Source of the DNA: Dehalogenimonas formicexedens
GTDB taxonomy: Bacteria; Chloroflexota; Dehalococcoidia; Dehalococcoidales; Dehalococcoidaceae
Length of the DNA stretch: 64,000 nucleotides
Reading direction: 5' to 3'
NCBI RefSeq assembly: GCF_001953175.1
Contig: NZ_CP018258.1
Span: 1-64,000, forward strand
The position numbers and the translations under genes are program-made. Within the stretch, counting starts at the first letter, position 1. The number at the start of each line of letters is the position of its first letter. The notes beneath the pieces are model-generated. The model saw only the letters and a list, made by a program, of their open reading frames with translations. It searched no databases and had not been told where the DNA came from. This document shows positions 1 to 64,000 of this stretch, piece by piece.

Positions 1-264
1 CCGGGCGATTTTAGCACCAAATATTTATTTTTTCACGACGGGAGGCCGTTACGATTGGATGGGCTAAAACAACGAGAAAACGAGAGTTCGGTAGACTTGA
101 ATTCATGTCTCCCGTTGCCCTGAACAGGCGTTGTTGTTGTTTGCTGAGCCGCTACGCTGGCTGGTAACATAGGTGCATCTTAATTCTTCCGGCTTCCGCC
201 GGGGCAAAATCGACTCCTGAGGGTTACAGCGCCGGGGCCGTTTTGTCTCTCAACGGAGATATAT
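1..264. other. dnaA upstream region
   Basis: This is the non-coding leader of dnaA. I see an AT-rich patch near positions 20-35 but no recognisable 9-mer DnaA boxes of the TTATCCACA type and no AT-rich 13-mer array, so I do not call an origin here. A Shine-Dalgarno-like GGAGA at 254-258 precedes the dnaA start. Confidence 0.4.
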
Positions 265-1614
265 TTGGTCATAGACCCTGCGGCGAATTCAAACCACGCC
301 GCCAAAATATGGGAGACGGCCCTGGGGGCGCTGGAATGCCAGTTGTCCCGCCCGAACTTCCGCACCTGGTACTCCAGGACCGCCGGCATCGCTTACGAAG
401 GCGGGTGCTTCACTGTCGGCGTGCCCAACAGCTTCGTCGCTGAATACCTGGAGCAAAACCAGTGCTCGCTCATCGAAAAGACCCTGATGCGGCTGCTCCC
501 GGGCAATAGTCTGCGTATCGCCTTCCAGGTTGCCGGAAGCGCCAAAGCATTGGCGGCTCCTCCAAAGGCGGAAGGCGCGCCGCAACGTGGGAACGGCTGC
601 CGTTTCAATCCCCGGTACGATTTCGACACCTTTATCGTGGGCAGCGCCAACCGCCTGGCCCATGCCGCCGCCCTGTCCGCGGCTCAGCGCCCGGGTGAGG
701 GTTACAACCCGCTGTTCATCCATGGCGGGTCGGGGCTGGGCAAAACCCATTTGCTCCAGGCTATCGGCCAGGCCGCCGAGCGCGCCGGCAAGACCGTCCG
801 TTACGTCTCCGGGGAGCAGTTCACCTCGGAATTCGTGGCGGCTTTGAAAGACCGGCGGGCGGATGAATTCCGTGAAAAATACCGCGCCGTGGACGTCCTG
901 CTGGTCGACGATGTCCAGTTCATCGCCGGCAAGGCCCAGACTGAGGAAACTTTCTTCCACACCTTCAACGAACTCCACAACTCCGGCCGCCAGATTGTCC
1001 TTTCCGCCGATTCCCCGCCTCGGGCCATCATACAGATGGAAGACCGGCTGCGCTCGCGCTTCGAATGGGGATTGACCGCGGAGATAGCTCCGCCAGACGA
1101 GAAAATGCGCCTTTCGATCCTAAAAGCCAGGGCGGAGGAGGCCGGCGCCGAGTTGACCCCTGACGTCCTTGATTATATGGCCTCCGAAGTCATTCGCAAC
1201 ATCAGGGAACTCGAGGGGAATCTGAACAGGGTTATCGCCTATTCCAGGCTGCTGCGATCGGTCATTACCCCGGACATGGCGCGGCGGGCCCTCAAAAACC
1301 TGACTGATGCCGTTGAGGAAAAACCCTCGGAGCCTCAAAAGCTGCTGGCGACGGTGGCCGAATGTTTTGAATTGACCGTCGATGATATCCTCGGCCGGAA
1401 GCGCGACAAAGAGACCGCCGCCGCGCGCCAGGTGGCCATGTACGTCATGAAAAACCAGAAGCTGTGGTCGTTGGGCGAGATTGGCAAACTGGTCGGCGAC
1501 CGCACCGCCGCCACCGTGTCTCACGCCTGTGACAAGATCGGGCAGGAAGCCGAATACAACCCGCTGTTGAAGCGGAAATTGAATGATATCGAACAACGCC
1601 TGACAAGGGAATAA
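265..1614 (+). CDS. dnaA: Chromosomal replication initiator protein DnaA
   Basis: DnaA is an AAA+ ATPase that melts the origin and starts replication. The 449-residue product has the full layout: domain I (about 1-85), a short linker, an AAA+ core with Walker A GGSGLGKT at about 154 and Walker B LLVDD at about 212, and a C-terminal helix-turn-helix domain from about 355. The TTG start at 265 follows GGAGA at a good distance. In the signature motif of domain IV, where most DnaA proteins read RDHTTV, this one reads RTAATV (R413-V418), so residues that normally read the DnaA box are changed. The usual neighbours dnaN and recF are absent. The next gene is a convergent cobalt transporter operon. 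Confidence 0.96.
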   Translation: MVIDPAANSNHAAKIWETALGALECQLSRPNFRTWYSRTAGIAYEGGCFTVGVPNSFVAEYLEQNQCSLIEKTLMRLLPGNSLRIAFQVAGSAKALAAPPKAEGAPQRGNGCRFNPRYDFDTFIVGSANRLAHAAALSAAQRPGEGYNPLFIHGGSGLGKTHLLQAIGQAAERAGKTVRYVSGEQFTSEFVAALKDRRADEFREKYRAVDVLLVDDVQFIAGKAQTEETFFHTFNELHNSGRQIVLSADSPPRAIIQMEDRLRSRFEWGLTAEIAPPDEKMRLSILKARAEEAGAELTPDVLDYMASEVIRNIRELEGNLNRVIAYSRLLRSVITPDMARRALKNLTDAVEEKPSEPQKLLATVAECFELTVDDILGRKRDKETAAARQVAMYVMKNQKLWSLGEIGKLVGDRTAATVSHACDKIGQEAEYNPLLKRKLNDIEQRLTRE

Positions 1615-1702
1615 ACCCGTGGCCGTAGGGGCGACGCAGGCGTCGCCCAACAATGCCTGGATGGAATGTTGTTATTGCTTTGGCGGGAATGACAAAAGGG
1701 AG
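1615..1702. repeat. Repeat-derived hairpin between dnaA and cbiO
   Basis: The convergent gap holds a GC-rich hairpin (GGGCGACG with CGTCGCCC, about 1627-1648). It belongs to the repeat family seen again at 11.2, 12.3, 13.3 and 14.8 kb. It is followed by a GGCGGGAATGACAAA fragment of another dispersed repeat. The hairpin may act as a terminator for dnaA and cbiO, but it lacks a clear T tract. Confidence 0.5.
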
Positions 1703-2419
1703 TCAGGGCGCCGCCAGTCCCCCCGCCACCAGCAGCTCCCGGTTTTTCATAATCTCGCTGGTCCGGCCGTCGGCGAGGATTTTACCTCTTTTCATGATGA
1801 CCAACCGGGGGCACAGCGCCTCGATGAGTTCCAGGTCGTGAGACACCACAATCTTGGTGACATCGAGCGATTTCAGGAGATTGATCAATCCCCACTTTGC
1901 CGCCGGATCCAGGTTGGACGATGGCTCGTCGAGGGCCAGAACTTCCGGACTCATCGAGAGCACCGAGGCCAGAGCGATGCGCTTCTTCTCGCCGAGGCTC
2001 AGATGGTGGGAACTCCGCTTTTCATAATCGGGTAGTCCGACAGCCTCCAGCGACTGTCCGACGCGCTTTCTAACCTCGGTTTCGGAAAGCCCCATGTTGA
2101 TCGGCCCGAAAGCGACGTCATCGAAGACCTCGGGACAGAAAAGCTGGTCGTCCGGGTTCTGAAAGACCACTCCGACTTTGGCGCGTATGTTTTTCAGGTT
2201 GGCGGCCACAACCGGGATGCCGGAGATTTTCACCGCTCCGTTGGCGCCGTGGATGATGCCGTTCAGATGCATCAGGAGGGTCGATTTGCCGGCGCCGTTG
2301 GCCCCGGCGATAGCGACGCTTTCGCCACGTTCGATGGCGAGGCTGACGCCTTCGAGGGCTTTGCGGCCGTCGGGGTAGGCGTAAGTCAGGTTATCGAAAG
2401 CCACCACCGCTTCAGTCAT
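1703..2419 (-). CDS. cbiO: Cobalt/nickel ECF transporter ATPase CbiO
   Basis: This is the ATP-binding subunit of an energy-coupling-factor importer, probably for Co2+ (or Ni2+). It has Walker [10 protein letters not shown], a Q-loop in FQNPDDQLF (the form typical of CbiO/EcfA proteins), the signature LSLGEKKR, Walker [14 protein letters not shown] and the switch histidine in VVSHDLE. I chose the ATG at 2419 because it overlaps the cbiQ stop as ATGA. An upstream in-frame TTG would add five residues. It is last in the cbiMNQO operon and would energise CbiQ-CbiM on the cytoplasmic side of the membrane. Cobalt supply fits an organism that depends on corrinoids. Confidence 0.93.
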
Positions 2420-3195
2420 CGGATCAGGCTCCAAGCCAGGGGCAGCAGCATCAATAAGGCCAGCGCGATTCCGGTAACGACATCGACCGTGTTCAACGCC
2501 ATGTTGTCGAGAGTCCGGGACCGCCCGTCGAAACCCCGCGCCGCCATCGCGGCGTAAACGCGCTCTCCCCGCTCGTAGGAACGGACGAACAGGCTGCCGA
2601 TCATGGAGCCGACGGTCTTGGCCTGAAACCCGGTCGACGGACTGCCAACGGAACGCGAGTCCCGGGCGTTCTTCATCCGCAGCACCTCGTCCATCAGCAG
2701 GAACAGGTAGCGGTACATGAAAGAGAGGATCATGACGATGACTTTAGGCGCTCCCAGTCTTTCGATGCCCTTCAGGAGGGCGGGCAGGGAGGTGGTCGAA
2801 GTGAGCACGATTAAGGCGAGCACAGAGAGCCAGCTCCGCGCCAGCAGCGTCCCGATGAACGCTAACCCGCCGTCGGTGATTCCAAGGTGCCAGCCGAAAA
2901 TGTTCAGGCTGGACAACTCGATCCCGGGACGGGTGAAAACATTGACCATGCCCAGGAGCAACACGAACGGCAGGATTATCATCGAGCGCTTCAGAACATA
3001 GCCCAGGGGTAGTTTCGAAATGGCAAGGACCGCCACGAGAATGCCGAAATACGCCGCAAACGCCAGCCAGCTTCCCGCGGGGGTGACGATGATAGCGATA
3101 ATGAACAAAAGAGACAACAGGAATTTCACCCGCGGATCGCGCCAGTGGACCGGGCTGTCGAGGTGGCTGTACTGGTCTAAAAAGCTGTGTCTCAT
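2416..3195 (-). CDS. cbiQ: ECF transporter membrane subunit CbiQ
   Basis: This is the transmembrane coupling protein of the cobalt ECF importer. The product (about 259 residues) begins MRHSFLDQYSHLDSPVHW, a typical CbiQ start, and has several hydrophobic spans. It also has the cytoplasmic coupling helices that bind the ATPase, around RMKNARDSRS and the AMAARGFDGRS motif. The ATG at 3195 is preferred over an upstream in-frame start because family members begin at this point. It sits downstream of the CbiN-like gene and overlaps cbiO by 4 bp, which indicates translational coupling. Confidence 0.93.
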   Translation of the reverse strand: MRHSFLDQYSHLDSPVHWRDPRVKFLLSLLFIIAIIVTPAGSWLAFAAYFGILVAVLAISKLPLGYVLKRSMIILPFVLLLGMVNVFTRPGIELSSLNIFGWHLGITDGGLAFIGTLLARSWLSVLALIVLTSTTSLPALLKGIERLGAPKVIVMILSFMYRYLFLLMDEVLRMKNARDSRSVGSPSTGFQAKTVGSMIGSLFVRSYERGERVYAAMAARGFDGRSRTLDNMALNTVDVVTGIALALLMLLPLAWSLIR

Positions 3196-3331
3196 ATCAT
3201 TCCATTTTCCTCGCCCTCTACTAAACAACCCTTCAGTTTTATTCCCTCTCCTTCTGGGAGAGGGTCAAGGGTGATGGCGTGGGAAAGGAACTGAAGAGCC
3301 TGCACCGAGCGTAGCGGATGTGAGAGGGTGA
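3196..3331. repeat. Repeat insertion between cbiN and cbiQ
   Basis: This 136-bp gap splits an otherwise overlapping operon. It contains the dispersed element GCCTGCACCGAGCGTAGCGG (about 3299-3318) and the companion motif of the type CCCTCTCCTTCTGGGAGAGGG. The same pair recurs many times at 11-13.6 kb. Insertion of a repeat into the operon is the simplest reading. Confidence 0.65.
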
Positions 3332-3616
3332 TCAGGTTCGTTTCCTGGAAATTAATCGACCGATAAAATAGACGACCCCGAATACCACCAGGACCCCCAG
3401 CCACCCGGCTACGATCGTGGCCAGTGTCTCGTTGTGGATGCCCGGGAACAGGTATCCGGCGACGACCTGGAAAGGCGATTTGGCGGCTTGGTCGATGAAG
3501 CCCTGCTGCCCCGCGACTTTTTCCAGGCCATCCGGTGACTTCGAAGCCAGAGGCGATATTGTTGCCAGTAGAAGCGCAAACCCCAGGCCGAGAAGCCACC
3601 ACTTTCTGTAATTCAT
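3332..3616 (-). CDS. CbiN-like PDGLE-domain protein of the cobalt ECF transporter
   Basis: This 94-residue membrane protein has an N-terminal span, the motif SKSPDGLEKVA that defines PDGLE/CbiN-type components, and a second span followed by the basic tail RLISRKRT. Such proteins replace or act as CbiN, which helps the substrate subunit CbiM load metal. The ATG at 3616 overlaps the cbiM stop (ATGA), so the two are coupled. A longer reading frame through this DNA in another start context is a shadow. Family membership is clear, but exact equivalence to CbiN is inference. Confidence 0.85.
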   Translation of the reverse strand: MNYRKWWLLGLGFALLLATISPLASKSPDGLEKVAGQQGFIDQAAKSPFQVVAGYLFPGIHNETLATIVAGWLGVLVVFGVVYFIGRLISRKRT

Positions 3617-4251
3617 ATCCGTTCCATCTGCAGCACGTCGGCGCGCGATGCCATGACCGCCGAAACGACAAGGACGGTAATCAACCCTTCGCCGGCGCCG
3701 ATGAGCGCGTGAACGCCGAGCATCGCCGGTCCGACGACAGCGAAAGGCGAGGCTCCCGAAGCCGCCAGTTCGAAGGCCGCCGCCAGCGCCGAGAACATAA
3801 CGGAAGTCCATCCCGCCGCCGCGCCCCCGATGAGCTTGCCGCGGCGGGTGTCCGGCAGGATTTTGGTCACGAGGCGGTAGATGAGATATGAGCCGAAAAC
3901 GGCGATGATGCCCATGTTCAGGATGTTGGCCCCGAGCGAGGCTAGCCCGCCGTCCTGGAAAATGAGCGCCTGGGCGATTAGCACCGCGGACATGATGATG
4001 ACCCCGGCCCAGGGGCCGATCAGGATGGCGCACAGCGCCGCCCCTATAAGATGGCCGGAGGTTCCCCCAGCCACCGGGAAATTGAGCATCTGCGCGGCGA
4101 AGATGAACGCCGCCAGCATGCCCATCAGCGGCACCTGCTTCTCGCCGATCTTTTTGGCAGCCACTTTAACCGCCAGGCCGACCGTACCGGCAGACACCGC
4201 GCCGGTGGCGGCGAGGGTAGGGACATTTAAGAATCCGTCCGGAATATGCAT
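3613..4251 (-). CDS. cbiM: Energy-coupling factor permease CbiM
   Basis: This is the substrate-binding membrane subunit of a Co/Ni ECF importer. The product starts MHIPDGFL, the conserved N-terminus in which Met1, His2 and a downstream His coordinate the metal in CbiM/NikM. This is why I set the start at 4251 rather than at the longer frame. It has about six hydrophobic segments and the motif GGTSGHLIGAAL typical of the family. It is the first gene of cbiM-PDGLE-cbiQ-cbiO. A Fur-family regulator lies just upstream on the same strand and may control the operon. The choice between cobalt and nickel cannot be settled from sequence; cobalt is favoured by the PDGLE partner and the likely lifestyle. 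Confidence 0.93.
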   Translation of the reverse strand: MHIPDGFLNVPTLAATGAVSAGTVGLAVKVAAKKIGEKQVPLMGMLAAFIFAAQMLNFPVAGGTSGHLIGAALCAILIGPWAGVIIMSAVLIAQALIFQDGGLASLGANILNMGIIAVFGSYLIYRLVTKILPDTRRGKLIGGAAAGWTSVMFSALAAAFELAASGASPFAVVGPAMLGVHALIGAGEGLITVLVVSAVMASRADVLQMERI

Positions 4252-4392
4252 GTTTAAATCCGAAATACTAAATCCGAAATTCGAAACAAACCCGGAATTC
4301 AAGAGTCGAAGGCCCGAAATTCATATTGTGTTTTGAATTTGGATATTTGATCATTTGAATTTGTTTCGGGTTTCGATATTCGTGCTTCGTGC
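4252..4392. repeat. AT-rich ATCCGAAAT-type dispersed repeat
   Basis: The gap between fur and cbiM is filled by AT-rich repeated words (AAATCCGAAATTCGAAACAA near 4257 and the opposite-strand form GTTTCGGGTTTCGATATTCG near 4362). Together they form a loose inverted repeat. The same words recur at 13.66-13.95, 29.87-29.92, 32.11-32.16 and 49.33-49.40 kb. Confidence 0.7.
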
Positions 4393-4797
4393 TTATCTAC
4401 ACTCGGCGCACAGACCGGTGATTACATGGTGATGAAGGTCGGCGGCAAAGCCATGTTTCTCCAGCAGGCTTTTCTCAAGAGCTTCAAGAGCCTCTTCCGG
4501 CAATTCGACAACCTTACCGCAGGCGCGGCATTTCAGATGGTGATGGTGGCCTTCCTCGGAGTGATGATAAACATGGGCGCCGTGGATCTCGGCTTTAACT
4601 ACCAGGCCCAGGCTTTCCAGGAGGTCGAGGGTACGGTAGACGGTCGAGCGGTCGACTCCCGCCACCTTGTCTTTGACCTGCTCATACAGGGCGTCGGCGG
4701 TCAGGTGCGCGTCCTCATGGTGGAGGATATCGAGGATGACTCTCCGCTGCGGAGTCAGGCGGTAGCCCTTGGCTTTGAGGATGTTATTGCAACTCAT
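4393..4797 (-). CDS. Fur-family metal-responsive repressor
   Basis: This is a DNA-binding regulator of the Fur/Zur/Nur/PerR superfamily (134 residues from the ATG at 4797). The N-terminal winged helix reads YRLTPQRRVILDIL and includes the recognition-helix motif VDRSTVYRTLDLL. The C-terminal dimerisation half has a His-rich stretch (HHSEEGHHHHLKC) and two CxxC pairs (CRAC and CAEC) that would hold structural zinc. An in-frame TTG 21 nt upstream gives a longer version, but that start lies inside the dyad operator. Position directly upstream of cbiMNQO suggests that it senses Co/Ni or zinc and controls the transporter. The metal cannot be read from the sequence. Confidence 0.9.
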   Translation of the reverse strand: MSCNNILKAKGYRLTPQRRVILDILHHEDAHLTADALYEQVKDKVAGVDRSTVYRTLDLLESLGLVVKAEIHGAHVYHHSEEGHHHHLKCRACGKVVELPEEALEALEKSLLEKHGFAADLHHHVITGLCAECR

Positions 4798-4799
4798 CG

Positions 4800-4821
4800 T
4801 TATTGCGACTCTTTGCAATAA
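4800..4821. promoter_or_regulatory. Dyad operator upstream of the Fur-family gene
   Basis: A perfect 7-bp inverted repeat, TTATTGC with GCAATAA, is separated by 8 bp just upstream of the regulator start. A further half-site, GTTATTGC, lies at about 4784-4791 inside the first codons. The arrangement suits autorepression by a Fur-family dimer. Confidence 0.6.
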
Positions 4822-4866
4822 TTATGGCAAAGCTTGACGCCTGTGTCAACGCCCGGTGAGAGAAAA

Positions 4867-5418
4867 TCAGGCAGTGAGATCTGCCGGAATAATCGAAAAC
4901 AGCACCGCGTCGTGCACCTTATCGGGAAGGGACAGGCGGTTTCTGAGTATGGCTTCCCGGATCGCGCCTGCGTTTTCAGCGGTCTTCCGGCTGGCTGAAT
5001 TTTCCACCCCGGCCAGAATTTCGATGCGGTTCAGCTTGAGGTCGTTGATCCCGAAACGGATGAGGAGCCTTGCCGCCCTTGCCGCCACACCCTGGCCCTG
5101 CCGGCTGCTCCGCACCCAGTAGCCAAGGTTAGCCACTTTGTCGATGGTATTCATGTGGTTCAAACCGCAGCCGCCGATGAACGAGCCATCCTTTGCGTCG
5201 ATGATGCCGAACTCATACTCCGAGCCCTCCGGCCAGGACTTCATGGCGTTCTTGATCCAGCCTTCGCTTTCGGTCATGGAGTAACCATCGTGAGCCCAGG
5301 GCATCCACTGTTTCAGGCAAGTCATAGACTCCTGGACCGCGAGAAAAACCTCAAGCGCGTCGGACATCCGCAGCGGCCTTAGAGTGATCACACCGTCAGT
5401 GAGTTCTTTTAGTTCCAT
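4867..5418 (-). CDS. GNAT-family N-acetyltransferase (RimJ/RimL-like)
   Basis: The 183-residue product looks like the RimJ/RimL/SpeG branch of GNAT acetyltransferases. It has an early LRPLRMSDA strand, the acetyl-CoA loop SRQGQGVAARAARLL, and the late segment GVENSASRKTAENAG that is typical of protein-N-terminal and aminoglycoside-type acetyltransferases. The substrate is unknown. It starts one base after the dtd stop on the same strand, so both are probably on one transcript. Confidence 0.88.
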   Translation of the reverse strand: MELKELTDGVITLRPLRMSDALEVFLAVQESMTCLKQWMPWAHDGYSMTESEGWIKNAMKSWPEGSEYEFGIIDAKDGSFIGGCGLNHMNTIDKVANLGYWVRSSRQGQGVAARAARLLIRFGINDLKLNRIEILAGVENSASRKTAENAGAIREAILRNRLSLPDKVHDAVLFSIIPADLTA

Positions 5419-5419
5419 T

Positions 5420-5881
5420 TTACCCTCTCGCCCTTAACCGGTCGCTGGAATCCAGCATGATCGTCACCGGGCCGTCGTTGACCAGTTCGACGAACATATG
5501 CGCCTGGAACCTGCCCGTTTCGACCTTGACTCCCAGATTTCTCGCCTCGGCGACGAACTCGTCGAACATGAATTCCGCGGTTTCCGGGGGAGCGGCATCG
5601 GTGAAAGACGGCCGTCTGCCCTTGCGCGTATCGGCCATAAGTGTGAACTGGCTTATCAGGAGAAGTTCGCCTTTGACGTCGAGCAGCGATAAATTGAACT
5701 TGGAGTCGGCGTCGGCGAAGATCCTCAGGTTGACGATCTTGTTCACCAGGTAGTCGATGTCAGCCTTCTCATCGCCCGCCGCCACCCCCACCAGCGCCGC
5801 CAGCCCCCCGCCGATGCTGCCGATAACCTCGCCGTCGACGGTAACTTGTGCCCGGGACACTCTCTGTATGAGCGCTTTCAT
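5420..5881 (-). CDS. dtd: D-aminoacyl-tRNA deacylase
   Basis: Dtd hydrolyses D-amino acids and glycine mischarged on tRNAs, protecting translation. The 153-residue product has the standard length and both active-site motifs: [12 protein letters not shown] near 80 and the NDGPVT cross-subunit Gly-Pro motif near 136. The N-terminus [18 protein letters not shown] is characteristic. It is followed after one base by the GNAT gene and preceded closely by a small membrane protein gene. Confidence 0.95.
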
Positions 5882-5890
5882 GTCCGTATT

Positions 5891-6238
5891 CTAGGCTATC
5901 GAACCGCCAGCCGCCACCAGGATATTCCAGGCGACGATCAGGATGTAGATAGCGACGATGATCGCCGTGACCACCAGCATCGGTTTCGGCGCTCGCCGCG
6001 ACAGATCCCAGAGAAGGACGGCCGCGACAATACTGGCGCCCGCTTTTATCAATACAAACTCTCTTCTGGTCACCCAGTAGATCAAGAGAGCGTTTCCCTC
6101 GGTGCCGGCTCCGCTGGTCACAATAAACTGGGACACGACGGCGTCAGCTATGTTCAGGAGCACCAGCGACACGAGTAAAATCCGCGTTTGCCGCCGGGCT
6201 TTCTGGTCTGACGCTGCCGGTGGAGGAACTTGTTTCAC
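5891..6238 (-). CDS. Small membrane protein, DUF5658-like
   Basis: This 115-residue protein has three predicted membrane spans. The first contains LNIADAVVSQFIV and is followed by GTEGNALLIYWV, a pattern (LN-D-x-T near EGNP) I associate with DUF5658. Function is unknown. It lies between dtd and flavodoxin genes with 6-9 bp spacings on the same strand, so it is probably part of that transcript. Confidence 0.7.
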   Translation of the reverse strand: MKQVPPPAASDQKARRQTRILLVSLVLLNIADAVVSQFIVTSGAGTEGNALLIYWVTRREFVLIKAGASIVAAVLLWDLSRRAPKPMLVVTAIIVAIYILIVAWNILVAAGGSIA

Positions 6239-6244
6239 CAGCTC

Positions 6245-6730
6245 TTACCACCGGCTGAGTTCGGCGCCCCACTGCCGCGCCCGTTCGATCTCGCCTTCCT
6301 TGAGCGGGCCCTGGGTGCCCTCGACGACGAATTTCTGGGCTTCGCTGGCTTTCCGGTAGCCGAGTTTCTTCATGCTCTCCTCGATGGCCGGCGTCGCCTT
6401 GCCCCACGGTCCCTTTACCCTGGTCTCGAACGCGGCAAAAGGCTTTTCACCGGGGACCAGTGAATCCAGCCAGGTCCGCATCGGCGGTTGGGACAGGTCG
6501 GGAGGCGCGCTGCCCGCTTTCACCTGGATGCCCCCGATCATCCTTTCGTTGGGCACGGAAAAACCCATCACCGGCGAGCCGACGACGAGGAAATCCGCAT
6601 CCCTGATCGCCCCCGCGGTCGCTTCTCTGGTCGACATCACCCGGGTCCCCGGCCCCAACCCCTCGGCGATAGCCTGGGCGATAGCCGCCGTATTGCCCCA
6701 TAAAGATTCGTAAACCACGACCGCTTTCAT
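6245..6730 (-). CDS. Flavodoxin-like FMN protein
   Basis: This cytoplasmic FMN-binding protein of 161 residues begins MKAVVVYESLWGNTAAIAQA. The phosphate loop (here SLWGNTA) is the flavodoxin signature, and GSPVMGFSVP supplies a later flavin-contact loop. A good Shine-Dalgarno (AGGAGAT) lies 6 nt before the ATG at 6730, which is why I reject the longer frame. It could serve as an electron carrier or a flavodoxin-domain oxidoreductase; the partner is unknown. Confidence 0.87.
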   Translation of the reverse strand: MKAVVVYESLWGNTAAIAQAIAEGLGPGTRVMSTREATAGAIRDADFLVVGSPVMGFSVPNERMIGGIQVKAGSAPPDLSQPPMRTWLDSLVPGEKPFAAFETRVKGPWGKATPAIEESMKKLGYRKASEAQKFVVEGTQGPLKEGEIERARQWGAELSRW

Positions 6731-6817
6731 CAAATATCTCCTTGGCGTTCGATCATTCTCAACCATTTTAGGAGCGGTTAGAAGCGATGGCAAGAGATTT
6801 GTTGGATTTTCCGACGT

Positions 6818-6847
6818 AAAAAAGAGAGAAGCCTTATGGCTTCTCTC
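6818..6847 (-). terminator. Intrinsic terminator of the cupredoxin gene
   Basis: A 10-bp perfect stem (GAGAGAAGCC with GGCTTCTCTC) with a 4-nt loop is followed on the minus strand by six T residues. It lies 23 bp after the cupredoxin stop. Confidence 0.85.
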
Positions 6848-6869
6848 TTCAAATCCCCGGCATCGGGAG

Positions 6870-7211
6870 CTATTGAACGATAATCGTGCCGGTCATACCC
6901 GGGTGGATGGTGCAGTAATAGGGATAAGTTCCGGCGGTATTGAAGGTATAGGTGTAGCTGCCGCCCGGGTTGAACAGGCCGCTGTCGAAAATTCCGTTAG
7001 AGCTGGTCACCGAATGCTGGACACTGTCTTTGTTACGCCAGGTTACCGTGGTCCCGACGCTCACGGTGAGGGTTCTGGGTGAGTACTGGATGTTTTTCAT
7101 GTCGACGGTGTTCGGCGGCGTCGAGCCGCCGCAGCCCAACGGTACCAGGGTGGCGGCAAACAGCAGAACACAGGCGAGAACCCCGAAGAACCTCTTTGAA
7201 TTTTTTATCAT
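6870..7211 (-). CDS. Cupredoxin (plastocyanin-like) lipoprotein
   Basis: This is a small extracytoplasmic blue-copper protein of 113 residues. A signal sequence ends in the lipobox VPLGCGG, so it is probably membrane-anchored. The mature part has the type 1 copper ligands: His in VQHSV, and Cys, His and Met in YYCTIHPGMTG. It begins with the usual KNIQYSPRTLTVSVGTTVTW strand pattern. It would carry electrons outside the membrane. The adjacent diheme peroxidase-like gene and two cytochrome c lipoproteins nearby make an extracytoplasmic redox chain plausible. Confidence 0.9.
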   Translation of the reverse strand: MIKNSKRFFGVLACVLLFAATLVPLGCGGSTPPNTVDMKNIQYSPRTLTVSVGTTVTWRNKDSVQHSVTSSNGIFDSGLFNPGGSYTYTFNTAGTYPYYCTIHPGMTGTIIVQ

Positions 7212-7290
7212 TTCAAGCTCCCATTACAATTCGATATATTTAGTATAACTTTAATTATGCCGAGCTCAAAAAATGGGTATACCGGATAAA

Positions 7291-7322
7291 GAAGCAGCCG
7301 GCGGTTTTCCGCCGGCTGCTTC
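7291..7322 (-). terminator. Strong hairpin after the diheme peroxidase-like gene
   Basis: A perfect 14-bp stem (GAAGCAGCCGGCGG with CCGCCGGCTGCTTC) with a 4-nt loop lies 20 bp after the stop. The T tract on the minus strand is short (TTT), so termination may be partial. Confidence 0.75.
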
Positions 7323-7342
7323 CGTCTAGATTGGACGATGGT

Positions 7343-9013
7343 TTAATTCACGAATCCGTCGGAAAGCGTCTTCAGGAAGGCCAGGATATTGGCCTGGTCG
7401 GCCATGACCGTCATCATGCCGCCGCCGCCCATGCCGCCGCCTCCCATTCCGCCTCCGCCGCCGCCCATCATGGGCATGGTGAAGTTGAGAGTCTCCAGGT
7501 TCAGGGACACCTCGGGCGCCGGGAACAGGTTCGGGTCGGGCATCATGCCGCCGCCCATGCCTCCGCCGCCCATCCCGCCGCCACCGCCCATGCCGCCACC
7601 CATCATCGCCTCCATGTGGGCGCGCCAGGTATAGAACATGATGACATCTTCGAGGGATTTGAAGTAGCCGTTATGCATGTAGGCCTTGACGAAGTCAGGG
7701 CTCGGCCTCAGGTCCACGTTCCGCAGCGTCGGCACCTTGAACTTGCCAAGGTTGGCTTCCCAGGTCGAGTCGCCGATGCTCTGAAGGAAGGCGCCCAACC
7801 CGTAATCGAGCCAATCCGCGCCTTCGGGGTTGTACTTTTTGTCCGCTGAGTAGAAGGGGTTGGCCGGGTTCTTGGGCACGCCGATGTTGTGGTAGCTGTA
7901 ATCGGTGAACACCGGCCTGGCATCCATCGAGTCGCCCATCGAATGGCAGCGGACGCAGTCGCCGCGGGAAGGATCGTTGAACGCCGCCAGGCCCTGCAGT
8001 TCGTTATCCGCCAGTCCCAGGCCGCGGAAATTCTCCCAGTAGGACTGCGAAGGCGCCGGGGTGATGTTGACCCTGGATGAACCGGGCTGGGAACGATAGT
8101 TGGAACCCCCATTGGTAATCGTAATCGAGGTAACAACTCCGTTAACCACGGTAGCGTAGGCTGTCGCGCCTGAGCCCATCATGCCGTTTCCGAAACTGAT
8201 AGTAGGTGCGGCCGAATAGCCGGAACCGCCATTAGTAACGGTGACGGCGGTGATGACCCCACCGACCACTGTGGATGTGGCCGTCGCTCCGCTGCCAACC
8301 CCGGCATTGCTGAAGCTGATCTTGGTGACATCCAGCCCCGCCGTTTTGGCGTTGGCCCAGAATACGTCGAACTTGGAACTGAACGAACTGACCTCGGGGC
8401 TTTCTTCGAAAGCGGCGATAGCTTTTGCGATATTGGCATAAGTTTCATCAAGGTGGCTGTTGATGTAGCTTTCCTTGATAGTGTTCTTCCCGAAAACTGC
8501 CTCATAAAGCCCCGCATATTCGGAGTGGGCCACCCCCAGGCACACCACCCTCGCCGAAGGCATGGCCTGCTCCAGCGGGTTCAGGAATGGACCCTGGGCT
8601 TGTTCTGCCAGAGGATCATCGAGCGTCCAGCCGGTCGCTCGGCCGTCGTAGAACATGCCGCCGATCCAATTGCCGGCCGTATCTTGATGCAGTATCGGGC
8701 TGTCACCGGCATAGGCCGCTGACGGCGGCTTGCGGTTGCCCGCCCGGCCGTTGATCGCCCCGGGGTAGATCGCCTGCCCCGCGTTGATCGCCGAGTCCGG
8801 CCCGGTGTAGCCGGTCGTCGGGTCGTGGCAGGTGGCGCAGGACATGTTGTTGCCGCTGGAAAGGTTGGTGTCATAGAACAGGTACCTGCCAAGCAGGACT
8901 TTTTGCTCGTCTTTTGAGAGCCCGCTCCAGTCGTCGGCCGCGGCTTCGACCGGCGCCAGCGCCAGCATCAGCCCCACAACCGCCGCCCCCATGATCAGCT
9001 TTCTTCTTCTCAC
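7343..9013 (-). CDS. Diheme cytochrome c peroxidase-like protein with inserted repeats
   Basis: This is a secreted diheme protein of the CCP/MauG family, about 556 residues, longer than the usual 320-400. A signal peptide ends near VEAAADD. Heme motifs are CATCH (first domain) and CVRCH (second domain). Between them sit two tandem beta repeats, each of the form GSGATA...TVTNGGSGY. Near the C-terminus are two runs of Met and Gly (MMGGGMGGGGGMGGGG type) flanking SLNLETLNFTMP. I chose the GTG at 9013 because GGAGG stands 5 nt upstream. It may reduce peroxide or oxidise a small substrate using the cupredoxin or cytochromes as donor. The insertions are the unusual part. Confidence 0.88.
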   Translation of the reverse strand: MRRRKLIMGAAVVGLMLALAPVEAAADDWSGLSKDEQKVLLGRYLFYDTNLSSGNNMSCATCHDPTTGYTGPDSAINAGQAIYPGAINGRAGNRKPPSAAYAGDSPILHQDTAGNWIGGMFYDGRATGWTLDDPLAEQAQGPFLNPLEQAMPSARVVCLGVAHSEYAGLYEAVFGKNTIKESYINSHLDETYANIAKAIAAFEESPEVSSFSSKFDVFWANAKTAGLDVTKISFSNAGVGSGATATSTVVGGVITAVTVTNGGSGYSAAPTISFGNGMMGSGATAYATVVNGVVTSITITNGGSNYRSQPGSSRVNITPAPSQSYWENFRGLGLADNELQGLAAFNDPSRGDCVRCHSMGDSMDARPVFTDYSYHNIGVPKNPANPFYSADKKYNPEGADWLDYGLGAFLQSIGDSTWEANLGKFKVPTLRNVDLRPSPDFVKAYMHNGYFKSLEDVIMFYTWRAHMEAMMGGGMGGGGGMGGGGMGGGMMPDPNLFPAPEVSLNLETLNFTMPMMGGGGGGMGGGGMGGGGMMTVMADQANILAFLKTLSDGFVN

Positions 9014-9096
9014 TTTTTCCTCCCCCTTGAAACCACCATAAGTTGGGTGGTATTTCACCGGATTTTATTTTAAGGAATATAATACCCGGTTAACAA

Positions 9097-9136
9097 TACG
9101 TAGATGTACTAGATTTTTATTACGTATCGCTACGTA
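9097..9136. promoter_or_regulatory. Three TACGTA motifs between divergent genes
   Basis: TACGTA occurs at 9097-9102, 9121-9126 and 9131-9136. The last two form a dyad (TACGTATCGCTACGTA). They lie between the minus-strand diheme peroxidase-like gene and the plus-strand fusion gene, so they could be operator sites for either. Confidence 0.4.
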
Positions 9137-9266
9137 TTTGGGGCTAATACTATGTCCAAGTATGTCCAAGCCGCCCGGCCCATCGTCATTGAGAGAAGTC
9201 GTTGCCGGAGTGGGGCAGCCGGCTGATGATTGGCTATTTTCAGAGGTTCGTGTCCGGGCCTACGGT

Positions 9267-9275
9267 TGGTATAAT
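9267..9275 (+). promoter_or_regulatory. Extended -10 promoter of the fusion gene
   Basis: TGGTATAAT is an extended -10 element about 31 bp before the preferred ATG at 9306. It lies inside the longer reading frame, which supports the shorter start. No good -35 is visible. Confidence 0.55.
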
Positions 9276-9305
9276 TTTAAGCATCAGTTAACAAGAGGTG
9301 GCGTT

Positions 9306-11045
9306 ATGTTTCGCGTTCGCCGCATCCTCGACGATACCCGGGCTACCGGCAAGCAGGCCGTGGCGCAGGTCCAGCAGATCATGCGGGACCAGTTCCCCAA
9401 GCTGCTGCCGAAGACAATTGCCGCCCTGCCCCACTACCTCCGCAATCCTGTGAAGTACGGCTTCCGCTCGGTCCTCTTCGTGGCCGACGATGTCAAGGGC
9501 AATACCAAGGGCTTTGCCTTGATGTCCCACGACCCGGAGCTCAATTTCGCCTACCTTGACTATCTCTCCGCCGCCAGGGGCGTCACCGGCCAGGGCGTAG
9601 GAGGGGCGCTTTACGAACGTGTCCGCGAGGAGGCCTCCCGCCTGGGCGTCATCGGTCTCTTTTTCGAGGCGCTGCCGGACGACGCCAGACTATCCAAAGA
9701 CCCCAGGATCAGAAAGCAGAACGCCGCCCGGCTGCGATTTTACGAACGCTTCGGTGCCTTCCCCATCGCCAACACCAGGTACGAAACGCCGATAGTCCCT
9801 GGCGGCGACAATCCGCCCCTGCTGGTGTTCGACGGACTGGGCAATGACGTCTCCCTCCCCGCCCCCCTTGCCAAATCCATAGTCCGCGCCATCCTGGAGC
9901 GAAAATACGGCGATATCCTGCCCGAAGGCTATGTCGACAGAGTGGTGGAATCCTTCAAGGACGACCCGGTGAAACTTCGTCCGTCCCGCTACTTGAAGGG
10001 CGAGGCTGAGGTCATCAGGAAGCGCTCCCTGCCGGTTGGCAAGCGAATCGTCCTCATCGTCAACGACAAGCACGCCATCCACCACGTTAAGGAGATCGGC
10101 TACGTCGAGGCCCCGGTGCGCATCGACACTATCATGGCCGAACTGGACAAGACCAGCCTGTTCTACCGCGTCCCGGCCGTACACTTCGGCGAACAGCGCA
10201 TCACCGCCGTCCATGACGCCGAGTTCTTCAACTACTTCAAGCGGGTGTGCTCCAAGCTTGAGCCGGAGGAATCGGTCTATCCGTACGTCTTTCCCATCCG
10301 CAACGCCGCCCATCCGCCGGAAGACCTGGCCATCAGGGCCGGTTATTATTGCATCGACACCTTCACCCCCATCAACCGCAACGCCTTTCTGGCCGCCAGG
10401 CGGGCGGTGGACTGCAGCCTGACCGGAGCCAAATACCTTCTGGAAGGCACCCACCTGGTTTACGCCCTGGTGCGCCCGCCCGGCCATCACGCCGAGAGGC
10501 GGGCTTTCGGAGGCTTCTGCTACTTCAATTCCGCCGCCGCCGCGGCGCAGTACCTGAGCCCCTTCGGCACCGTCGCCATCCTGGATATCGACTACCACCA
10601 TGGCAACGGCCAACAGGTCATCTTTTACAGCCGGCGTGACGTGCTGACCATCTCCATCCACTGTAAGCCCTCCGTCGCCTACCCTTACTTCAGCGGCTTC
10701 GCGTCAGAGTGCGGCGAGGGCGAAGGCGTAGGCTTCAATATCAACTACTCCCTCCCCGAAAAAGTGGACGGCCCCGCCTTCCGCATCGAGCTGAAAACGG
10801 CCCTGACCCGCATCAAGCGCTTCAGGCCGCAGTTCCTCGTGGTGGCCCTCGGCTTGGACACCGCCAGGAACGATCCCACCGGCACCTGGGACCTCCTGCC
10901 CGACGATTTCGAGGCCAACGGACGCCTTGTCGGCGCGCTCGGCTTGCCGACGCTGGTGGTTCAGGAGGGCGGCTACGACACCCAGGTCCTGGGCATCAAC
11001 GCCCGCCGCTTTTTCACCGGCCTGTGGTCGGCTGCATACGAATAG
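9306..11045 (+). CDS. Fusion of GNAT acetyltransferase and histone-deacetylase-fold amidohydrolase
   Basis: The 579-residue product joins two opposing activities. Residues about 1-200 are a GNAT domain with the acetyl-CoA loop RGVTGQGVGGALYERV. Residues about 230-579 are an arginase/deacetylase-fold domain with the catalytic pair in RPPGHHAE, zinc ligands in LDIDYHHGNG and LDTARNDP, and the late motif QEGGYDT. The deacetylase half resembles acetylpolyamine amidohydrolases. The ATG at 9306 has GAGGTGG upstream and follows an extended -10 box. The fusion may set acetylation of a polyamine or a protein lysine both ways; the substrate is unknown. It has no signal peptide, so it is cytoplasmic. 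It stands alone between redox genes. Confidence 0.88.
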   Translation: MFRVRRILDDTRATGKQAVAQVQQIMRDQFPKLLPKTIAALPHYLRNPVKYGFRSVLFVADDVKGNTKGFALMSHDPELNFAYLDYLSAARGVTGQGVGGALYERVREEASRLGVIGLFFEALPDDARLSKDPRIRKQNAARLRFYERFGAFPIANTRYETPIVPGGDNPPLLVFDGLGNDVSLPAPLAKSIVRAILERKYGDILPEGYVDRVVESFKDDPVKLRPSRYLKGEAEVIRKRSLPVGKRIVLIVNDKHAIHHVKEIGYVEAPVRIDTIMAELDKTSLFYRVPAVHFGEQRITAVHDAEFFNYFKRVCSKLEPEESVYPYVFPIRNAAHPPEDLAIRAGYYCIDTFTPINRNAFLAARRAVDCSLTGAKYLLEGTHLVYALVRPPGHHAERRAFGGFCYFNSAAAAAQYLSPFGTVAILDIDYHHGNGQQVIFYSRRDVLTISIHCKPSVAYPYFSGFASECGEGEGVGFNINYSLPEKVDGPAFRIELKTALTRIKRFRPQFLVVALGLDTARNDPTGTWDLLPDDFEANGRLVGALGLPTLVVQEGGYDTQVLGINARRFFTGLWSAAYE

Positions 11046-11649
11046 AATCTCCTCGCCCCTTAAAAGTGGCCTTTCCTTGTCATTCCCTCTCCCTGTGGGA
11101 GAGGGCTTAAGCCTGCACTGAGCAAAGCGAATGTGGTGAGGGTTCCACCTATCTCTCCCGACTATCGCCGATCCAGGTCGGGAGTCGGGTAATGTAGGGG
11201 CGATCGCGAATGCGTCGCCCAACGATCTCACCCCTGCTCGTTTTTGTCATTCTGATCAGAGCGAAGCATCTGGAAGAATCTCTAAACCACCCTGAACACG
11301 ACGTTCCGAAAATAAATGAGAATCGATCGAAAAAGGTGGATTAATCCCCTCTCTCGCTAACGGCGGGAGAGGGCTAGAGCCTGCACTGAGCAAAGCGAAT
11401 GTGAGAGCGGGTCAGTTTTCTCCTTGTCCGCTGACGGCGGGAGAGGATTAAGGTGAGGCTGCCACTGACTTCCCCCTGTAGGGCACCGGTCCTCCCCCTC
11501 TGTCTTTGCGAGGAGTGAAACGACGAAGCAATCTTAGGTCGGTTTAGCCTTCCCCCTTTAGAAAGGGGGATTGAGGGGGATTTCGGTCCCCCAATTGACA
11601 GCTGGGAGTGGGGTAATGTAGGGGCGAGGCGCGCCTCGCCCTTGGCCCT
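11046..11649. repeat. Repeat island 1
   Basis: No gene is visible. The stretch is a mosaic of dispersed elements: two copies of the word GCCTGCACTGAGCAAAGCGA (near 11112 and 11379) beside GGGAGAGGGCT motifs, a TAGGGGCGATCGCGAATGCG element near 11194, a 118-bp segment (11251-11369) found inverted at 22747-22864, a TCTTTGCGAGGAGTGAAACG element near 11503, a CCCCCTTTAGAAAGGGGGAT element near 11551, and another TAGGGGCGAGGCGCGCCTCG palindrome near 11619. Confidence 0.85.
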
Positions 11650-11958
11650 CTATGGCGCCTTCAGCCACTCCGCCAGCACCCCCTGCTGCTCTGTCGTCAA
11701 GTTCTTCGCCGTCTTGTGGTCGACGAGGAACGCCGCCAGGCTGGCCTGGGTGAAATCTTTGAGTTCCGGTGCCGTGATGTTCGGGCCGTGGCCGCCGGTC
11801 CGGTCGGATTTGTGGCAGGACGCACAGTCGTTGGAGAAGATCTGGCCGGCGTCGGTCAAGTCAGCCGGCGATACCGTCTTCGGCACGCAGGCGGTGACCA
11901 GGCCGCCGAAAATCAGGATGACCGCCGGGACGATAAAATAAAGTGATTTCTTTTGCAT
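11650..11958 (-). CDS. Cytochrome c lipoprotein (class I, monoheme)
   Basis: This is a short secreted monoheme cytochrome of 102 residues. A hydrophobic N-terminus ends in a lipobox (GLVTAC), then the heme motif CASCHKSDRTGGHGPN at about 49. The ATG at 11958 has GAGGG upstream; a longer frame starting with TTG adds only four residues. A methionine axial ligand is not evident after the heme motif, so the distal ligand is uncertain. It is flanked on both sides by repeat islands, so its operon context is lost. It probably works with the other secreted redox proteins at 6.9-13.1 kb. Confidence 0.87.
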   Translation of the reverse strand: MQKKSLYFIVPAVILIFGGLVTACVPKTVSPADLTDAGQIFSNDCASCHKSDRTGGHGPNITAPELKDFTQASLAAFLVDHKTAKNLTTEQQGVLAEWLKAP

Positions 11959-12628
11959 CAAAACCCTCAATCAAAATTAGTCGGTGAAGTACTATTATAA
12001 CTTGACGAAGGCGCCGGGCGAAACCCCCACCCCCAACCTCCACCAAACTGTCTTTGCGAGGAGCCTAAAAATTCTCTCCGCTTTACTCCCTCTCCGTGAA
12101 ACGGAGAGGGTAAGGGGTAAGGGCGACGCGGCAATCTCGTAACTCTCTTTCCTCGCCCCTACCAATGGCCTTTCCTTGTCATTCCCTCTCACATTTTGGG
12201 AAAGGGCTTAAGGGTGAGGGCGTGGGAGAGGAAATGAAGAGCCTGCACTGAGTAAAGCGAATGTGGTGAGGGCTTCGCCGATCTTTCCCAAATATCGCCG
12301 ATCCAGGTCGGGAGTAGGATAAGGTAGGGGCGATCGCGAATGCGTCGCCCACTAACCCCCTCCGTCTTTGCGAGTCCCGACACGTCGGGACTCGGCAATC
12401 TCCTTTGGTCCAACCTTTCCCCCTTTGAAAAGGGGGACTAAGGGGGATTTGGTCGCAATTCATCGCCCCTGGATTTTTGTTATTCCGGCGCTCGCCCCGT
12501 ACTTCAGTCGGTGAAGGCCGGAATCCAATTCGGCCCAAAATGTAGGGGTGAGGCGACCCTCGCCCTCCGGGATGTTCCTCAACGGATAACTGACAGCTGA
12601 TAACTGAAAACTGATAACTCGCCGCCCG
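11959..12628. repeat. Repeat island 2
   Basis: No gene is visible in these 670 bp. It contains a GCCTGCACTGAGTAAAGCGA element near 12242, TAGGGGCGATCGCGAATGCG near 12326, a TCTTTGCGAGTCCCGACACG palindromic element near 12364, CCCCCTTTGAAAAGGGGGAC near 12419, a TTCCGGCGCTCGCCCCGTAC element near 12483, and a string of CTGATAACTGAAAACTGATA words near 12599. Confidence 0.85.
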
Positions 12629-13117
12629 TCACGTCAGACTCTGCAAAAACGCTATCACATCATTCAAATCCCTGTCCGATATCACCCACACCGGCATCGG
12701 GTACTCAAGCCGGTTCCCTCCCGGGTCCAGCCCCTGGGTGACCGCCCTCTTGAACGTGTCGACGGTGTACGGCGGGTGGTCCATATCCGGGTCGGGTCCC
12801 GTGAGCGCCGCCCAGGTGATGTTCGGCACGTCATATACCGCCATCATCAAAAATATCTGCCCGCCGTGGGCGTTCTGCCCGTGGCAGGAGGCGCAGCTGT
12901 AATACATCATTCCCGGCCCGCTCGACTGGTACAGCGGGTCGCCCGACGAACTGGTGGCGTACAGGAAAATGTTCCGCCCGTTTTCGACCGATGCCGCCCC
13001 GGTGGTGGCGGTGCCGGTTGTCGATGTCGTGTTCGACGGAGCCTGTGTGCACGATGCCGCCATAATAATCAGGGCGATCGTCGCAGCGGCCGCGCCGGTC
13101 CTTCCGAATTTTTTCAC
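12629..13117 (-). CDS. Cytochrome c lipoprotein with Thr/Ser-rich linker
   Basis: This 162-residue extracytoplasmic monoheme cytochrome has a signal sequence ending in lipobox MAASC, then a low-complexity Thr/Ser/Ala linker (about 25-43), then the heme motif CASCHGQNAHGG near 75-86. The distal methionine is probably in EYPMPVWVISD. This architecture suits a membrane-tethered electron carrier. It shares its strand with the other cytochrome and the cupredoxin, but repeat islands separate them. Confidence 0.88.
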   Translation of the reverse strand: MKKFGRTGAAAATIALIIMAASCTQAPSNTTSTTGTATTGAASVENGRNIFLYATSSSGDPLYQSSGPGMMYYSCASCHGQNAHGGQIFLMMAVYDVPNITWAALTGPDPDMDHPPYTVDTFKRAVTQGLDPGGNRLEYPMPVWVISDRDLNDVIAFLQSLT

Positions 13118-13980
13118 GATATCCTCTTCAGATCTTTTTTACCTTTGCGATGCCTTTCTTCGGTTGTCCTCAGTTCAACTTTCCTCGCCCCTGGTGGGAG
13201 AGGAAATGAAGAGCCTGCACTGAGCGCAGCGAACGTGAGAGGGGGTATCGATCTTCTTCGCCCCGCAATCCACCTTGACATTCCGGCGCTCGCCCCGTAC
13301 TTCAGTCGGGGAAAGCCGGAATCTAATCCCCGAAAATGTAGGGGCGACGCCTGCGTCGCCCAGCGATTTCACCCCTGGGATGGATCACTCGTCGCCAACT
13401 CCTTCCTCTCTAAAAACTGTCTTTGCGAGTCCCGACACGTCGGGACTCGGCAATCTTATACGGATTGTCCGACGTCTATCCCCTCTCCCCGACGGGGAGA
13501 AGGCTAGAGAGGGGCAATTAATCCCCTCGCCCGCTGACGGCGGGAGAGGGTAGAGCCTGCACTGAGCGAAGCGAATGTGGTGGGGTAGCATAAATTCCTT
13601 ATCTCTATCACCGATGAAAAAACTTCGATTCGTTCATTTGGGATGCCGTATGAGTGACGAATCGGCATTTAGGATTTACATATTAGGATTTAGGATTTCC
13701 GTCACTAGTACCAAAACTTCTTCGCCTGAAAGAAGCGGTATCCCCTCAACCGGAAAACCAGCTTCCGCACCCTGTCCCTCTGCGACAATGAACTCGATGT
13801 GCACTTGTTCGTTTCCATGTTCGTCGTTCCTTATTCGTTGAAATTTGAGTTTCGAATTTGGATATTATCCCGATTCACATTCGTTCATTTGGGATGCCGT
13901 ATGAGTGACGAATCGGCATTTCGGATTTCGATATTCGTATTTCGGATTTCAGTTGAAGGTTGACATTGATCAGCTTTCAA
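13118..13980. repeat. Repeat island 3
   Basis: Mostly repeats. These include GCCTGCACTGAGCGCAGCGA (near 13214) and GCCTGCACTGAGCGAAGCGA (near 13554) elements. A 185-bp segment (13274-13458) is repeated directly at 14704-14888. AT-rich TTTAGGATTTCGATATTCG words fill about 13660-13700 and 13850-13960, and the phrase GGGATGCCGTATGAGTGACG appears twice (near 13640 and 13891). One possible short ORF (13705-13818, minus) is listed separately. Confidence 0.85.
13705..13818 (-). CDS. Possible 37-residue basic/aromatic peptide
   Basis: This minus-strand ORF starts with ATG at 13818 and encodes 37 residues, ending RFFQAKKFWY. A weak AAGGAA stands about 10 nt before the start. It lies between two copies of an AT-rich repeat and differs in composition from them. 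I recognise no family. It may be a chance frame, so the call is tentative. Confidence 0.2.
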   Translation of the reverse strand: METNKCTSSSLSQRDRVRKLVFRLRGYRFFQAKKFWY

Positions 13981-14331
13981 CTATTTCCAGGGCGAGTTCA
14001 ACTGGAAATAGTTCCCGTCCGGGTCGGCGAAGGTGGCGATCCACGCCCCTTCCATTTCGTAGAGTTCCTTGACGATCCTGGCTCCCAGAGCCTTGATCCG
14101 CTCGTACTCTTTCTTGTAGTACCTCGTCTCGAAGTTCAGGATTACCCGCTGGGGCTCTTTAGCCGTGCCTTTGACCTCGGAATGTTCCCCGACGTGGAAC
14201 CAGCAGTCTCCGGTTTTCCAGCCGTACCACGCACCTTCCTGCCAGTCAGGTTTGCCCAGGACCCTGGTGTAAAAATCCCCCAGCGCCGACGGATTCTCCG
14301 ATCCGATCATGATCGATGTCAGGCTCAACAT
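13981..14331 (-). CDS. VOC-superfamily (glyoxalase-like) protein
   Basis: This 116-residue protein of the vicinal-oxygen-chelate fold has the two beta-alpha-beta-beta-beta halves expected: IMIGSENPSALGDFYTRVLG at the N-terminus and WIATFADPDGNYFQLNSPW at the C-terminus. Metal ligands and substrate cannot be settled; the second-half Glu ligand is a Gln here (NYFQL), so a classic metal site is doubtful. It is a lone gene between two copies of a 185-bp direct repeat, which could have mobilised it. Confidence 0.85.
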   Translation of the reverse strand: MLSLTSIMIGSENPSALGDFYTRVLGKPDWQEGAWYGWKTGDCWFHVGEHSEVKGTAKEPQRVILNFETRYYKKEYERIKALGARIVKELYEMEGAWIATFADPDGNYFQLNSPWK

Positions 14332-15009
14332 ATCCTCGTTCCTCCCGCATTTTTCGATTCGACCGCAACTTTAGTCTAGAACGTGTCCGACGGCTTACAT
14401 ATCCGTATTTTCACCTAATTTTCGGTGCTTTCGCTCCTACTTTTCCCCAACCTTGTCTTTGCGAGGAGGGCGAAGTTAACCTGTCCCGGCCTGCCCCGAT
14501 GTGTCGGGGAACTTGTCGAAGGGTGGCAATCTTCCTTGCATAGCCTATTTTGTCATCCTGCGCGCAGCGGAGGATCCACAACCTTTTGTCTTTGCGAGGA
14601 GTGAAACGACGTGGCAATGTGCACTTGGTTCGACCTTTCCCCCTTTGAAAAGGGGGACTAAGGGGGATTTGGCCGCAAATCATCGCGCGTCTTCAGCGTG
14701 CCCTTTTGTCACTCCGGCGCTCGCCCCGTACTTAGTCGGGGAAAGCCGGAAGTCAAGCCAACCCTGGATGTAGGGGCGACGTAGGCGTCGCCCAGCGATT
14801 TCACCCCTGGGATGGATCACTCGTCGCCAACTCCTTCCTCTTAATCTGTCTTTGCGAGTCCCGCCACGTCGGGACGTGGCAATCTGATTTGGTTTGGGGT
14901 GCTTTTTCCTAATCGCCCGCTGATAGCTGATGGCTTTCACAAAATATTCCCCCAAAAACGTCACCAGACGCTTGACAACTCTCTGAACGCCCGTGCTATA
15001 ATATGCCGC
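14332..15009. repeat. Repeat island 4 and promoter of copy A
   Basis: This gene-free stretch holds TCTTTGCGAGGAGGGCGAAG (near 14456), TCTTTGCGAGGAGTGAAACG (near 14588) and TCTTTGCGAGTCCCGCCACG (near 14851) elements, CCCCCTTTGAAAAGGGGGAC near 14640, and the second copy of the 185-bp direct repeat (14704-14888). From about 14934 the sequence changes to the conserved promoter block of the copy A ORF. Confidence 0.85.
14934..15002 (+). promoter_or_regulatory. Conserved 19-bp-spacer promoter, copy A
   Basis: TTGACA (14972-14977) and TATAAT (14997-15002) are both perfect, with a 19-bp spacer. The 38 bp upstream (AAATATTCC, CAAAAACGTC, AGACGC words) match the blocks before copies B and C. The ATG at 15010 is 7 nt after the -10 box, so the transcript is probably leaderless. 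Confidence 0.75.
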
Positions 15010-15315
15010 ATGAACAGCACATGTTTTCTGCGCGGTACTATGGACAACCCTCGCTCCAGCCCCGCGTTTCCGGATTTTCTTGCCGCGCCGGACAAACGAA
15101 TAGCTTTGATACCATTTGATGTGAAAAACAATTCCCACGTTTGGAGTAAACGTAAAAATTCCGGATTCGTTTCAGAAAAAAGGCTTCACCGGAAAGCAAA
15201 AATACTCGAGACGCGCAGCTCGAAACTTGGGACTCTGTCCGCGTCACCGAGTCGTTCCAGTCGTTTTTTAGGTGCATTTGGAGTTTCTGGTCGGAAGCCG
15301 ATCGCTGACAGCTGA
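15010..15315 (+). CDS. Unknown basic protein, copy A of a three-copy family
   Basis: I recognise no known family. The 101-residue product is rich in Ser, Arg and Lys. It has the segment SGFVSEKRLHRKAKI near the middle and PSRSSRFLGAF near the C-terminus. Comparable segments occur in the copies at 22.4 kb (FRNKNLSHKNEKRI, then SRSSRFNMC after an interruption) and 46.1 kb (SKDFKKHARTI, SRLSRFYVQC). The start follows a perfect promoter with no room for a ribosome-binding site. The last codons run into the repeat word GCTGACAGCTGA, so its natural end may be lost. Function is unknown. Confidence 0.45.
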   Translation: MNSTCFLRGTMDNPRSSPAFPDFLAAPDKRIALIPFDVKNNSHVWSKRKNSGFVSEKRLHRKAKILETRSSKLGTLSASPSRSSRFLGAFGVSGRKPIADS

Positions 15316-15361
15316 GAGCCTCTGAACTGTGAACTGTGAACTGAAAACTGTTAACTCTACA

Positions 15362-15391
15362 TTGGTAGTATTCCTCCGGGGGTAGTATAAT
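15362..15391 (+). promoter_or_regulatory. Promoter of the TPR-gyrA operon
   Basis: TTGGTA (15362-15367) and a perfect TATAAT (15386-15391) are 18 bp apart, 95 bp before the TPR gene start. Confidence 0.6.
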
Positions 15392-15485
15392 ACGCCTGTT
15401 CTAGACAAACGAGAGATCAGAATGTTTGCTCGCCCCTCCGTAATCGAGTAAAATCTGTCACCAAAATCAAGATTAGGAGCCGGCG

Positions 15486-16289
15486 ATGGCCTACAACGAC
15501 GACGAACAGGCTAAACTTAAAAAGCAGCACAGCCAGAGCGCCATAGACCTTGCCCTTTCCGGCCGCTGGCGCGACGCCATCGCCGCCAACCAGGCCATTC
15601 TCGAACTCTTCCCCCAGGACATCGAAGCGTTGAACCGGCTCGGCCGGGCTCATATGGAACTCGGCGAATACGCCGAGGCCCAGGCTTCTTATAAAAAAGC
15701 CAAGGAAGCCGACCCTTACAACTCCATCGCCGACCGCAACCTGCGCCGCCTGGAGGTCCTTCTCGTCTCCGGGTCCAAGACCAACGTGGAAGCCAACAGC
15801 CAGCGCGTCGAACCCCAGGTTTTCCTCGAGGAAACCGGTAAAGCCGGCGTCATCAACCTGAGTTCATTGGCGCCCCGGGAGGTCCTGGCCCATGCCGTTG
15901 CCGGCGACAAGGTCAATCTGCTTCCGGCAGGCGCGAGCATCAGGGTAGAGACCATGGCTGGAGAGTACGTCGGTTCGGTGGAACCTCGCCATGCCCTGAG
16001 GCTTTTAAAGCTGATGAGGGGCGGTAACAGGTATTCCGGCACCGTCGTCAGTTCCACGGAAGACAAGCTCTCGGTCATGATCCGTGAGACATACCAGGAC
16101 CCGTCGCAGGTGGGACAGATTTCGTTCCCCACCCGCCTGCCCACGGCGGCGCGCAAACCGGAACTCGAATCCGCCGCTGAGGAGACCGAACCCGCGCCGG
16201 AGGGCGAAGAGGCCGAGGCCGTGGTGGAAGAGAACCTTGAAGAGGAAACCTACCCTGAAGAAGAGGACGAAGAGGAGTTGGAGGTCTAA
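15486..16289 (+). CDS. Tetratricopeptide-repeat protein with acidic tail
   Basis: This 267-residue cytoplasmic protein has TPR helices at about 15-90 (motifs [19 protein letters not shown] and [20 protein letters not shown]). A beta-rich middle (about 130-200) resembles a small nucleic-acid or ligand barrel ([20 protein letters not shown]). The tail, from about 225, is almost entirely Glu/Asp. GGAG stands 7 nt before the ATG. Its stop overlaps the gyrA start (TAATG), so the two are translationally coupled. A role in gyrase assembly or regulation is inference from that coupling only. Confidence 0.8.
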
Positions 16290-18730
16290 TGGTAATCGGT
16301 AAAACCCGCCCGATCAACATCGAGGAGGAGATGAAAAACTCCTACCTTGATTACGCCATGAGCGTCATCGTATCCCGAGCCCTCCCCGACGTCCGCGACG
16401 GCTTGAAACCGGTGCATCGCCGCATCCTCTATGCCATGAGCGACATGGGCATGCACTATAACACGGCGTACAAGAAGAGCGCCCGCATCGTCGGCGAGGT
16501 CCTCGGCAAATACCACCCTCACGGCGATTCCTCCGTCTACGATGCCATGGTGCGCATGGCCCAGCCCTTCTCGATGCGCTACACCCTCGTCGACGGCCAG
16601 GGCAACTTCGGTTCGGTTGACGCCGATCCCCCGGCTGCCATGCGCTACACCGAAGCCCGCCTCACCCGCCTGGCCGAGGAAATGCTGGTCGACATCGATA
16701 AAGACACCGTTGACTTCATGCCTAACTTCGACGCGTCGCTGAACGAGCCTACGGTTCTGCCTTCGCGTTTGCCCAATCTGCTGATGAACGGCTCGGCCGG
16801 CATCGCCGTCGGCATGGCCACCAACATCCCGCCTCACAACCTTTCCGAACTGTGCGACGGCATCGTCTATTTGATCGATAACCCGGAATGCACCATGGAT
16901 GACCTGATGCACTTCGTCAAGGGCCCGGATTTCCCCACCGGCGGCATCATCCTGGGCGCCGACGGCATCCGGAGCGCCTATGCCTCCGGCCACGGCAAGG
17001 TCGTCATCCGCGCCCGGGCTCACATTACCGACGCGTCAGAGACGGGTAAACGCCAGATCATCATCACCGAACTGCCTTACCAGGTGAACAAGGCGGAGCT
17101 GGTTTCCCGCATCGCCGGGCTGGTCAGAGAGAAGAAGGTCACCGGCATCGCCGAGGTCCGCGACGAATCGGACCGGCAGGGGCTGCGGGTGGTCATCGAC
17201 CTCAAGCGCGACGGCCAGCCGCAGCAGATCCTGAACAACCTGCACAAGCACACCAACCTTCAGGACAGTTTCTTCATCAACATGCTGGCCCTGGTGGACG
17301 GCAAACCCCAGATCATCAATCTGAAAGAGGCTTTGAAGCTTTACGTCGAATTCCGCCAGGTGGTCATCACCCGGCGTTCCAAGTTCGAACTCAAGGCCGC
17401 CAAAGACCGGGCCCACATCCTCGAGGGTCTCAAGATCGCCCTCGATAATCTCGATGCCATCATCAACCTTATCCGCAAAGCCGAGAATTCCGAAGTCGCC
17501 CGGCGGGAACTCCAGAGCCGGTTCGGCCTGTCCCAGATCCAGGCCCAGGCCATCCTCGACCTGCAGCTGCGCCGCCTGGCCGGTCTGGAACGCCAGAAGA
17601 TCCTCGATGAGTACGCCGAGGTCCTGAAGCAGATATCCTACCTGGAAGACCTGCTGGCCAACCCGAGGAAGATTCTTACTCTTATCAAGACGGATGTGGC
17701 CGAAATTAAGGCCAAGTACGGCGATGCCCGCCGCACCGAGATCCAGGCCCAGGGAGTGATCGAGTTCCGGGAAGAGGACCTCATCCCCCACCAGAGCATG
17801 GTGGTGACCCTGACGGAGCGCAATTTCATCAAGCGGGTACCCACCGAGGTCTACCGCTTGCAGAACCGCGCCGGCCGCGGCAAGAGCATCATCACCACCC
17901 GCGAAGAAGACGCCGTGCGCTTCATCATGGTGGCCGATACCCATGATAGCGTATTGCTTTTCACCAATCGGGGACGGATTTTCTCGATCAAATGCCATGA
18001 AATCCCCTGTGATCTTTCTCGCACCGCGAAGGGGCTGGCGATTATCAACCTTGTTCCTTTGTCCGAGAACGAGAAGATTACCGCCATGCTGTCCCTGACT
18101 GATTTCAAAGAAGAATATTCGCTCATCATGGGCACAGCAGGTGGAGAGATCAAGCGCACGCCCGCATCGGACTTCGCGTCGGTACGGTCGAGCGGCCTGC
18201 TGGCCATGGACCTGCCCAAGGGCGATGAACTCATCGGGGCGCTCGTCGCCAAGGAAGACGATAATCTCATCCTGATCACCCGCGACGGGCAGTCCATCCG
18301 TTTCCCGGTGTCGGATCTGCGTGTTTCTCAGAGAGCCTCCGGCGGCGTCCGGGGCATCGCCCTGCGTGACGACGACCGCATGGTCGGCATGGACGTCACC
18401 CATCCGGGACATTTCGTCCTCGTCATTACATCGGGCGGCATGGGCAAACTGACCCCGGTGGAAGAATACCCGCTGCAGCACCGCGGCGGCTCCGGCGTTC
18501 TGACCTTTAAGGTTGTGGAGAAAACCGGACCGGTGGTCGCCGGGAAGGTTGTCGATAAAGAACACCAGGTGATGATCGCCACCGCCGAGGGCGTTGTCAT
18601 TCGCACCCCGGTCGGAACTGAGGACTCGGAAAAGGGAATCGTCGTGATGGGCCGCAGCACCCAGGGCGTCATCGTTATTCGCCCCGATGAAAATGACCGC
18701 GTGGTCACCTTTGGCACGATGGTGGTTTAG
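16289..18730 (+). CDS. gyrA: DNA gyrase subunit A
   Basis: GyrA is the DNA-cleaving subunit of gyrase, which adds negative supercoils. At 813 residues it has the usual length. The quinolone-determining region [18 protein letters not shown] and the catalytic tyrosine in MRYTEARL (Y120) are intact. The C-terminal beta-pinwheel domain is present from about 500. The GyrA box, normally QRRGGRG or close, reads QNRAGRG at about 525, a degenerate form; this box is needed for DNA wrapping in known gyrases. gyrB is in this window too, but 40 kb away and on the other strand. lexA follows. Confidence 0.97.
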
Positions 18731-18736
18731 GCTTGT

Positions 18737-18764
18737 TGAGATATTTTCGAAAATTTGTCTCAAA
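18737..18764. promoter_or_regulatory. Inverted repeat between gyrA and lexA
   Basis: TTGAGA (18737-18742) and TCTCAA (18759-18764) flank the palindrome TTTTCGAAAA. It lies just upstream of the lexA -35 box and could be an operator or a weak terminator of gyrA. Confidence 0.35.
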
Positions 18765-18770
18765 AGCCCT

Positions 18771-18799
18771 TGACATGGCGTCGGAAATGAGATAAAGTG
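18771..18799 (+). promoter_or_regulatory. lexA promoter
   Basis: TTGACA (18771-18776) and TAAAGT (18794-18799) are 17 bp apart. The -10 box abuts the LexA operator. Confidence 0.7.
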
Positions 18800-18818
18800 T
18801 TCTCAAGAACACTTGTTC
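18796..18818. promoter_or_regulatory. LexA operator (SOS box)
   Basis: GAACACTTGTTC at 18807-18818 matches the GAAC-N4-GTTC box known from Gram-positive-type LexA. An overlapping perfect palindrome AGTGTTCTCAAGAACACT at 18796-18813 gives a second half-site set, so two LexA dimers could overlap. It covers the region between the -10 box and the start codon, which indicates autorepression. Confidence 0.75.
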
Positions 18819-18831
18819 AGGCGGTGAGAAT

Positions 18832-19488
18832 ATGGCTAAGATTTCGGATACCCTTTCGGCAAGGCAGGAAAAGATCCTGGAATTCATCCAGAATTATGTG
18901 AAAAAGTACGGCATTCCCCCCAGTATTCGTGACATCGTCGCCGGTTGCAGTATCAGCTCGACTTCCGTCGCGGATTACAACCTCAAGCACCTGGAACGCC
19001 TGGGCTTTATCCGCCGTCATCATGAGATTTCCCGGGGAATCGAACTTGTCGATAAGGTCAGCCGCGCCTGCCCGGTAACCGTGCCGCTGATGGGCCGGAT
19101 CGCCGCCGGCCGCCCCATACCGGTGCCGGATACGGAAACCTGGAACGCCTCCAACTCAGCCGAGACGGTGGAAGTTCCCCAGGCCTTCGTGGATGACCGC
19201 AAGGATGTTTACGCCCTGAAAGTCAAAGGGACTTCGATGATCGATGCGCTTATCAATGATGGCGACGTCGTCATCATGCAGGCGGTCCAGTCGGTGGACA
19301 ACGGCGAGATGGCCGCGGTCTGGCTCAAGACTGAAAAAGAAGCCACCCTCAAGCGTTTTTACAAAGAGAAGCGGGGCAACAAAGTCCGCCTGCAGCCCGC
19401 CAATGCCCAGATGGCTCCCATCTACACCGAAGCCTCAAACGTCGAAGTCCAGGGCCGGGTGGTGGGGGTCATTCGTAAGCTCGTTTGA
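18832..19488 (+). CDS. lexA: SOS repressor LexA
   Basis: LexA represses DNA-damage genes and cleaves itself when RecA is activated. The 218-residue protein has an N-terminal winged helix (TLSARQEKILEFIQNYVKKY...PPSIRDI), the Ala-Gly cleavage site in MGRIAAGRPIP (A92-G93) and the catalytic dyad Ser135 (KGTSMIDA) and Lys174 (EATLKRF). GGTGAG precedes the ATG. A LexA-type operator covers its own promoter. It follows gyrA but has its own promoter. Confidence 0.96.
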   Translation: MAKISDTLSARQEKILEFIQNYVKKYGIPPSIRDIVAGCSISSTSVADYNLKHLERLGFIRRHHEISRGIELVDKVSRACPVTVPLMGRIAAGRPIPVPDTETWNASNSAETVEVPQAFVDDRKDVYALKVKGTSMIDALINDGDVVIMQAVQSVDNGEMAAVWLKTEKEATLKRFYKEKRGNKVRLQPANAQMAPIYTEASNVEVQGRVVGVIRKLV

Positions 19489-19553
19489 TTTTTAAAACCT
19501 GGTCGGTTACCATATAGCAGCTTCCCAATCATCTTGATCAAGGCTGCTAATCT

Positions 19554-20114
19554 ATGCTCGCTACTCAGTTCAAAGAAGTCGGCAAGGCACTGTTCACCCG
19601 CGGACTGGTATCATCGCATTCCGGCAATTTGTCGGTGCGCCTGAACGAAGAAAAGATGCTGATAACCCGCCGCGGCAGTCAGCTCGGCGCCCTTTCAGAC
19701 CAGGACCTGATCGAGACCGGCATCGTGAAGAACGATCTCCAGACGCCACTGGCGTCCGTGGAACTGCCGGTTCACCGGGCTATATTACAGCACACCAACG
19801 CCGGCGCCATTGTCCATGCCCACCCGCCGCACGCCATTGCCCTCTCAATGACCGAGACGGAGATCGTCTCCGAACAGGCGGAGCACTATGAACTGGGCAG
19901 GATTCCGGTACTTGGCTGGAACCAGGACACCCGGCCGGGCTGCCTGAGTGAAGAAGTCGCCGAGGCGCTGAAAACTCACAAGATTGTCCTGGTATACGGC
20001 CACGGCAGCTTTGCCGCCGGTCAGATCCTCGAGGAAGCCTACAAATACACCGCCGCCCTGGAAGAGGTTTGCCAGGTGCTGTGGCTGGTCAAAAGCCTGC
20101 GAAAGGCTAAATAG
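19554..20114 (+). CDS. Class II aldolase/adducin-family protein
   Basis: This 186-residue zinc-dependent aldolase-fold protein is related to L-fuculose-phosphate and ribulose-phosphate aldolases. It has the N-terminal SHSGNLSVRL motif, the metal-binding HAHPPHA and the later YGHGSFAAG with a third histidine. The substrate is unknown; related Chloroflexota proteins are often annotated as fuculose-phosphate aldolase or methylthioribulose-phosphate dehydratase. Only AAGG about 10 nt upstream serves as a ribosome site. Its stop abuts the stop of the convergent plsY. Confidence 0.87.
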   Translation: MLATQFKEVGKALFTRGLVSSHSGNLSVRLNEEKMLITRRGSQLGALSDQDLIETGIVKNDLQTPLASVELPVHRAILQHTNAGAIVHAHPPHAIALSMTETEIVSEQAEHYELGRIPVLGWNQDTRPGCLSEEVAEALKTHKIVLVYGHGSFAAGQILEEAYKYTAALEEVCQVLWLVKSLRKAK

Positions 20115-20732
20115 TCAACCCTTTCTCTTCGGCCTGATCTCATCCCTGCCCAAAGCCCCAAGTCCCCGGCGTTTGAAGTCCGCTATCGCGCCCGGAGCGT
20201 ATTTGACGGCGATGACGGCATCGAGGGCAATGGCTGCCAATACCGTGCCTAAGCAGTGGGAAGCGAGCCAGGCAAACCCCGGCAGGCAGATCAAACCCAC
20301 CGCGTTGCCCGGAACCAGGTTCTTTCCCAACCGCCATACCGCCAGGATGACACCGATGAACCCGGCGAGCACCCAGGCATGTCCATAGATGATCGAAGCG
20401 GCGGCGACGGCTCCCGTTGCCGCCGCCATGCCCTTGCCGCCTTTAAAGCCCAGCCAGACCATCCAGTTATGGCCGATGACCGCGAAGACTCCGGCGAAGA
20501 GGACCCACAGCGGTGCCAAGTCGAGCAGGTAGCGGGCGGTCAGGACTGCGGAGGCGCCCTTGGCGATGTCGAGGGTAGCCACGGCGATCCCGGGACCTAA
20601 TCCTACACGTCGAATGGTGTTCAGGGTGCCGACGTTGCCGCCGCCTAGATCACCACCCGAGAGACGGGCGACGATGCGGGCGGTCGGGATGGACCCCCAG
20701 AGATAACCTAACAGGAGGGCTAATAGGGGCAT
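20115..20732 (-). CDS. plsY: Glycerol-3-phosphate acyltransferase PlsY
   Basis: PlsY transfers an acyl group from acyl-phosphate to glycerol-3-phosphate, the first step of phospholipid synthesis. The 205-residue integral membrane protein has the three family motifs: GSIPTARIVARLSGGDL, HNWMVWLGFKGGKGMAAATG and a late VKYAPGAIADFKRR. In the first motif a GGGNVGTLNT loop stands where GSGNxGATN is usual. It is convergent with the aldolase gene with no gap. Confidence 0.92.
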   Translation of the reverse strand: MPLLALLLGYLWGSIPTARIVARLSGGDLGGGNVGTLNTIRRVGLGPGIAVATLDIAKGASAVLTARYLLDLAPLWVLFAGVFAVIGHNWMVWLGFKGGKGMAAATGAVAAASIIYGHAWVLAGFIGVILAVWRLGKNLVPGNAVGLICLPGFAWLASHCLGTVLAAIALDAVIAVKYAPGAIADFKRRGLGALGRDEIRPKRKG

Positions 20733-20781
20733 TGTCTGGCCCTCACCCTAATCCTCTCCCGCGAGGCCGCGGGCGAGGGGA

Positions 20782-21693
20782 TTAGTAAACCGGCGTGCAC
20801 CAGCCGGTGTACTTGGGCAGGTTGCCCTTAATGGCGTCGAAGTAGAGGTCTTTCAGTTTGGCGGTGATCGGGCCGATGCCGCCGTCGCCGAGCTTGCGGC
20901 GATCGATCTCACAGACTGGAGTGAGGTGAGCTGCGGTACCGGTCAGGAAGCACTCGTCGGCGGTATAGAGTTCGTAGCGGTCGACGAGCCTCTCCTCGAC
21001 CTCGAGGCCGAGCTCGTTCTTCGCCAATTGGATGACCGTATCACGGGTGATGCCGTTTAAGATGCTGGAATAGGTCGCCGGGGTGACCAGCTTGCCCTTT
21101 TCGACCAGGAACAGGTTCTCACCACTGCCTTCGGCGACATGACCGTCGGGGGCGAGCATGACCCCTTCGTCGAAGCCATTCTCGATGGCCTCGGTTTTGG
21201 TCAGGGCGTTGTTGATGTAGAGGCCGGTGGCTTTGACGCTCGGCGGGAAGACGTTGTCGTCGGGGCGGCGCCAGGTGGAGACGGCCAAGCGGCAGGAGTC
21301 GGTGTCGATATAGCGGCCCCATGGGATGGCAAAGCACAGGAAGTCACTCTTCAAATCGTGGAGCCGCACCCCCAGCGCCTCGGACGACTTGTAGGCCAGG
21401 GGGCGGAGGTAAATATCTTCCTTGAAGCCGCACTTTTTGGCGACGTCAACGGTGATGCGGGAGAGGTCGTCGGCAGAGAATGGGATATCGAGGCGGAGGA
21501 CCTTGCAGCCGTCCTTCATGCGGCGCATGTGGTCCTGGAGCCGGAAGATATAGAGCTGGCCGTGGGCGGCGTTCCAGTTGCCGCGGATGCCCTCGAAGAG
21601 GCCGGTGCCGTAGTGCAGGGCGTGGGTCATGACGCTTATTTTGGCGTTTTCAAGGGGGACGATTTCACCCTGGAAATAGCAGTAACTGGGCAT
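20782..21693 (-). CDS. ilvE: Branched-chain amino acid aminotransferase
   Basis: This PLP-dependent fold-type IV aminotransferase makes the last step of Val, Ile and Leu synthesis in the cytoplasm. The 303-residue protein has the typical start (CYFQGEIVPLENAKISVMTH), the catalytic Lys in SVKATGLYINNALTKTEA, and the cofactor-binding EGSGENLFLV and GITRDTVIQLA motifs. GGAGG precedes the ATG at 21693. It is a lone gene downstream of a repeat island. Confidence 0.94.
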   Translation of the reverse strand: MPSYCYFQGEIVPLENAKISVMTHALHYGTGLFEGIRGNWNAAHGQLYIFRLQDHMRRMKDGCKVLRLDIPFSADDLSRITVDVAKKCGFKEDIYLRPLAYKSSEALGVRLHDLKSDFLCFAIPWGRYIDTDSCRLAVSTWRRPDDNVFPPSVKATGLYINNALTKTEAIENGFDEGVMLAPDGHVAEGSGENLFLVEKGKLVTPATYSSILNGITRDTVIQLAKNELGLEVEERLVDRYELYTADECFLTGTAAHLTPVCEIDRRKLGDGGIGPITAKLKDLYFDAIKGNLPKYTGWCTPVY

Positions 21694-22081
21694 CGGGGGC
21701 CTCCTTTTTGAGCGGTGTGGCTATGGATTATAGACTCTCGGCGGTTCACGGGCAAACTTTGTCGGGGATTTTGCTTTTGTTTATTGCATTCTGGCACATG
21801 TTAAAACGACTGGAACGACTCGATGCGGCAATGCAAGTTGAACCCATCCATTGCCCAATCCAAGTTGGTACGGGGACGAACTCATACGAGAACATCTTCT
21901 TGCCCTCACCCTACCCTCTCCCGCGCGCCCTCACCCTCAAACCCTCTCCCAAAGGGAGAGGGAATAAAAAGGAATGGCCATTGGTACGCGGGCGAGGAGA
22001 TAGTGTACGCATTTCGCGAAAACAATGGAAACAATTCCCCGAGGCGGAAACGGAATAATACCAATAATCCAATAATACCAA
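21694..22081. repeat. Repeat cluster interrupting copy B
   Basis: Apart from the 3' fragment of copy B at about 21801-21829, these bases are repeat words: ACCCTCTCCCAAAGGGAGAG near 21941, ACCAATAATCCAATAATACC microsatellite-like words from about 22059, and the start of the ATTCCTGCCTTCGCGGGAAT element just beyond. No gene is visible. Confidence 0.75.
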
Positions 22082-22369
22082 TTATCCAATACTACCAATC
22101 CCCTGCTCCCCTGGATTCCTGCCTTCGCGGGAATGACAAAACGCCTTAGCGATTCGTTTTTCGTTTTTATGCGACAAGTTTTTATTGCGAAACGAATCCC
22201 CGAAATTCAGCTTTGGCGCAATCGTAAGATTCGATTTGAAAAAGGAACCATAACGAACCCTGATCCAATCTCCGGCAGCCGAGACTTGAATCATGGCAGA
22301 TATCTCCGACCGAGATGTTCCGGTCAACAATCCGGCTTCCTGATTGTACAGGTGTGCTAATCTATCCAT
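21801..22369 (-). pseudogene. Copy B of the unknown basic-protein family, split by repeats
   Basis: An open frame of 95 codons runs from ATG 22369 to 22082, but its last 19 codons (CHSREGRNPGEQGIGSIG) are a translated dispersed repeat. About 300 bp further on, at 21829-21801, the same strand reads SSRSSRFNMCQ, the C-terminal motif of copies A (PSRSSRF) and C (ASRLSRF). The simplest reading is one gene broken by repeat insertion. The N-terminal part is MDRLAHLYNQEAGLL. Its start lies 6 nt after a perfect -10 box. Function is unknown. Confidence 0.45.
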
Positions 22370-22375
22370 GCGGGT

Positions 22376-22442
22376 ATTATAGCACGGGTGTTTCTGGTAG
22401 TGTCAAGCGTCTCGTGTCGTTTTTGTGGGAATATTTTTTGAA
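22376..22442 (-). promoter_or_regulatory. Conserved 19-bp-spacer promoter, copy B
   Basis: On the minus strand, TTGACA (22406-22401) and TATAAT (22381-22376) are 19 bp apart. About 36 bp upstream of the -35 box match copy A closely (words AATATTCCC, CAAAAACG, AGACGC). Downstream, TAGCACACCTGTAC resembles the perfect dyad TAGTACACCAGTACTA of copy C. Confidence 0.75.
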
Positions 22443-22878
22443 AGTTCACAATTTACAGTGTCAGTAAACAGCCGGCAAAATGGGTGGCACCGAGATTCTT
22501 CGTCCCGACTATGTCGCGGACTCAGAAAGACAAATTGGATGAACCTTCAGCGGTTAGCAATTATCGGCCTGATCGGCAGCAAAGGATGAGGCGGGCGGGT
22601 TTACCGGGAAGGGCACGGCATACCGCGCGGCTACGGCGACAGGTGGAGATAAAAAGAGGGAATAATTGTCAATGATGGACGACCAGGCGGGCGACCGGCA
22701 GGTATGGCGCTATGCTTAATCAAGACAGTTGCTGCATTACCCGATTCCCGCCGTCAGCGAGAGAGGGGTTAATTCACCTTTTTCGATCGATTCTCATTTA
22801 TTTTCGGAACGTTGTGTTCAGGGTGGTTTAGAGATTCTTCCGGAAGCTTCGCTCGGGTCAGAAACATATCCCTGAAAC
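22443..22878. repeat. Intergenic region between copy B and hisS
   Basis: No convincing gene. Around 22490-22540 is a diverged GAGATTCTTCG...ACTCAGAAAGACAAA element. At 22747-22864 is the inverted partner of the 118-bp segment at 11251-11369. The part between (22550-22740) is unique GC-rich sequence that I cannot assign. Confidence 0.7.
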
Positions 22879-24135
22879 TCAGAGCGCTTTGAGCGCCGGG
22901 GACAGGCCGTCGAGGGGGAGGGTGTGCTGGGCGGAGGTGCCCATGTCGCGAAGGATTATCTGGCGGCTCTCCAGTTCCGCCTCACCCAGGATAAGGGTGT
23001 AACGGGCGCCCAGGCCCGACGCCTGACGAAGCTGTGATTTCAGACTGCGGGAGGATAGCGACTCGACGAGCGGAATACCTTCCCGCCGCAGGTCAGAAGC
23101 CAGTTTGAAAGCGGCCATTACGGCGGCTTCGCCGAGGGCGGCCAGGAAGAATCGCGGCGCTTCAAGAGCAGGTACGGTGACGCTCTGGCGTTTGAGGTTC
23201 AGGATGATCCGTTCAATTCCGGTGGCAAAGCCGATAGCGGGGGTAGCTTCGCCGCCGAGCTGGGGTATCAGATTGTCGTAGCGGCCGCCGCCGCCGATAG
23301 TGCTCTGGGCACCCTCCTCCTGCGGCTGGATCTCGAAGACAGTGCGGCTGTAATAATCCAGGCCGCGAACCAGGCAATGATTGACTTCGAACGGAACGGA
23401 AATTGCCCCGAGGAGGGCGGTCAACTTCTCAAAATGGGCTTTGCAGTCGGGGCAGAGATAATCGATCGCATGGGGCGCTTTGAGCGCGGCGGCGCGGCAA
23501 TCCGGCTTCTTGCAATCCAGGAGACGGAGCGGGTTCTTGCCGTAGCGGATCTTGCAGTCTCCGCAGAGGGTGTCGACGCAGGAGGCATAGTATTCTTTCA
23601 GAGCCGCCAGGTAAGCGGCGCGGCACTCCGGGCAACCGATCGAATTGAGCTGGACGGGCAGGGTGGTGATGCCGAGTTCGCGATAAAAAGACCAGGCCAT
23701 GTCGATGACCTCGGCGTCGGCGGCGGCATCGGCTTCGCCGAAAAGCTCGAAACCGAACTGGTGATGCTCGCGGTAGCGCCCGGCCTGGGGACGGTCGTAG
23801 CGGAAGATCGAGGCCAGGTAATACAACTTGACCGGCTTGGTGCGTGACGCCATGCCGTGCTCGATATAAGCGCGGCAAACCGGGGCGGTGCCTTCCGGCC
23901 GGAGGGTCAAATCGGAGCCGCCGCGGTCCTGGAAGGTATACATTTCCTTGGTGACGATGTCCGTCTCCTCACCCACGGTGCGGGTGAAAAGCCGGGCGTC
24001 CTCGAAAGTGGGCGTGTCGATCCGGGAATAGCCGTAGCGAGCGGCTACTTTTGCGGCTTTCGATTCGACGTATCGCCAATAAGCCTGTTCTTCCGGCAGG
24101 ATATCCTGGGTACCGCGGGGGGCCTGGTAATCCAT
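22879..24135 (-). CDS. hisS: Histidyl-tRNA synthetase
   Basis: HisRS is a class II synthetase that charges tRNA-His. The 418-residue protein has motif 1 near the N-terminus, motif 2 around REHHQFGFELFGE, the histidine-binding motif RGLDYYSRTVFEIQ, motif 3 in AIGFATGIERI and a C-terminal anticodon-binding domain. A Cys-rich insert (CPECR, CGDC, CKKPDC, CPDC) is usual for this bacterial subgroup. It has no same-strand neighbour within a kilobase. Confidence 0.97.
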   Translation of the reverse strand: MDYQAPRGTQDILPEEQAYWRYVESKAAKVAARYGYSRIDTPTFEDARLFTRTVGEETDIVTKEMYTFQDRGGSDLTLRPEGTAPVCRAYIEHGMASRTKPVKLYYLASIFRYDRPQAGRYREHHQFGFELFGEADAAADAEVIDMAWSFYRELGITTLPVQLNSIGCPECRAAYLAALKEYYASCVDTLCGDCKIRYGKNPLRLLDCKKPDCRAAALKAPHAIDYLCPDCKAHFEKLTALLGAISVPFEVNHCLVRGLDYYSRTVFEIQPQEEGAQSTIGGGGRYDNLIPQLGGEATPAIGFATGIERIILNLKRQSVTVPALEAPRFFLAALGEAAVMAAFKLASDLRREGIPLVESLSSRSLKSQLRQASGLGARYTLILGEAELESRQIILRDMGTSAQHTLPLDGLSPALKAL

Positions 24136-24241
24136 AGCTCAAGATGACTCCTTATAAGTTCATTGATGATACTATATGAAATTCCAAATTCCAAGCAACA
24201 AATTTTCCCCCTCCGGAATTTGCTACTGTTAAATATTTGTC

Positions 24242-24270
24242 TTGAACAGAGCATCTTCAAGTAGTATTGT
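24242..24270 (+). promoter_or_regulatory. Promoter of the universal stress protein gene
   Basis: TTGAAC (24242-24247) and TATTGT (24265-24270) are 17 bp apart, about 50 bp before the coding start. Confidence 0.45.
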
Positions 24271-24321
24271 TAATATGAAACGCAGGGTGTCCAATGAAAT
24301 CCCCATATGGAGGCGGGCAAC

Positions 24322-24759
24322 ATGTTTAAAACGATCATTGTCCCACTTGATGGCTCGCCGGTATCGGAACAGGTTCTGCCAAAAGCAGCCGAACTGGCCA
24401 GGTGCAGCCCCGACTCAAAGATCATCCTGCTGGAGGTGATCAAGCCCGTTGGTCCCAGCGTGATCGATGCTCTGGTTCTTTCCAACGCCAGCGAGGTGCC
24501 GACTCTGACACCGGGAGAGGCGAAGGACTACCTCAGGCAGGTGGCAGCGAAACACCTCTCCGGAATACATGTCCAGATTCTGGCGGAGGAGGGCGGGGCG
24601 GCGGAGATCATCCTGCAGACAGCCAAAGATAACAGCGCAGATGTGATCGCCATGGCCAGCCACGGGCGGAGCGGCGTCGCCAGGCTCACCCTGGGAAGCG
24701 TAACTTCCCAGGTCATCAACCACGCAGAGGTTCCGGTGCTGGTGGTTAAAGCGAAATAG
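24322..24759 (+). CDS. Universal stress protein (UspA family)
   Basis: This 145-residue single-domain Usp protein begins MFKTIIVPLDGSPVSEQVL. It carries the ATP-binding signature of the ATP-binding subclass in MASHGRSGVARLTLGSVTSQV. GGAGGCGG stands 8 nt before the ATG at 24322; a longer frame starting at 24307 would include that ribosome site. It is likely a nucleotide-binding stress or energy-state protein. It is convergent with a small membrane protein gene. Confidence 0.92.
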   Translation: MFKTIIVPLDGSPVSEQVLPKAAELARCSPDSKIILLEVIKPVGPSVIDALVLSNASEVPTLTPGEAKDYLRQVAAKHLSGIHVQILAEEGGAAEIILQTAKDNSADVIAMASHGRSGVARLTLGSVTSQVINHAEVPVLVVKAK

Positions 24760-24774
24760 TCGAGCGGCGGGCGG

Positions 24775-25020
24775 TCATCGCTTCGATACTATCTTCCGCA
24801 CCCTGCCGCCGGAGAATTGGCCCGCGGCAAAAACGCCCACAAAAACTGGAACCAGAGCCCAATGCCAGCCCAGGAAAAGCATGCGGGCGGCGATGGCTAT
24901 GGGAACGGGGATATGGATCGACAGGATCCATTGCCATGAAAACTTTCGGGTATTAGCCCGCCAGTACCCGAATCCGATATTCAGTACAAAAATGAATAGA
25001 ATTACGAGAGCAAGCGTCAT
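24775..25020 (-). CDS. Small membrane protein, unknown
   Basis: The 81-residue protein has three hydrophobic spans (LALVILFIFVLNIGFGYW, WILSIHIPVPIAIAARMLFL, ALVPVFVGVFAAGQF) and a basic tail RVRKIVSKR, so the C-terminus should face the cytoplasm. I recognise no family. The start at 25020 has GAGGATTG upstream. Confidence 0.65.
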   Translation of the reverse strand: MTLALVILFIFVLNIGFGYWRANTRKFSWQWILSIHIPVPIAIAARMLFLGWHWALVPVFVGVFAAGQFSGGRVRKIVSKR

Positions 25021-25320
25021 ACAATCCTCAGACCAAGCTTATAACTAGTTTACCACATCAAAAAGTTAAAATGTCCGACGCATAACAGGTGAGGAACGGA
25101 ACGAACAGCGGAACAATAAAAAGCAGCGCCAGTTCTTAAGGAATCACCTATATTCATACCCATGCCTCCTGTTATTTCCGAATCCAGTTCAGGCATTTCC
25201 AAAATAAGGCTTCCCTGGCGGCAGCGCAATTGGTAGGTCTACTCGATTTTCTAAAAATCGCCTCGAATTTTACCCGGCCTCAGTTTTTGATTATCGTACT
25301 ATCCATGCGAATATTTATAT
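25021..25320. other. Intergenic region before the TSUP gene
   Basis: I see no gene here. It is AT-richer than its surroundings and contains a small hairpin (CGATTTT with AAAATCG, near 25242-25260). Confidence 0.4.
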
Positions 25321-26043
25321 GTGGTTTTTGCTTCGTTCCTTGCGTTAGTTGCCGTCATCGCCGGGGCGGTGGCATCTTTGGCCGGCTTTGGAATAGGAAG
25401 CCTTTTGACTCCCTTGCTGGCGGTCAAGACCGGAATAAGCGTGGCGGTGGCGGCGATAGGTGTCGCCCATTTCACCGGCACAGCGCTGCGCTTTCTGCTT
25501 ATCAGAAGGTCAGTAAACAAAAAAGTACTGCTGAGCTTCGGCCTGACCAGCGCAGCTGGCGGGTTGACTGGAGCCCTGCTACATAACGTTGTCAGCAACC
25601 GACTTCTCGGAATAGTCTTCGGGGGTCTGTTGATACTAGCCGGTACAGCGGAACTCACAGGGTTAGCCGGTAAAATCCGTATCAAGGGAGTGTTCTCCTG
25701 GTTCAGCGGGGCGCTATCGGGTCTTTTTGGGGGGTTGGTGGGCAACCAGGGAGGCATACGGTCAGCGGCCCTCACCGGGTTTAACCTGGGAAAGGATGAA
25801 TTCGTAGCGACGGCCACGGGGATCGCCTTGATGGTCGATGTTGCCAGGCTTCCAGTGTATTTGGCGGCTCAGTGGCACGAATTGATCCCGATCTGGAACA
25901 TGATTGCGATTGCCTCGATCGGAGTCATCGCCGGCACATTATTCGGTAAAAGGATCCTGGAGCGGCTATCTCAAGACGCCTTCACCAAAACGGTCGGGAT
26001 CATCCTGGTCATCATCGGGGCGCTGATGGTAATTCGAGCATGA
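25321..26043 (+). CDS. TSUP-family membrane transporter (TauE/SafE-like)
   Basis: This 240-residue permease of the sulfite/sulfonate exporter family has about seven to eight hydrophobic spans. It has two pseudo-repeats with the family motifs GFGIGSLLTPLL and LFGGLVGNQGGIRSAALTGF. Members move small sulfur-containing or organic anions; the substrate here is unknown. The frame opens with a GTG at 25321 and I see no clear ribosome site, so the start is uncertain by a few codons. Confidence 0.87.
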   Translation: MVFASFLALVAVIAGAVASLAGFGIGSLLTPLLAVKTGISVAVAAIGVAHFTGTALRFLLIRRSVNKKVLLSFGLTSAAGGLTGALLHNVVSNRLLGIVFGGLLILAGTAELTGLAGKIRIKGVFSWFSGALSGLFGGLVGNQGGIRSAALTGFNLGKDEFVATATGIALMVDVARLPVYLAAQWHELIPIWNMIAIASIGVIAGTLFGKRILERLSQDAFTKTVGIILVIIGALMVIRA

Positions 26044-26075
26044 ACTTAGCACTGACTCGACGCGGTCCCCGGAAG

Positions 26076-26103
26076 TTGACACTCAAATGTTCTTCGCTAC
26101 AAT
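26076..26103 (+). promoter_or_regulatory. Promoter of the MFS transporter gene
   Basis: A perfect TTGACA (26076-26081) and TACAAT (26098-26103) are 16 bp apart, about 50 bp before the start. Confidence 0.65.
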
Positions 26104-26151
26104 GTTCACGTGGATTATTGCGTAGCCTTTTAGGCCGCCGTTTTTATCTGA

Positions 26152-27354
26152 ATGAAATTTAAACTTACCCCATTCTGGGTCCTGTGCCTGACGGGCGGCG
26201 TGGCCATTTTCAGCTCGACGATGGCCAAAAATCCGGCGTTGCCGCTGTACGTCAAATCGCTGGGAATCTCCGATACGGCATTGGGATTTATCGCAGCTTC
26301 ATCCACCATCGTCGGCATTCTGGCGAGCCTGCCCGCCGGGGCCATTTCCGATGCCATCGGACGAAGGCGGGTGGTACTGTTTGCCGCCGTTATCTTTGCT
26401 ACCGCCCCCTTTTTATACCTCTTCGTCCATAATGCCGGGATGCTGGTCCTGGTGCGCATCTACCATGGTCTGGCAACGGCGATCCTTGGGCCGGTAGCGC
26501 TGGCAATCGTGGCTGATACGTTCGACAAAGGCCGGGGCGAGCGGATGGGATGGTATTCCTCCGCGACACTGGTCGGGAGGTTCCTGGCGCCGTTTGCCGG
26601 CGGTCTGCTGATTTTCGGCAACGATTTCCACCTGGTCTACCTGGCCGACGGCGTAGCGGGAATCATCACCCTGTTACTGGCGATCCGACTGCCGAAGGAG
26701 CAAAAAATCACCGCGGGGGTTGGGGATATTCTTGGCAAGAACTGGCGCAAATATACGAAGGAGATATCCTTCGTTTTCCGGCACAAAGGGATACTGGCCA
26801 CCAGCGGCGCCGAGGCGGCGCAATATTTCGGATACGGCTGCCTGGAGACGTTCCTGCCGGTTTACCTCAGCGAGAAACTGGGCTTTGCCGCCTGGCAGAT
26901 CGGTCTCCTGTTCACCGCCCAGATCGTAGTTACCGCCTTCACCAAGCCGATCATGGGCAGGCTTTCCGACCGCTACGGACGGACCCGGACCATCATCGCC
27001 GGCCTGGTTCTCGGTGGCGCGATCATCATCCTTATCCTCTCCGCTTCCAATTACCTGTTATTGCTGACACTCATCGCCCTCTCCGGTTTAGGGCTGGCGA
27101 TCGTAACATCTTCGACATCAGCGCTGGTAGCCGACCTGGCGCGGGAGGAGGGACGGGGCAGCGCGCTGGGAGTCATGTCGGGCATCATGGATATCGGGCA
27201 ATCCAGCGGCCCGATCCTGACGGGAATCCTCATAGGGACGTTTTCCTTTGCTGTGGCTTTCACGACAGCCGGGCTTGTCCTTATTACCATGAGCCTGGTT
27301 TTCTGGGCGGTGATGCGCGTTTCGAAACCCCGAACCCAGGACACCGCCGTCTGA
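26152..27354 (+). CDS. MFS transporter
   Basis: The 400-residue protein has twelve hydrophobic spans and the two major-facilitator loop motifs, GAISDAIGRRRVV after span 2 and GRLSDRYGRTRTI after span 8. A hydrophilic central loop lies near 190-215. It resembles drug or metabolite exporters of the DHA1 type; the substrate cannot be assigned. It has its own promoter and is followed by mazG. Confidence 0.92.
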   Translation: MKFKLTPFWVLCLTGGVAIFSSTMAKNPALPLYVKSLGISDTALGFIAASSTIVGILASLPAGAISDAIGRRRVVLFAAVIFATAPFLYLFVHNAGMLVLVRIYHGLATAILGPVALAIVADTFDKGRGERMGWYSSATLVGRFLAPFAGGLLIFGNDFHLVYLADGVAGIITLLLAIRLPKEQKITAGVGDILGKNWRKYTKEISFVFRHKGILATSGAEAAQYFGYGCLETFLPVYLSEKLGFAAWQIGLLFTAQIVVTAFTKPIMGRLSDRYGRTRTIIAGLVLGGAIIILILSASNYLLLLTLIALSGLGLAIVTSSTSALVADLAREEGRGSALGVMSGIMDIGQSSGPILTGILIGTFSFAVAFTTAGLVLITMSLVFWAVMRVSKPRTQDTAV

Positions 27355-27358
27355 GTGA

Positions 27359-27387
27359 ATGACACTTTCGGAAAACGGGGGTATAAT
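27359..27387 (+). promoter_or_regulatory. mazG promoter
   Basis: ATGACA (27359-27364) and a perfect TATAAT (27382-27387) are 17 bp apart, 29 bp before the mazG start. Confidence 0.65.
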
Positions 27388-27416
27388 GGCCGTAATCACG
27401 TTTGCGAGGTCCACAT

Positions 27417-28208
27417 TTGGCTGAATCCTCGTGCGTCCCGGAACAAGACTCCTCCGATTTCCAAACCCTGGTCAACATAATCGACCGGCTGCGCTCTCCC
27501 GACGGCTGCCCGTGGGACCGGGAGCAAACCCACCTGTCCATCCGCGATAGCCTGCTCGAGGAATGCTACGAGGTGCTGGAAGCCATCGACTCCGGCGACA
27601 AAGCGGAACTCAAGACCGAACTGGGCGACCTGCTGATGCAGGTTGTCTTTCATTCCAAAATCGCCGCCGAGTACGGCGATTTCACTATCGGCGATGTGGT
27701 TGAGGGTATCGTCACCAAGCTCATCCGACGTCATCCGCATGTCTTCGGCGACAAAGAAGCCAAGGACGCGGGCGAGGTGTTACGGCGCTGGGAAGATATC
27801 AAGAAAGCCGAGCGCCCGACCCGGACATCGATGCTGGACGGAGTGCCGGTGGCCATGCCCGCGCTGGCCTACAGCGAGGAGGTGCAGGGCAGGGTGGCCA
27901 GGGTGGGTTTCGATTGGAAGGACGACGGCGGGGTTATCGATAAGCTCGCAGAAGAAATCGCCGAATTAAAGGATGCCACGACCTCGGCGGAGAGGGAAGC
28001 GGAGTTCGGAGATGTCCTGTTCACGCTGGTTAATTACGGCCGCCGGCAGGGCATCGACGCCGAAAGCGCCCTGAGAGGCGCCAACCGTAAGTTCGCCGAA
28101 CGCTTCAAGGCGATGGAGAATTACTGCAGCGAAAAAGGTCTGTCATTCAAAGAAATGTCCTTCGAACAACAGAACGAGCTATGGGAGAGGGTGAAGGGGC
28201 AGACTTAA
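27417..28208 (+). CDS. mazG: Nucleoside triphosphate pyrophosphohydrolase MazG
   Basis: MazG hydrolyses (d)NTPs to monophosphates and pyrophosphate, clearing aberrant nucleotides. The 263-residue protein has two MazG domains. The first (LRSPDGCPWDREQTH ... LEECYEVLEA) has the metal-binding EExxE-type helix and the downstream ExxD (ELGDLLMQVVFH). The second spans about 165-240. I prefer the TTG at 27417, six nt after GAGGT, to the TTG 15 nt upstream. Confidence 0.94.
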   Translation: MAESSCVPEQDSSDFQTLVNIIDRLRSPDGCPWDREQTHLSIRDSLLEECYEVLEAIDSGDKAELKTELGDLLMQVVFHSKIAAEYGDFTIGDVVEGIVTKLIRRHPHVFGDKEAKDAGEVLRRWEDIKKAERPTRTSMLDGVPVAMPALAYSEEVQGRVARVGFDWKDDGGVIDKLAEEIAELKDATTSAEREAEFGDVLFTLVNYGRRQGIDAESALRGANRKFAERFKAMENYCSEKGLSFKEMSFEQQNELWERVKGQT

Positions 28209-28271
28209 TCGTGGTATTATGTAACGAGGATTAAACTTCTTTGTTGCGCCCGGAATGACGATTGGGGGAGA

Positions 28272-28349
28272 TGGTCGGGGCGAGAAGATTTGAACTTCCG
28301 ACCTCAGCGTCCCGAACGCTGCGCGCTAACCAGGCTGCGCTACGCCCCG
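28272..28349 (-). tRNA. tRNA-Pro (CGG)
   Basis: The minus strand folds into a full cloverleaf. The acceptor stem is CGGGGCG with CGCCCCG, followed by discriminator A and an encoded CCA. The D arm contains AGCGCAGCCTGGTTAGCGCG. The anticodon stem is CAGCG with CGCTG around the loop TTCGGGA, giving anticodon CGG. The T arm includes GTTCAAATC. It reads proline CCG codons. Confidence 0.97.
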
Positions 28350-28403
28350 CCAGAATGTTTATTATACGATTAGCCCTCCGGCAATAGCAAATAGGATGGC
28401 AGT

Positions 28404-29591
28404 ATGAAATACGTGGTCATGATCATTGACGGGGCGTCCGGCTGGCCGGTGGAAGCACTGGGCAACAGGACAAGCCTGGAGGCAGCGGCGACGCCAAACC
28501 TCGACCAGATGGCAAGGCGAGCGATGGTGGGCATGACCGCCACGGTTCCAGCAGGCATGGAACCGTCGTCTGCCTGCGCCTGCATGTCGGTCCTCGGCTA
28601 TGACCCGAGGGTGTACTACAAGGGGCGCGCCGCCATCGAAGCCAGGAGCCTGGATATTCCTATCGCGGCAGATGAAACAGTCTTCAGAGCCAACCTGGTG
28701 ACTGTTGACAACGGCATGATGCGGGACTATTCCGCAGGACACATAGACTCCAACGAATCCGCCGCCCTTATCCGGTTTTTGAACGAAAAGCTCGAGACGC
28801 CTGATTTAAAACTCTTCCCCGGTGTCGGTTATCGACATATTCTGAAACTCAAGGGGCGGCCTGAGTCGCTGAAAGCAGTGTGCACCCCGCCCCACGACAT
28901 TCCTGATCAACCCATCGAAGCCCATTTGCCCAAGGGGGAAGGCAGCGATCTTCTGCGGAGCATCATGGCCGCCTCCGCGGAGTTGTTGAAGGACCATCCG
29001 ATCAACCTTGACCGGATTGCCCGCGGCGAGCTGCCGGCGACCCAGCTTTGGCTTTTCTGGGGCAGCGGTCCCCTCCCCAAAATGCCATCGTTCAAAGAGC
29101 GTTATGGGATAGGCGCGGCGATCACGTCAGGGGTCGATCTCCTAAGAGGCCTGGGGCAGATGCAGGGGATGGACGTGATGTGCATCGATGGGGTCACAGA
29201 CAACATCGACAACGATTACGCGGGCCAAATGGAAGAAGCTCTTAAAGCTCTCGATATCTACGACATGGCGGTGGTTCACGTCGAAGCGCCGGATGAGGCT
29301 GGGCATTCCGGCAACGCCGAGGAAAAGGTCAAAGCCATAGAACTGATCGACCGCGACATGGTAGGGAGATTGCGCGATTTCAAGGGCGACAAGCTCAGGG
29401 TGCTGATCATGCCCGACCACCCGACCCCGCTGAACATCCGGACCCACGCCGCCGAAATGGTGCCGTTCATGATCTGGGGCTCCGGCGTCAGGACAACAGG
29501 CGCCAGGCGGTTTACAGAAAATGAGGCTAAGGGCACCAAGCTCGTAGTTGCTGAAGCGCACAACATCATGAGTATGGTCGTCCGAGGATAG
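28404..29591 (+). CDS. ApgM-type phosphoglycerate mutase; possible homoserine kinase
   Basis: The 395-residue protein belongs to the archaeal-type cofactor-independent phosphoglycerate mutase family (alkaline-phosphatase fold). It shows VVMIIDGASGWP with the first metal Asp, GMEPSSACACMSVLGYDP with the nucleophile Ser, HVEAPDEAGHSG and MPDHPTPLNIRTH. A subset of this family is proposed to be an alternative homoserine kinase in bacteria that lack ThrB, often beside threonine-pathway genes. Here aspartate kinase lies 1.3 kb downstream on the same strand, which favours that role by context. A glycolytic role cannot be excluded. Confidence 0.88.
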   Translation: MKYVVMIIDGASGWPVEALGNRTSLEAAATPNLDQMARRAMVGMTATVPAGMEPSSACACMSVLGYDPRVYYKGRAAIEARSLDIPIAADETVFRANLVTVDNGMMRDYSAGHIDSNESAALIRFLNEKLETPDLKLFPGVGYRHILKLKGRPESLKAVCTPPHDIPDQPIEAHLPKGEGSDLLRSIMAASAELLKDHPINLDRIARGELPATQLWLFWGSGPLPKMPSFKERYGIGAAITSGVDLLRGLGQMQGMDVMCIDGVTDNIDNDYAGQMEEALKALDIYDMAVVHVEAPDEAGHSGNAEEKVKAIELIDRDMVGRLRDFKGDKLRVLIMPDHPTPLNIRTHAAEMVPFMIWGSGVRTTGARRFTENEAKGTKLVVAEAHNIMSMVVRG

Positions 29592-29662
29592 CTTTCGAAT
29601 AATACCAATACTACCAATAATACCAATAAGCAAATAATCCAATAATAAACGAGAAACAAAAA
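29592..29662. repeat. ACCAATA-type simple repeat
   Basis: AT-rich tandem words (AATACCAATACTACCAATAA, then AATAATCCAATAATAAAC) lie between two genes. The same words occur near 22060-22105 and at the window end (63960-63995). Confidence 0.75.
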
Positions 29663-29872
29663 ATGAGTCCGAGGGAAGACGAGACGTATCGCTCGACAAG
29701 ATATGGCGGACATCCGCCGGCTTGCACCTGCGTCGAATGCTGCGAAAAGAGGCGGAGGGGAGAATCGACCGGGTACCGGGGCGATAGGTCCGGTGGAGGA
29801 ACCCCGGCATGGTTCTGGGTGATCATCAGCGTCATTGTCGCCGCGTTGATATTGACCCTGGTTTTGAAGTAA
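29663..29872 (+). CDS. Small Cys-rich protein with C-terminal membrane anchor
   Basis: This 69-residue protein has an N-terminal CTCVECCEKRRRG motif that could bind zinc (HPPACTCVEC). A Gly/Ser-rich linker follows, then a single membrane span WFWVIISVIVAALILTLVL at the C-terminus. That layout suits a tail-anchored protein with the metal site in the cytoplasm. I recall similar HPP-C-x-C-x-x-C proteins in Chloroflexota but know no function. No good ribosome site is visible. Confidence 0.6.
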   Translation: MSPREDETYRSTRYGGHPPACTCVECCEKRRRGESTGYRGDRSGGGTPAWFWVIISVIVAALILTLVLK

Positions 29873-29925
29873 ATCCGAAATCCGAATATCGAAATCCGAA
29901 ACAAATTCAAAACCGAAGTACCAAA
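29873..29925. repeat. ATCCGAAAT-type dispersed repeat
   Basis: AAATCCGAAATCCGAATATC is followed by GAAATCCGAAACAAATTCAA, the most regular copy of the AT-rich repeat family in the window. Confidence 0.8.
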
Positions 29926-29945
29926 TGATCAAAAAAGAACGACAA

Positions 29946-30806
29946 ATGGCAAAATTGGCATCGTTTCCATTAGCTATATTCGTAACGGCGGCGGTGCTGT
30001 CCGGCTGTTCGTTCTCACTGACGATTCCCGGCGCCGGCTACCCTCCGGCAACAACGCTTGCTGCGCCTGACTATACTGCTGGGTTGAACTCGATCGCCGG
30101 GGCGCTTTCATACGAGGGGCGGCAGCCGCCATACAGACTATACCCCGGCGGGACCTCAGTGAAGCTGGTCAATAATCCCGCCGCGGTGGATGTAACCTGG
30201 AACCGTCTGATGGCTTTCGTAGAAAGCGACGCGACGGATCGTAATGCATACATTCCGGATAGATACATGTGCGGCAGCTTCGCGATGGATTTACATAATG
30301 ACGCCGAAGCAGCCGGCATCCGGGCGGCCTGGGTGGCCATCGACTTCTTCGGACAGGATGTCGGACACGCGGCGACGGCATTCATGACCACCGACCGGGG
30401 GCTGGTGATCATCGACGATACATCGTCTTACGATGTCGCCCGTCAAGACATCGGCGACAGTCTGGCGAATGGTTTCGACAAGGTGGCCTATATCGCCATC
30501 GGTCAAGATTACGGAGTGGTCCCCCTTGAGGTCGCAAGCTCTCCCCTCTATAATTACTACCTGTCTTACCTGGACAATTTCAGGCTGTTCGAACAGAAAC
30601 GCGATGCCTACGAAGCTGACGCCGCGGCCTACGAACAGGCGCTTGGCGGCAGGACGAGGCTCAAGGAACCGGAATACACCTATTTCAACAACTGGCACGA
30701 CAGACTCCAGGCCGAGCAGCAGGAATTGAACGTCCTGGGGGATTCCCTGGGGGATTATTACTGGGAAAGTCTGGGGGTTGTTGCGGCAGTCAAGATCTAC
30801 TGGTAA
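29946..30806 (+). CDS. Lipoprotein with transglutaminase-like cysteine-protease fold
   Basis: This 286-residue secreted protein has a signal sequence ending in lipobox VLSGC. A transglutaminase-like core follows: a cysteine in YMCGSFAMDLHNDAEAAGIR (about 100), a histidine in VGHAATAFMT and an aspartate in GLVIIDDT, the expected Cys-His-Asp order. The C-terminal part has a helical segment (about 205-260). It may cleave or cross-link surface proteins or peptidoglycan-free envelope components; the substrate is unknown. The start at 29946 is chosen because the signal sequence begins there; an upstream ATG adds seven residues. Confidence 0.75.
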   Translation: MAKLASFPLAIFVTAAVLSGCSFSLTIPGAGYPPATTLAAPDYTAGLNSIAGALSYEGRQPPYRLYPGGTSVKLVNNPAAVDVTWNRLMAFVESDATDRNAYIPDRYMCGSFAMDLHNDAEAAGIRAAWVAIDFFGQDVGHAATAFMTTDRGLVIIDDTSSYDVARQDIGDSLANGFDKVAYIAIGQDYGVVPLEVASSPLYNYYLSYLDNFRLFEQKRDAYEADAAAYEQALGGRTRLKEPEYTYFNNWHDRLQAEQQELNVLGDSLGDYYWESLGVVAAVKIYW

Positions 30807-30887
30807 AGTCTTAAGATATTTGATGCGGCAAACGATGGATTCCCGCTTCCGCGGGAATGACAATTTTTAAGGGGTTTGGCAGAAACA
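30807..30887. repeat. CGGGAATGACA dispersed repeat before lysC
   Basis: GATTCCCGCTTCCGCGGGAATGACAA (about 30839-30864) is a hairpin-forming copy of a dispersed element. Copies also lie near 1685, 22113 and 59110. Confidence 0.65.
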
Positions 30888-32105
30888 ATGGCAATCATCG
30901 TTCAAAAGTATGGCGGCACCTCGGTAGCCAATGCCGAGCGCATCCGGGCCGTGGCGCGAAAGATCATCGCCACCAAGGAAAACGGCAACCAGGTGGTGGT
31001 GGTCGTTTCAGCCATGGGCGATTCCACCGACGACCTTATCGAACTGGCGGAGTCGTTGACCGACCGGCCGGACCCTCGGGAGCTGGATGTCCTCATGTCC
31101 ACCGGCGAGATCGTCTCATCGACGTTGCTGGCAATGACGCTGAAACACATGGGGCACGAAGCGATTTCCCTTTCGGGCGCCCAGGCCGGCATCAAGACCG
31201 ATGCCTCCCACAGCCGCGCCCGCATCACCGGTATCGAGCCCGAGCGCATCCACCGCGAATTGCACAAGGGGCGAATCGTCATCGTCGCCGGGTTCCAGGG
31301 CATCACCGAGGGCATGGAGGTGACTACTCTGGGCAGGGGAGGCTCGGACACTTCGGCGGTCGCCCTGGCGGCCATTCTAGGAGCCAAGATCTGCGAACGG
31401 TTCACCGATGTCGATGGAGTCTACACTGCCGACCCCAGGGTCGTTCCCGAAGCCCGCCGGTTGAAAGAGATCAGCTACGAGGAGATGCTGGAACTGGCGA
31501 CTTACGGCGCCAAAATCATGCATCCCCGAGCGGTGGAACTGGGCGAGCTGTATAACATCCCCATCCTGGTCGCTTCCAGTTTCAATGACAACCCCGGTAC
31601 GCTGATTCACGGAGGAACAATGGAAATTCGCAACAAGGTGAGCGGCATCGCTCACGACCTGGACGTAGCCAAGATCACGATCGTCGGCATACCGGACAAG
31701 CCGGGCATCGCGGCATCGCTGTTCGAACCGCTGGCCAAGGCAGGGGTATCCGTCGACACCATAGTCCAAAACGCCAGCGTGAAACACATCACCGATATGA
31801 CCTTCACCCTGGCGGAATCGGACCTGAAAAAAGCCATGGAAGTGGTCAAGCCGATCGCCGATCACCTGGGAGCGATGAGCATCGAGGCCGATCCGAATAT
31901 CGGCAAGATATCAATCGTGGGCACGGGCATCCAGAACACGCCGGGTTATGCCGCCAAGATGTTCAGGGCTTTGTATGATGCCGGCATCAACATTGACCTC
32001 ATTTCCACATCTGAAATCCGGATCACCGTTATTATCGAAGAGGGCAAAGTCAAAGAAGCGGTGCGGGCGCTTCACAAGGCGTTCGAGTTGGAGACAGAAG
32101 AGTAG
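30888..32105 (+). CDS. lysC: Aspartate kinase
   Basis: Aspartokinase phosphorylates aspartate, the first step towards lysine, threonine and methionine. The 405-residue monofunctional form has the N-terminal VQKYGGTSVANAERIR, the GRGGSDTSAVALAAILGA nucleotide-binding region, the ITDVDGVYTADP-like segment (FTDVDGVYTADPRVV) and two C-terminal ACT domains (about 265-405) that bind end-product inhibitors. I take the ATG at 30888; a TTG four codons upstream is also possible. Context with the ApgM-type gene supports a threonine-branch locus. Confidence 0.95.
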   Translation: MAIIVQKYGGTSVANAERIRAVARKIIATKENGNQVVVVVSAMGDSTDDLIELAESLTDRPDPRELDVLMSTGEIVSSTLLAMTLKHMGHEAISLSGAQAGIKTDASHSRARITGIEPERIHRELHKGRIVIVAGFQGITEGMEVTTLGRGGSDTSAVALAAILGAKICERFTDVDGVYTADPRVVPEARRLKEISYEEMLELATYGAKIMHPRAVELGELYNIPILVASSFNDNPGTLIHGGTMEIRNKVSGIAHDLDVAKITIVGIPDKPGIAASLFEPLAKAGVSVDTIVQNASVKHITDMTFTLAESDLKKAMEVVKPIADHLGAMSIEADPNIGKISIVGTGIQNTPGYAAKMFRALYDAGINIDLISTSEIRITVIIEEGKVKEAVRALHKAFELETEE

Positions 32106-32107
32106 GT

Positions 32108-32195
32108 AGAGAAATCCGAAATCCGAATATCGTCCTTCGACAAGCTCAGGACCGAAACAAGCCACAATGCTCCAAAATCCAAAATGCCCAACAAG
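32108..32195. repeat. ATCCGAAAT-type repeat with TCCTTCGACAAGCTCAGGAC element
   Basis: AAATCCGAAATCCGAATATC is followed by TCCTTCGACAAGCTCAGGAC, a second known kind of dispersed word, then more AT-rich repeat. It lies between lysC and the terminator. Confidence 0.7.
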
Positions 32196-32230
32196 ATGAA
32201 CCATTAAACCGTAAGAGGTCCAAGGTAAAA

Positions 32231-32258
32231 CAAAGCCCGCTCAATTGAGCGGGCTTTG
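32231..32258. terminator. Bidirectional terminator between lysC and nfu
   Basis: A perfect 28-bp palindrome (CAAAGCCCGCTCAA with TTGAGCGGGCTTTG) has T-rich flanks on the minus side (TTTGTTTT). It ends the minus-strand Nfu gene and probably also the lysC transcript. Confidence 0.85.
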
Positions 32259-32282
32259 TGATTTCCAAGGTCAGGTTAGCGT

Positions 32283-32501
32283 TTAGGCTGAAACGACCTC
32301 TTTGACCTCCGGGATCTCACGCTTGAGGAAGTTCTCGATGCCTTTTTTCAGGGTCATCTGAGACATGGGGCAACCGGCGCAGGCGCCGGTGAGTTTCACT
32401 TTTACGATACCATCCTTGACCTCAACAAACTGCACATCGCCGCCGTCAGCCTGAAGATTGGGGCGGACTTTGTCTAACGCTGCCTTGACCTTATCCTGCA
32501 T
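32283..32501 (-). CDS. NifU C-terminal-domain iron-sulfur scaffold (Nfu)
   Basis: This 72-residue single Nfu domain delivers Fe-S clusters to client proteins. It has the cluster-binding pair in TGACAGCPMSQMTLKKGIE. The helix-strand pattern (VKAALDKVRPNLQADGGDVQFVEV) is typical. AGGAG precedes the ATG at 32501. Several Fe-S proteins in the window (ferredoxin, glycosylase, radical SAM) could be clients. Confidence 0.93.
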   Translation of the reverse strand: MQDKVKAALDKVRPNLQADGGDVQFVEVKDGIVKVKLTGACAGCPMSQMTLKKGIENFLKREIPEVKEVVSA

Positions 32502-32687
32502 GATAGCTCCTTCTTTTGCCGAATTTTTATACGGACGTATCCTAAAAAGCTATCATGAAAGGGCGATGGTGTCAATTTGGGAGCCGTCAAAGTACCAGCG
32601 TGATCCGGGGAGTGATCGATCCTGCAAATCGAAGTTGCGTCCAGGATCAAGACTGAGATTCTTCGCTTCGCTCAGAATGACAATGAT

Positions 32688-32718
32688 AAAAAAGGCGGGA
32701 GGTCACAGACCTCCCGCC
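32688..32718 (-). terminator. Terminator of the small minus-strand gene
   Basis: GGCGGGAGGTC with GACCTCCCGCC (11-bp stem, 3-nt loop) is followed by six T residues on the minus strand. It lies 44 bp after the stop of a 35-residue ORF. Confidence 0.8.
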
Positions 32719-32762
32719 GGTTATAATACGGGTGAGTTTTCGAGGCTCACCCAGCTTTCACG

Positions 32763-32870
32763 TTATCGCCGTTCCCGGCGCACCCTTACCACGGCGTATC
32801 GGGGCTGGGGTTGCCGGACGAACCAGAACTCGTAAAGCACTCTGTCCCAGGCATCAAAAATGCGGCGCAT
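32763..32870 (-). CDS. Small basic protein, unknown
   Basis: This 35-codon ORF starts with ATG 32870. An ideal AAAGGAG stands 6 nt upstream and a strong terminator follows, so it has the full frame of a real gene despite its size. The product begins MRRIFDAWDRVLYEFWFV and ends in a run of arginines (VVRVRRERR); the first half is amphipathic and aromatic. It may be a membrane-associating or RNA-binding peptide. I recognise no family. A second ATG two codons upstream overlaps the ribosome site. Confidence 0.6.
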   Translation of the reverse strand: MRRIFDAWDRVLYEFWFVRQPQPRYAVVRVRRERR

Positions 32871-33026
32871 ATTCATCTCCTTTCGTCCCGATTTATCTTA
32901 TTTAACGCACACAGGTCTGGAAAGTTAGCCAGGGTGCGCCGCCCAATCGTAAAAATTGGAAAGATGAGTATCTGGTGATACAATTATTAAGTACATGATT
33001 TGCCGCGCTGAGCGAGAACGCCAACT

Positions 33027-33617
33027 TTGTTCGTAAGTTTTTACAGCCTTGTAATCGATCGGGCTTTGAGACGATTACGACAGAGAATTCCCGAATTTGG
33101 TGGAATGAAGCGTGGTGAAAGGGTGCTTGATGTCTGCTGCGGCACCGGAGACCAGGCAACTTATCTTGCTGGTCTCGGCATGGATGCCTACGGGATAGAT
33201 CTTGATCCTAAGATGATCGCCATCGCGGAGCGAAAACGAAAGAAATACGGTAAGGAAAATCTTCATTTCCAACTGGCCGACGCGACGGCGCTGCCCTTTG
33301 AAGATGCCTTTTTCGATTCTTCGACGATATCGCTGGCGCTCCATGAAAAACCATTTGAAACCCAGAAGAAAGTTATCTCCGAGATGCGGCGGGTGACCAA
33401 AAACGGCGGAATGATCATCCTGGCTGACTACCCAGTACCCGCCGGCCGGTTATACCGTTTCGCCGAGATGCTGGTGGGAGGAGAGCATTACGCCTGTTTC
33501 AAAGCCAGTCAATCCCTCGGAGGAATGGACAGCCTGTCGGAGAGCTTTAAGTTACAGGTCGTGAAAAAAGGCCGGGCCATAAACGGTGGGCTTGAACTGT
33601 TGGAAATAAAGAATTGA
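33027..33617 (+). CDS. SAM-dependent class I methyltransferase
   Basis: This 196-residue UbiE/Coq5-like methyltransferase has motif I in VLDVCCGTGDQATYLAG, motif II acidic residue in GIDLDPKMIAIAE, and post-motifs ADATALPFEDAFFD and TKNGGMIILADYP. The substrate is unknown. The TTG start gives a short N-terminus (LFVSFYSLVIDR). The next frame upstream reads SENANFVRKF and would join naturally to YSLVIDR, so a one-base frameshift near 33038 may have removed the original start. It is coupled to the ferredoxin gene 12 bp downstream. Confidence 0.85.
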   Translation: MFVSFYSLVIDRALRRLRQRIPEFGGMKRGERVLDVCCGTGDQATYLAGLGMDAYGIDLDPKMIAIAERKRKKYGKENLHFQLADATALPFEDAFFDSSTISLALHEKPFETQKKVISEMRRVTKNGGMIILADYPVPAGRLYRFAEMLVGGEHYACFKASQSLGGMDSLSESFKLQVVKKGRAINGGLELLEIKN

Positions 33618-33629
33618 GGAGTCGTCTAA

Positions 33630-33836
33630 TTGGAAGATAAAGTAGTAATCGATCCGGAATTATGCACCGGCTGCGGCGTTTGCGCCGTCATGTGCCCCAG
33701 GCAAATCCTCGAGGTCGATCCGGAGACCGGGGTCTGCAAAGTAACCGATCAAAATAAATGCGACCTCCTTGGCGGCTGCGAGTTCCAGTGCCCAACGGGG
33801 GCAATAACGGTACGGAGGCCGGCGGCGTCTCGGTAA
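33630..33836 (+). CDS. Ferredoxin with incomplete second cluster motif
   Basis: This is a 68-residue small iron-sulfur protein. The first motif is complete, CTGCGVCAVMCP. The second reads CDLLGGCEFQCP, where the second cysteine of the usual CxxCxxCxxxCP is a leucine. An extra cysteine lies ten residues before it (GVCKV). The second site may hold a 3Fe-4S cluster, an open 4Fe-4S cluster, or use the extra cysteine. The TTG start has GAGGAG upstream. It forms an operon with the preceding methyltransferase and ends at a strong terminator. Confidence 0.88.
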   Translation: MEDKVVIDPELCTGCGVCAVMCPRQILEVDPETGVCKVTDQNKCDLLGGCEFQCPTGAITVRRPAASR

Positions 33837-33851
33837 CACGTTTTGTACTAG

Positions 33852-33890
33852 ATAAAGAGGCAGGTCTGATGACCTGCCTCTTTATTTTTT
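33852..33890 (+). terminator. Terminator of the methyltransferase-ferredoxin operon
   Basis: ATAAAGAGGCAGGTC with GACCTGCCTCTTTAT forms a 15-bp stem with a 4-nt loop, followed by TTTTTT. It could also serve the convergent gene, since the A-rich side gives T residues on the minus strand. Confidence 0.9.
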
Positions 33891-33925
33891 GGCGAACAAT
33901 TGAAACTAACTACTGAGAGCCGGCG

Positions 33926-35236
33926 CTACAGCGTTTCCTTAACTTTGTCCTTATCCTCGGGCCAGGGGGTAAAAAGTTCATCGATAACGTCCGATCCTTC
34001 GAGCGGAGTCACCGTGAGCAGGCGCTTGGCGGTGTGGGGGTAGCGGGCGATAAACAGCAGTTCGTCTTCCACCAGCGGTTTATGGGAAAGGACATTGGCG
34101 TAGCGCACCAACTCAAGTATTTCCTGGGCTTCTTCTTTGTTCTTGAAGTGCCAGGACATGCGGTCGCTCATGATATGGGAGAAGCCGGAGATGCCGGAAT
34201 ATTCTCCGGCGCAGATCTCACGCCCTGTTTCCACCATTTCCGGGTCGCCGCGGCCGAGTTCTTCGAACCCGTATAGCTCGTAGTTGTGCGGGTCCTTGAG
34301 GACGCCGTCGGCATGGATGCCGGACTCATGAGCGAAGGCGTTGGCGCCGACGCCGGGCTGGTTGATAGGGATGGGGACGCCGAAAGCGTACGAAGCGAAC
34401 TTGGCGATCTTCCAGCTCTTGGTCAGGTCGATGGGATTGCCCAGTTCGTACTTGCCCGCGAAACTTTTGCTTTTGGTCAGGGCCAGCACCGTGGCAACGA
34501 GGTCGGCGTTGCCGGCACGCTCGCCGATGCCATTAAGAGTGGTGTTGATATAGGCGTCCTGGCCGCCGTCGACAACGCCGCGCGCCCCGGCAATCGAGTT
34601 GGCCACGGCCATCCCCAGGTCACCGTGGCAGTGCAGTTCTATGGGCATACCCACTGCTTCAGCCAGTGCGCGGCAGGTATCGTAGATTGAGAAAGGGTCG
34701 TCGTAGCCAAGAGTATCGCAGTAACGTAAACGGGTGGCGCCGTGTTCCCTGGCCGCGAGACCATACTCTGTCAGGTACTCGAGATCGGTTCGGGAACCGT
34801 CTTCGGCGTTGACACCCACGGTCGCGGCGCCGAGCCGATAAGCGGTGTCAACGGCGGCGGTCATCTCCCTGATGACGTCCTTGCGCGTCTTCTTACCCTT
34901 GAACTTGCCGTCGATCATCTGATTGGAGGTCGAGATCGATAAATTGACATGCTTCAGACCCGGCACCATGTGGAAGCCCAGTTCAACGTCGGATGATATG
35001 GCGCGCATCCAGCCTTCCAATCTCAGGGGGGCGATGACCCCGAGTTCGGCCAGGCGAAGGTTGGCGCGCAGGTAGTTGGTTTCATGCTTGGTGGTGGGAA
35101 AACCGAACTCCGACTGGAAAACGCCCATCTCCGAGAGATAGAGGTTGACCATGGTTTTTTCCAGTTTGGAGAGGCCCAGCTTGGCAGTCTGTACGCCGTC
35201 GCGGTTGGTGACATCGATTAAATAAATCTTAGGCAC
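33926..35236 (-). CDS. Re-citrate synthase / homocitrate-synthase-family protein
   Basis: This 436-residue protein belongs to the isopropylmalate/homocitrate synthase family and condenses acetyl-CoA with a 2-oxoacid. It has the N-terminal LIDVTNRDGVQTA (metal Asp and catalytic Arg), the metal histidines in ELHCHGDLGMAVANS, NTTLNGIGERAGNAD and the AHESGIHADGVLK motif. It lacks the leucine-sensing LeuA regulatory domain. A family member in Dehalococcoides, first annotated as homocitrate synthase, was shown to be a Re-citrate synthase, which fills the missing citrate step there. By analogy this is my first choice; homocitrate synthase is the alternative. Confidence 0.85.
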   Translation of the reverse strand: MPKIYLIDVTNRDGVQTAKLGLSKLEKTMVNLYLSEMGVFQSEFGFPTTKHETNYLRANLRLAELGVIAPLRLEGWMRAISSDVELGFHMVPGLKHVNLSISTSNQMIDGKFKGKKTRKDVIREMTAAVDTAYRLGAATVGVNAEDGSRTDLEYLTEYGLAAREHGATRLRYCDTLGYDDPFSIYDTCRALAEAVGMPIELHCHGDLGMAVANSIAGARGVVDGGQDAYINTTLNGIGERAGNADLVATVLALTKSKSFAGKYELGNPIDLTKSWKIAKFASYAFGVPIPINQPGVGANAFAHESGIHADGVLKDPHNYELYGFEELGRGDPEMVETGREICAGEYSGISGFSHIMSDRMSWHFKNKEEAQEILELVRYANVLSHKPLVEDELLFIARYPHTAKRLLTVTPLEGSDVIDELFTPWPEDKDKVKETL

Positions 35237-35288
35237 ATTTCACCTCAATCGTGGCGGTATAGGTGGTAAAATATTATGGTAACATAAT

Positions 35289-35969
35289 ATGCGTATGACC
35301 GGCAAACCTGACACGGGCGAAAAGCTTGCCTCGATCCATGATCATCTCCTGGCCTGCTATGGAAAACAGCACTGGTGGCCGGGCGAAACCTGGTTTGAAA
35401 TCATGGTGGGCGCCATCCTGACCCAATCGGCGGCCTGGGGAAACGTTGAAAAAGCGATCACAAACCTCAAATCCGCGGGGAAGCTTTCACCGTCGGCCGT
35501 CAGGGACCTGCCGATGGTTGACCTCGCCAAAATGGTTTACCCTTCCGGGTATTACAACTCCAAGGCAAAGAAACTCAAAGCGCTGGCTGCGTGGCTTGGT
35601 CTGTATCAGGACGACCTGTCCAGGCTCGACAGTTTTCCGACTGCCGAACTGCGGCAGGAACTCCTCGAAATCCATGGAGTAGGGCCGGAGACCGCCGACG
35701 CAATTTTGCTTTACGTGTTCAAACAGCCGGTATTCGTTATCGATGCTTACACCCGAAGACTATTCAAGCGCCTTGGAATTGAACCACCGGTTGACAGTTA
35801 TGACGGTTGGCAGGGTCTTTTTATGGCTAACCTGCCACACCAAGCCGGGTTATTCGCGGAATACCACGCCCTGATCGTTAAACACGGTAAAGACATCTGC
35901 CGGAAGTCGGCACGCTGCACCGGATGCTGCCTCGGTGACGAATGTTCAGGAGAAGCCGTTCACCGCTAA
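35289..35969 (+). CDS. HhH-GPD DNA glycosylase (MagIII/COG2231-like)
   Basis: This 226-residue endonuclease-III-superfamily protein has the helix-hairpin-helix LLEIHGVGPETADAILLYVF, the catalytic Asp in VIDAYTRRLFKRLG and a C-terminal 4Fe-4S loop (C-x6-C-x2-C-x5-C in CRKSARCTGCCLGDEC). The Lys that makes EndoIII a lyase (usually in GVGRKTA) is replaced by Glu (GVGPETA). It is therefore probably a monofunctional base-excision glycosylase for alkylated purines, as in MagIII. It is divergent from the citrate-synthase-like gene. Confidence 0.87.
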   Translation: MRMTGKPDTGEKLASIHDHLLACYGKQHWWPGETWFEIMVGAILTQSAAWGNVEKAITNLKSAGKLSPSAVRDLPMVDLAKMVYPSGYYNSKAKKLKALAAWLGLYQDDLSRLDSFPTAELRQELLEIHGVGPETADAILLYVFKQPVFVIDAYTRRLFKRLGIEPPVDSYDGWQGLFMANLPHQAGLFAEYHALIVKHGKDICRKSARCTGCCLGDECSGEAVHR

Positions 35970-36334
35970 ACCGGTTCGCTTGGGCGGACCGAGGTGATGT
36001 CGTCCGCCATTTCGACCATTCCCAGGTAGCCCCCCGACGCATCGCGGACGGCCATATACCTGATGCGGATTTTCCGCCCGTCGCTTTTGTCGGTGAAATG
36101 CTCTACCAGGTCACTCGCGCCCGATTTAAAATCGGCGATCATAGTATCAATGGCGGGCCACGATGACTCCTTGTGGCACTCACGAACATCCCTGCCGATG
36201 ATTTCCGGCGGCCGGTTGAAGATGCGGTGACCGGAAAACCAGACGATGCGGTCTTTTTCGTCCATGTAGGTCAGATCGACCGGTAAAGTGTCCAGCATAG
36301 CGGCGATCGTTGAAAGCGACAGGTTTTCAAGCAT
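35966..36334 (-). CDS. PAS-domain sensor-like protein
   Basis: This 122-residue protein is a single PAS domain (MLDTLPVDLTYMDEKDRIVWFSGHRIFNRPPEIIGRD ... VEMADDIT in order), of the kind fused to hemerythrin or DUF438 modules elsewhere. The opening resembles PAS_10. No output domain is present. It may bind a small ligand or heme or work with a separate kinase. The start MLENLSLS at 36334 is preferred to the longer frame. Its stop overlaps the convergent glycosylase stop by 4 bp. Confidence 0.8.
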   Translation of the reverse strand: MLENLSLSTIAAMLDTLPVDLTYMDEKDRIVWFSGHRIFNRPPEIIGRDVRECHKESSWPAIDTMIADFKSGASDLVEHFTDKSDGRKIRIRYMAVRDASGGYLGMVEMADDITSVRPSEPV

Positions 36335-36487
36335 TGGGAACTCTCTGTTTTTTGATGACGAGATAATAACAGCCGGGTCACCGGGGGGGCAAATCACTTA
36401 CCGGCCTGTTGCCGCCGATGCTATAATTTCCTGAAAATCATGAAGGGCCATGGGGGAGCAGCTGTCCCCAGGGCAGCGAGGTGCGAT

Positions 36488-37132
36488 ATGGGGCGTAAAG
36501 AATTCGATTTCAGCGGTTTCACCGGCGTCGAAGCGCGGAACGCGATGAAGCTAGAGGTCAAACGCGGAGACCAGTATGCGGTTGCCCTGGAAGCCGACGA
36601 CCAGGCCTTGAACGATGTCAAGGTCAGCCTTTTCGGCGGGACCCTAACCGCCAAACTTGAGGCTCGCTGGGGCCATATCGGCCTGGTTTTCAAGGGAATT
36701 TCGGCTCCCAAGCTCATCGTCACCATGCCGGAGCTCCGTTCGATCGAACTTGCCGCCGCCAGCAAAGGCGAAATTTCTGGGTTTACGGCGCTCGAGACCT
36801 TCCAGGCAACGCTGTCAGGAGCCAGCACTCTAAGCGGCGATGTCGGCTGCAAACAATTGAAACTGGAAGGCGGCGCGGCGTCCCATTTCGAACTTAACGG
36901 CAGCGCCGATACCGCCGATATCGAACTTACCGCCGCTTCCAACGCTAACCTGGAGAAGATGACAGTCGGCGACGCCAGGATCAAACTCGGCGGGGCAGCC
37001 AGCTTGACCGTCGATGTCAGGGGTAAACTCGACGCCGCCGTTTCCGGAGCCAGCAACCTCAGATGGCTGGGCACGCCGACGCTGGGCGATGTCAAAATCA
37101 CCGGAGCTTCCAGTTTCAGCAAGAAGACTTGA
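36488..37132 (+). CDS. GIN-domain (DUF2807) protein without signal peptide
   Basis: This 214-residue protein is a right-handed beta-type repeat protein of the putative auto-transporter adhesin head GIN domain (DUF2807). It opens KEFDFSGFTGVEARNAMKLEVKRG and has repeated SGAS/GAAS turns (LSGASTLSG, GGAASHFEL, SGASNL, TGASSF). No signal sequence precedes it, unlike its neighbour. GAGGTG lies just upstream of the ATG at 36488. It may act in the cytoplasm or the annotated start may miss an export signal. Confidence 0.82.
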   Translation: MGRKEFDFSGFTGVEARNAMKLEVKRGDQYAVALEADDQALNDVKVSLFGGTLTAKLEARWGHIGLVFKGISAPKLIVTMPELRSIELAAASKGEISGFTALETFQATLSGASTLSGDVGCKQLKLEGGAASHFELNGSADTADIELTAASNANLEKMTVGDARIKLGGAASLTVDVRGKLDAAVSGASNLRWLGTPTLGDVKITGASSFSKKT

Positions 37133-37254
37133 TGCCCCGATAGTTTCCCGTTTTGGCGTTTAGCAAAACTAGCCTAACGGCTGGCAAAATACTCCTCATC
37201 CGCGGGGTGTGCTCAGGTATTGAAGCGCCGATAATGAATGCGGAGGACAGAACC

Positions 37255-38031
37255 ATGATCACAAAAATTTTCGGAATCATACTGGTAGCATCCATGGCGG
37301 TGGCCGGAATAGCCTGCATCCCATTTGGAAGCATTGTCGGCCGCGGACCGGTGGAGACGCGTAACCAGGATTTCAGCGGCTTCACCAAAATCGAGATCTC
37401 TTCAACTTTTAAGGTTGAAGTAGTCCGCGACTCAGGTTATTCGGTCAGCGTCACCACGAACGAGAATATTTTCGGCTACCTGGACTTCTCGCAAGAGGGC
37501 GATACCCTGAAGATCAAACTGAAAGATGGAAGCTACACTGTCGCTTCATTGAAAGCCAGGATTACGGCTCCGGAGATCGCCAGTCTCCAGGTCAGCGGCG
37601 CCTCTTCTGCTTCTTTAAGCGGTTTCACATCGAACGCAAACCTTAAGCTCGTTGCCAGCGGGGCCAGCAGCATAGAACTGGACAGCATTAAATGCGGCGA
37701 TTTGGATGCCAACGTTTCAGGCGCGTCGAAGATCAAGGGCAGCATGGAGACAGGAAACGCCACATTTTTAGTCAGCGGGGCTTCAAACGTCAGCCTCTCC
37801 GGTCAAGGCCGGGATCTCAAAGTCACCTGTTCCGGCGCTTCTCGGGGGAGTCTCAAGGAATTTGCGAGCACGAACGCCAAAGTAAGTTTCTCAGGCGCAT
37901 CCAACGGCGACGTCAGTACCTCCGGCAGGTTGGATGTGACGCTGTCAGGAGCTTCATCGTTGAAGTATTACGGGAATGCCACTCTTGGCGACGTCAATGT
38001 CACCGGAGCCTCATCGCTGAACAAAGGCTAG
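37255..38031 (+). CDS. GIN-domain (DUF2807) lipoprotein
   Basis: This paralogue of the preceding gene has 258 residues. A signal sequence ends in a lipobox-like AGIAC, then the GIN domain begins RNQDFSGFTKIEISSTFKVE. About nine SGAS-type turns repeat through a beta-helix (SGASSASLSG, SGASSIEL, SGASKIKG and so on). GGAGGACAG precedes the ATG at 37255. It should sit on the outside of the membrane. Function is unknown; the family is often found with envelope-stress genes. Confidence 0.87.
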   Translation: MITKIFGIILVASMAVAGIACIPFGSIVGRGPVETRNQDFSGFTKIEISSTFKVEVVRDSGYSVSVTTNENIFGYLDFSQEGDTLKIKLKDGSYTVASLKARITAPEIASLQVSGASSASLSGFTSNANLKLVASGASSIELDSIKCGDLDANVSGASKIKGSMETGNATFLVSGASNVSLSGQGRDLKVTCSGASRGSLKEFASTNAKVSFSGASNGDVSTSGRLDVTLSGASSLKYYGNATLGDVNVTGASSLNKG

Positions 38032-38089
38032 TCAGCGAACCGTATAACCACTTGTGTTCCCGGTTTTTCCGTAATGGTATGATTAAACC

Positions 38090-39433
38090 ATGAAGGCTGA
38101 ATACCATGCGGCGCTGGACTGGCTTTATAGCTTCGTCGATTATGAAGCGGGGCAGCGCCCCCGCGATGAGTCCAGGTATGACCTCAGGCGGGTGAAACTT
38201 TTCCTCGAGCGATTGGGGAATCCCCATCTAAAAGCCAGGACGGTCCACATTGCCGGCAGCAAGGGTAAAGGCTCCACCGCGGCGATGATTTTTGCGGTAT
38301 TGCGGGAAGCCGGTTACAAGACCGGACTTTACACTTCGCCCCACCTGATCGAAACCTACGAGCGCTTCAAGATAGGCGACCATTTCATAGGCGAAGATGA
38401 GTTCATCGTCGAGGTCCAAAAATTGAAGCCGATCGTCGCCGAGATAAATGATCAAGCCCGTTACGGTGAACTCACCACGTTCGAAATAATGACAGTCCTT
38501 GCTTTCGATTATTTTGCGAATAACAAGGTCGATTGGCAGGTCATCGAGGTAGGGTTGGGCGGCAGGCTGGACGCCACCAATGTCGTCGAACCAAATCTCT
38601 CAATAATCACCACGATCAATCTCGAGCACACCGACGTGCTCGGCGACACTATCAAGGAAATAGCTTCAGAAAAAGCCGGGATCATCAAGGCCGGTGTGCC
38701 GGTGGTTTCAGCGCCTCAGGGCGAAGATGCGACCGGGGTCATCCGATCGACCTGCCACAAAATCGCGTCGCCGTTGAGGGTGGCCAGCATTGAAGCCATG
38801 ACCCGGTCCTCTTTCAACGGTGGTTTCCAGATGTTCAACATCCTGGGCAGGCATAATATCTATGACATCAAGTTGCCTTTACTGGGGACTTATCAGCGGA
38901 TAAACTGCGCGGTAGCAGTAGCAGCCCTGGAAGCCCTGATCGACCAGGGAGTTGAGGGTATCACGAAGGAAACGGTTGAACGCGGACTGTCCAGGACGGA
39001 TTGGCCGGGAAGGTTCCAGGTAATTGACCGCGGCCCGCTGGTCATCGTTGACGGCGCGCATAACCCGGCATCATCCATGGAACTTGTCAATTCTCTCGAT
39101 GCTTTCCTGGATGCGGACATGATGCCCCATCCGGCGGTCCTGGTTATAGCGGCTTCGGCCGACAAGGATGTCACCGGCATGGCCGAAGTCCTGGCCCCGG
39201 TTTTTGATGAATTCGTTGTCACGCGCACCAGGCATCCCAGGGGGATGGACGTTAAAATACTGGGCCGAGCCTTCGAAGAACTCGGCAGGAAGGTAAATTA
39301 CACCTCAACCACGGCCGAAGCGCTGGTATTCGCTTCCCAATTGGCGGGCAGCGAAGGCCTGGTATGCGTTACCGGTTCGCTTTTTGCCGTCGGCGAAGCC
39401 CTGGAAATCCGTCCGAACAGAGCGGCCGGATGA
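38090..39433 (+). CDS. folC: Folylpolyglutamate synthase / dihydrofolate synthase
   Basis: FolC adds glutamate to dihydropteroate and to folates. The 447-residue Mur-ligase-family protein has the P-loop HIAGSKGKGSTAAMI, the SPHLIETYERF folate loop, EVGLGGRLDATNV and the VDGAHNPAS motif. TATGATT, about 20 bp before the start, may be its -10 box. It is probably a single-gene transcript. Confidence 0.95.
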   Translation: MKAEYHAALDWLYSFVDYEAGQRPRDESRYDLRRVKLFLERLGNPHLKARTVHIAGSKGKGSTAAMIFAVLREAGYKTGLYTSPHLIETYERFKIGDHFIGEDEFIVEVQKLKPIVAEINDQARYGELTTFEIMTVLAFDYFANNKVDWQVIEVGLGGRLDATNVVEPNLSIITTINLEHTDVLGDTIKEIASEKAGIIKAGVPVVSAPQGEDATGVIRSTCHKIASPLRVASIEAMTRSSFNGGFQMFNILGRHNIYDIKLPLLGTYQRINCAVAVAALEALIDQGVEGITKETVERGLSRTDWPGRFQVIDRGPLVIVDGAHNPASSMELVNSLDAFLDADMMPHPAVLVIAASADKDVTGMAEVLAPVFDEFVVTRTRHPRGMDVKILGRAFEELGRKVNYTSTTAEALVFASQLAGSEGLVCVTGSLFAVGEALEIRPNRAAG

Positions 39434-39446
39434 ATCCCCGGATTAC

Positions 39447-39704
39447 TTAAGCCGGGAATTCGGTGACCCGGGCTTCCTCAGACAACATTGGACCGAGGAC
39501 CTTTTCAAGCGCCATGGTGTGGCAGCAGCGTCCCCAGGTCACGAAGAAATCACAGGAACAATGCCATTGACCGTGTTTCAATTCGGTGGTATGAATATCG
39601 TTTTCGCCGCGGAATTTGCAACTCATGTCGGTGAAGGTGATGCGGTCTTTCTCCTGGGCGTAGCGGTTGGCTTTTTCAATTTTCCCGATCAGGCTTGAAT
39701 ACAT
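39447..39704 (-). CDS. SWIM zinc-finger protein
   Basis: This 85-residue protein consists largely of a SWIM domain with ligands CxC then CxH: WHCSCDFFVTWGRCCHTMALEKVL. An N-terminal amphipathic helix precedes it. It probably binds nucleic acid or a protein; the role is unknown. GGAGGAG precedes the ATG at 39704. It is convergent with folC. Confidence 0.87.
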   Translation of the reverse strand: MYSSLIGKIEKANRYAQEKDRITFTDMSCKFRGENDIHTTELKHGQWHCSCDFFVTWGRCCHTMALEKVLGPMLSEEARVTEFPA

Positions 39705-39937
39705 TTTCTCCTCCTGACTCGTTTAATAGTAAATTAAAAAGCACCGGCGCGGGATACGCGACAGTGCTTCAGCACACATTTACCCGGGGACCGACTACTC
39801 GCATGGCGGGAAGTACCTCTGGATGTTCACAACCCCATTTTACCCCCGGCGGCGGTACTCCGTCTAGGGGTTTTTCGAAATTATTTTTCAGGAATTTTCA
39901 TAGTAAGCCCGGCTCGGGAGGGGACAAAATGAGACCT

Positions 39938-40186
39938 CTACGGAGTGAAAAGGGCGGCGGAAAGGGCATCTTTTTCGATCGCCGTAAAAGCGGCGATCTC
40001 AGCCAGCACGTTGTTCAGGGTGGCCATGCGCAGAAGCCGGCCGGTGGTTAACGTGATGTGGTGTTCCCTGCCCGATTGGGTTGAGGTGAGTTTCACGTGA
40101 CAACCGGTTTGCCGGGTGATGGAGTAACCATAAAACGACAACCGCCTTGCCAGATCCTGACCGCCTACGTCCCTTGGCAGTCTCAC
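39938..40186 (-). CDS. HicA-family toxin-like protein
   Basis: This 82-residue protein resembles HicA mRNA interferases: RLPRDVGGQDLARRLSFYGY, then the active-site histidine in TRQTGCHVKLT (family GSH), then HHITLTTGRLLRMATLNNVLAEIA (the PxH-L-x-GTL-x-x-I pattern). It starts inside the stop of the upstream HicB-like gene (ATGA overlap), so the pair is coupled. It is probably a type II toxin-antitoxin module with the antitoxin gene first. Confidence 0.83.
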   Translation of the reverse strand: MRLPRDVGGQDLARRLSFYGYSITRQTGCHVKLTSTQSGREHHITLTTGRLLRMATLNNVLAEIAAFTAIEKDALSAALFTP

Positions 40187-40389
40187 GATAAAATGACCTC
40201 ATCTTTCTGCAGGTGGAGCCGGACGACAGGCGGCGCAGCCCCATAACCGAAGTGGCAAGCCAGGGCGTCGCGGACCTGCGACTTCAACTCATCGAAAGTA
40301 TCCGCCTCGGTGAAAATTGGCGAGCCTAGGGCCCGGGCGGTGAAGCCGCCCTCGGGGTCTTCCTGAACCATAAAGATAATTTCGTTCAT
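40183..40389 (-). CDS. HicB-like antitoxin
   Basis: This 68-residue protein has the HicB-type opening EIIFMVQEDPEGGFTARALG and the helix DTFDELKSQVRDALACHFG, then a short C-terminal strand. It lacks a separate DNA-binding domain. It overlaps the HicA-like gene by 4 bp. Short partners of this kind with HicA are common; they are often misnamed after a dehydrogenase subunit. Confidence 0.8.
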   Translation of the reverse strand: MNEIIFMVQEDPEGGFTARALGSPIFTEADTFDELKSQVRDALACHFGYGAAPPVVRLHLQKDEVILS

Positions 40390-40470
40390 AATTACATTCG
40401 CGCGATGAAGCCAAGATTAAGGAATAAAGCGAGAATTGTCAATACACGGGCCAGAGTAGGCTAATCGCGA

Positions 40471-42837
40471 TTATTTCTTCCGCCACAGGGTATGCCCGTC
40501 AGTGATGAAGCTAACGGAACCCGAGGTATCGGTTCGGAAAACGCCGTTCTCAATGCAGATTGAATCGAGCGCCGAGACGACGGCAGAAGTCGGATGGCCG
40601 TAGCTGTTCCGGCCGACCTGGATGATGGCTAATTCCGGGGGGGCAACGGCCAGAAAAGCGGCACCGGTCGAACCGTTTGACCCGTGGTGGGCTACTTTCA
40701 AAACGGTCGCGTCAGGTAACAACCGGCGATAGACTAATTCCAGTTCGGAGGATTGGGGCAGATCGCCGGTGAAAAGGAAAGAAGTTTCGCCGTATTTGAG
40801 GCCCAGGACGAGACAGGAAGCGTTGGTATCGGCGATCGTGTCATCGTACGGATTAAAAACCTCCAGTTCCAAACCCCCTGCAAGCCTGATCCGCTGACCC
40901 GCTGAGACGGCGGTATCGGGCACCTTCTTTTCATCGATCAGCCGCCGCCATTCACCGTAGAGATCGGTGTCAGCCGGAATACCGGAATCGACTATCTGGA
41001 TGATCTTGTACCGGTTAAGAGCCTCAACCAGACCGGTAAGGTGATCGGCATCGGCGTGGGTCGACACCACCAGCTCGATGGTCCGGTCCCAGAAAGGCAT
41101 TCGCCTGGACAATTCCTGGGTTAAGCGCTGCGGCGACGGACCGCCGTCGATGAGGATGTCCTGGCCGGCAGGCGTGCGGATGTAGATGGCGTCGCCCTGG
41201 CCGACATCGAGGAAGGTCACCTGCAGGCGGTGGTCAACCGGAAAATTCAAAATGGTTGAAACCAAGACGGTTATGAGGGTTATGGCAGGGATACCGAGTG
41301 ATACGAAGCGTCCCAATTTCACAGGTCTGGCATGGTCCTCGAAGGATTGCCGGCGCTCCCAGCGCCACAGCCACCAGGCGAACGCGGCCAGTACCGCATA
41401 GGATAACCAGATAAAAAGGGGATGAAAGGATTCAACCTGGATTGGCGGGATCCGGGCGAAAAATTCAACGGCGGCTAGAAGATAGCTTAACCCAAGCCAT
41501 GTTATGGCGCCGAATGGTATCGCTAAAACCGGCTGAATAACCGCAGCTATGCCGGTCAGCAGTCCGCCAAAAATGATCAGGGGCAACGCCGGGGCAGCGG
41601 CCAGGGTGGCGACACCGCCCGAAAGGGAAATATTACCGAAATAGTAGGCAATAAGGGGCAGGACACCGGCTACCGCGGCAAAGGAAACCGCAAGACCTTC
41701 GGCTACCCAGCGGAAAACGCCGTAAAAACGGGAGGATTTACCGGGGAATTTCAGCGCGGCCTGACGGGTGAACCGGTCGAGCGGCGGCAAAAGGAAAATA
41801 AGACCGGCCATGGCGGCGAAACTCATCTGGAACGAAGCCGACCATAATAATTGCGGATTGGCGGCAACCATCAGCGCGGCGGCAAAACAGAGCGCCGGGG
41901 CGGCCGCTTTCTGCCTGCCCAAAAGCTCGGCAAGCACGAAAATTGAAGCCATGATGGCACCGCGGACAACTGGAGAAGCCAGGCCTGAGAGTATGGTGAA
42001 AACCCACACCGCGGCCATGGCCAGCCAGACGTACCAGTAACCGCGACGGCCAATCAAGCCCCGGATGGCAAATAGCAGCACCGCGGCGACAATAGCCAGG
42101 TTCTGTCCCGAAACAGCCAGCAGGTGCGATGTTCCGGAGGCAGAAAAAGCCTGGTTCACCTCATCGGGGATGCCGGAGCGGATGCCGAGGGCAAGGCCCT
42201 GTGCCAGGGAGGCGTGCGGCTCAGGGAGGGCGGCGGCGATGTTATCGGCCAATCTCTGCCGGAGATCGTAAATCCCAGCCAGCATCGGGTTCCCATGTCC
42301 AGGGCTGACAGCGGTAACCGACGGGTACAAAACGGTGGCAAAAACCTCGTCGCGGGCGAGGTAGGCTCGCCAGTCGAAGGTATCGAAGACCGGGGGCTCG
42401 AGCAACATACCGGTCACGGTTATCCGGTCGCCGTAATCGTATTCGGGAAACGGCGTAACATAGACCATGACGGCTCCGGTTACTGCACGACACTCGCCGT
42501 CGATAAGTACGGAAATGCCGGAAAGCCGGAGAGCCTGCGATTTCTCCCTGGCTTCGGGCATCCGGCTGACCGTGCCTTCAAAAGTGTGAGCGCTGCCGTC
42601 GATGAAGCTTGCAACGTTGTTTCCGCCCGTTCCGGAAAAGCTCGAATGGAAATACAGGGCGCCGCCTGCAAATATCAAGATGGCGGCAGCGGCAAGAACA
42701 GCACGGGCCCGCCAGCGTTTCACCAGTGCGAACAACATGGGGAAAATGGCGGCGATAAACCAGAGAGGCGATGGCATTAGCTGCGAGCCAAGCCAAACGC
42801 CGGTGACCCAGGCCAGCGACAGAACGATCAGGACCAA
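40471..42837 (-). CDS. comEC: DNA uptake channel ComEC/Rec2
   Basis: This 788-residue membrane protein carries DNA across the inner membrane in natural transformation. The N-terminal OB-like region, the central competence domain with many spans (SGTSHLLAVSGQNLAIVAA near 230) and the C-terminal metallo-beta-lactamase domain (VVSTHADADHLTG, then VLKVAHHGSNGST) are all present. The start is a TTG three nt after the comEA stop. The pair suggests transformation competence, though the pilus genes are not in this window. Confidence 0.94.
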   Translation of the reverse strand: MVLIVLSLAWVTGVWLGSQLMPSPLWFIAAIFPMLFALVKRWRARAVLAAAAILIFAGGALYFHSSFSGTGGNNVASFIDGSAHTFEGTVSRMPEAREKSQALRLSGISVLIDGECRAVTGAVMVYVTPFPEYDYGDRITVTGMLLEPPVFDTFDWRAYLARDEVFATVLYPSVTAVSPGHGNPMLAGIYDLRQRLADNIAAALPEPHASLAQGLALGIRSGIPDEVNQAFSASGTSHLLAVSGQNLAIVAAVLLFAIRGLIGRRGYWYVWLAMAAVWVFTILSGLASPVVRGAIMASIFVLAELLGRQKAAAPALCFAAALMVAANPQLLWSASFQMSFAAMAGLIFLLPPLDRFTRQAALKFPGKSSRFYGVFRWVAEGLAVSFAAVAGVLPLIAYYFGNISLSGGVATLAAAPALPLIIFGGLLTGIAAVIQPVLAIPFGAITWLGLSYLLAAVEFFARIPPIQVESFHPLFIWLSYAVLAAFAWWLWRWERRQSFEDHARPVKLGRFVSLGIPAITLITVLVSTILNFPVDHRLQVTFLDVGQGDAIYIRTPAGQDILIDGGPSPQRLTQELSRRMPFWDRTIELVVSTHADADHLTGLVEALNRYKIIQIVDSGIPADTDLYGEWRRLIDEKKVPDTAVSAGQRIRLAGGLELEVFNPYDDTIADTNASCLVLGLKYGETSFLFTGDLPQSSELELVYRRLLPDATVLKVAHHGSNGSTGAAFLAVAPPELAIIQVGRNSYGHPTSAVVSALDSICIENGVFRTDTSGSVSFITDGHTLWRKK

Positions 42838-42840
42838 GGC

Positions 42841-43317
42841 TTACCCCGACACCGTTATTAAATCTTTGAGGGAATCGTACGTCGACTGGCCGAAGCCGGG
42901 AACCTTTACCAGTTCCAGGATGTTCACGAAGGGGCCGTGGGCGGTCCGGTAATCGATGATGGCCGCTGCTTTGACGGCGCCGATGCCGGGAAGGGCTTCC
43001 AGCAACCAGGCCTCGGCGGTGTTGATGTTGATCTTCTGAGGGGCGTTGGAGACTCCGCCGACAATCAGTTTTACACTTGTGTTGGAGCCGGTTTGACCGC
43101 CCGCTGCCTGGAGTAAATCCTCGAGCGTATCCCCGGCTTTCACAGGGTAAATGCCGGGAAGAGTTACGGCGCCTTCGATGGCAACTGAGGCGAATGGGGC
43201 CGGCGCGGTAGTGGGCGTATAGATCTCGACCAAAGAAGAATCCCCGCACCCAGAGAGGAGAAGCGGCGGAACAAGCAGCAATGTGAGTGAAATGATCAGC
43301 CGAAAGCGCCCTGCCAT
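42841..43317 (-). CDS. comEA: DNA-binding competence protein ComEA
   Basis: This 158-residue membrane-anchored DNA receptor has a signal sequence with lipobox LLLSGCG. A SLBB domain (GAVTLPGIYPVKAGDTLEDLL) follows, then a helix-hairpin-helix repeat (INTAEAWLLEALPGIGAVKAAAIIDYR ... GPFVNILELVKVPGFG). It is directly followed by comEC with TAA-N3-TTG spacing, so they are co-translated. Confidence 0.93.
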   Translation of the reverse strand: MAGRFRLIISLTLLLVPPLLLSGCGDSSLVEIYTPTTAPAPFASVAIEGAVTLPGIYPVKAGDTLEDLLQAAGGQTGSNTSVKLIVGGVSNAPQKININTAEAWLLEALPGIGAVKAAAIIDYRTAHGPFVNILELVKVPGFGQSTYDSLKDLITVSG

Positions 43318-43442
43318 GATGCCCCCAAAACAAAAAATTGATTTAGGCTATACCCAATCGGGAGGTGCGTCAAGGGTTTTACGGGTTTTGACATGCCGAA
43401 CCGGAAGGATATGATTAACCTGGTGGTCGAAGGAGGCTTGGT

Positions 43443-44243
43443 ATGAAGCTGAACTGGCTCTGGACGCTGGGCGTGGGCGTCGCGCTCTTTTTTGTCACTA
43501 ACGTAACAATGCAAAGCACCGGCAATCCCAACTTTTTCCCGACGGTAATCATGCTGGGATCGTTCGTGGTGCCGGTGGCGTTCATCACTTTCTTTTACGA
43601 GCATATTCGCGACAGGGATATACCTCTTTCAGTACTGGGCGGCTCTTTTCTCCTCGGTGGGGCTATCGGCACGGTCGCCGCGGGTCTTTTGGAATACTCG
43701 ACTCTGACCAGCTCATCCGTATCAAGCCTTTTCGGAGTGGGCTTGATCGAGGAATCGGCGAAAATTATCGTGCCGGTCGTCCTGTTCCTGGGCTGGAAAT
43801 ACCGGCACCAGGCAGACGGTCTGCTCTTCGGGGTGACGGTGGGCATGGGTTTTGCGGCACTCGAGACCATGGGTTATGCGCTAGTCACGCTGATCCAGAG
43901 CCAGGGCGACGTTACGGCAATGAACCAGGTACTCCTGGTCAGGGGGCTTCTGGCGCCTGCCGGGCACGGCGCCTGGACCGGCATTATCTGCGCGGTTCTA
44001 TGGCGGGAGAGAGCCAGAGCGGGTAAGGTCACCATCAACGCCTGGGTTATCGGCGCCTTTATCCTGGCGGTGGTCTTGCACGCCGCCTGGGACATCGTAA
44101 ACAGCCAGAGTTCCAACGCCGTCGCCTATGGCGGCATGCTGGCGGTGGCCTTGGTCAGCCTGGGCGTGCTGTTCGCGCTCTACGCCAGCGCCCGCAAGGA
44201 AGTCGGGCAGACACCGGCAGCGGAAAAAGCCCAAACCATTTAA
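43443..44243 (+). CDS. PrsW-family intramembrane metalloprotease
   Basis: This 266-residue protein has about seven spans and the PrsW motifs: EExxK in GLIEESAKIIVPVVLFLG, FAALETMGYAL and HGAWTGIICAVL with the HxxxxG metal site. PrsW cleaves an anti-sigma factor in Bacillus; the target here is unknown. GGAGG lies 8 nt before the ATG. Confidence 0.9.
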   Translation: MKLNWLWTLGVGVALFFVTNVTMQSTGNPNFFPTVIMLGSFVVPVAFITFFYEHIRDRDIPLSVLGGSFLLGGAIGTVAAGLLEYSTLTSSSVSSLFGVGLIEESAKIIVPVVLFLGWKYRHQADGLLFGVTVGMGFAALETMGYALVTLIQSQGDVTAMNQVLLVRGLLAPAGHGAWTGIICAVLWRERARAGKVTINAWVIGAFILAVVLHAAWDIVNSQSSNAVAYGGMLAVALVSLGVLFALYASARKEVGQTPAAEKAQTI

Positions 44244-44262
44244 CGCAAGTTACCAATACTTG

Positions 44263-44730
44263 TTATTTTGGGGATAGATCATGGCGCCGGCTTGCCGAGC
44301 GCATCGCCAGTTCAAGCTGTTCCAGGAATGTCTGGCGATCCCGGGGCGAGAAGACGACGTCCATACCGCCGCGCCGGATGAGCTCAATCACGCCTTTGCC
44401 GGAAGTTGCCAGGCGCAGTCCGAAATAAACCCAGGCCTCGGCGCCTCCGGCGGGGCGCGCTTCCTTGATCGTCGAAAGTGGAATGTCGTATTTGATTGGG
44501 CTTCCCAGAAGAATGCGAACCCGGTCGTCCAGGATCTGGTACTTCCGAGGAATGATGAAGTAAAAAAGCAGCAGTTCGAAGACGGCGGTGCCGACCATGA
44601 TCCAGAAGGTCTCCGGGATCAGGAAGGCGAGCAGCAGATCGACGAACACCAGCAGGATTATCACCCCGGCGATCGGCGCGGTGTCGTATCGGGGAGAATC
44701 CTCGTAGCGGAGCTCAGGAGACTGTTTCAT
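44263..44730 (-). CDS. Membrane protein with bacterial PH domain
   Basis: This 155-residue protein has two adjacent spans near 20-60 (GVIILLVFVDLLLAFLI, FWIMVGTAVFELLLFYFI). A pleckstrin-homology-like domain follows (KYQILDDRVRILLGSPIKYDIPLSTIKEA), with VFSPRDRQTFLEQLELAM near the end. Function is unknown. It starts immediately after the ychF-like stop on the same strand. Confidence 0.83.
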   Translation of the reverse strand: MKQSPELRYEDSPRYDTAPIAGVIILLVFVDLLLAFLIPETFWIMVGTAVFELLLFYFIIPRKYQILDDRVRILLGSPIKYDIPLSTIKEARPAGGAEAWVYFGLRLATSGKGVIELIRRGGMDVVFSPRDRQTFLEQLELAMRSASRRHDLSPK

Positions 44731-44731
44731 G

Positions 44732-45808
44732 TTAAACGTTGAACAGGAAGTTGGCGATATCGCCGTCCTTCATGATGTAGGTTTTGCCCTCGAGGCGGAG
44801 GACTCCCTGGCGCTTGGCCTCGGCGAGCGATCCCGCGCGGATAAAATCATCGTAGGCGACGATCTCGGCCCGGATGAAGCCGCGCTGGATGTCGGAGTGA
44901 ATTTTACCGGCGGCAAACTGGGCGTTGGTGCCGGCGGTGATGCTCCAGGCCCGGCATTCGTCCGGTCCGGCGGTGAAGAAGGAGATCAGGTCCAAGAGAG
45001 CATATGACGCTCGAATAGTCCGGGATAAGCCAGTCTCGGACAGCCCGTAGTCCGCCCGGAACTCGGCGGCGGAGGCGGCGTCCATGGTCGCCAGTTCGGC
45101 TTCAAGTTTGCCGCAGATGGCGATGAGCCGGCGCTTGTTTCCGGAGAATTTGGCGGTAAATTCCTTTTCGATCCTGTCGACGTTCGGCAGGTCTTCCTCG
45201 CCGATGTTGATCACGGTCAACAGCGGTTTGGCGGACAGAAACTGGTAACCGGCGAGCGATTTCTCTTCTTCTTCGGTGAGTTCGACATCGCGCAGTGGAA
45301 TGTCCTTTTCCAGTTCGCCTTTCAGGCGATTGATCAATTCCTGCTCGGCCAGGATCTTGGGGCGCTCGGTGGCCTTGGCGGCCTTGAGAGACTGCTCGAT
45401 CTTGCCCAGGCGGCGCTCGATAATCGCCAGGTCGGAAAAGGTAAGTTCCAGGTTCATGGCTTCGATATCGCGGGCGGCGTCGACGGTGAGCTGGGGGTGG
45501 GGCACCGATTCGTCTTTGAAGGCGCGGACGACGCTGACCAGTTCGTCCATGGCGGAGAGTTCCCGCAGGGCTTCGCCGCCGATGTTCTTGACCGAAGCGC
45601 CAAGATCAAGGTATTTCACCTCGGCGAAGGTTGTTTTCACAGGTTTGAACATGGCTGACAGCTTGTCGATGCGGGCGTCCGGCACCTTGGCGATGCCGAT
45701 GTGGACAGATTCCCCCGGGCGGGCAGCCGCGGCGGCGCCGGTGGCGGCCTCAAAAATTGTAGTGCGGCCGCTCATGGACAGGCCGATAATGCCGATAGAT
45801 AAAGCCAT
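44732..45808 (-). CDS. Divergent YchF/OLA1-family P-loop protein
   Basis: This 358-residue protein matches YchF in length and in its C-terminal TGS domain, which is highly conserved (AWSITAGTNAQFAAGKIHSD, then GFIRAEIVAYDD and YIMKDGDIANFLFNV). The N-terminal nucleotide site is degraded. The P-loop reads GLSMSGRTT instead of GxxxxGKS/T, so the key Lys is Arg, and the DxxG motif is absent (YLDLGASVKN). Normal YchF binds ATP and the ribosome. This one may bind nucleotide weakly or not at all. It is upstream of the PH-domain gene. Confidence 0.88.
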   Translation of the reverse strand: MALSIGIIGLSMSGRTTIFEAATGAAAAARPGESVHIGIAKVPDARIDKLSAMFKPVKTTFAEVKYLDLGASVKNIGGEALRELSAMDELVSVVRAFKDESVPHPQLTVDAARDIEAMNLELTFSDLAIIERRLGKIEQSLKAAKATERPKILAEQELINRLKGELEKDIPLRDVELTEEEEKSLAGYQFLSAKPLLTVINIGEEDLPNVDRIEKEFTAKFSGNKRRLIAICGKLEAELATMDAASAAEFRADYGLSETGLSRTIRASYALLDLISFFTAGPDECRAWSITAGTNAQFAAGKIHSDIQRGFIRAEIVAYDDFIRAGSLAEAKRQGVLRLEGKTYIMKDGDIANFLFNV

Positions 45809-45861
45809 TCAAAATCCTTTGTTAATAGTCGCGGACATTATACCATTCAAGCTGGCAGCTT
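45809..45861. other. Short gap between ychF and copy C
   Basis: Upstream of the ychF-like gene I see only AT-rich sequence and a small inverted repeat (CAGCTTTCAGCAGCCTGG context). Confidence 0.3.
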
Positions 45862-46170
45862 TCAGCAGCCTGGTTTTATTTTGAATTTGCATTGTACGTA
45901 AAAACGACTCAAACGACTTGCTGACGCATGGACCGCGCCGAATTTCAAACGTTTAGTCACACTGCCAATTGTTCGGGCATGCTTTTTAAAATCTTTCGAA
46001 ACGACACGATTGAAACCTGCGATATTCACGATTGAGTCGTTTGGCGCGGACAATTCATTCAATGCGTTCATTTCAAACAAGTAGAGAGGCATCAGTTTAT
46101 AACCGTCAGTCAATGTTTTGATTCGAGGGGTCTCCGGCAAATAATAGTACTGGTGTACTAATATACCTCA
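45862..46170 (-). pseudogene. Copy C of the unknown basic-protein family, start lost
   Basis: The frame is open from a TTG at 46140 to 45862 (92 codons). It carries SKDFKKHARTIGSVTKRLKFG and the C-terminal ASRLSRFYVQCKFKIK, which matches copies A and B. At the place where copies A and B have ATG (6-7 nt after the -10 box), this copy reads TGA (46170-46168), and an in-frame TAG follows soon after. It may still be made from the TTG, but I treat it as a decaying copy. It is AT-richer than the surrounding genes. Function is unknown. Confidence 0.4.
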
Positions 46171-46176
46171 GCTGGT

Positions 46177-46247
46177 ATTATAGCACCAGTGTTCTCTAAG
46201 ATGTCAAGCGTTTCGTGTCGTTTTTGGTGCCATTTTGAAAATATTTT
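46177..46247 (-). promoter_or_regulatory. Conserved 19-bp-spacer promoter, copy C
   Basis: TTGACA (46207-46202) and TATAAT (46182-46177) on the minus strand are 19 bp apart. AACGACACGAAACGC upstream matches copy B. A perfect dyad TAGTACACCAGTACTA lies just downstream (46158-46143). Confidence 0.7.
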
Positions 46248-46563
46248 TGTAATAAGCTCCTGGAGATCAACAGTCTCCATCAAACTAGACATATGCAACG
46301 TGCCCAGCTACAGCATTGAGATAACGATGGATACGGTGTCCCAAGACTTTGGAAGTGATGAGGCGGGCGAGCGGCCGCTCGCCCCTACCATAAACCGGGC
46401 GGGCGGGTTAAAAACCCGCCCCTACAGCGAACGTTTGGCGTAGGATGCCTCGCTCCCGCTCGCGGCGGGAGAGAAGGAAGTTTCGTTATAAGGGAGGAAG
46501 ATTGCCACGCCTTCGTTTGCATCACGAGCAAGCCCGATGGAATCGAGGCTCGCAAAGACAGTT
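46248..46563. repeat. Repeat island downstream of the radical SAM gene
   Basis: It contains a GAGCGGCCGCTC palindrome within GGCGAGCGGCCGCTCGCCCC near 46367-46386, GGCGGGTTAAAAACCCGCC near 46402-46420, and a TCTTTGCGAG...GGCAATCT element on the minus strand (about 46503-46560). A 31-bp near copy (46423-46453) of the radical SAM gene's 3' end (46565-46595) is also present. No gene is visible. Confidence 0.8.
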
Positions 46564-48408
46564 TTACAGCGAACGTTTGGCCAGGGAAGCCTCGCAATCG
46601 GCGACGAGGTTCTGGAGTCCGCAGGCGAGGCAGGGGGAATCGTGGCAGTCACCGGTGGCCTCACCGGACAGGGCGCGCTTGTATTCCCGCCGCAAATAGC
46701 CCTCGGTGACGCCGGTCTCGATGTGCGACCACGGGAAGACTTCATCGAGCGGCCGCTGGCGGCGGGCATAGAATGCGGGGTCGAGGCCGAACTCGGCGAA
46801 GGCGTCCGCCCAGCGCTGCCAGGAGAAAAATTCCGACCAGCCGTCGAGCATGCTGCCGCGCTTCCAGGCGGAGTAAATTACCTTGGACAAACGCCGGTCG
46901 CCCCGCGAGATAGCCGCTTCGAGCAGGCTGGCCTTGGGTTCCGACCATGAAAGGCGGATGCCCTTGCTCCTGACCCGGTCCAGCAGGTGCCGCTGCTTGA
47001 CGATAATGGTCTCCTCGTCATCCTGGGCCGCCCACTGGAATGGGGTGTGGGGCTTGGGGATGAAGGTGGAGAGACTGACCCGCAAGCCGGGGCGGCGGCC
47101 GGGGGCGTTTCTGCCCAGGGCATAGACTTTGTGAAGAGTGTCGGCCATGACCGACAGGTCGTCGAGGGTTTCGGTCGGAAGGCCGAGCATGTAATAGAGC
47201 TTCATGCCGGTCCAGCCGCGGTCGAAGGCGGCCTGGGCGGTGGCAAAAAGATCTTCGTCAGGAATGATCTTGTTGATCACTTTCTGAAGGCGGGGCGAAG
47301 CCGCTTCGGGCGCGAAGGTCAAGCCGCTTTTCCGGCCTTCGGGCAGGCTTTCGACCAGGGAGACCGAACCGGGGGTGATCCGTAACGAAGGCAGCGAGAT
47401 GGCGATGTGCCTGCCGTGGTATCGTTCTGCCATCTTGCCGACCAAACCGTCGATATCGTCGTAGTCGGAAGTGGACAGCGAAAGCAGTGAGATCTCGTCG
47501 TAACCGCAGTTGGCGATGATCTCGTCGGCGGCATCGATGACTTCCTGGTGGGGGCGCTGGCGGGCGGGGCGGTAGACGACCCCGGCATGGCAGAAGCGGC
47601 AGCCCCGGACGCAGCCGCGGGAGATCTCGATAACGCCCCGATCCTGGACGGCCTCGATGTAAGGAACGACGGGCGTGGTGACAGGCGGCGGCAGTGTCTG
47701 GACGATGCGGCGAGTAATCGTGGCCGGAGCGACCGCATCATTTGGAGTGATTGAGGCAACGGTGCCGCCGTCATGGTATGTGACATCGTAGAGTGAGGGG
47801 ACATACAACCCCCCGACGGCCGCCAATCGTTTTAATAATCCGGCTTTGCCGCCGGGTTTACCGCTTGTTTTCCAATCGTGGAAAACGTCGGCGAATTCGG
47901 CTATCGAGTCCTCGCCGTCGCCGATGAAGAAGACATCGACAAAATCGGCGACCGGTTCCGGGTTGAACATCGACGTCCCGCCGGCGATAACCAAAGGCTC
48001 GCTTTCGGCGCGGCCGGCAGCCCAGGCGGGGATTCCCGCGAGGTCCAGCATCTCAAGCATCGTGGTGAAGGAGAGTTCGGCGCCCAGCGAGAAACCGACG
48101 ACGTCAAAGTCCCGAACCGGGCGGAAATTCTCGAGCGAAAGCAGGGTCAATCCATTGTCACGGATCGCCTTGATCATATCCGGCCAGGGCATATAGGCAC
48201 GCTCGGCGAGGGCTTCCGGACGGCGGTTGATGATGTCGTAGAGAATGGGCAGGGAGAGATTGGAGAGGGCTACCTCGTACAGGTCCGGGAAGCAAAAGGC
48301 GATCCGAACCGGTGTCGCGTCAAAGTCTTTTTTGACCGCGTTGACCTCGCCGCCGGTGTAGCGGGCGGGTTTTTGGACTTTATATAAAATGGAATCGGGG
48401 TAGGACAA
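46564..48408 (-). CDS. B12-binding-type radical SAM protein (TIGR03960-like)
   Basis: This 614-residue protein has an N-terminal region resembling a B12-binding fold (RIAFCFPDLYEVALSNLSLPI ... FDVVGFSLGAEL). A radical SAM core follows with the cluster motif CVRGCRFCHAG near 258, then SLPSLRI and FAPEAASPRLQKVINK, typical of TIGR03960. The C-terminus has CHDSPCLACGL. Such proteins often pair with a DUF2344 protein, which is absent here. The reaction is unknown. It uses a TTG start with GGAG upstream. Confidence 0.9.
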   Translation of the reverse strand: MSYPDSILYKVQKPARYTGGEVNAVKKDFDATPVRIAFCFPDLYEVALSNLSLPILYDIINRRPEALAERAYMPWPDMIKAIRDNGLTLLSLENFRPVRDFDVVGFSLGAELSFTTMLEMLDLAGIPAWAAGRAESEPLVIAGGTSMFNPEPVADFVDVFFIGDGEDSIAEFADVFHDWKTSGKPGGKAGLLKRLAAVGGLYVPSLYDVTYHDGGTVASITPNDAVAPATITRRIVQTLPPPVTTPVVPYIEAVQDRGVIEISRGCVRGCRFCHAGVVYRPARQRPHQEVIDAADEIIANCGYDEISLLSLSTSDYDDIDGLVGKMAERYHGRHIAISLPSLRITPGSVSLVESLPEGRKSGLTFAPEAASPRLQKVINKIIPDEDLFATAQAAFDRGWTGMKLYYMLGLPTETLDDLSVMADTLHKVYALGRNAPGRRPGLRVSLSTFIPKPHTPFQWAAQDDEETIIVKQRHLLDRVRSKGIRLSWSEPKASLLEAAISRGDRRLSKVIYSAWKRGSMLDGWSEFFSWQRWADAFAEFGLDPAFYARRQRPLDEVFPWSHIETGVTEGYLRREYKRALSGEATGDCHDSPCLACGLQNLVADCEASLAKRSL

Positions 48409-48493
48409 TCAATGACTCCACAAATAAAAATTCAATGCGTCCGAGGCTTTGAGATTCTTCCCCTTCGCTCCGCTCGAGGGTCAGAATGACAGT

Positions 48494-49285
48494 TCATGTT
48501 GTCGCTCCATCGAGTTCTGATAAATGGAAGACCATACCGTCGCGGGCGGCGATGACGCGGATGCCGGTGCGTTCGGTCATACCGGCGGCGATTTCCCAGG
48601 GGTGAGCCCGCCAGACGTTCATGCCGAAATGGGTCAGGATGGCCTCTTTTGGCTTGACAGCGGCGATGATTTTCTCCGCTTCGTCCAGTGTCAGATGATC
48701 GACCGTCGGCCGCGATTCGGTCAGGACGACATTGATGATCAGCAGGTCGGCTTTCTTATAGGCATCAAGCAAGTCATCGAAATAGCGGGTATCGGTGACA
48801 TAGGCGATCGATTTGCCGCCGGAGTGAAAAACGATGCCGTAGGTCTCAACCGGGTGGCGGTGGCGGAGGGGAGTTTCGAACTTCAGCCCGTCGAGTTCGT
48901 ACTTGCCGCCTTCTTTCAGGACAACGACCTCATCGAGGAACTTTTTGATGTATGAGTAAATCACCGGTTCGGGACCGAAGGCATCGGACGGCGCGTAAAA
49001 CTTGCCCTTGCCGCGAAAACCGCCGCCAGTCATCGCTTCTATCATGACGTTGACGTCCCCGGAGTGGTCGAGGTGGCGGTGGGAGAGAAGGACGGCGTCA
49101 AGAGTCTCAGCCTTTAGCTTGCGCTTGTTGACCTGGACGATGCAGCCGGGGCCCGGATCAACAAGGATGTTTTTGCCCGAAAGCGACAGCCACATGCCGC
49201 CGGAAGCCAGAATCTGGTGGGCAACCATAATGCGGGCGCCGCCGGTGCCCAGGAAAGTGATGGTATCGTCGCGGGGTTCAGTCAT
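48494..49285 (-). CDS. Metallo-beta-lactamase-fold hydrolase (RNase Z-like)
   Basis: This 263-residue MBL-fold hydrolase has the metal motif LLSHRHLDHSGDVN (HxHxDH), a second-metal histidine in RHRHPVET, and YVTDTRYFDDLL and LTHFGMNVW later. It opens ITFLGTGGARIM. It resembles RNase Z and related phosphodiesterases but lacks a clear tRNA-binding exosite arm; the substrate is unknown. I start at the ATG 49285. Confidence 0.88.
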   Translation of the reverse strand: MTEPRDDTITFLGTGGARIMVAHQILASGGMWLSLSGKNILVDPGPGCIVQVNKRKLKAETLDAVLLSHRHLDHSGDVNVMIEAMTGGGFRGKGKFYAPSDAFGPEPVIYSYIKKFLDEVVVLKEGGKYELDGLKFETPLRHRHPVETYGIVFHSGGKSIAYVTDTRYFDDLLDAYKKADLLIINVVLTESRPTVDHLTLDEAEKIIAAVKPKEAILTHFGMNVWRAHPWEIAAGMTERTGIRVIAARDGMVFHLSELDGATT

Positions 49286-49328
49286 GACCGCCAAAGTATA
49301 GCAGAATCCCTACCCGCCACCCATACTC

Positions 49329-49400
49329 CACAAATCCGAAATCCGAATATCGAAATCCTGAACAATAACCAAAATGCCAAATTGAAAATCCAAAACGGGC
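49329..49400. repeat. ATCCGAAAT-type dispersed repeat
   Basis: AAATCCGAAATCCGAATATC is followed by GAAATCCTGAACAATAACCA and CAAATTGAAAATCCAAAACG. This is the same family as at 4.26, 13.66, 29.87 and 32.11 kb. Confidence 0.8.
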
Positions 49401-49438
49401 ACGACAATCCGCCAACATGAAAGGCCGACAGAGTGTTT

Positions 49439-50368
49439 CTAGCTTTCTGAAGAGCCGGGCTCAGCCTGTGATGGCTGCCGGTTAAGACTTGGGATCTGAT
49501 CGATTTGGGTTTTATCGAAGGAAACCCTGGTCTGGGGGAACGGGATTTCAATGCCGTTCTCATCGAAGGCTTTCTTAAGCCGCAGACGCAATTCCCCGGC
49601 TACCTGCCATTGGCGCATCGGCTTGGTATCGCCCAAGATTTTGATCTCAATGCCGGAATCGGACAGGCTATCCACCCGGAGAACCTGGGGCGCCGAGATC
49701 AACATGGGGCCGAACTCGGGATCGGAGGCCAGGCCCTTGCCGACCTTGTTGATGACGGCGATGGCCTTCTCAAGGTCGGTACCGTAATCGACTGACACGT
49801 TCATGTTGACCCTGGCCCATTCCCTGGTGTAATTGGACACGGTGGTTATCAGCCCGTTGGGGATGATGTGAACGATGCCGTCGAGATCGCGCAGCACGGT
49901 GCGGCGCATGTTGAAGTCTTCCACCTGGCCGGAGACATTGGCGACCTTGATGACATCGCCGGGATTGAACTGGTCTTCCAACATGATGAACAGGCCGTTC
50001 AAAGTGTCCTTTATCAGGCTCTGGGCGCCGAAACCGATGGCGATACCGACAACACCGGCGCTGGCGATGAGAGGCCCGATATTGACGTTGAACTCGGACA
50101 GGACCATGAAAGTGGCGACGGCGAATATCGCTACCCCCAGGGCCCCGATCAGAATACCCAGGATGGATTTGACGCGCCGAACCTCGTCCTCTTTAGGCAG
50201 CTTGTCGATGCGGGCGCGGAACTCGATGAGCCTGCGGACGATACGGGTGAGAAAAACCTTGACGACCTGGTAGAAAACCCAAGAGCCGAAGACGATCAGC
50301 ACAAGCCGGGCGCCATGGCTGCCGATCCAGGTGCCGATGGAGTCTATAAGATCTCCCCAATCAATCAT
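49439..50368 (-). CDS. Small-conductance mechanosensitive channel (MscS family)
   Basis: This 309-residue channel opens under membrane tension to release solutes. Three N-terminal spans end in the pore helix GPLIASAGVVGIAIGFGAQS. The beta domain follows (DTLNGLFIMLEDQFNPGDVIKV) and then the C-terminal alpha/beta part. The length is close to typical MscS. The start at ATG 50368 (MIDWGDLIDSIG) is preferred to one eight residues upstream. Confidence 0.93.
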   Translation of the reverse strand: MIDWGDLIDSIGTWIGSHGARLVLIVFGSWVFYQVVKVFLTRIVRRLIEFRARIDKLPKEDEVRRVKSILGILIGALGVAIFAVATFMVLSEFNVNIGPLIASAGVVGIAIGFGAQSLIKDTLNGLFIMLEDQFNPGDVIKVANVSGQVEDFNMRRTVLRDLDGIVHIIPNGLITTVSNYTREWARVNMNVSVDYGTDLEKAIAVINKVGKGLASDPEFGPMLISAPQVLRVDSLSDSGIEIKILGDTKPMRQWQVAGELRLRLKKAFDENGIEIPFPQTRVSFDKTQIDQIPSLNRQPSQAEPGSSES

Positions 50369-50429
50369 GATTTCGAAGTATACAAAAGACAAACAAAAAT
50401 TGAAACTGGCAGCGGACCAAAATGGCGGT

Positions 50430-52640
50430 TTAAGGCCAGGTGGGTTTGCCGGTACGAGCTTCCTCGCCGAGGCGGCTCACCGAGGTCACGCCCTTCACCC
50501 CTTCCATCTTCGAGATCAGACGGGCCAGCTGGGTCAGGCCTTTGGTCTCGATGTCCAGGCTGATGGAAGTAACCCGGTCGGGGCTCTCCGCAACCGTCAT
50601 GCCGGTGATATTGATCTTTTCATCCGCGATCAGGGTCGAGATGTCCCGAACCAGGCCGACCCGATCCCAGGCCAGTATCTGGAGGCGGGTGGGGTAGAGT
50701 TGATCCGCGGTACCCCACTGGACGGGAATAAGGCGTTCCGGTTCTTCTTCCTTGAGGACGTTATAGCAATCGGTGCGATGGATGGTGACGCCCTGGGAGC
50801 GGGTGACGTAGCCGATGATATCCTCGCCCGGAATGGGGTGGCAGCACCCGGCGATCTTGGAAACGACATCGCCGATGCCCATGACCGAGACTCCGGAGGT
50901 CGGCGGCCGGGCTGAAGGCGAAGTGGAGACTGGCGGGACGGCCGGTTCAGCGGCCGGCTTGGGACCTTCGACAAGGGCGATCTGAGCCATGGCGATGGTA
51001 TGGGCTGAAAGCCCGCCGTAGCCGATGGCGGCATAAAAATCATCCACGTTTTCGTGGCCGTTCATGTGGGACAGAGCCTTAAGGTCCGGCAATTTCAAGC
51101 CCAGGTGACGGAACTCTTTTTCAAGCTGCTCGCGGCCTTTTTCGATGTTCTCGGTCCGCTCCTGTTTCTTGAACCACTGGCGGATCTTGGTGATGGCGTG
51201 CGAGGTCTTGACGTAGCCGAGGTTGGGGTTGAGCCAGTCACGCGACGGACCTTTATCTTTCTTGGTGGTCACAATCTCGACGACGTCACCGTTCCGCAGG
51301 CGGTAATCCAGGCCGACCAGCTTGCCGTTTATCTTGGCGCCGACGCAGCGATGGCCGAGTTCGGTGTGGACCCGGTAGGCGAAATCCAAAGGCGTCGCCC
51401 CTTTGGGCAGATCCTTGATCTCGCCGCCGGGGGTAAAGACGAAGACCTGGTCGTTGAAAATATCCGTTTTGACCGATTCGAGAAATTCCTCGGCGCCGGA
51501 CAAATCGCGATGCCAGTCGACCAGCTGCCGCAGCCAGGAGATGCGGTCTTCCGATTTGACCGCGGCCTTTTCGCCTTCCTTGTAGCGCCAGTGGGCGGCG
51601 ACGCCGTATTCGGCCAGGCGGTGCATCTCATATGTCCTGATCTGGATCTCAAGGGCGGTGCCGCCGATGGAAACCACGGCGGTGTGGAGGGACTGGTAAC
51701 CGTTAGGCTTGGGATTGGCGATATAGTCGTCGAAGGTGCTGGGAATAGGGTGCCAGATAGCGTGCACCGTCCCCAGGGCGGTGTAACATTCCCGGACGGA
51801 ATTGACCAGCACCCTGATGGCCAGGAGATCGTAGATCTCGTCTATCTGGCGTCCCTGGGAGGTATATTTCTCAGCTTTCTGGTGCAGTGAATAGATATGC
51901 TTGGCGCGCCCGGTGATCTCCGCCTTAAGACCGGATTTTTCGAACTCGCCGCGCAGCACCTCGATGACCTTGTTGATGAAGTCTTCACGTTCGGCGCGTT
52001 TGCCGGCGATGAGCCGGGCCAGCGATTTGTACTGCACCGGTTCGATAAAACGGAACGCCAGGTCTTCAAGCTGCCACTTCATTTCCCAGATGCCCAGGCG
52101 GTGGGCGAGGGGAGCGTATATCTCCAGGGTTTCGCGGGCGGTGGCCTTCTGGTTTTCCGGCGGCATGGCGTCCAGGGTGCGCATGTTGTGAAGGCGGTCG
52201 GCCAGCTTGATGAAAACGACCCGCAAATCCTCGGCCATAGCCACCAGCATCTTACGCAGGTTCTCGGCCTGGCGTTCGTAGGTGGTGTTGCCGGAAAAGC
52301 GCGTCTCACCGGGGGCGGCGAGCTGCAGTTTCGCCAGCTTGGTGACGCCGTCTACCAGCCTGGCGACGTCCTTGCCGAAAATTTCCTCTATCTTGGACAG
52401 AGTTATCGAAGAGTCTTCCGGGACATCGTGAAGCAGAGCGGCTTTGATGGCGGTGGAATCAAGCTGAAGCTCGGCCAGCGTCATGGCCACAGCCAGGGGA
52501 TGTTCTATGAAGGGTTCGCCGCTCTTGCGGTTCTGACCCTCGTGCGCTTTGGCCGCGAAGTCGTAAGCCGATTTGATAAGATCGACTTTCTCCGGCGGCA
52601 GATAGCGGGACGCGGCTTCTAAGAGGGCGGTAACTTCCAT
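50430..52640 (-). CDS. Bifunctional (p)ppGpp synthetase/hydrolase RelA/SpoT
   Basis: This 736-residue alarmone enzyme has an N-terminal HD hydrolase domain (AALLHDVPEDS with the HD pair, ADRLHNMRTL). The synthetase domain follows (KPNGYQSLHTAVV), then TGS (VFTPGGEIKDLPKGATPLDFAYRVH) and a C-terminal ACT domain (about 660-736). With both catalytic sites present it is probably bifunctional (Rel type). I start at MEVTALLEAASRYLP (52640). Confidence 0.95.
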   Translation of the reverse strand: MEVTALLEAASRYLPPEKVDLIKSAYDFAAKAHEGQNRKSGEPFIEHPLAVAMTLAELQLDSTAIKAALLHDVPEDSSITLSKIEEIFGKDVARLVDGVTKLAKLQLAAPGETRFSGNTTYERQAENLRKMLVAMAEDLRVVFIKLADRLHNMRTLDAMPPENQKATARETLEIYAPLAHRLGIWEMKWQLEDLAFRFIEPVQYKSLARLIAGKRAEREDFINKVIEVLRGEFEKSGLKAEITGRAKHIYSLHQKAEKYTSQGRQIDEIYDLLAIRVLVNSVRECYTALGTVHAIWHPIPSTFDDYIANPKPNGYQSLHTAVVSIGGTALEIQIRTYEMHRLAEYGVAAHWRYKEGEKAAVKSEDRISWLRQLVDWHRDLSGAEEFLESVKTDIFNDQVFVFTPGGEIKDLPKGATPLDFAYRVHTELGHRCVGAKINGKLVGLDYRLRNGDVVEIVTTKKDKGPSRDWLNPNLGYVKTSHAITKIRQWFKKQERTENIEKGREQLEKEFRHLGLKLPDLKALSHMNGHENVDDFYAAIGYGGLSAHTIAMAQIALVEGPKPAAEPAVPPVSTSPSARPPTSGVSVMGIGDVVSKIAGCCHPIPGEDIIGYVTRSQGVTIHRTDCYNVLKEEEPERLIPVQWGTADQLYPTRLQILAWDRVGLVRDISTLIADEKINITGMTVAESPDRVTSISLDIETKGLTQLARLISKMEGVKGVTSVSRLGEEARTGKPTWP

Positions 52641-52800
52641 GAATTTACCATAAAGTGATGGATGAATAAGTATAGCGTAAATGCAGCCAGCTGTCAGCAT
52701 TCATCGCGCCGAGGGATACCCCCATGCGGGGAGAAACAGCTATATTAGCTTCAAAATACATCCAGCCTGTGCGATGGACGGAAGCGAGTGTTGTCCGATT

Positions 52801-52829
52801 TTGCGGATGGAAATGTCGCGGCGTACAAT
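52801..52829 (+). promoter_or_regulatory. Promoter of the YyaL-type gene
   Basis: TTGCGG (52801-52806) and TACAAT (52824-52829) are 17 bp apart, 136 bp before the start. This leaves a long leader. Confidence 0.45.
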
Positions 52830-52918
52830 GCAGATATCCGGACGTTCAACCGGATCCGAACCTGATTTTGCCAAGCAGGCAACCGAGCGAGCCGATAAAT
52901 TAATCTCCCTAAAAAGAC

Positions 52919-52953
52919 GCCGGCGACCTGGCAGCCAAGGTCGTTACCGGCAT
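52919..52953 (+). promoter_or_regulatory. Leader hairpin before the YyaL-type gene
   Basis: GCCGG-CGACCT pairs with AGGTCG-TTA-CCGGC, giving a two-part stem (5 and 6 bp) that ends just before the AAGGAT ribosome site. It may hide or expose the start region. I do not recognise a riboswitch class. Confidence 0.35.
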
Positions 52954-52964
52954 AAGGATGGTTT

Positions 52965-54974
52965 ATGAGCAACCGCCTGGCCCAGGAAACCAGCCCCTAT
53001 CTGCTTCAGCATGCCGACAATCCGGTCGACTGGTACCCCTGGGGCAAAGACGCTTTCGACGCCGCCCGCGCTGAGGATAAGCCCATCCTGCTCAGCATCG
53101 GTTATTCCGCCTGCCACTGGTGCCACGTGATGGCCCACGAATCGTTTGAAAACCGGGATATCGCACGCGAGATGAACGAAAAATTCATCAATATCAAGGT
53201 GGACAGGGAGGAGCGGCCGGACCTGGACGAAATCTATATGCAGGCTGTTTCCGCGCTGACCGGCCATGGCGGGTGGCCTCTGACGGTATTTTTGACCCCG
53301 GACGGCAAGCCATTTTACGGCAGTACCTATTTCCCGCCGGAAGACAAGCATGGGCTGCCGGGTTTCCCGAGGGTGTTACGAGCAATCGCCGATTCATACC
53401 GGAGACAACGGCCGCAGATAGAAAGGGCCGGGAGCCAGATAGCCGCCGCGTTGTCCGCAGGCAGAGCCAGTGTTCAACCCGGCAACAGCCTGGCTCCGGA
53501 ACTCCTAGATCAAGCTTATGAAGCCATAAAAGGGACCTTCGATCGGGTTAACGGGGGTTTCGGGTCGGCGCCGAAATTCCCGCAGGCGAGCGTCCTGGAA
53601 TTCCTGATGCGTTATTACCACCGGACAAAAAATGCGGAAGCCCTTCGGATGGTTACCCTGACGCTGGATAAAATGGCGGCCGGCGGCATCTACGATCAAC
53701 TTGGGGGCGGTTTCCACCGTTATGCCACCGATGCCATCTGGGTGGTGCCGCATTTTGAAAAGATGCTCTACGACAATGCCCTGCTGGCCGGCGTGTACCT
53801 CCACGCTTTCATGATCACCCAAAATGGTGTTTACCGGAAAATTACCGAGGAGACCCTGGATTATGCCCTGCGGGAGATGAGAGCCCCTGAAGGGGGTTTC
53901 TTCAGCAGCCAGGATGCCGACAGCGAGGGCGAGGAAGGCAAATACTTTCTGTGGGATCTGAAGGATCTGTCCGAAGTTTTTCCGGCCGATAAAGCCGGCA
54001 TCATTGCCGGCCGTTTCGGAGTCACGCCGGAAGGCCAGATCGACGGCCGGAGCGTGCTCCACCTGAGGCGCGAAAGCCTCGACGACCCATCCCTTGAAGC
54101 AGATAAAAAGCTGATGCTGGCAAAGCGCGAACAAAGAATTAAACCGGGCACCGACATCAAGGTTCTCAGCGGCTGGAACGGATTGATGATAGCCAGCCTG
54201 GCCGAGGCCTCCTGCGTGCTGGACCGGCCGGACTATCTTCAAGCGGCCATCGCCGGGGCGGATTTCATCCTGGACCACACGGTTGCCGGGCATCGCCTGA
54301 GGCATGTTTACGCCGGCGGCCGGAGCAAAACCGATGCTTTCCTGCAGGATTACGCATTCCTGGCAGAGGCCTTTATTAAACTGAACGAGGTGACCGCCGA
54401 TATCAAGTGGCTGGACGAGGCGGAGAAACTCGCCGAGTTCATTGTCGACAATTTCTGGGATGAAGAAAAATCAGCCCTCTTCGATACGGTCAAAGGCCAG
54501 CAGGAAACGTTCATGCGCCCCCAAAGCATCCTTGACAGCCCGATACCATCAGGTGGCTCGGCGACGACGATGGTTCTGCTGAAAATCGGCAGGATCACCG
54601 GGAATCCGCCGATGACCGACCTGGCTGAGAAGCTCCTGGGTTTGGTCAGCCGGGAAATGCCACAGAATCCACAGGCCACGTCACACTGGCTGAATGCCCT
54701 GACGCTGTGGTTATCGGATCCTTTCGATGTGGTTATTGCCGGCGGAACAGACGATCCCGCGACCAGAGCGCTTCTGCGGCAAGGCTGTGCCGGATGGCTG
54801 CCGGATAAACTGCAGGCGGGTTTCGACCCGGCGAGTGATAATCCGCTGGCTCAAAAGGGCATTTTCAAGGGTAAATCCCTTGTGAATGAACGGTCGGCGG
54901 CATATGTCTGCAGCGGGCACACCTGCCATCCCCCGGTATCCGATCCCGGGTTACTGGCTGACTTGCTCAAATAG
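52965..54974 (+). CDS. Thioredoxin-domain protein of the YyaL/DUF255 family
   Basis: This 669-residue protein opens [20 protein letters not shown]. Its thioredoxin-like domain (about 1-165) has the redox motif CHWCHVM in [18 protein letters not shown] long (alpha/alpha)-barrel region related to N-acylglucosamine epimerase/cellobiose epimerase folds follows ([17 protein letters not shown]). Function is unknown; the family is widely kept. It has no signal peptide. Confidence 0.93.
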
Positions 54975-55170
54975 AGGCCATTAAAGACCAGTCGGCTTCC
55001 GTCGGCCTGTTTGAGGGGCAGGATTTTTAAGGGTTAAACTCCCAAACCACCGGAAGTACCGGGTTGGAACAATTTGGAATGAACAGGAACAGTTCGAGAG
55101 TCCAACATGTCGGCCCTATTCCAACCGACTTTTCGAACAATGCGAGTTGTGAAAATTAAGCGAAGTTGCC

Positions 55171-55560
55171 GTGCCTAAATTGAGAAGATCTCACAGGGTT
55201 ATTCTGGCGGTCGCCGCCGGTGGCATCATGCTGGCTTTAGTTTGGCCGGTGCTGGATTACGGAATATATTTTTCCGGTCCCATCGAGACGCTGATGGGTG
55301 TGATGACGATTTTGTTGGCGGTGGGCGGGGCGCTTCTGATCGGTTACGGGGTGAGCCACATTCATCCGGCGTTGGTTCCCCTGCTTTGGGCCGCCCTGCT
55401 CCTGGTGACGCTCACGCGTTTCCTTGCGGGGAATAGCGAAGGAATAATGGAGGATCTGGGCTGGATCTTTTTCCTGGGTGTGCCGGGAATTTGGCTGCTG
55501 ATTACAGGTTTAAGAATGCTGTTTAGAACGCGCAGACAGACTGACAAAATTAATCGGTGA
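55171..55560 (+). CDS. Small membrane protein, unknown
   Basis: The 129-residue protein starts with GTG and has about four hydrophobic spans (VILAVAAGGIMLALVWPVL, MGVMTILLAVGGALLIGYGV, PLLWAALLLVTLTRFLAG, FFLGVPGIWLLITGLRMLF) and a basic C-terminus. I recognise no family. No strong ribosome site is visible. It is convergent with the DedA gene. Confidence 0.6.
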   Translation: MPKLRRSHRVILAVAAGGIMLALVWPVLDYGIYFSGPIETLMGVMTILLAVGGALLIGYGVSHIHPALVPLLWAALLLVTLTRFLAGNSEGIMEDLGWIFFLGVPGIWLLITGLRMLFRTRRQTDKINR

Positions 55561-55569
55561 TCAGGCGGA

Positions 55570-56193
55570 TTATCGTTCCGCCCTGATTTTTCTTACCCGG
55601 CTCCAAATAAACCAGGCGACGGCGACAACCCCCAGGGCGATTATCGGAATATCGAACGGCCGCATGACCTCGCGGATCTTTTCCCAATTCTGGCCCAGCA
55701 GGTAGCCTCCCCAGGCCAAACCGGTCGACCAGGGCAACGCCCCGAGGAACGAAAAGGCGAAGAACCGCTTAAGATTCATGCGGGCGATGCCGGCGGGCAG
55801 GCTGATGAAGGTGCGGACGGCGGGCAGCAGGCGGGAGAAAAAGGCGGTGACGTCGCCGTATTTTTGAAACCAGCGGTCAGTCCGGGCTATCTCCTCTGAA
55901 GTAATCAAAAAGTATTTGCCATAACGTTCGAGGAAGCCCCGGCCGAACCTGGCGCCCGCCCAGTAGGCGACGCCTGAACCTGCCAGGTTGCCCAAGGCGC
56001 CGACCAGACCGACCAGGAGAATGTATTCCCACCCCAGTCCTTTATCAGCGACGAGCATCCAGCCGGCGAGGGGCATGATAATCTCGCTGGGCAGGGGAAT
56101 GCAGGCGCTTTCGATTGCCATGAGAACAAAAACGCCTCCCCAGCCCATGGCATCATAAGCGTTGCGTATAAAATCAAGGATTGCCTGTTCCAG
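55570..56193 (-). CDS. DedA-family membrane protein
   Basis: DedA proteins are polytopic membrane proteins linked to lipid-carrier transport and envelope homeostasis. This one has the motifs ESACIPLPSEIIMPLAGWML, GARFGRGFLERYGKYF, FSRLLPAVRTFISLPAGIARM and a conserved GALPWSTGLAWGGYLLG. Family members have a helix before the first motif. The only start that includes it is a CTG at 56193, which has an ideal GGAGG 5 nt upstream. An ATG at 56148 would remove 15 residues and has no good ribosome site. The CTG start is therefore my choice, with caution. Confidence 0.85.
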   Translation of the reverse strand: MEQAILDFIRNAYDAMGWGGVFVLMAIESACIPLPSEIIMPLAGWMLVADKGLGWEYILLVGLVGALGNLAGSGVAYWAGARFGRGFLERYGKYFLITSEEIARTDRWFQKYGDVTAFFSRLLPAVRTFISLPAGIARMNLKRFFAFSFLGALPWSTGLAWGGYLLGQNWEKIREVMRPFDIPIIALGVVAVAWFIWSRVRKIRAER

Positions 56194-56290
56194 ATTGCCT
56201 CCGAAAGACTCCCGGCCGATGATTGTACCGTACGGCCGGGTTAAAATCGAATGGGACGGGTGAAATGGTGGAACCGCGCCGAACAGATAG

Positions 56291-56318
56291 AAAAATGACC
56301 GGGATCAGCCGGTCATTT
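56291..56318 (-). terminator. Terminator of the gyrB-HTH operon
   Basis: AAATGACCGG with CCGGTCATTT (10-bp stem, 6-nt loop) is followed by T residues on the minus strand. It lies 25 bp after the stop of the small HTH gene. Confidence 0.85.
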
Positions 56319-56342
56319 ACTTTTTAGTTGTAACTTGCGTCA

Positions 56343-56543
56343 TCAACCGTGTTTGATCTGAGCGTGTTTCATTCTTTCCAGATCTTCCTGCCTGAAGCGC
56401 ATGTCGCCCCTTGGGGAAATCCGCCAGCTGTTTATTTTCCCCTGATCCGCCCAGCGGCGCAGGGTGGTGTTCGACACCTGAAGCATATCGCTGGCTTCAC
56501 TGGATTTGAGCAGGCGATTTGGATCCCGGCTTCTGGCGTTCAT
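56343..56543 (-). CDS. Small MerR-type helix-turn-helix protein (BldC/excisionase-like)
   Basis: This 66-residue protein is essentially one winged HTH: LLKSSEASDMLQVSNTTLRRWADQGKI, then ISPRGDMRFRQEDLERM. This pattern is the excisionase/BldC type that binds DNA as multimers. It begins 43 bp after gyrB on the same strand and precedes a terminator, so it is probably co-transcribed with gyrB. There are no phage genes nearby, so a regulator is more likely than an excisionase. Confidence 0.85.
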   Translation of the reverse strand: MNARSRDPNRLLKSSEASDMLQVSNTTLRRWADQGKINSWRISPRGDMRFRQEDLERMKHAQIKHG

Positions 56544-56586
56544 CAATAAAAGAAACGCAAAAGGCCGGAAAATGTCAGGCAGCCCG

Positions 56587-58539
<1,953 letters not shown>

Positions 58540-58545
58540 TTAATA

Positions 58546-58577
58546 AAGAAAAAGCCGCCATCGAAATGATCGGCGGC
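58546..58577 (-). terminator. Hairpin with T tract in the gyrB leader
   Basis: GCCGCC-GATC with GAT-GGCGGC is followed by TTTTTCTTT on the minus strand. It lies between the likely gyrB promoter and the gyrB start, so it could attenuate gyrB as well as end the upstream gene. Confidence 0.65.
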
Positions 58578-58617
58578 GGAACTGGGCGTTCGTATTTCAT
58601 GCGCTTCTAGCTATTGA

Positions 58618-58647
58618 ATTATACCATTTTAAAGGGGGAGGAGGCAA
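58618..58647 (-). promoter_or_regulatory. Probable gyrB promoter
   Basis: On the minus strand TATAAT (58623-58618) follows TTGCCT (58647-58642) with an 18-bp spacer. The predicted start is upstream of the leader hairpin. Confidence 0.45.
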
Positions 58648-58699
58648 AGAAATGGCTGTCGGGTCGCCTGCCTCTTGGTGATGAAGGGTGAGCTGATTA

Positions 58700-59014
58700 T
58701 CAGAAGAAGTAAAAGCCAAAGGGTTCACGGCGGAGGCGAATCCAGGGCATCCAATAGAAAGCCAACAAGAAGAGGATGCCGATGGACCAAGGGTCGTAGT
58801 CAGCGTTGAAAAGCCATTTGACGATGCCGGGTGAAAAATACCCCAGGAACGCGAGAGGCAAGCGCCACCATCTCAACCGGTCCGGTATCAGGGAAACCAG
58901 ATACCCGAGCCCGAGGAGAAGGGTAGCCCCAAGCCAAAACTCGAAGTGCTTCCAATGGTTGCTGAAAAACACGAATACAGCCAGGATTATGCTCGCGAAA
59001 AGGCTCGCCAACAC
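58700..59014 (-). CDS. Small membrane protein, unknown
   Basis: The 104-residue protein has three to four hydrophobic spans (LFASIILAVFVFFSN, FWLGATLLLGLGYLVSLI, LPLAFLGYFSPGIVKWLF, IGILFLLAFYWMPW) and an aromatic C-terminus. I recognise no family. It lies upstream of gyrB on the same strand but is separated by a terminator. Confidence 0.55.
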   Translation of the reverse strand: MLASLFASIILAVFVFFSNHWKHFEFWLGATLLLGLGYLVSLIPDRLRWWRLPLAFLGYFSPGIVKWLFNADYDPWSIGILFLLAFYWMPWIRLRREPFGFYFF

Positions 59015-59268
59015 TTCCGATTGGTCGAGTCGGCGCGGTGGTTTGGTGGTCCCTATGGTCTGAACCGTAATTCGATTCTAGCACATTAGTCAATGATAAT
59101 TTGGAGGGCGAAATGGATTCCCGCTTTCGGGGGAATGACAAAGGGGGTCACGATTTTTATCGGATCGCAAGTCAACGAGCGGGGTTACCGACCCCGTCAC
59201 CCTCTCCTTCAATTCCTCTCCTCCTTCGACTCCGTTCAGGACAGGCATCGAGGGAGAGGAAAGTAGTA
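59015..59268. repeat. Repeat fragments upstream of the small membrane gene
   Basis: It holds GATTCCCGCTTTCGGGGGAATGACAA (about 59110-59140), a TCCTTCGACTCCGTTCAGGA element near 59222 and CTCCTCTCC words. There is no gene. Confidence 0.65.
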
Positions 59269-60411
59269 TCAGAAAGCCATGCGGTAGATGCGTTCGATGT
59301 CTTCCTGTTCAAGGGGGGTGGGGTTGGACTTGATCCACGGCGAGGACACGGGAGCCAAGCGAGCCAGTTCCGGGATTTTTTCTTTCTCGACCCCGAGGCT
59401 TTCAAGATGAAGCCGCATACCGAGACTCTTCAGCCAATCCTCGATGGCGGCTTTACCGTCGGTTGAACCGAAGACGCGCTCGCCAAGCAGTTTTATCCGG
59501 TCGGCCCGCTCGCGGGAGAGGTCGGCCAACCAGGACGGAAGAAGGGCAGCAAGACCGTCGCCGTGGGTAATGTCATAAAGTCCGGACAGAGGGTGCTCGA
59601 TACCGTGCAGTGTCATGGAGCCGTCGCCTCCGCCGAGACTTGCGAAGGAAGAACAGGCCATGGTGGAAGCCCATGCCAACGCCCGGCGGGCTTCGCGGTT
59701 GTGCAGATCGCCCCTGACGATGGGCAAATATTTGACCACAATCCGCAGCATTGACTCGCGCCAACCGTCGTTCAGCGGCTCGGGGTGGGATGCGGTGACA
59801 TAAGGTTCGACGGCGTGGCAGAAGATATCGACGCCCCCTGCAAGAGTAGGCGCCAGGGAAAGAGATAGAGTCAACTCAGGATCGACGATGGCGACTTTGG
59901 GTTGGAGGGATGAGCGGCCCAAAACGCGTTTTTCATGGGTGGTCCAATCCGTGATAACGGCGCCGGAATTGACTTCGGAGCCGGAAGCCGAGACTGTCGG
60001 CACCATGATCAGCGCGGGCACTTTTCCCGCGGGATTATCACGGGTGGTGACATAATGCCAAACCGATTTATCTCCCGCTGAGGCTAAGGCGATGCCTTTG
60101 GCGGCGTCCATAGCCGAACCGCCCCCGAGGGCAACAATTAGATCGATATTCTCTTGCCGGGAGATAGCGGCGCCCTGGTCGACAGTGGAGGCCCGGGGGT
60201 TGGGTTCGATTTTATCAAAGAGGATAACGTCCAATCCGGCTCTTTCGAGCATGTCGACGGCTTTGTCTAACAAGCCGAGTTTTCTCATCGTTTTTTGGCC
60301 GGAAACGATCATGGCTCGATGGCCGAGGTTAGCCGATTCCTCCCCAAGGCGCTCGATTGTTCCTTCTCCGAAGATGAGCTTCGTGGGCAGGTTGAATTCG
60401 GTGATTGACAT
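59269..60411 (-). CDS. Iron-containing alcohol dehydrogenase
   Basis: This 380-residue type III NAD(P)-dependent dehydrogenase has GGGSAMDAAKGIAL for the cofactor, and iron ligands Asp and His in LAGGVDIFCHAVEPY, His in LHGIEHPLSG and His in DITHGDGLA. It opens FNLPTKLIFGEGTIERLG. The substrate is an unidentified alcohol or aldehyde (possibly butanol or a polyol). It is in an apparent operon after tgt and a small unknown gene. Confidence 0.93.
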   Translation of the reverse strand: MSITEFNLPTKLIFGEGTIERLGEESANLGHRAMIVSGQKTMRKLGLLDKAVDMLERAGLDVILFDKIEPNPRASTVDQGAAISRQENIDLIVALGGGSAMDAAKGIALASAGDKSVWHYVTTRDNPAGKVPALIMVPTVSASGSEVNSGAVITDWTTHEKRVLGRSSLQPKVAIVDPELTLSLSLAPTLAGGVDIFCHAVEPYVTASHPEPLNDGWRESMLRIVVKYLPIVRGDLHNREARRALAWASTMACSSFASLGGGDGSMTLHGIEHPLSGLYDITHGDGLAALLPSWLADLSRERADRIKLLGERVFGSTDGKAAIEDWLKSLGMRLHLESLGVEKEKIPELARLAPVSSPWIKSNPTPLEQEDIERIYRMAF

Positions 60412-60438
60412 ACTGTGTACTCCCGGGACTAAAAATTT

Positions 60439-60822
60439 TCAGGAAGGAGAAAGTTCCCGATCTATTAAAGCCGATGCGATCTCGAACGCTCTGATCCGCC
60501 GGACGGCCAGGGTGTGTTGGGAAGTCCCCTGTTTGAACTTCGGCATCACTTTTTCAATTTGCCGTATCAGCCCTGTCAGAGTTGTCGAAGCCCCGATAAG
60601 GTCTTCTTTTGAGTATATCCCAGTCGTATTCCCACTCCCAACTCTGGTTATGAGCGATAATGCTAATTGGAGGACTTTGAGCCTTTGAGATACCATCGTC
60701 AATTGGGGGGTTGGGGAAGGCTCTTGAAGTGAGAGGGTCGCCTGAACCTTCTCACTTTTACGGATTGCGGAGAGAATCGCTTTTTGGGCCGATTCCAGTT
60801 CCGACATGTTGAATTCGCTCAT
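60439..60822 (-). CDS. Unknown 127-residue protein
   Basis: I recognise no family. The product is mostly helical and begins with MSEFNMSELESAQKAILSAI. It has conserved-looking helices (RLKVLQLALSLITRVG; LIRQIEKVMPKF) and ends ALIDRELSPS. No span or signal is visible. It lies between tgt and the alcohol dehydrogenase on the same strand, 27 bp after tgt, so it is probably co-transcribed. No good ribosome site is seen before its ATG. Confidence 0.6.
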   Translation of the reverse strand: MSEFNMSELESAQKAILSAIRKSEKVQATLSLQEPSPTPQLTMVSQRLKVLQLALSLITRVGSGNTTGIYSKEDLIGASTTLTGLIRQIEKVMPKFKQGTSQHTLAVRRIRAFEIASALIDRELSPS

Positions 60823-60849
60823 GTTTTTAGATCGAGGGCTATAGGACCC

Positions 60850-62013
60850 CTACGGTTGGTTACGGTCCTGGAGCCACTGGCGTTTCTGAGCCAGGCGCAC
60901 CGCTTCATCGGTTGGTGTGTAGTCAGACAGGAAGTTCCGTGCGAAGCCGTCGAAACGTTCGTCAAGAATTGACTGACGGATATCTCTCATCAATTTACGC
61001 ATGAAGTAGAGGTTATGGAGCGTTGCCAGGCGGTAGGCCAGCAACTCTTTAGCACGGAACAAATGGTGGACATAACCGGCAGAAAAATTCAGGCAGGTGT
61101 AGCAGGCGCAGCCGGTTTCGATCGGGGTTTTGTCGCCTTCGTAGCGGGCGTTGGCAATGTCTATGCGCCCCCGCCGGGTGAAGAGGGCGCCGTTCCGGGC
61201 GACGCGGGTAGGGAGGGCGGAATCGAACATATCGATGCCGGCTGAGACGCCTCGAACAATGTCCTCCGGTGAGCCCACACCCATCAGGTAGCGGGGTTTA
61301 TCGCTTGGAAGAACCCCGGTTGTGGCGGCGGTGATCTCAACGGTCTGGTCTTTTGCTTCGCCGATGGCCAAACCGCCAATGGCATAGCCGGGAAAGCCGG
61401 TCTCGATCAAACCCTCCGCTGACCGGCGGCGGAGGTCGGGGTGAAGTCCACCCTGGACAATCGGAAACAGGGCCTGATCGGCGCGGGTTTTGGCGGATTT
61501 GCAGCGAAGAGCCCAGGCCTGAGTTCGGGCAACCGCCGACTCGATAGCCCCGCGGCTGGCTTCGACCGGGGGGCATTCGTCGAGAGCCATAATGATATCG
61601 GCGCCGAATATCTCCTGGTATTTGATCGCCAGCTCGGGACTGAAGAAGTGCTCCGAGCCGTCGATGTGCGAGCGGAAGGTAACGCCCTCGTCCGACATTT
61701 TTCGAAGCGGCGACAGGGAGAACACCTGGTAGCCTCCCGAATCAGTGAGGAGGGCGCCGCTCCAGCCCATGAACTTGTGAATTCCGCCATAACTTGCGAT
61801 AACATCGGTTCCCGGGCGTAAATAAAGGTGGTAGTTGTTGGCGAGGATCAACTTATAGCCTAGGTCTTTAAGTTCGTCTGGGGTCAGCGTTTTGACCGTG
61901 GCCTGAGACCCGACCGGCATGAAACAGGGGGTTTCGACGGTGGCGTGGGGCGTAACCAGAATGCCGGCTCGGGCATTACCGGGTTTTTCCAGCTTGAAAG
62001 ACAATTCAGACAT
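60850..62013 (-). CDS. tgt: tRNA-guanine transglycosylase
   Basis: Tgt exchanges guanine-34 of certain tRNAs for a queuosine precursor. The 387-residue protein has the nucleophile region LLTDSGGYQVFSLSPLR, the substrate loop YAIGGLAIGE, and zinc ligands in CACYTCLNFSAGYVHHLFRAKE followed by a His in ATLHNLYFM. It opens ELSFKLEKPGNARAGIL. It is the first gene of an apparent operon with the small unknown gene and the dehydrogenase. Confidence 0.96.
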   Translation of the reverse strand: MSELSFKLEKPGNARAGILVTPHATVETPCFMPVGSQATVKTLTPDELKDLGYKLILANNYHLYLRPGTDVIASYGGIHKFMGWSGALLTDSGGYQVFSLSPLRKMSDEGVTFRSHIDGSEHFFSPELAIKYQEIFGADIIMALDECPPVEASRGAIESAVARTQAWALRCKSAKTRADQALFPIVQGGLHPDLRRRSAEGLIETGFPGYAIGGLAIGEAKDQTVEITAATTGVLPSDKPRYLMGVGSPEDIVRGVSAGIDMFDSALPTRVARNGALFTRRGRIDIANARYEGDKTPIETGCACYTCLNFSAGYVHHLFRAKELLAYRLATLHNLYFMRKLMRDIRQSILDERFDGFARNFLSDYTPTDEAVRLAQKRQWLQDRNQP

Positions 62014-62104
62014 CAGAAGCAGATTTTACCAGAATCCTAACAGAATTGTTTTCGACAGATTTTCCCGATACCAAATTCGCTCACCCGGAACCGGCGATTG
62101 AGGA

Positions 62105-63406
62105 TTATCCCGTCGCGCCGCTTTCATTCACGGGTGGCCCGTCGGATTTTTCGTCAGCTTTAGTGGAATGGGCGAAATTGGAAAACAGGCGACTGTAAAT
62201 TCTGGAAAAGGCAGGATCGTGGATCAAGAAAATCATGATGGATGTCAGGAGAATGCTGAAAAGTACCACCGCGAAGACGACGCTTTGGATCAAATCCCCC
62301 TCCGCTATGCCGCGTTCGAGAGGTATTGAGGCCAAAGCCGCCGCCGCCAAACCCTTGGGCACCATCACCGACATTATCGAAGCATCCTCGGCCCGGGTGG
62401 CTTTCGAGATTGTCAGGCGAACAATCGGGATGCGCAAGAAAAAGACCACCAGTGTAATGGCCAGCCCGATCAACATCCAATGAGTGTTGGTAATCTGGAT
62501 CGAGATTCCCACGTACACGAAGAAGAACGTCTTGAGCATAAAGGCTATTTCCGAGAAGAACTTCTCCTCTGTAATGTCCAGACATGCGGGCTGCAGCGGG
62601 CGTCCGAAAAAAGTCACCCCCTTAACGAAATGCTTCAAGGTCTCGATGTTGCCCATGGTAATGCCAAAGGCGAGAGCCGAGATAAAACCCGGCAGACCCA
62701 TCAGCTCGGTGAGCCCGAAAACGCCAAAAACGAAGGCAAAAGTGGCCAATACCGAGTCGCGGAACGCCCGCATCCTTTCAAGAAACTGAGACCAGACCAG
62801 CGCGGCGACACCGCCGATAACCGCGGATAACAAAAAAGAAATAATAATCTGGAAAATCTTGACTGCCACATTTGGGGCAGATCCCTGGTACACATCCAAA
62901 AAAGCCAGGGCAGCCGCGATACAGAGGACATCCGCCAGGGCTGACTCCAACAACAGGACGGTAGCTGATTCGTTGCGCATGTTGAGCCTGCTGAGCATGG
63001 GAACTACGATAGCCGGGGAACTGCCGCCGACCACGGCGCCGATCATCAGAGCAAGGGATTTCGACAGGTCAGTCGTTGTCAAAATGATCAGGGCGGTTAC
63101 GATGGTGGTGACCACGAAGGTCACAAACGAAAGCAAGGCTCCCCGGGTGGCGGCTTTTTGCAGGGTAGTGAAACTGATGCCGAGGCCGCTGTGAAACAGG
63201 ATAACGATCAAGGTTAGAGTCATGAAGACGACCCCGACCTGCCCGATATCCTGAGGGGTTATGATCCCGAAAAGCGGGCCAAGGCACAGGCCAACCAGAA
63301 TGAGCCATAACACATCCGGAATCTTGGTGCGATTGAAAACCGCGGCGAAAATGTGCGCCAGAAAGTAGAGGGCGCCAAAGAATAAAACAAGAAGGGCAAG
63401 TCCCAA
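62105..63406 (-). CDS. Cation:proton antiporter (CPA-type)
   Basis: This 433-residue protein has about twelve spans and CPA motifs (SALADVLCIAAALAFLDVYQG with the acidic ion-binding residue, GAVVGGSSPAIVVPMLSRLN). It opens LALLVLFFGALYFLAHIFAAVF. A short hydrophilic C-terminal tail is present (about 405-433). It exchanges Na+ or K+ for H+; the ion cannot be read. It starts in front of a gap of 106 bp from ruvX. Confidence 0.88.
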   Translation of the reverse strand: MGLALLVLFFGALYFLAHIFAAVFNRTKIPDVLWLILVGLCLGPLFGIITPQDIGQVGVVFMTLTLIVILFHSGLGISFTTLQKAATRGALLSFVTFVVTTIVTALIILTTTDLSKSLALMIGAVVGGSSPAIVVPMLSRLNMRNESATVLLLESALADVLCIAAALAFLDVYQGSAPNVAVKIFQIIISFLLSAVIGGVAALVWSQFLERMRAFRDSVLATFAFVFGVFGLTELMGLPGFISALAFGITMGNIETLKHFVKGVTFFGRPLQPACLDITEEKFFSEIAFMLKTFFFVYVGISIQITNTHWMLIGLAITLVVFFLRIPIVRLTISKATRAEDASIMSVMVPKGLAAAALASIPLERGIAEGDLIQSVVFAVVLFSILLTSIMIFLIHDPAFSRIYSRLFSNFAHSTKADEKSDGPPVNESGATG

Positions 63407-63512
63407 ATGACTCTCCTAGAGGGCGGTATTGCCGTCAATCGAGGATACTATAGCCGGACCGCCGATTCAAGACCTGAACCGGTCAAACACAAATAAATTC
63501 CGTCCGTTGCGC

Positions 63513-63950
63513 TTAGGAAAAGCCGCCGGCAGGCCTGTTTTGGTCTAAAAAATCCTGCAGGATGACGGCCGCGGCGACGGCGTCATCGCGCTGCTTGAAA
63601 AATGCCTTTTTCTTTTTCCGGTTTGTTTTCATGATTTCCTGGGCGTCGGCGGTGGAGAAACGCTCGTCCTGGAACAGTACCGGGACATCTGTCAGGGAAG
63701 CGACCTGGGAGGCAAAATGCTGAACATGCTCCGCCTGGTTGCCGATATGACCGCTCATCAGCCTGGGCAGACCGATCACAACCTTGCCGGCCTGGTATTC
63801 GTTGACCAGTTTGATCACCGTTTCGGAGTCCGAAAAATCGTCTCGCCGTTCAAGCACCACCAGCGGACGGGCGATAATGCCCATGGGGTCGGAAAGGGCC
63901 ACCCCTAGCCACTTATCGCCGACATCAAGACCGATAATGCGTTCAAGCAT
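63513..63950 (-). CDS. ruvX: Holliday junction resolvase-like RuvX (YqgF)
   Basis: RuvX/YqgF is an RNase-H-fold nuclease needed for rRNA processing and possibly junction resolution. The 145-residue protein has the first acidic residue in IIGLDVGDKWLGVALSDP, VVIGLPRLMSG, LFQDERFSTADAQEIM and the last acidic pair in QRDDAVAAAVILQDFL. The length is normal. Confidence 0.94.
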   Translation of the reverse strand: MLERIIGLDVGDKWLGVALSDPMGIIARPLVVLERRDDFSDSETVIKLVNEYQAGKVVIGLPRLMSGHIGNQAEHVQHFASQVASLTDVPVLFQDERFSTADAQEIMKTNRKKKKAFFKQRDDAVAAAVILQDFLDQNRPAGGFS

Positions 63951-64000
63951 GGACGGAGAATATTACCAATACCCAATACTACCATAATACAAATTTCAAA
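63951..64000. repeat. ACCAATA-type simple repeat at window end
   Basis: ATTACCAATACCCAATACTA followed by CCATAATACAAATTTC is another copy of the AT-rich word family seen at 22.06 and 29.6 kb. Confidence 0.65.

Follow-up and report, generated by a model that had tools for sequence, protein, structure and literature searches.

A predicted acetyltransferase-deacetylase fusion protein in Dehalogenimonas formicexedens and the lysine 2,3-aminomutase and ATP-grasp gene set that co-occurs with it

Two described systems are among those closest to the locus analysed here. In passages of a survey of bacterial deacylases, the L2 loop of the bacterial polyamine deacetylases is described as ending in Glu106 (Mycoplana; His in Pseudomonas sp.), and the gatekeeper place is occupied by PIS in these enzymes and by PEG in HDAC10 (PMC11532494). 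The N-epsilon-acetyl-beta-lysine pathway, in the passages concerned, consists of the lysine 2,3-aminomutase AblA and the acetyltransferase AblB (PMC9337991, PMC3543383). We compared both with a gene of Dehalogenimonas formicexedens that lies in a window of 64,000 nucleotides (contig NZ_CP018258.1, positions 1 to 64,000 of the forward strand).

The first-pass annotation of this DNA had proposed that an acetyltransferase and a deacetylase-fold enzyme are fused in one chain at 9306-11045 and that both halves keep their key motifs. Both proposals were borne out. The reading frame of 579 residues runs unbroken from an ATG at 9306 to a stop at 11045, Pfam and structural models recovered both domains, and the TGQGVG P-loop, GHH, DIDYHHGNG and LDTARNDP were all present (Table 1). 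The suggested check for loss of essential residues found none lost: in an alignment of the protein with 80 relatives, the catalytic residues of both halves (G97, G99, E121, Y146, E147, H394, H395, D427, D429, H431, D518 and Y557) were identical in 81 of 81 sequences. A pseudogene or a frame artefact is ruled out by the uninterrupted frame and these invariant residues. The model of the whole chain (pLDDT 85, pTM 0.61) matched acetylpolyamine amidohydrolases, with low confidence in parts of the stretch corresponding to their L1/L2 dimer loops. The two domains are joined by a linker with modelled helices at residues 186-201 and 209-215 and with L197, Y201, Y209, S216 and R225 conserved in the alignment. 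NCBIfam contained no family for the whole fusion or for the acetyltransferase half alone.

Table 1 Features of the fusion gene in the window, with residue numbers of the encoded protein.
Feature	Position	Strand	Basis
Probable ribosome-binding site AGAGGTGG, 4 bases upstream of the ATG	9294..9301	+	Sequence; inference
GNAT-deacetylase fusion gene, 579 aa	9306..11045	+	ORF, Pfam, full-length relatives, model
GNAT acetyltransferase domain (predicted), residues 1-177	9306..9836	+	Pfam; model; Foldseek
Acetyl-CoA P-loop TGQGVG, residues 94-99	9585..9602	+	G97 and G99 invariant, 81/81
Y146-E147 of the FYERFGA motif	9741..9746	+	81/81
Interdomain linker (residues 178-247), two helices conserved	9837..10046	+	Conserved residues; model helices
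HDAC-fold amidohydrolase domain, residues 248-579	10047..11042	+	Pfam; closest structures are acetylpolyamine amidohydrolases
Family signature CIDTFTP, residues 349-355	10350..10370	+	CIDTFTP 72/81; DTFTP 81/81
Catalytic His pair H394-H395	10485..10490	+	81/81
D427-D429-H431, presumed charge relay and zinc ligands	10584..10598	+	81/81; roles from family knowledge
D518, presumed third zinc ligand	10857..10859	+	81/81; role from family knowledge
Gatekeeper motif PTG	10875..10883	+	81/81
Y557 of EGGY, presumed transition-state tyrosine	10974..10976	+	81/81; role from family knowledge

The N-terminal half is a predicted GNAT acetyltransferase. Its match to Acetyltransf_1 at residues 55-122 is weak when taken alone (E 2.2e-4; score 21.9 bits, cut-off 20.7), and the same Pfam family was matched by 41 of 42 N-terminal halves. 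Modelled by itself, this half reached pLDDT 93 and pTM 0.90, and the model resembled the structures of GCN5, AAC(6') and RimI with a Foldseek probability of 1.00. The P-loop glycines in the alignment and the fold of the model are those of the GNAT superfamily, and we take Y146 to be its usual general-acid tyrosine.

The C-terminal half matched Hist_deacetyl at residues 267-570 (E 2.8e-66, 224 bits), and its nearest relatives by sequence and fold are the acetylpolyamine amidohydrolases. The hallmarks of a classical zinc deacylase, namely the D-H-D zinc ligands, the His pair and the Tyr of EGGY, are present in all 81 sequences; the roles of D427, D429, H431, D518 and Y557 are those we presume from the family. 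DTFTP at residues 351-355 is likewise invariant among the 81 aligned sequences. Two features that mark the cluster 4 acetylpolyamine amidohydrolases were not found: the gatekeeper is PTG instead of PIS in 81/81, and position 342, which was equated with Glu106 through a phmmer alignment, is Pro (41), Ser (16), Ala (13) or Thr (6) in 76 of the 81 sequences and Ile in 2. Judged by its sequence, the deacetylase half is kin to the polyamine enzymes, yet it lacks the two marks tested. In passages of its description, PA3774 of Pseudomonas, a member of the same superfamily, likewise does not take polyamines (PMC4784309). These residues bear on an acetylpolyamine cycle, in which the GNAT half would add, and the amidohydrolase-like half remove, an acetyl group on putrescine, cadaverine or spermidine. 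The kinship of the deacetylase half speaks for such a cycle, but the Glu106 place and the gatekeeper argue against it, as does the gene company, since inspection by eye of the 25 neighbour families most frequent at the fusion loci brought up no recognisable polyamine gene; we consider it very unlikely.

To place the fusion among other bacteria, the 80 relatives were taken as the best-scoring of at least 571 confirmed among at least 592 candidates. Their matches start at residue 1, 2 or 8 of the query and end at residues 573-579, with 54-67% identity, and the records of these best 80 are labelled as about 18 phyla. The carriers include the isolates Dasania sp. GY-MA-18 and Prolixibacter denitrificans DSM 27267. 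This choice is biased to full-length matches, so their full length is partly selected. A fairer test was provided by 144 genomes of the class of G265 (labelled Desulfobulbaceae), which were not picked for the fusion. The fusion was found in 30 of them, near full length in 28 (one with an internal stop) and shortened in two (residues 1-474 and 1-347). Six further genomes had the deacetylase half only, whereas the GNAT half occurred in exactly the same 30 genomes, always in the fusion frame. Because the GNAT half never stands apart in these 144 genomes, we rejected the possibility that the two halves were joined recently or by accident. In a sample of 251 genomes of the source organism's own phylum, the fusion was found in the source genome only, and the 48 other matches covered the deacetylase half only; in a quick tree, the deacetylase half of the source protein grouped with two Dehalococcoidia records (support 97). 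These results support the fusion as a lasting arrangement of two apparently intact catalytic domains.

Clustering of the neighbours at the relatives' loci yielded three recurrent families, which Pfam and NCBIfam identified as a Ddl-like ATP-grasp protein, a radical SAM protein resembling lysine 2,3-aminomutase (KamA) and a free-standing GNAT. The set comprises KamA, two D-Ala-D-Ala-ligase-like ATP-grasp proteins (G1 and G2) and this second GNAT, and thus five genes with the fusion. With the genes of the source genome as queries, an ATP-grasp gene of the set adjoined the fusion in 39 of 80 loci; KamA, ATP-grasp and GNAT occurred together with it in 28, and none of the three was near it in 40, many of which were short contigs. 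We further searched the genomes of 43 carriers without clear adjacency, together with three adjacent controls and with 37 adjacent loci excluded. A G1-type ATP-grasp was encoded elsewhere in 36 of the 43 (best matches 133-205 bits, plus one partial match of 109 bits adjoining KamA), and KamA, G2 or the GNAT adjoined the distant G1 in 33 of the 36, the exceptions being L115, L136 and L140. The remaining seven (G251, G256, G258, G260, G278, G286 and G292) had matches of 75-99 bits or none; some are small or incomplete assemblies in which misses are not interpretable. At least 73 of 80 fusion carriers therefore have the gene set, either beside the fusion or at another place in the genome (36 plus the 37 adjacent loci). 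In the class sample, the ATP-grasp marker was found in 38 of 144 genomes: both marker and fusion in 29, the fusion only in one (G380), the marker only in nine and neither in 105. The marker was thus present in 29/30 fusion carriers versus 9/114 others (Fisher p 2e-21, with the relatedness of the genomes ignored).

The KamA-like genes retain the residues expected of a lysine 2,3-aminomutase. The KamA of the source genome has the counterparts of R134, D293, D330 and K337 of 2a5h together with the CxxxCxxC motif, and so do 30 of the 32 KamA-like genes found at the loci; of the two exceptions, one (L005) is truncated and retains D, D and K, and the other (L014) is a distant outlier. We take D293 and D330 to hold the side-chain amine, and glutamate 2,3-aminomutase presumably differs there; glutamate 2,3-aminomutase as the partner is ruled out by the residues kept. 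To our knowledge, Dehalococcoidia lack peptidoglycan, and the Ddl-like genes in these bacteria must therefore serve another purpose. In one genome (G257), a stand-alone fusion-type deacetylase (345-aa frame) lies between G2 and the GNAT in the operon; it falls inside the fusion clade in a quick tree, its exact place being unsure, and the genome also has a full fusion elsewhere (L015). A deacetylase-only version within the operon suggests that the erasing activity itself is tied to the pathway. The 25 most frequent neighbour families of the fusion loci offered no conspicuous transporter or further partner beyond the five genes, and no acetyl-CoA synthetase was recognised in them by eye. Two variants of the set were also observed. 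In G277, KamA and two G1-type ATP-grasp genes flanking a gene for a protein of about 400 residues occupy L134:3057-7172. In G048, of the same family as the source genome and another genus, KamA and the first ATP-grasp gene occur with neither G2 nor GNAT detected (L126:5458-10803), and are followed by genes for a Fur-like regulator and an apparent three-part metal ABC transporter (by eye), which may possibly indicate a metal link for the pathway.

In the source genome, KamA, the two ATP-grasp genes and the GNAT gene follow one another head to tail at G000:C1:1004216-1007961 (L090:4217-7962), at a distance of about 1 Mb from the fusion gene; KamA overlaps with G1, and G2 with the GNAT gene. The encoded KamA aligned with 2a5h over 33-395 (E 5.5e-132). 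All 11 genomes of the family have the G1 marker and only the source genome has the fusion, which argues that the fusion is an accessory; a distant deacetylase match was all that was found in nine of the other ten, and none in the tenth. The sister genome G249 is collinear with the window on both flanks of the fusion, and a different gene, apparently for a protease-like secreted protein (by eye; L130:10893-11907, at the contig start), replaces the fusion stretch. Directly downstream of the fusion, the window carries diverged direct repeats (11057-14478) with a 55-nt family in five copies and several others; the exact 23-base core word of the repeat occurs in none of the other genomes among the 11 of the family. 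The gene at 7343-9058 on the minus strand appears by eye to encode a protein resembling di-haem peroxidases, with GGGM repeats rich in Gly and Met close to the C-terminus.

Another possibility is that the chain writes and erases acetyl groups on protein lysines, with regulation like that of AcuA/AcuC. GCN5-like folds are among the top structural matches of the GNAT half, and passages of the deacylase survey describe some bacterial ApaH enzymes whose substrates include lysine peptides (PMC11532494). Downstream of the KamA operon, at a distance of about 3.7 kb, two fusion-free genomes of the family carry a gene that by eye is acetyl-CoA-synthetase-like (L128:12947-14000 and L129:13028-14000). 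The GCN5 fold matches, however, reach only 10-13% identity, the conserved neighbours are metabolic, and the source genome has a separate second deacetylase, AcuC-like and of 345 aa (L091:3554-4591). We consider such regulation very unlikely. The polyamine or protein-lysine substrate put forward in the first-pass annotation was thus not upheld, with Glu106 and PIS absent and KamA, ATP-grasp and GNAT genes as the company of the fusion. The switch or cycle that it suggested, with one modification handled by both halves, is plausible.

The conserved company of KamA, two ATP-grasp ligases and a second GNAT points to a metabolite derived from beta-lysine. We give about even credence to the fusion being a bifunctional accessory enzyme that sets and resets the acetylation of such a metabolite. 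KamA would convert lysine into beta-lysine, the two Ddl-like ligases would couple beta-lysine with other amino acids into a small peptide, and the separate RimI-like GNAT would provide an acetylation step. The GNAT head of the fusion would transfer acetyl from acetyl-CoA onto the product or an intermediate, and the zinc head would take it off as acetate, so that one chain could control the amount of the acetylated metabolite. We infer that both heads share one metabolite, and its identity and use are inferred likewise. By analogy with N-epsilon-acetyl-beta-lysine, and because no transporter recurred, our guess is that the product could be a compatible solute or an intracellular peptide; Rfam searches returned tRNA only, and no riboswitch, in the window, in the operon of the source genome and in 22 operon loci, and regulation therefore lends this guess no support. 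Several points count against the accessory enzyme proposed here: some 1 Mb separates the fusion gene from its presumed partners, its site is unlike that of the sister genome and has repeats on the downstream side, the marker was missed in seven of the 43 carriers searched (some of them small or incomplete assemblies), and the fused GNAT has no match among the NCBIfam models, that for AblB included.

Alternatively, the acetyl group might be a protecting group: the GNAT head would cap one amine of lysine or beta-lysine, the ATP-grasp ligases would act on the other, and the zinc head would uncap the finished peptide. The same gene set and co-occurrence would fit, capping and uncapping in one chain are chemically sensible (compare the acetyl groups in arginine synthesis), and the stand-alone deacetylase in the G257 operon would also be accommodated. 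An obligate step should rarely be absent, however, unless another deacetylase substitutes, and 9 of the 38 class-sample genomes with the marker, as well as 10 of the 11 genomes of the family, have the set but no fusion. Synthesis of the product thus does not require the fusion; this favours adjusting or recycling of the acetyl state over an obligate protection and deprotection step, and we regard a protecting group as unlikely. The two heads might also act on different sites or molecules and be fused for stoichiometry only, with the second GNAT of the operon as a possible writer reversed by the zinc head. Nothing decisive counts against this, and sequence cannot discriminate; we nevertheless hold it to be rather improbable.

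An extension of the accessory-enzyme reading, which we put forward tentatively and with some doubt, is that bacteria labelled as about 18 phyla, Dehalococcoidia among them, share a widespread and so far unnamed pathway to acetylated peptides that contain beta-lysine, and that the fusion is the built-in switch of this pathway, by which the same acetyl group is written and erased, with a new PTG-gatekeeper specificity class of zinc deacetylases. If true, a broadly conserved nameless metabolite would be made by a clonable five-gene set of isolates, a small molecule would be the substrate of an HDAC-like enzyme whose gatekeeper is unusual, and a clear case would be added to the opposed acetylation activities in one chain. 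The labels histone deacetylase, acetylpolyamine aminohydrolase and D-Ala-D-Ala ligase, which mask the pathway, would also be corrected. A literature search, with subscription papers mostly outside its scope and hence weak as evidence, returned no title or abstract on the fusion or the operon and nothing combining ATP-grasp, aminomutase, GNAT and deacetylase. In the main text of the 2024 survey, GNAT is mentioned three times, and the passages concerned contain no fusion (PMC11532494). As far as could be seen, the parts belong to known families, and their combination, specificity class and pathway are undescribed.

Compared with the known systems, the fusion shares its HDAC fold, zinc site, GHH, DxDxHHGNG and EGGY with the acetylpolyamine amidohydrolases (Marinobacter msAPAH 6phr, Pseudomonas sp. 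ApaH 9gkz and Mycoplana ApaH 3q9b; cluster 4 in passages of PMC11532494), and differs from them in having no Glu106 or PIS, in its invariant PTG and DTFTP, and in the GNAT in front. Like AblA/AblB, the gene set places a lysine 2,3-aminomutase alongside an acetyltransferase, but it adds two ATP-grasp ligases and a deacetylase; in NCBIfam, KamA scored 470-474 bits, under the AblA cut-off of 525.4, and the AblB model matched neither the fused GNAT nor the partner GNATs tested. The fused GNAT has the fold, the P-loop glycines and the FYExxGF-type motif of GCN5, AAC(6') and RimI, whereas its identity to solved GNATs is about 10-20% and no NCBIfam model covers it. Neighbourhoods of ATP-grasp amidoligases, in which Ddl-like ligases accompany amino-acid-modifying enzymes, were reportedly described by Iyer and others in 2009, and may include this exact neighbourhood. 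Glutathionylspermidine synthetase/amidase and PFK-2/FBPase-2 are bifunctional enzymes with opposed activities; the fusion is built of other folds with other chemistry, but would resemble them in combining a proposed forward activity with its reverse in a single chain.

Follow-up and report, generated by a model that had tools for sequence, protein, structure and literature searches.

In Caulobacter, GafY, the activator of the gene transfer agent (GTA), binds its main cluster and some 18 other promoters (PMC11150451). In GTA regulons (RcGTA and CcGTA, with GafA or GafYZ with IHF) terminase and capsid genes of phage origin are retained by vertical descent, stand at one chromosomal locus or several and are served by one kind of promoter, with accessory promoters in Caulobacter, and in these respects such regulons resemble the promoter population described here from the window, a stretch of 64,000 nucleotides of Dehalogenimonas formicexedens DNA, and from the genomes of its genus. 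Unlike them, our system has yielded only genes for TerS, TerL, an HTH protein, portal, scaffold, capsid, adaptor and two other products, its particles and DNA transfer would be hypothetical, and it shows consensus -35 and -10 elements in 30-40 copies, which stand mostly at housekeeping operons and in another phylum.

In REPIN-RAYT systems a sequence population is tied to a low-copy, vertically inherited gene (PMC8049555). Here, likewise, short hairpin-bearing non-coding elements match a low-copy, vertically inherited mobile-element protein, but this is a terminase pair and not a tyrosine transposase, replication by the terminase pair is only hypothesised, and each element includes a complete promoter of sigma-70 type, with a strand bias in favour of genes. 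With mobile promoters and promoter-bearing MITEs our elements share the location of a promoter within a dispersed repeat; they differ in a lineage-specific block that is common to domesticated phage operons and selected at orthologous sites, and no insertion sequence parent of the repeat was found. We would regard the GTA and REPIN-RAYT systems as nearest precedents only, and claim membership in neither family.

From our analysis we consider it rather probable that the window holds part of a dispersed promoter population, which derives from, and shares a regulator with, a vertically inherited terminase-capsid (GTA-like) module. One trans-acting factor would recognise the block and switch on the phage-derived module, like a GTA activator, and the same factor may add transcription to about 30 chromosomal operons (gyrA, uvrA, ligA, mutS, valS, leuS, dnaE and others). 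The copies would go back to promoter-terS(-terL) cassettes that were duplicated and afterwards lost their coding part by decay, so that the reading frames of the window would be decayed or random frames beginning at the old leaderless terS start.

The promoter block and its copies

The analysis rests on genome-wide searches and on the stretches around the copies in eight genomes of the genus (G000-G007), of which G000 is the window's own genome and G004 its sister, which may be close to D. etheniformans, a species reported to form the closest pair with D. formicexedens (PMC13390414). In the window the promoter is present as follows:

14953..14977, + strand: copy 1, upstream block CAAAAACGTCACCAGACGC and -35 element TTGACA (14972-14977)
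14985..15002, + strand: copy 1, box 1 GAACGCCCGTGC (14985-14996), abutting the extended -10 element TGC-TATAAT (14997-15002)
22401..22425, - strand: copy 2, upstream block CAAAAACGACACGAGACGC and -35 element
22376..22392, - strand: copy 2, box 1 (AACACCCGTGC) and extended -10 element TATAAT (22376-22381)
46202..46226, - strand: copy 3, upstream block CAAAAACGACACGAAACGC and -35 element
46177..46194, - strand: copy 3, box 1 GAACACTGGTGC and extended -10 element TATAAT (46177-46182), without a leaderless start codon

The original prediction of three perfect TTGACA/TATAAT pairs 19 bp apart was correct (14972-15002 on the + strand, 22376-22406 and 46177-46207 on the - strand), and the upstream words that it took for conserved are found in all three window copies. 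The constant 19-bp spacer did not hold, for the spacer in G000 is 19 bp in 13 copies and 20 bp in 24, and in G005 mostly 17-18 bp. A start codon 6-7 nt after the -10 was described for each copy, and it stands there in copies 1 and 2 but not in copy 3, whose frame starts at 46140 with TTG.

The consensus of the aligned copies is AAAATATT-N-CCAAAAACGACACGAAACGC, TTGACA, a 19- or 20-bp spacer ending in GWACNCNNGTGC, and TATAAT; many of them also have a box 2, GNACNNNNGTAC, where the old start codon lies. Conservation is strongest upstream of the -35, the GTGC at the end of box 1 is invariant (30/30 aligned copies), and the extended -10 (TGC-TATAAT) is present in 34 of the 41 copies of G000 and in all scored copies of G004, G003 and G007. 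Boxes 1 and 2 were not found in the G005 copies, so that only the block, the -35 and the tendency to an extended -10 are common to all. The conserved object is a promoter, made up of an upstream block of ~19 bp, TTGACA, a spacer of 19-20 bp and an extended -10. On direct reading of the sequence, the gene 3' of each window copy would have a promoter of its own nearer the start codon, for instance TTGGTA-17-TATAAT at 15363-15391; this, like the absence of the boxes from G005, counts against the reading preferred here. Short dispersed repeats (TGTCTTTGCGAG..., GTCTTTCTGAGTC..., TAGGGGCGGGTTTTTAACCCGCC) are seen upstream of the copies, at 14610-14900, 22480-22530 and 46410-46560 of the window.

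When the whole G000 genome was searched for TTGACA-N15-21-TATAAT, most matches had a common spacer end and belong to one family. The three copies first described became 41 in G000 with a relaxed block pattern, against 0 with the reversed-pattern control, so that the block is far beyond chance. The same pattern, whose controls stay close to zero, finds 40 copies in G004, 30 in G007, 28 in G003 and 0 in the other four genus members. Another block (CCAAAACCCCATTGACA, CCAAAATCCYATTGACA) has 35 copies in G005 and 28 in G006 and was not found in the other six genus genomes, and a third flavour has at least 13 copies in G002 and at least 6 in G001. Every genus member (8/8) has a lineage-specific version of the block, one flavour per genome or sister pair, in totals of 28-41 in six of the eight and of at least 6 and at least 13 in the remaining two. 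A few copies cross the flavours, such as genome position 118799 in G000 and 828401 in G007. Exact-block scans of wider collections of genome contigs and viral contigs returned no match.

Two arrangements in G000 may be recorded apart. At 1496058, 1496221 and 1496384 (L026) three blocks stand in tandem with a 163-bp period, the first two having a TTTGTCTTTCTGAGC...GAAGAATCTC repeat in place of the -10. At 244858, 1638967 and 1860074 (L036, L037, L038) there is an unrelated three-copy promoter family (AAAGCTAAAATACCCTCRCCCTATTGACAG...TATAAT, 16-bp spacer) with a strong hairpin and T-run directly 3' (CCTCGTGAGC...GCTCACGAGG), which looks like a three-copy small RNA gene.

Reading frames and repeated modules behind the promoter

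Downstream of the promoter copies the window contains the following frames and modules:

15010..15315, + strand: copy 1, open reading frame at the leaderless position, 101 aa, judged not to be a real protein gene
15116..15200, + strand: copy 1, hairpin module M3 (the 'basic mid segment')
15251..15267, + strand: copy 1, M5 GTCGTTCCAGTCGTTTT, the source of 'SRxSRF'
22082..22369, - strand: copy 2, open reading frame at the leaderless position, 95 aa, not conserved
22156..22245, - strand: copy 2, M3
21803..21819, - strand: copy 2, M5, past the stop of the reading frame
45862..46140, - strand: copy 3, open reading frame with TTG start, 92 aa, judged not to be a real protein gene
45901..45917, - strand: copy 3, M5

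The original prediction saw in these frames a three-copy family of basic proteins, a claim given up here because orthologous frames are not conserved and the segments in common are DNA repeats, M3 and M5, read in varying frames. Copy 2 is the window copy that can be compared with its orthologous G004 locus, and the local BLOSUM62 score there is 17; four terminase-small-subunit pairs between G000 and G004 score 403, 592, 602 and 659, most other pairs are at background, and the few at 66-188 have M3 or another repeat sequence in common. At the site orthologous to copy 2, upstream of ilvE, G003 and G007 have an intact terminase-small-subunit-like frame. None of the three window frames gave a Pfam match over the cut-off. 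As judged from the sequence, they would be frames that arose by chance or decay across repeated DNA. The comparison of orthologous frames leads us to reject a genuine protein family of three members.

A wider family of leaderless small basic proteins seems to us highly improbable. It would account for a start codon 4-14 nt past the -10 in 29 of the 41 G000 copies and for the four terS-type frames conserved between G000 and G004, but not for the background scores of most other orthologous pairs, nor for the reading of box 2 in two frames (MNVSTPVQ and MDKLAHLY), and the listed G005 copies, terS carriers excepted, have short frames only (2-70 aa).

The segments that the prediction took for common do exist, the basic mid segment being M3 and 'SRxSRF' being M5, both of them as DNA and, in copy 2, with M5 outside the frame. 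M3 is a module of ~90 nt, with 66 of its 67 matches on the promoter strand, and it is read in different frames. Its helices are 83-85% paired and their covariation is above that of most shuffles (3/500), with few two-sided changes, which is no more than suggestive of a structured RNA. An Rfam search of five loci with copies other than those of the window found only a tRNA-Sec adjoining one copy, and on this result a known RNA family was rejected.

M5 (GAGTCGTTYCAGTCGTTTTT) consists of two half repeats, xxYGTTYC-xxYGTTTTY. It has 61 matches on the promoter strand downstream of 121 copies and 0 on the opposite strand; in G000, 14 of its 18 matches lie on the same strand, either in terL or no more than 0.9 kb past a block in the downstream direction. 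At genome position 423681 the DNA of the copy 1 M5 is found again, within terL. The 17-23 bp of M5 come back almost exclusively 3' of the block and without the remaining terL, and M5 is for this reason more likely a site than a simple terL remnant. In a tail-like gene (L217, L218 and L219, from G004, G003 and G007) M5-like DNA was seen within the coding sequence, where it reads SREGFVSFVL, SRQGIVSIVL and SRQAVVSVVL, while G005 has SRVPYVKAAA there, as though the gene had taken up the site.

Terminase and capsid genes

In a few copies the frame at the leaderless position is intact and has the motif G.P.GN.NA..HG, which is absent from the three window frames, and for these few intact frames elsewhere leaderless starts are plausible. 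They match terminase small subunit families of PHROGs (phrog_370, 6e-8); at some of these loci terL follows, and this next gene matches the terminase large subunit (phrog_2, 2e-16); phrog_509 and phrog_38 are further phage terminase families matched. TerL has conserved motifs, Walker A (ARQGGKNE), Walker B (LLLEVDEAQD) and nuclease, and is found in 28 of the 32 good genomes of a 61-genome set of relatives, mostly as a single copy. Among the phage proteins found, the TerL of Bacillus phage vB_BboS-125 is closest, at 32% identity. A TerL scan returned no relative from the collection of genome contigs and one contig from that of viral contigs. Broken terL fragments at 90155 and 724998 of G000 (L156; L230, L231) suggest earlier terminase copies, now decayed.

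An HK97-family capsid (PF05065) exceeds the curated cut-off in seven of the eight genus genomes, and in all seven lies downstream of the genome's own-flavour block on the same strand. Its operon runs from HTH through portal, scaffold, capsid and adaptor to a protein of 590-650 aa and lastly a small protein; portal, capsid and adaptor are confirmed by Pfam, and portal and capsid by PHROGs too. In G003 and G007 the operon stands ~8 kb from terS-terL. The dN/dS is 0.07-0.32, which indicates that these phage-derived genes are kept by selection. Conservation of such genes under purifying selection, by which a GTA may be recognised, was thus found in the genus (TerL 8/8, capsid 7/8). The window's own genome has terS-terL, and portal and capsid were not detected in it; it has lost the portal-capsid operon. 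As G000 nevertheless has 41 well conserved copies, the making of particles cannot explain their upkeep there. No further tail genes were present in the stretches read, no integrase or replication genes were recognised by eye among the reading frames of the L217-L219 and L221 clusters, and no prophage was seen around most copies.

The terS upstream region carries its own genome's flavour in each genome examined, and the flavour of the dispersed blocks matches that of the resident terS-terL promoter and, where present, of the HTH-portal-scaffold-capsid operon promoter. A more far-reaching interpretation, which we offer tentatively and hold to be on the doubtful side, is that Dehalogenimonas and other Dehalococcoidales have a GTA-like system of minimal capsid and terminase, in which the dispersed M5-bearing promoters would be its regulon or its packaging or recognition sites. 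M5 sites occur also inside terL and the tail-like gene.

Movement, selection and a common regulator

In G005 a discrete unit of 601 bp is present at two unrelated loci with 97.7% identity and with 11-bp inverted ends (AAAAATAAATG...CATTTATTTTT), and there are further non-orthologous pairs of 475 bp at 90% in G005 and of 576 bp at 92% in G004. These near-identical units suggest past mobility, and a match to a mobile-element end, named in advance as a reason to abandon the prediction, was in part found in them, at unrelated loci of a sister genome. Discrete ends and identical units, as of REPINs or MITEs, are clear for a few copies only, and no clear target-site duplication was seen at the G005 loci L185 and L191. 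At L076 of G004 and L017 of G000 the order is promoter - terS - M3 - remnant of the terL C-terminus, which points to a decayed promoter-terS-terL cassette. A terL-bearing copy ending in M3 or in an inverted end was not seen, and the model of an autonomous element is without its key proof. About eleven G005 copies (L157, L179, L181, L182, L184, L186-L189, L192, L197) have in common a second, inverted repeat beyond the element, GAATTGTTGCTTTGAATCAAAACTC...TCAAAACAATTC.

It may be argued that the promoter is part of a non-autonomous element of MITE or REPIN type that still moves, copied around the genome by the vertically inherited TerS-TerL or by an unseen recombinase, and that its conservation reflects copying and not regulation. 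The near-identical units, the tandem triplet of G000 (1496058-1496384), the restriction of M3 and M5 almost to the promoter strand downstream of the block, and a block flavour that tracks the resident TerS-TerL would all fit such an element. We consider it unlikely, in view of what is seen at orthologous sites: 27 positions are common to G000 and G004, and at these the block keeps 91% identity against 40-53% for the flanks and the remainder of the element. Copying alone does not leave a block so well preserved in a unit that has otherwise drifted to background. Neither target-site duplications nor a linked transposase were seen. Eight positions common to G000 and G007, and four to G000 and G005, likewise indicate a slow turnover. 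On this comparison of sequences the block is under purifying selection.

The orientation of the copies also speaks against mobility as the sole cause. Of the 163 scorable copies, 139 have the longest nearby downstream gene on their own strand and 24 have it on the other (p=7e-21, an upper bound on the evidence, as the same locus in several species is not independent), and the upstream gene shows no bias (73 vs 84). Together, the identity of the block and this bias support a working promoter. Among the genes downstream, with names assigned by eye from the sequence, are gyrA, ychF, ilvE, mutS, leuB, ligA, uvrA, valS, leuS, argF and dnaE in G000, and uvrB, ligA, leuS, alaS, nusA and gatB in G005.

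A selected regulatory block in common makes an unseen common regulator, as originally proposed, probable; its proposed manner of action, MerR-type bending, is not retained. MerR-regulated promoters have a spacer of 19-20 bp with a dyad centred in it. Here the spacer varies (19/20 in G000, 17-18 in G005), and the dyad GWACNNNNGTGC lies away from the middle of it, directly against the extended -10. Conservation, moreover, peaks upstream of the -35.

The block could also be the site of an ordinary global regulator of SOS/LexA type, unrelated to the phage genes, with terS-terL and the capsid operon as two of its targets, which we judge quite improbable. Box 1, GWACNNNNGTGC, and box 2 resemble the LexA box GAACACTTGTTC ahead of lexA (18807-18818), and the genes that follow the copies include uvrA, ligA, mutS, gyrA and dnaE. 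However, LexA needs GTTC, and the invariant GTGC of box 1 coincides with the TGC of the extended -10; lexA itself is without the block, the boxes are absent from G005 despite the block family there, and a block that differs among species of one genus would be unusual for a LexA-type site. A LexA/SOS operator proper (GAACNNNNGTTC) was rejected, as box 1 ends in GTGC and not in GTTC, and lexA itself has its own box.

Our literature search found no paper in which Dehalogenimonas and terminase occur together, and, to judge by title and abstract, none of the papers it listed on GTAs with Dehalococcoides or Chloroflexi seems to describe a GTA in them. How reductive dehalogenases are disseminated is an open question in the group of Dehalogenimonas. 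If the module is active, it would be a GTA of the Chloroflexota through which genes such as these might spread, a route open to testing, and the GTA-like reading, if true, would give organohalide-respiring bacteria a route of horizontal transfer. If the promoter population described here derives from the terminase-capsid module and shares its regulator, about 30 housekeeping operons would be under a phage-derived switch. Quite apart from this, its change in step with the resident phage-derived locus is an unusual natural case of concerted promoter evolution.
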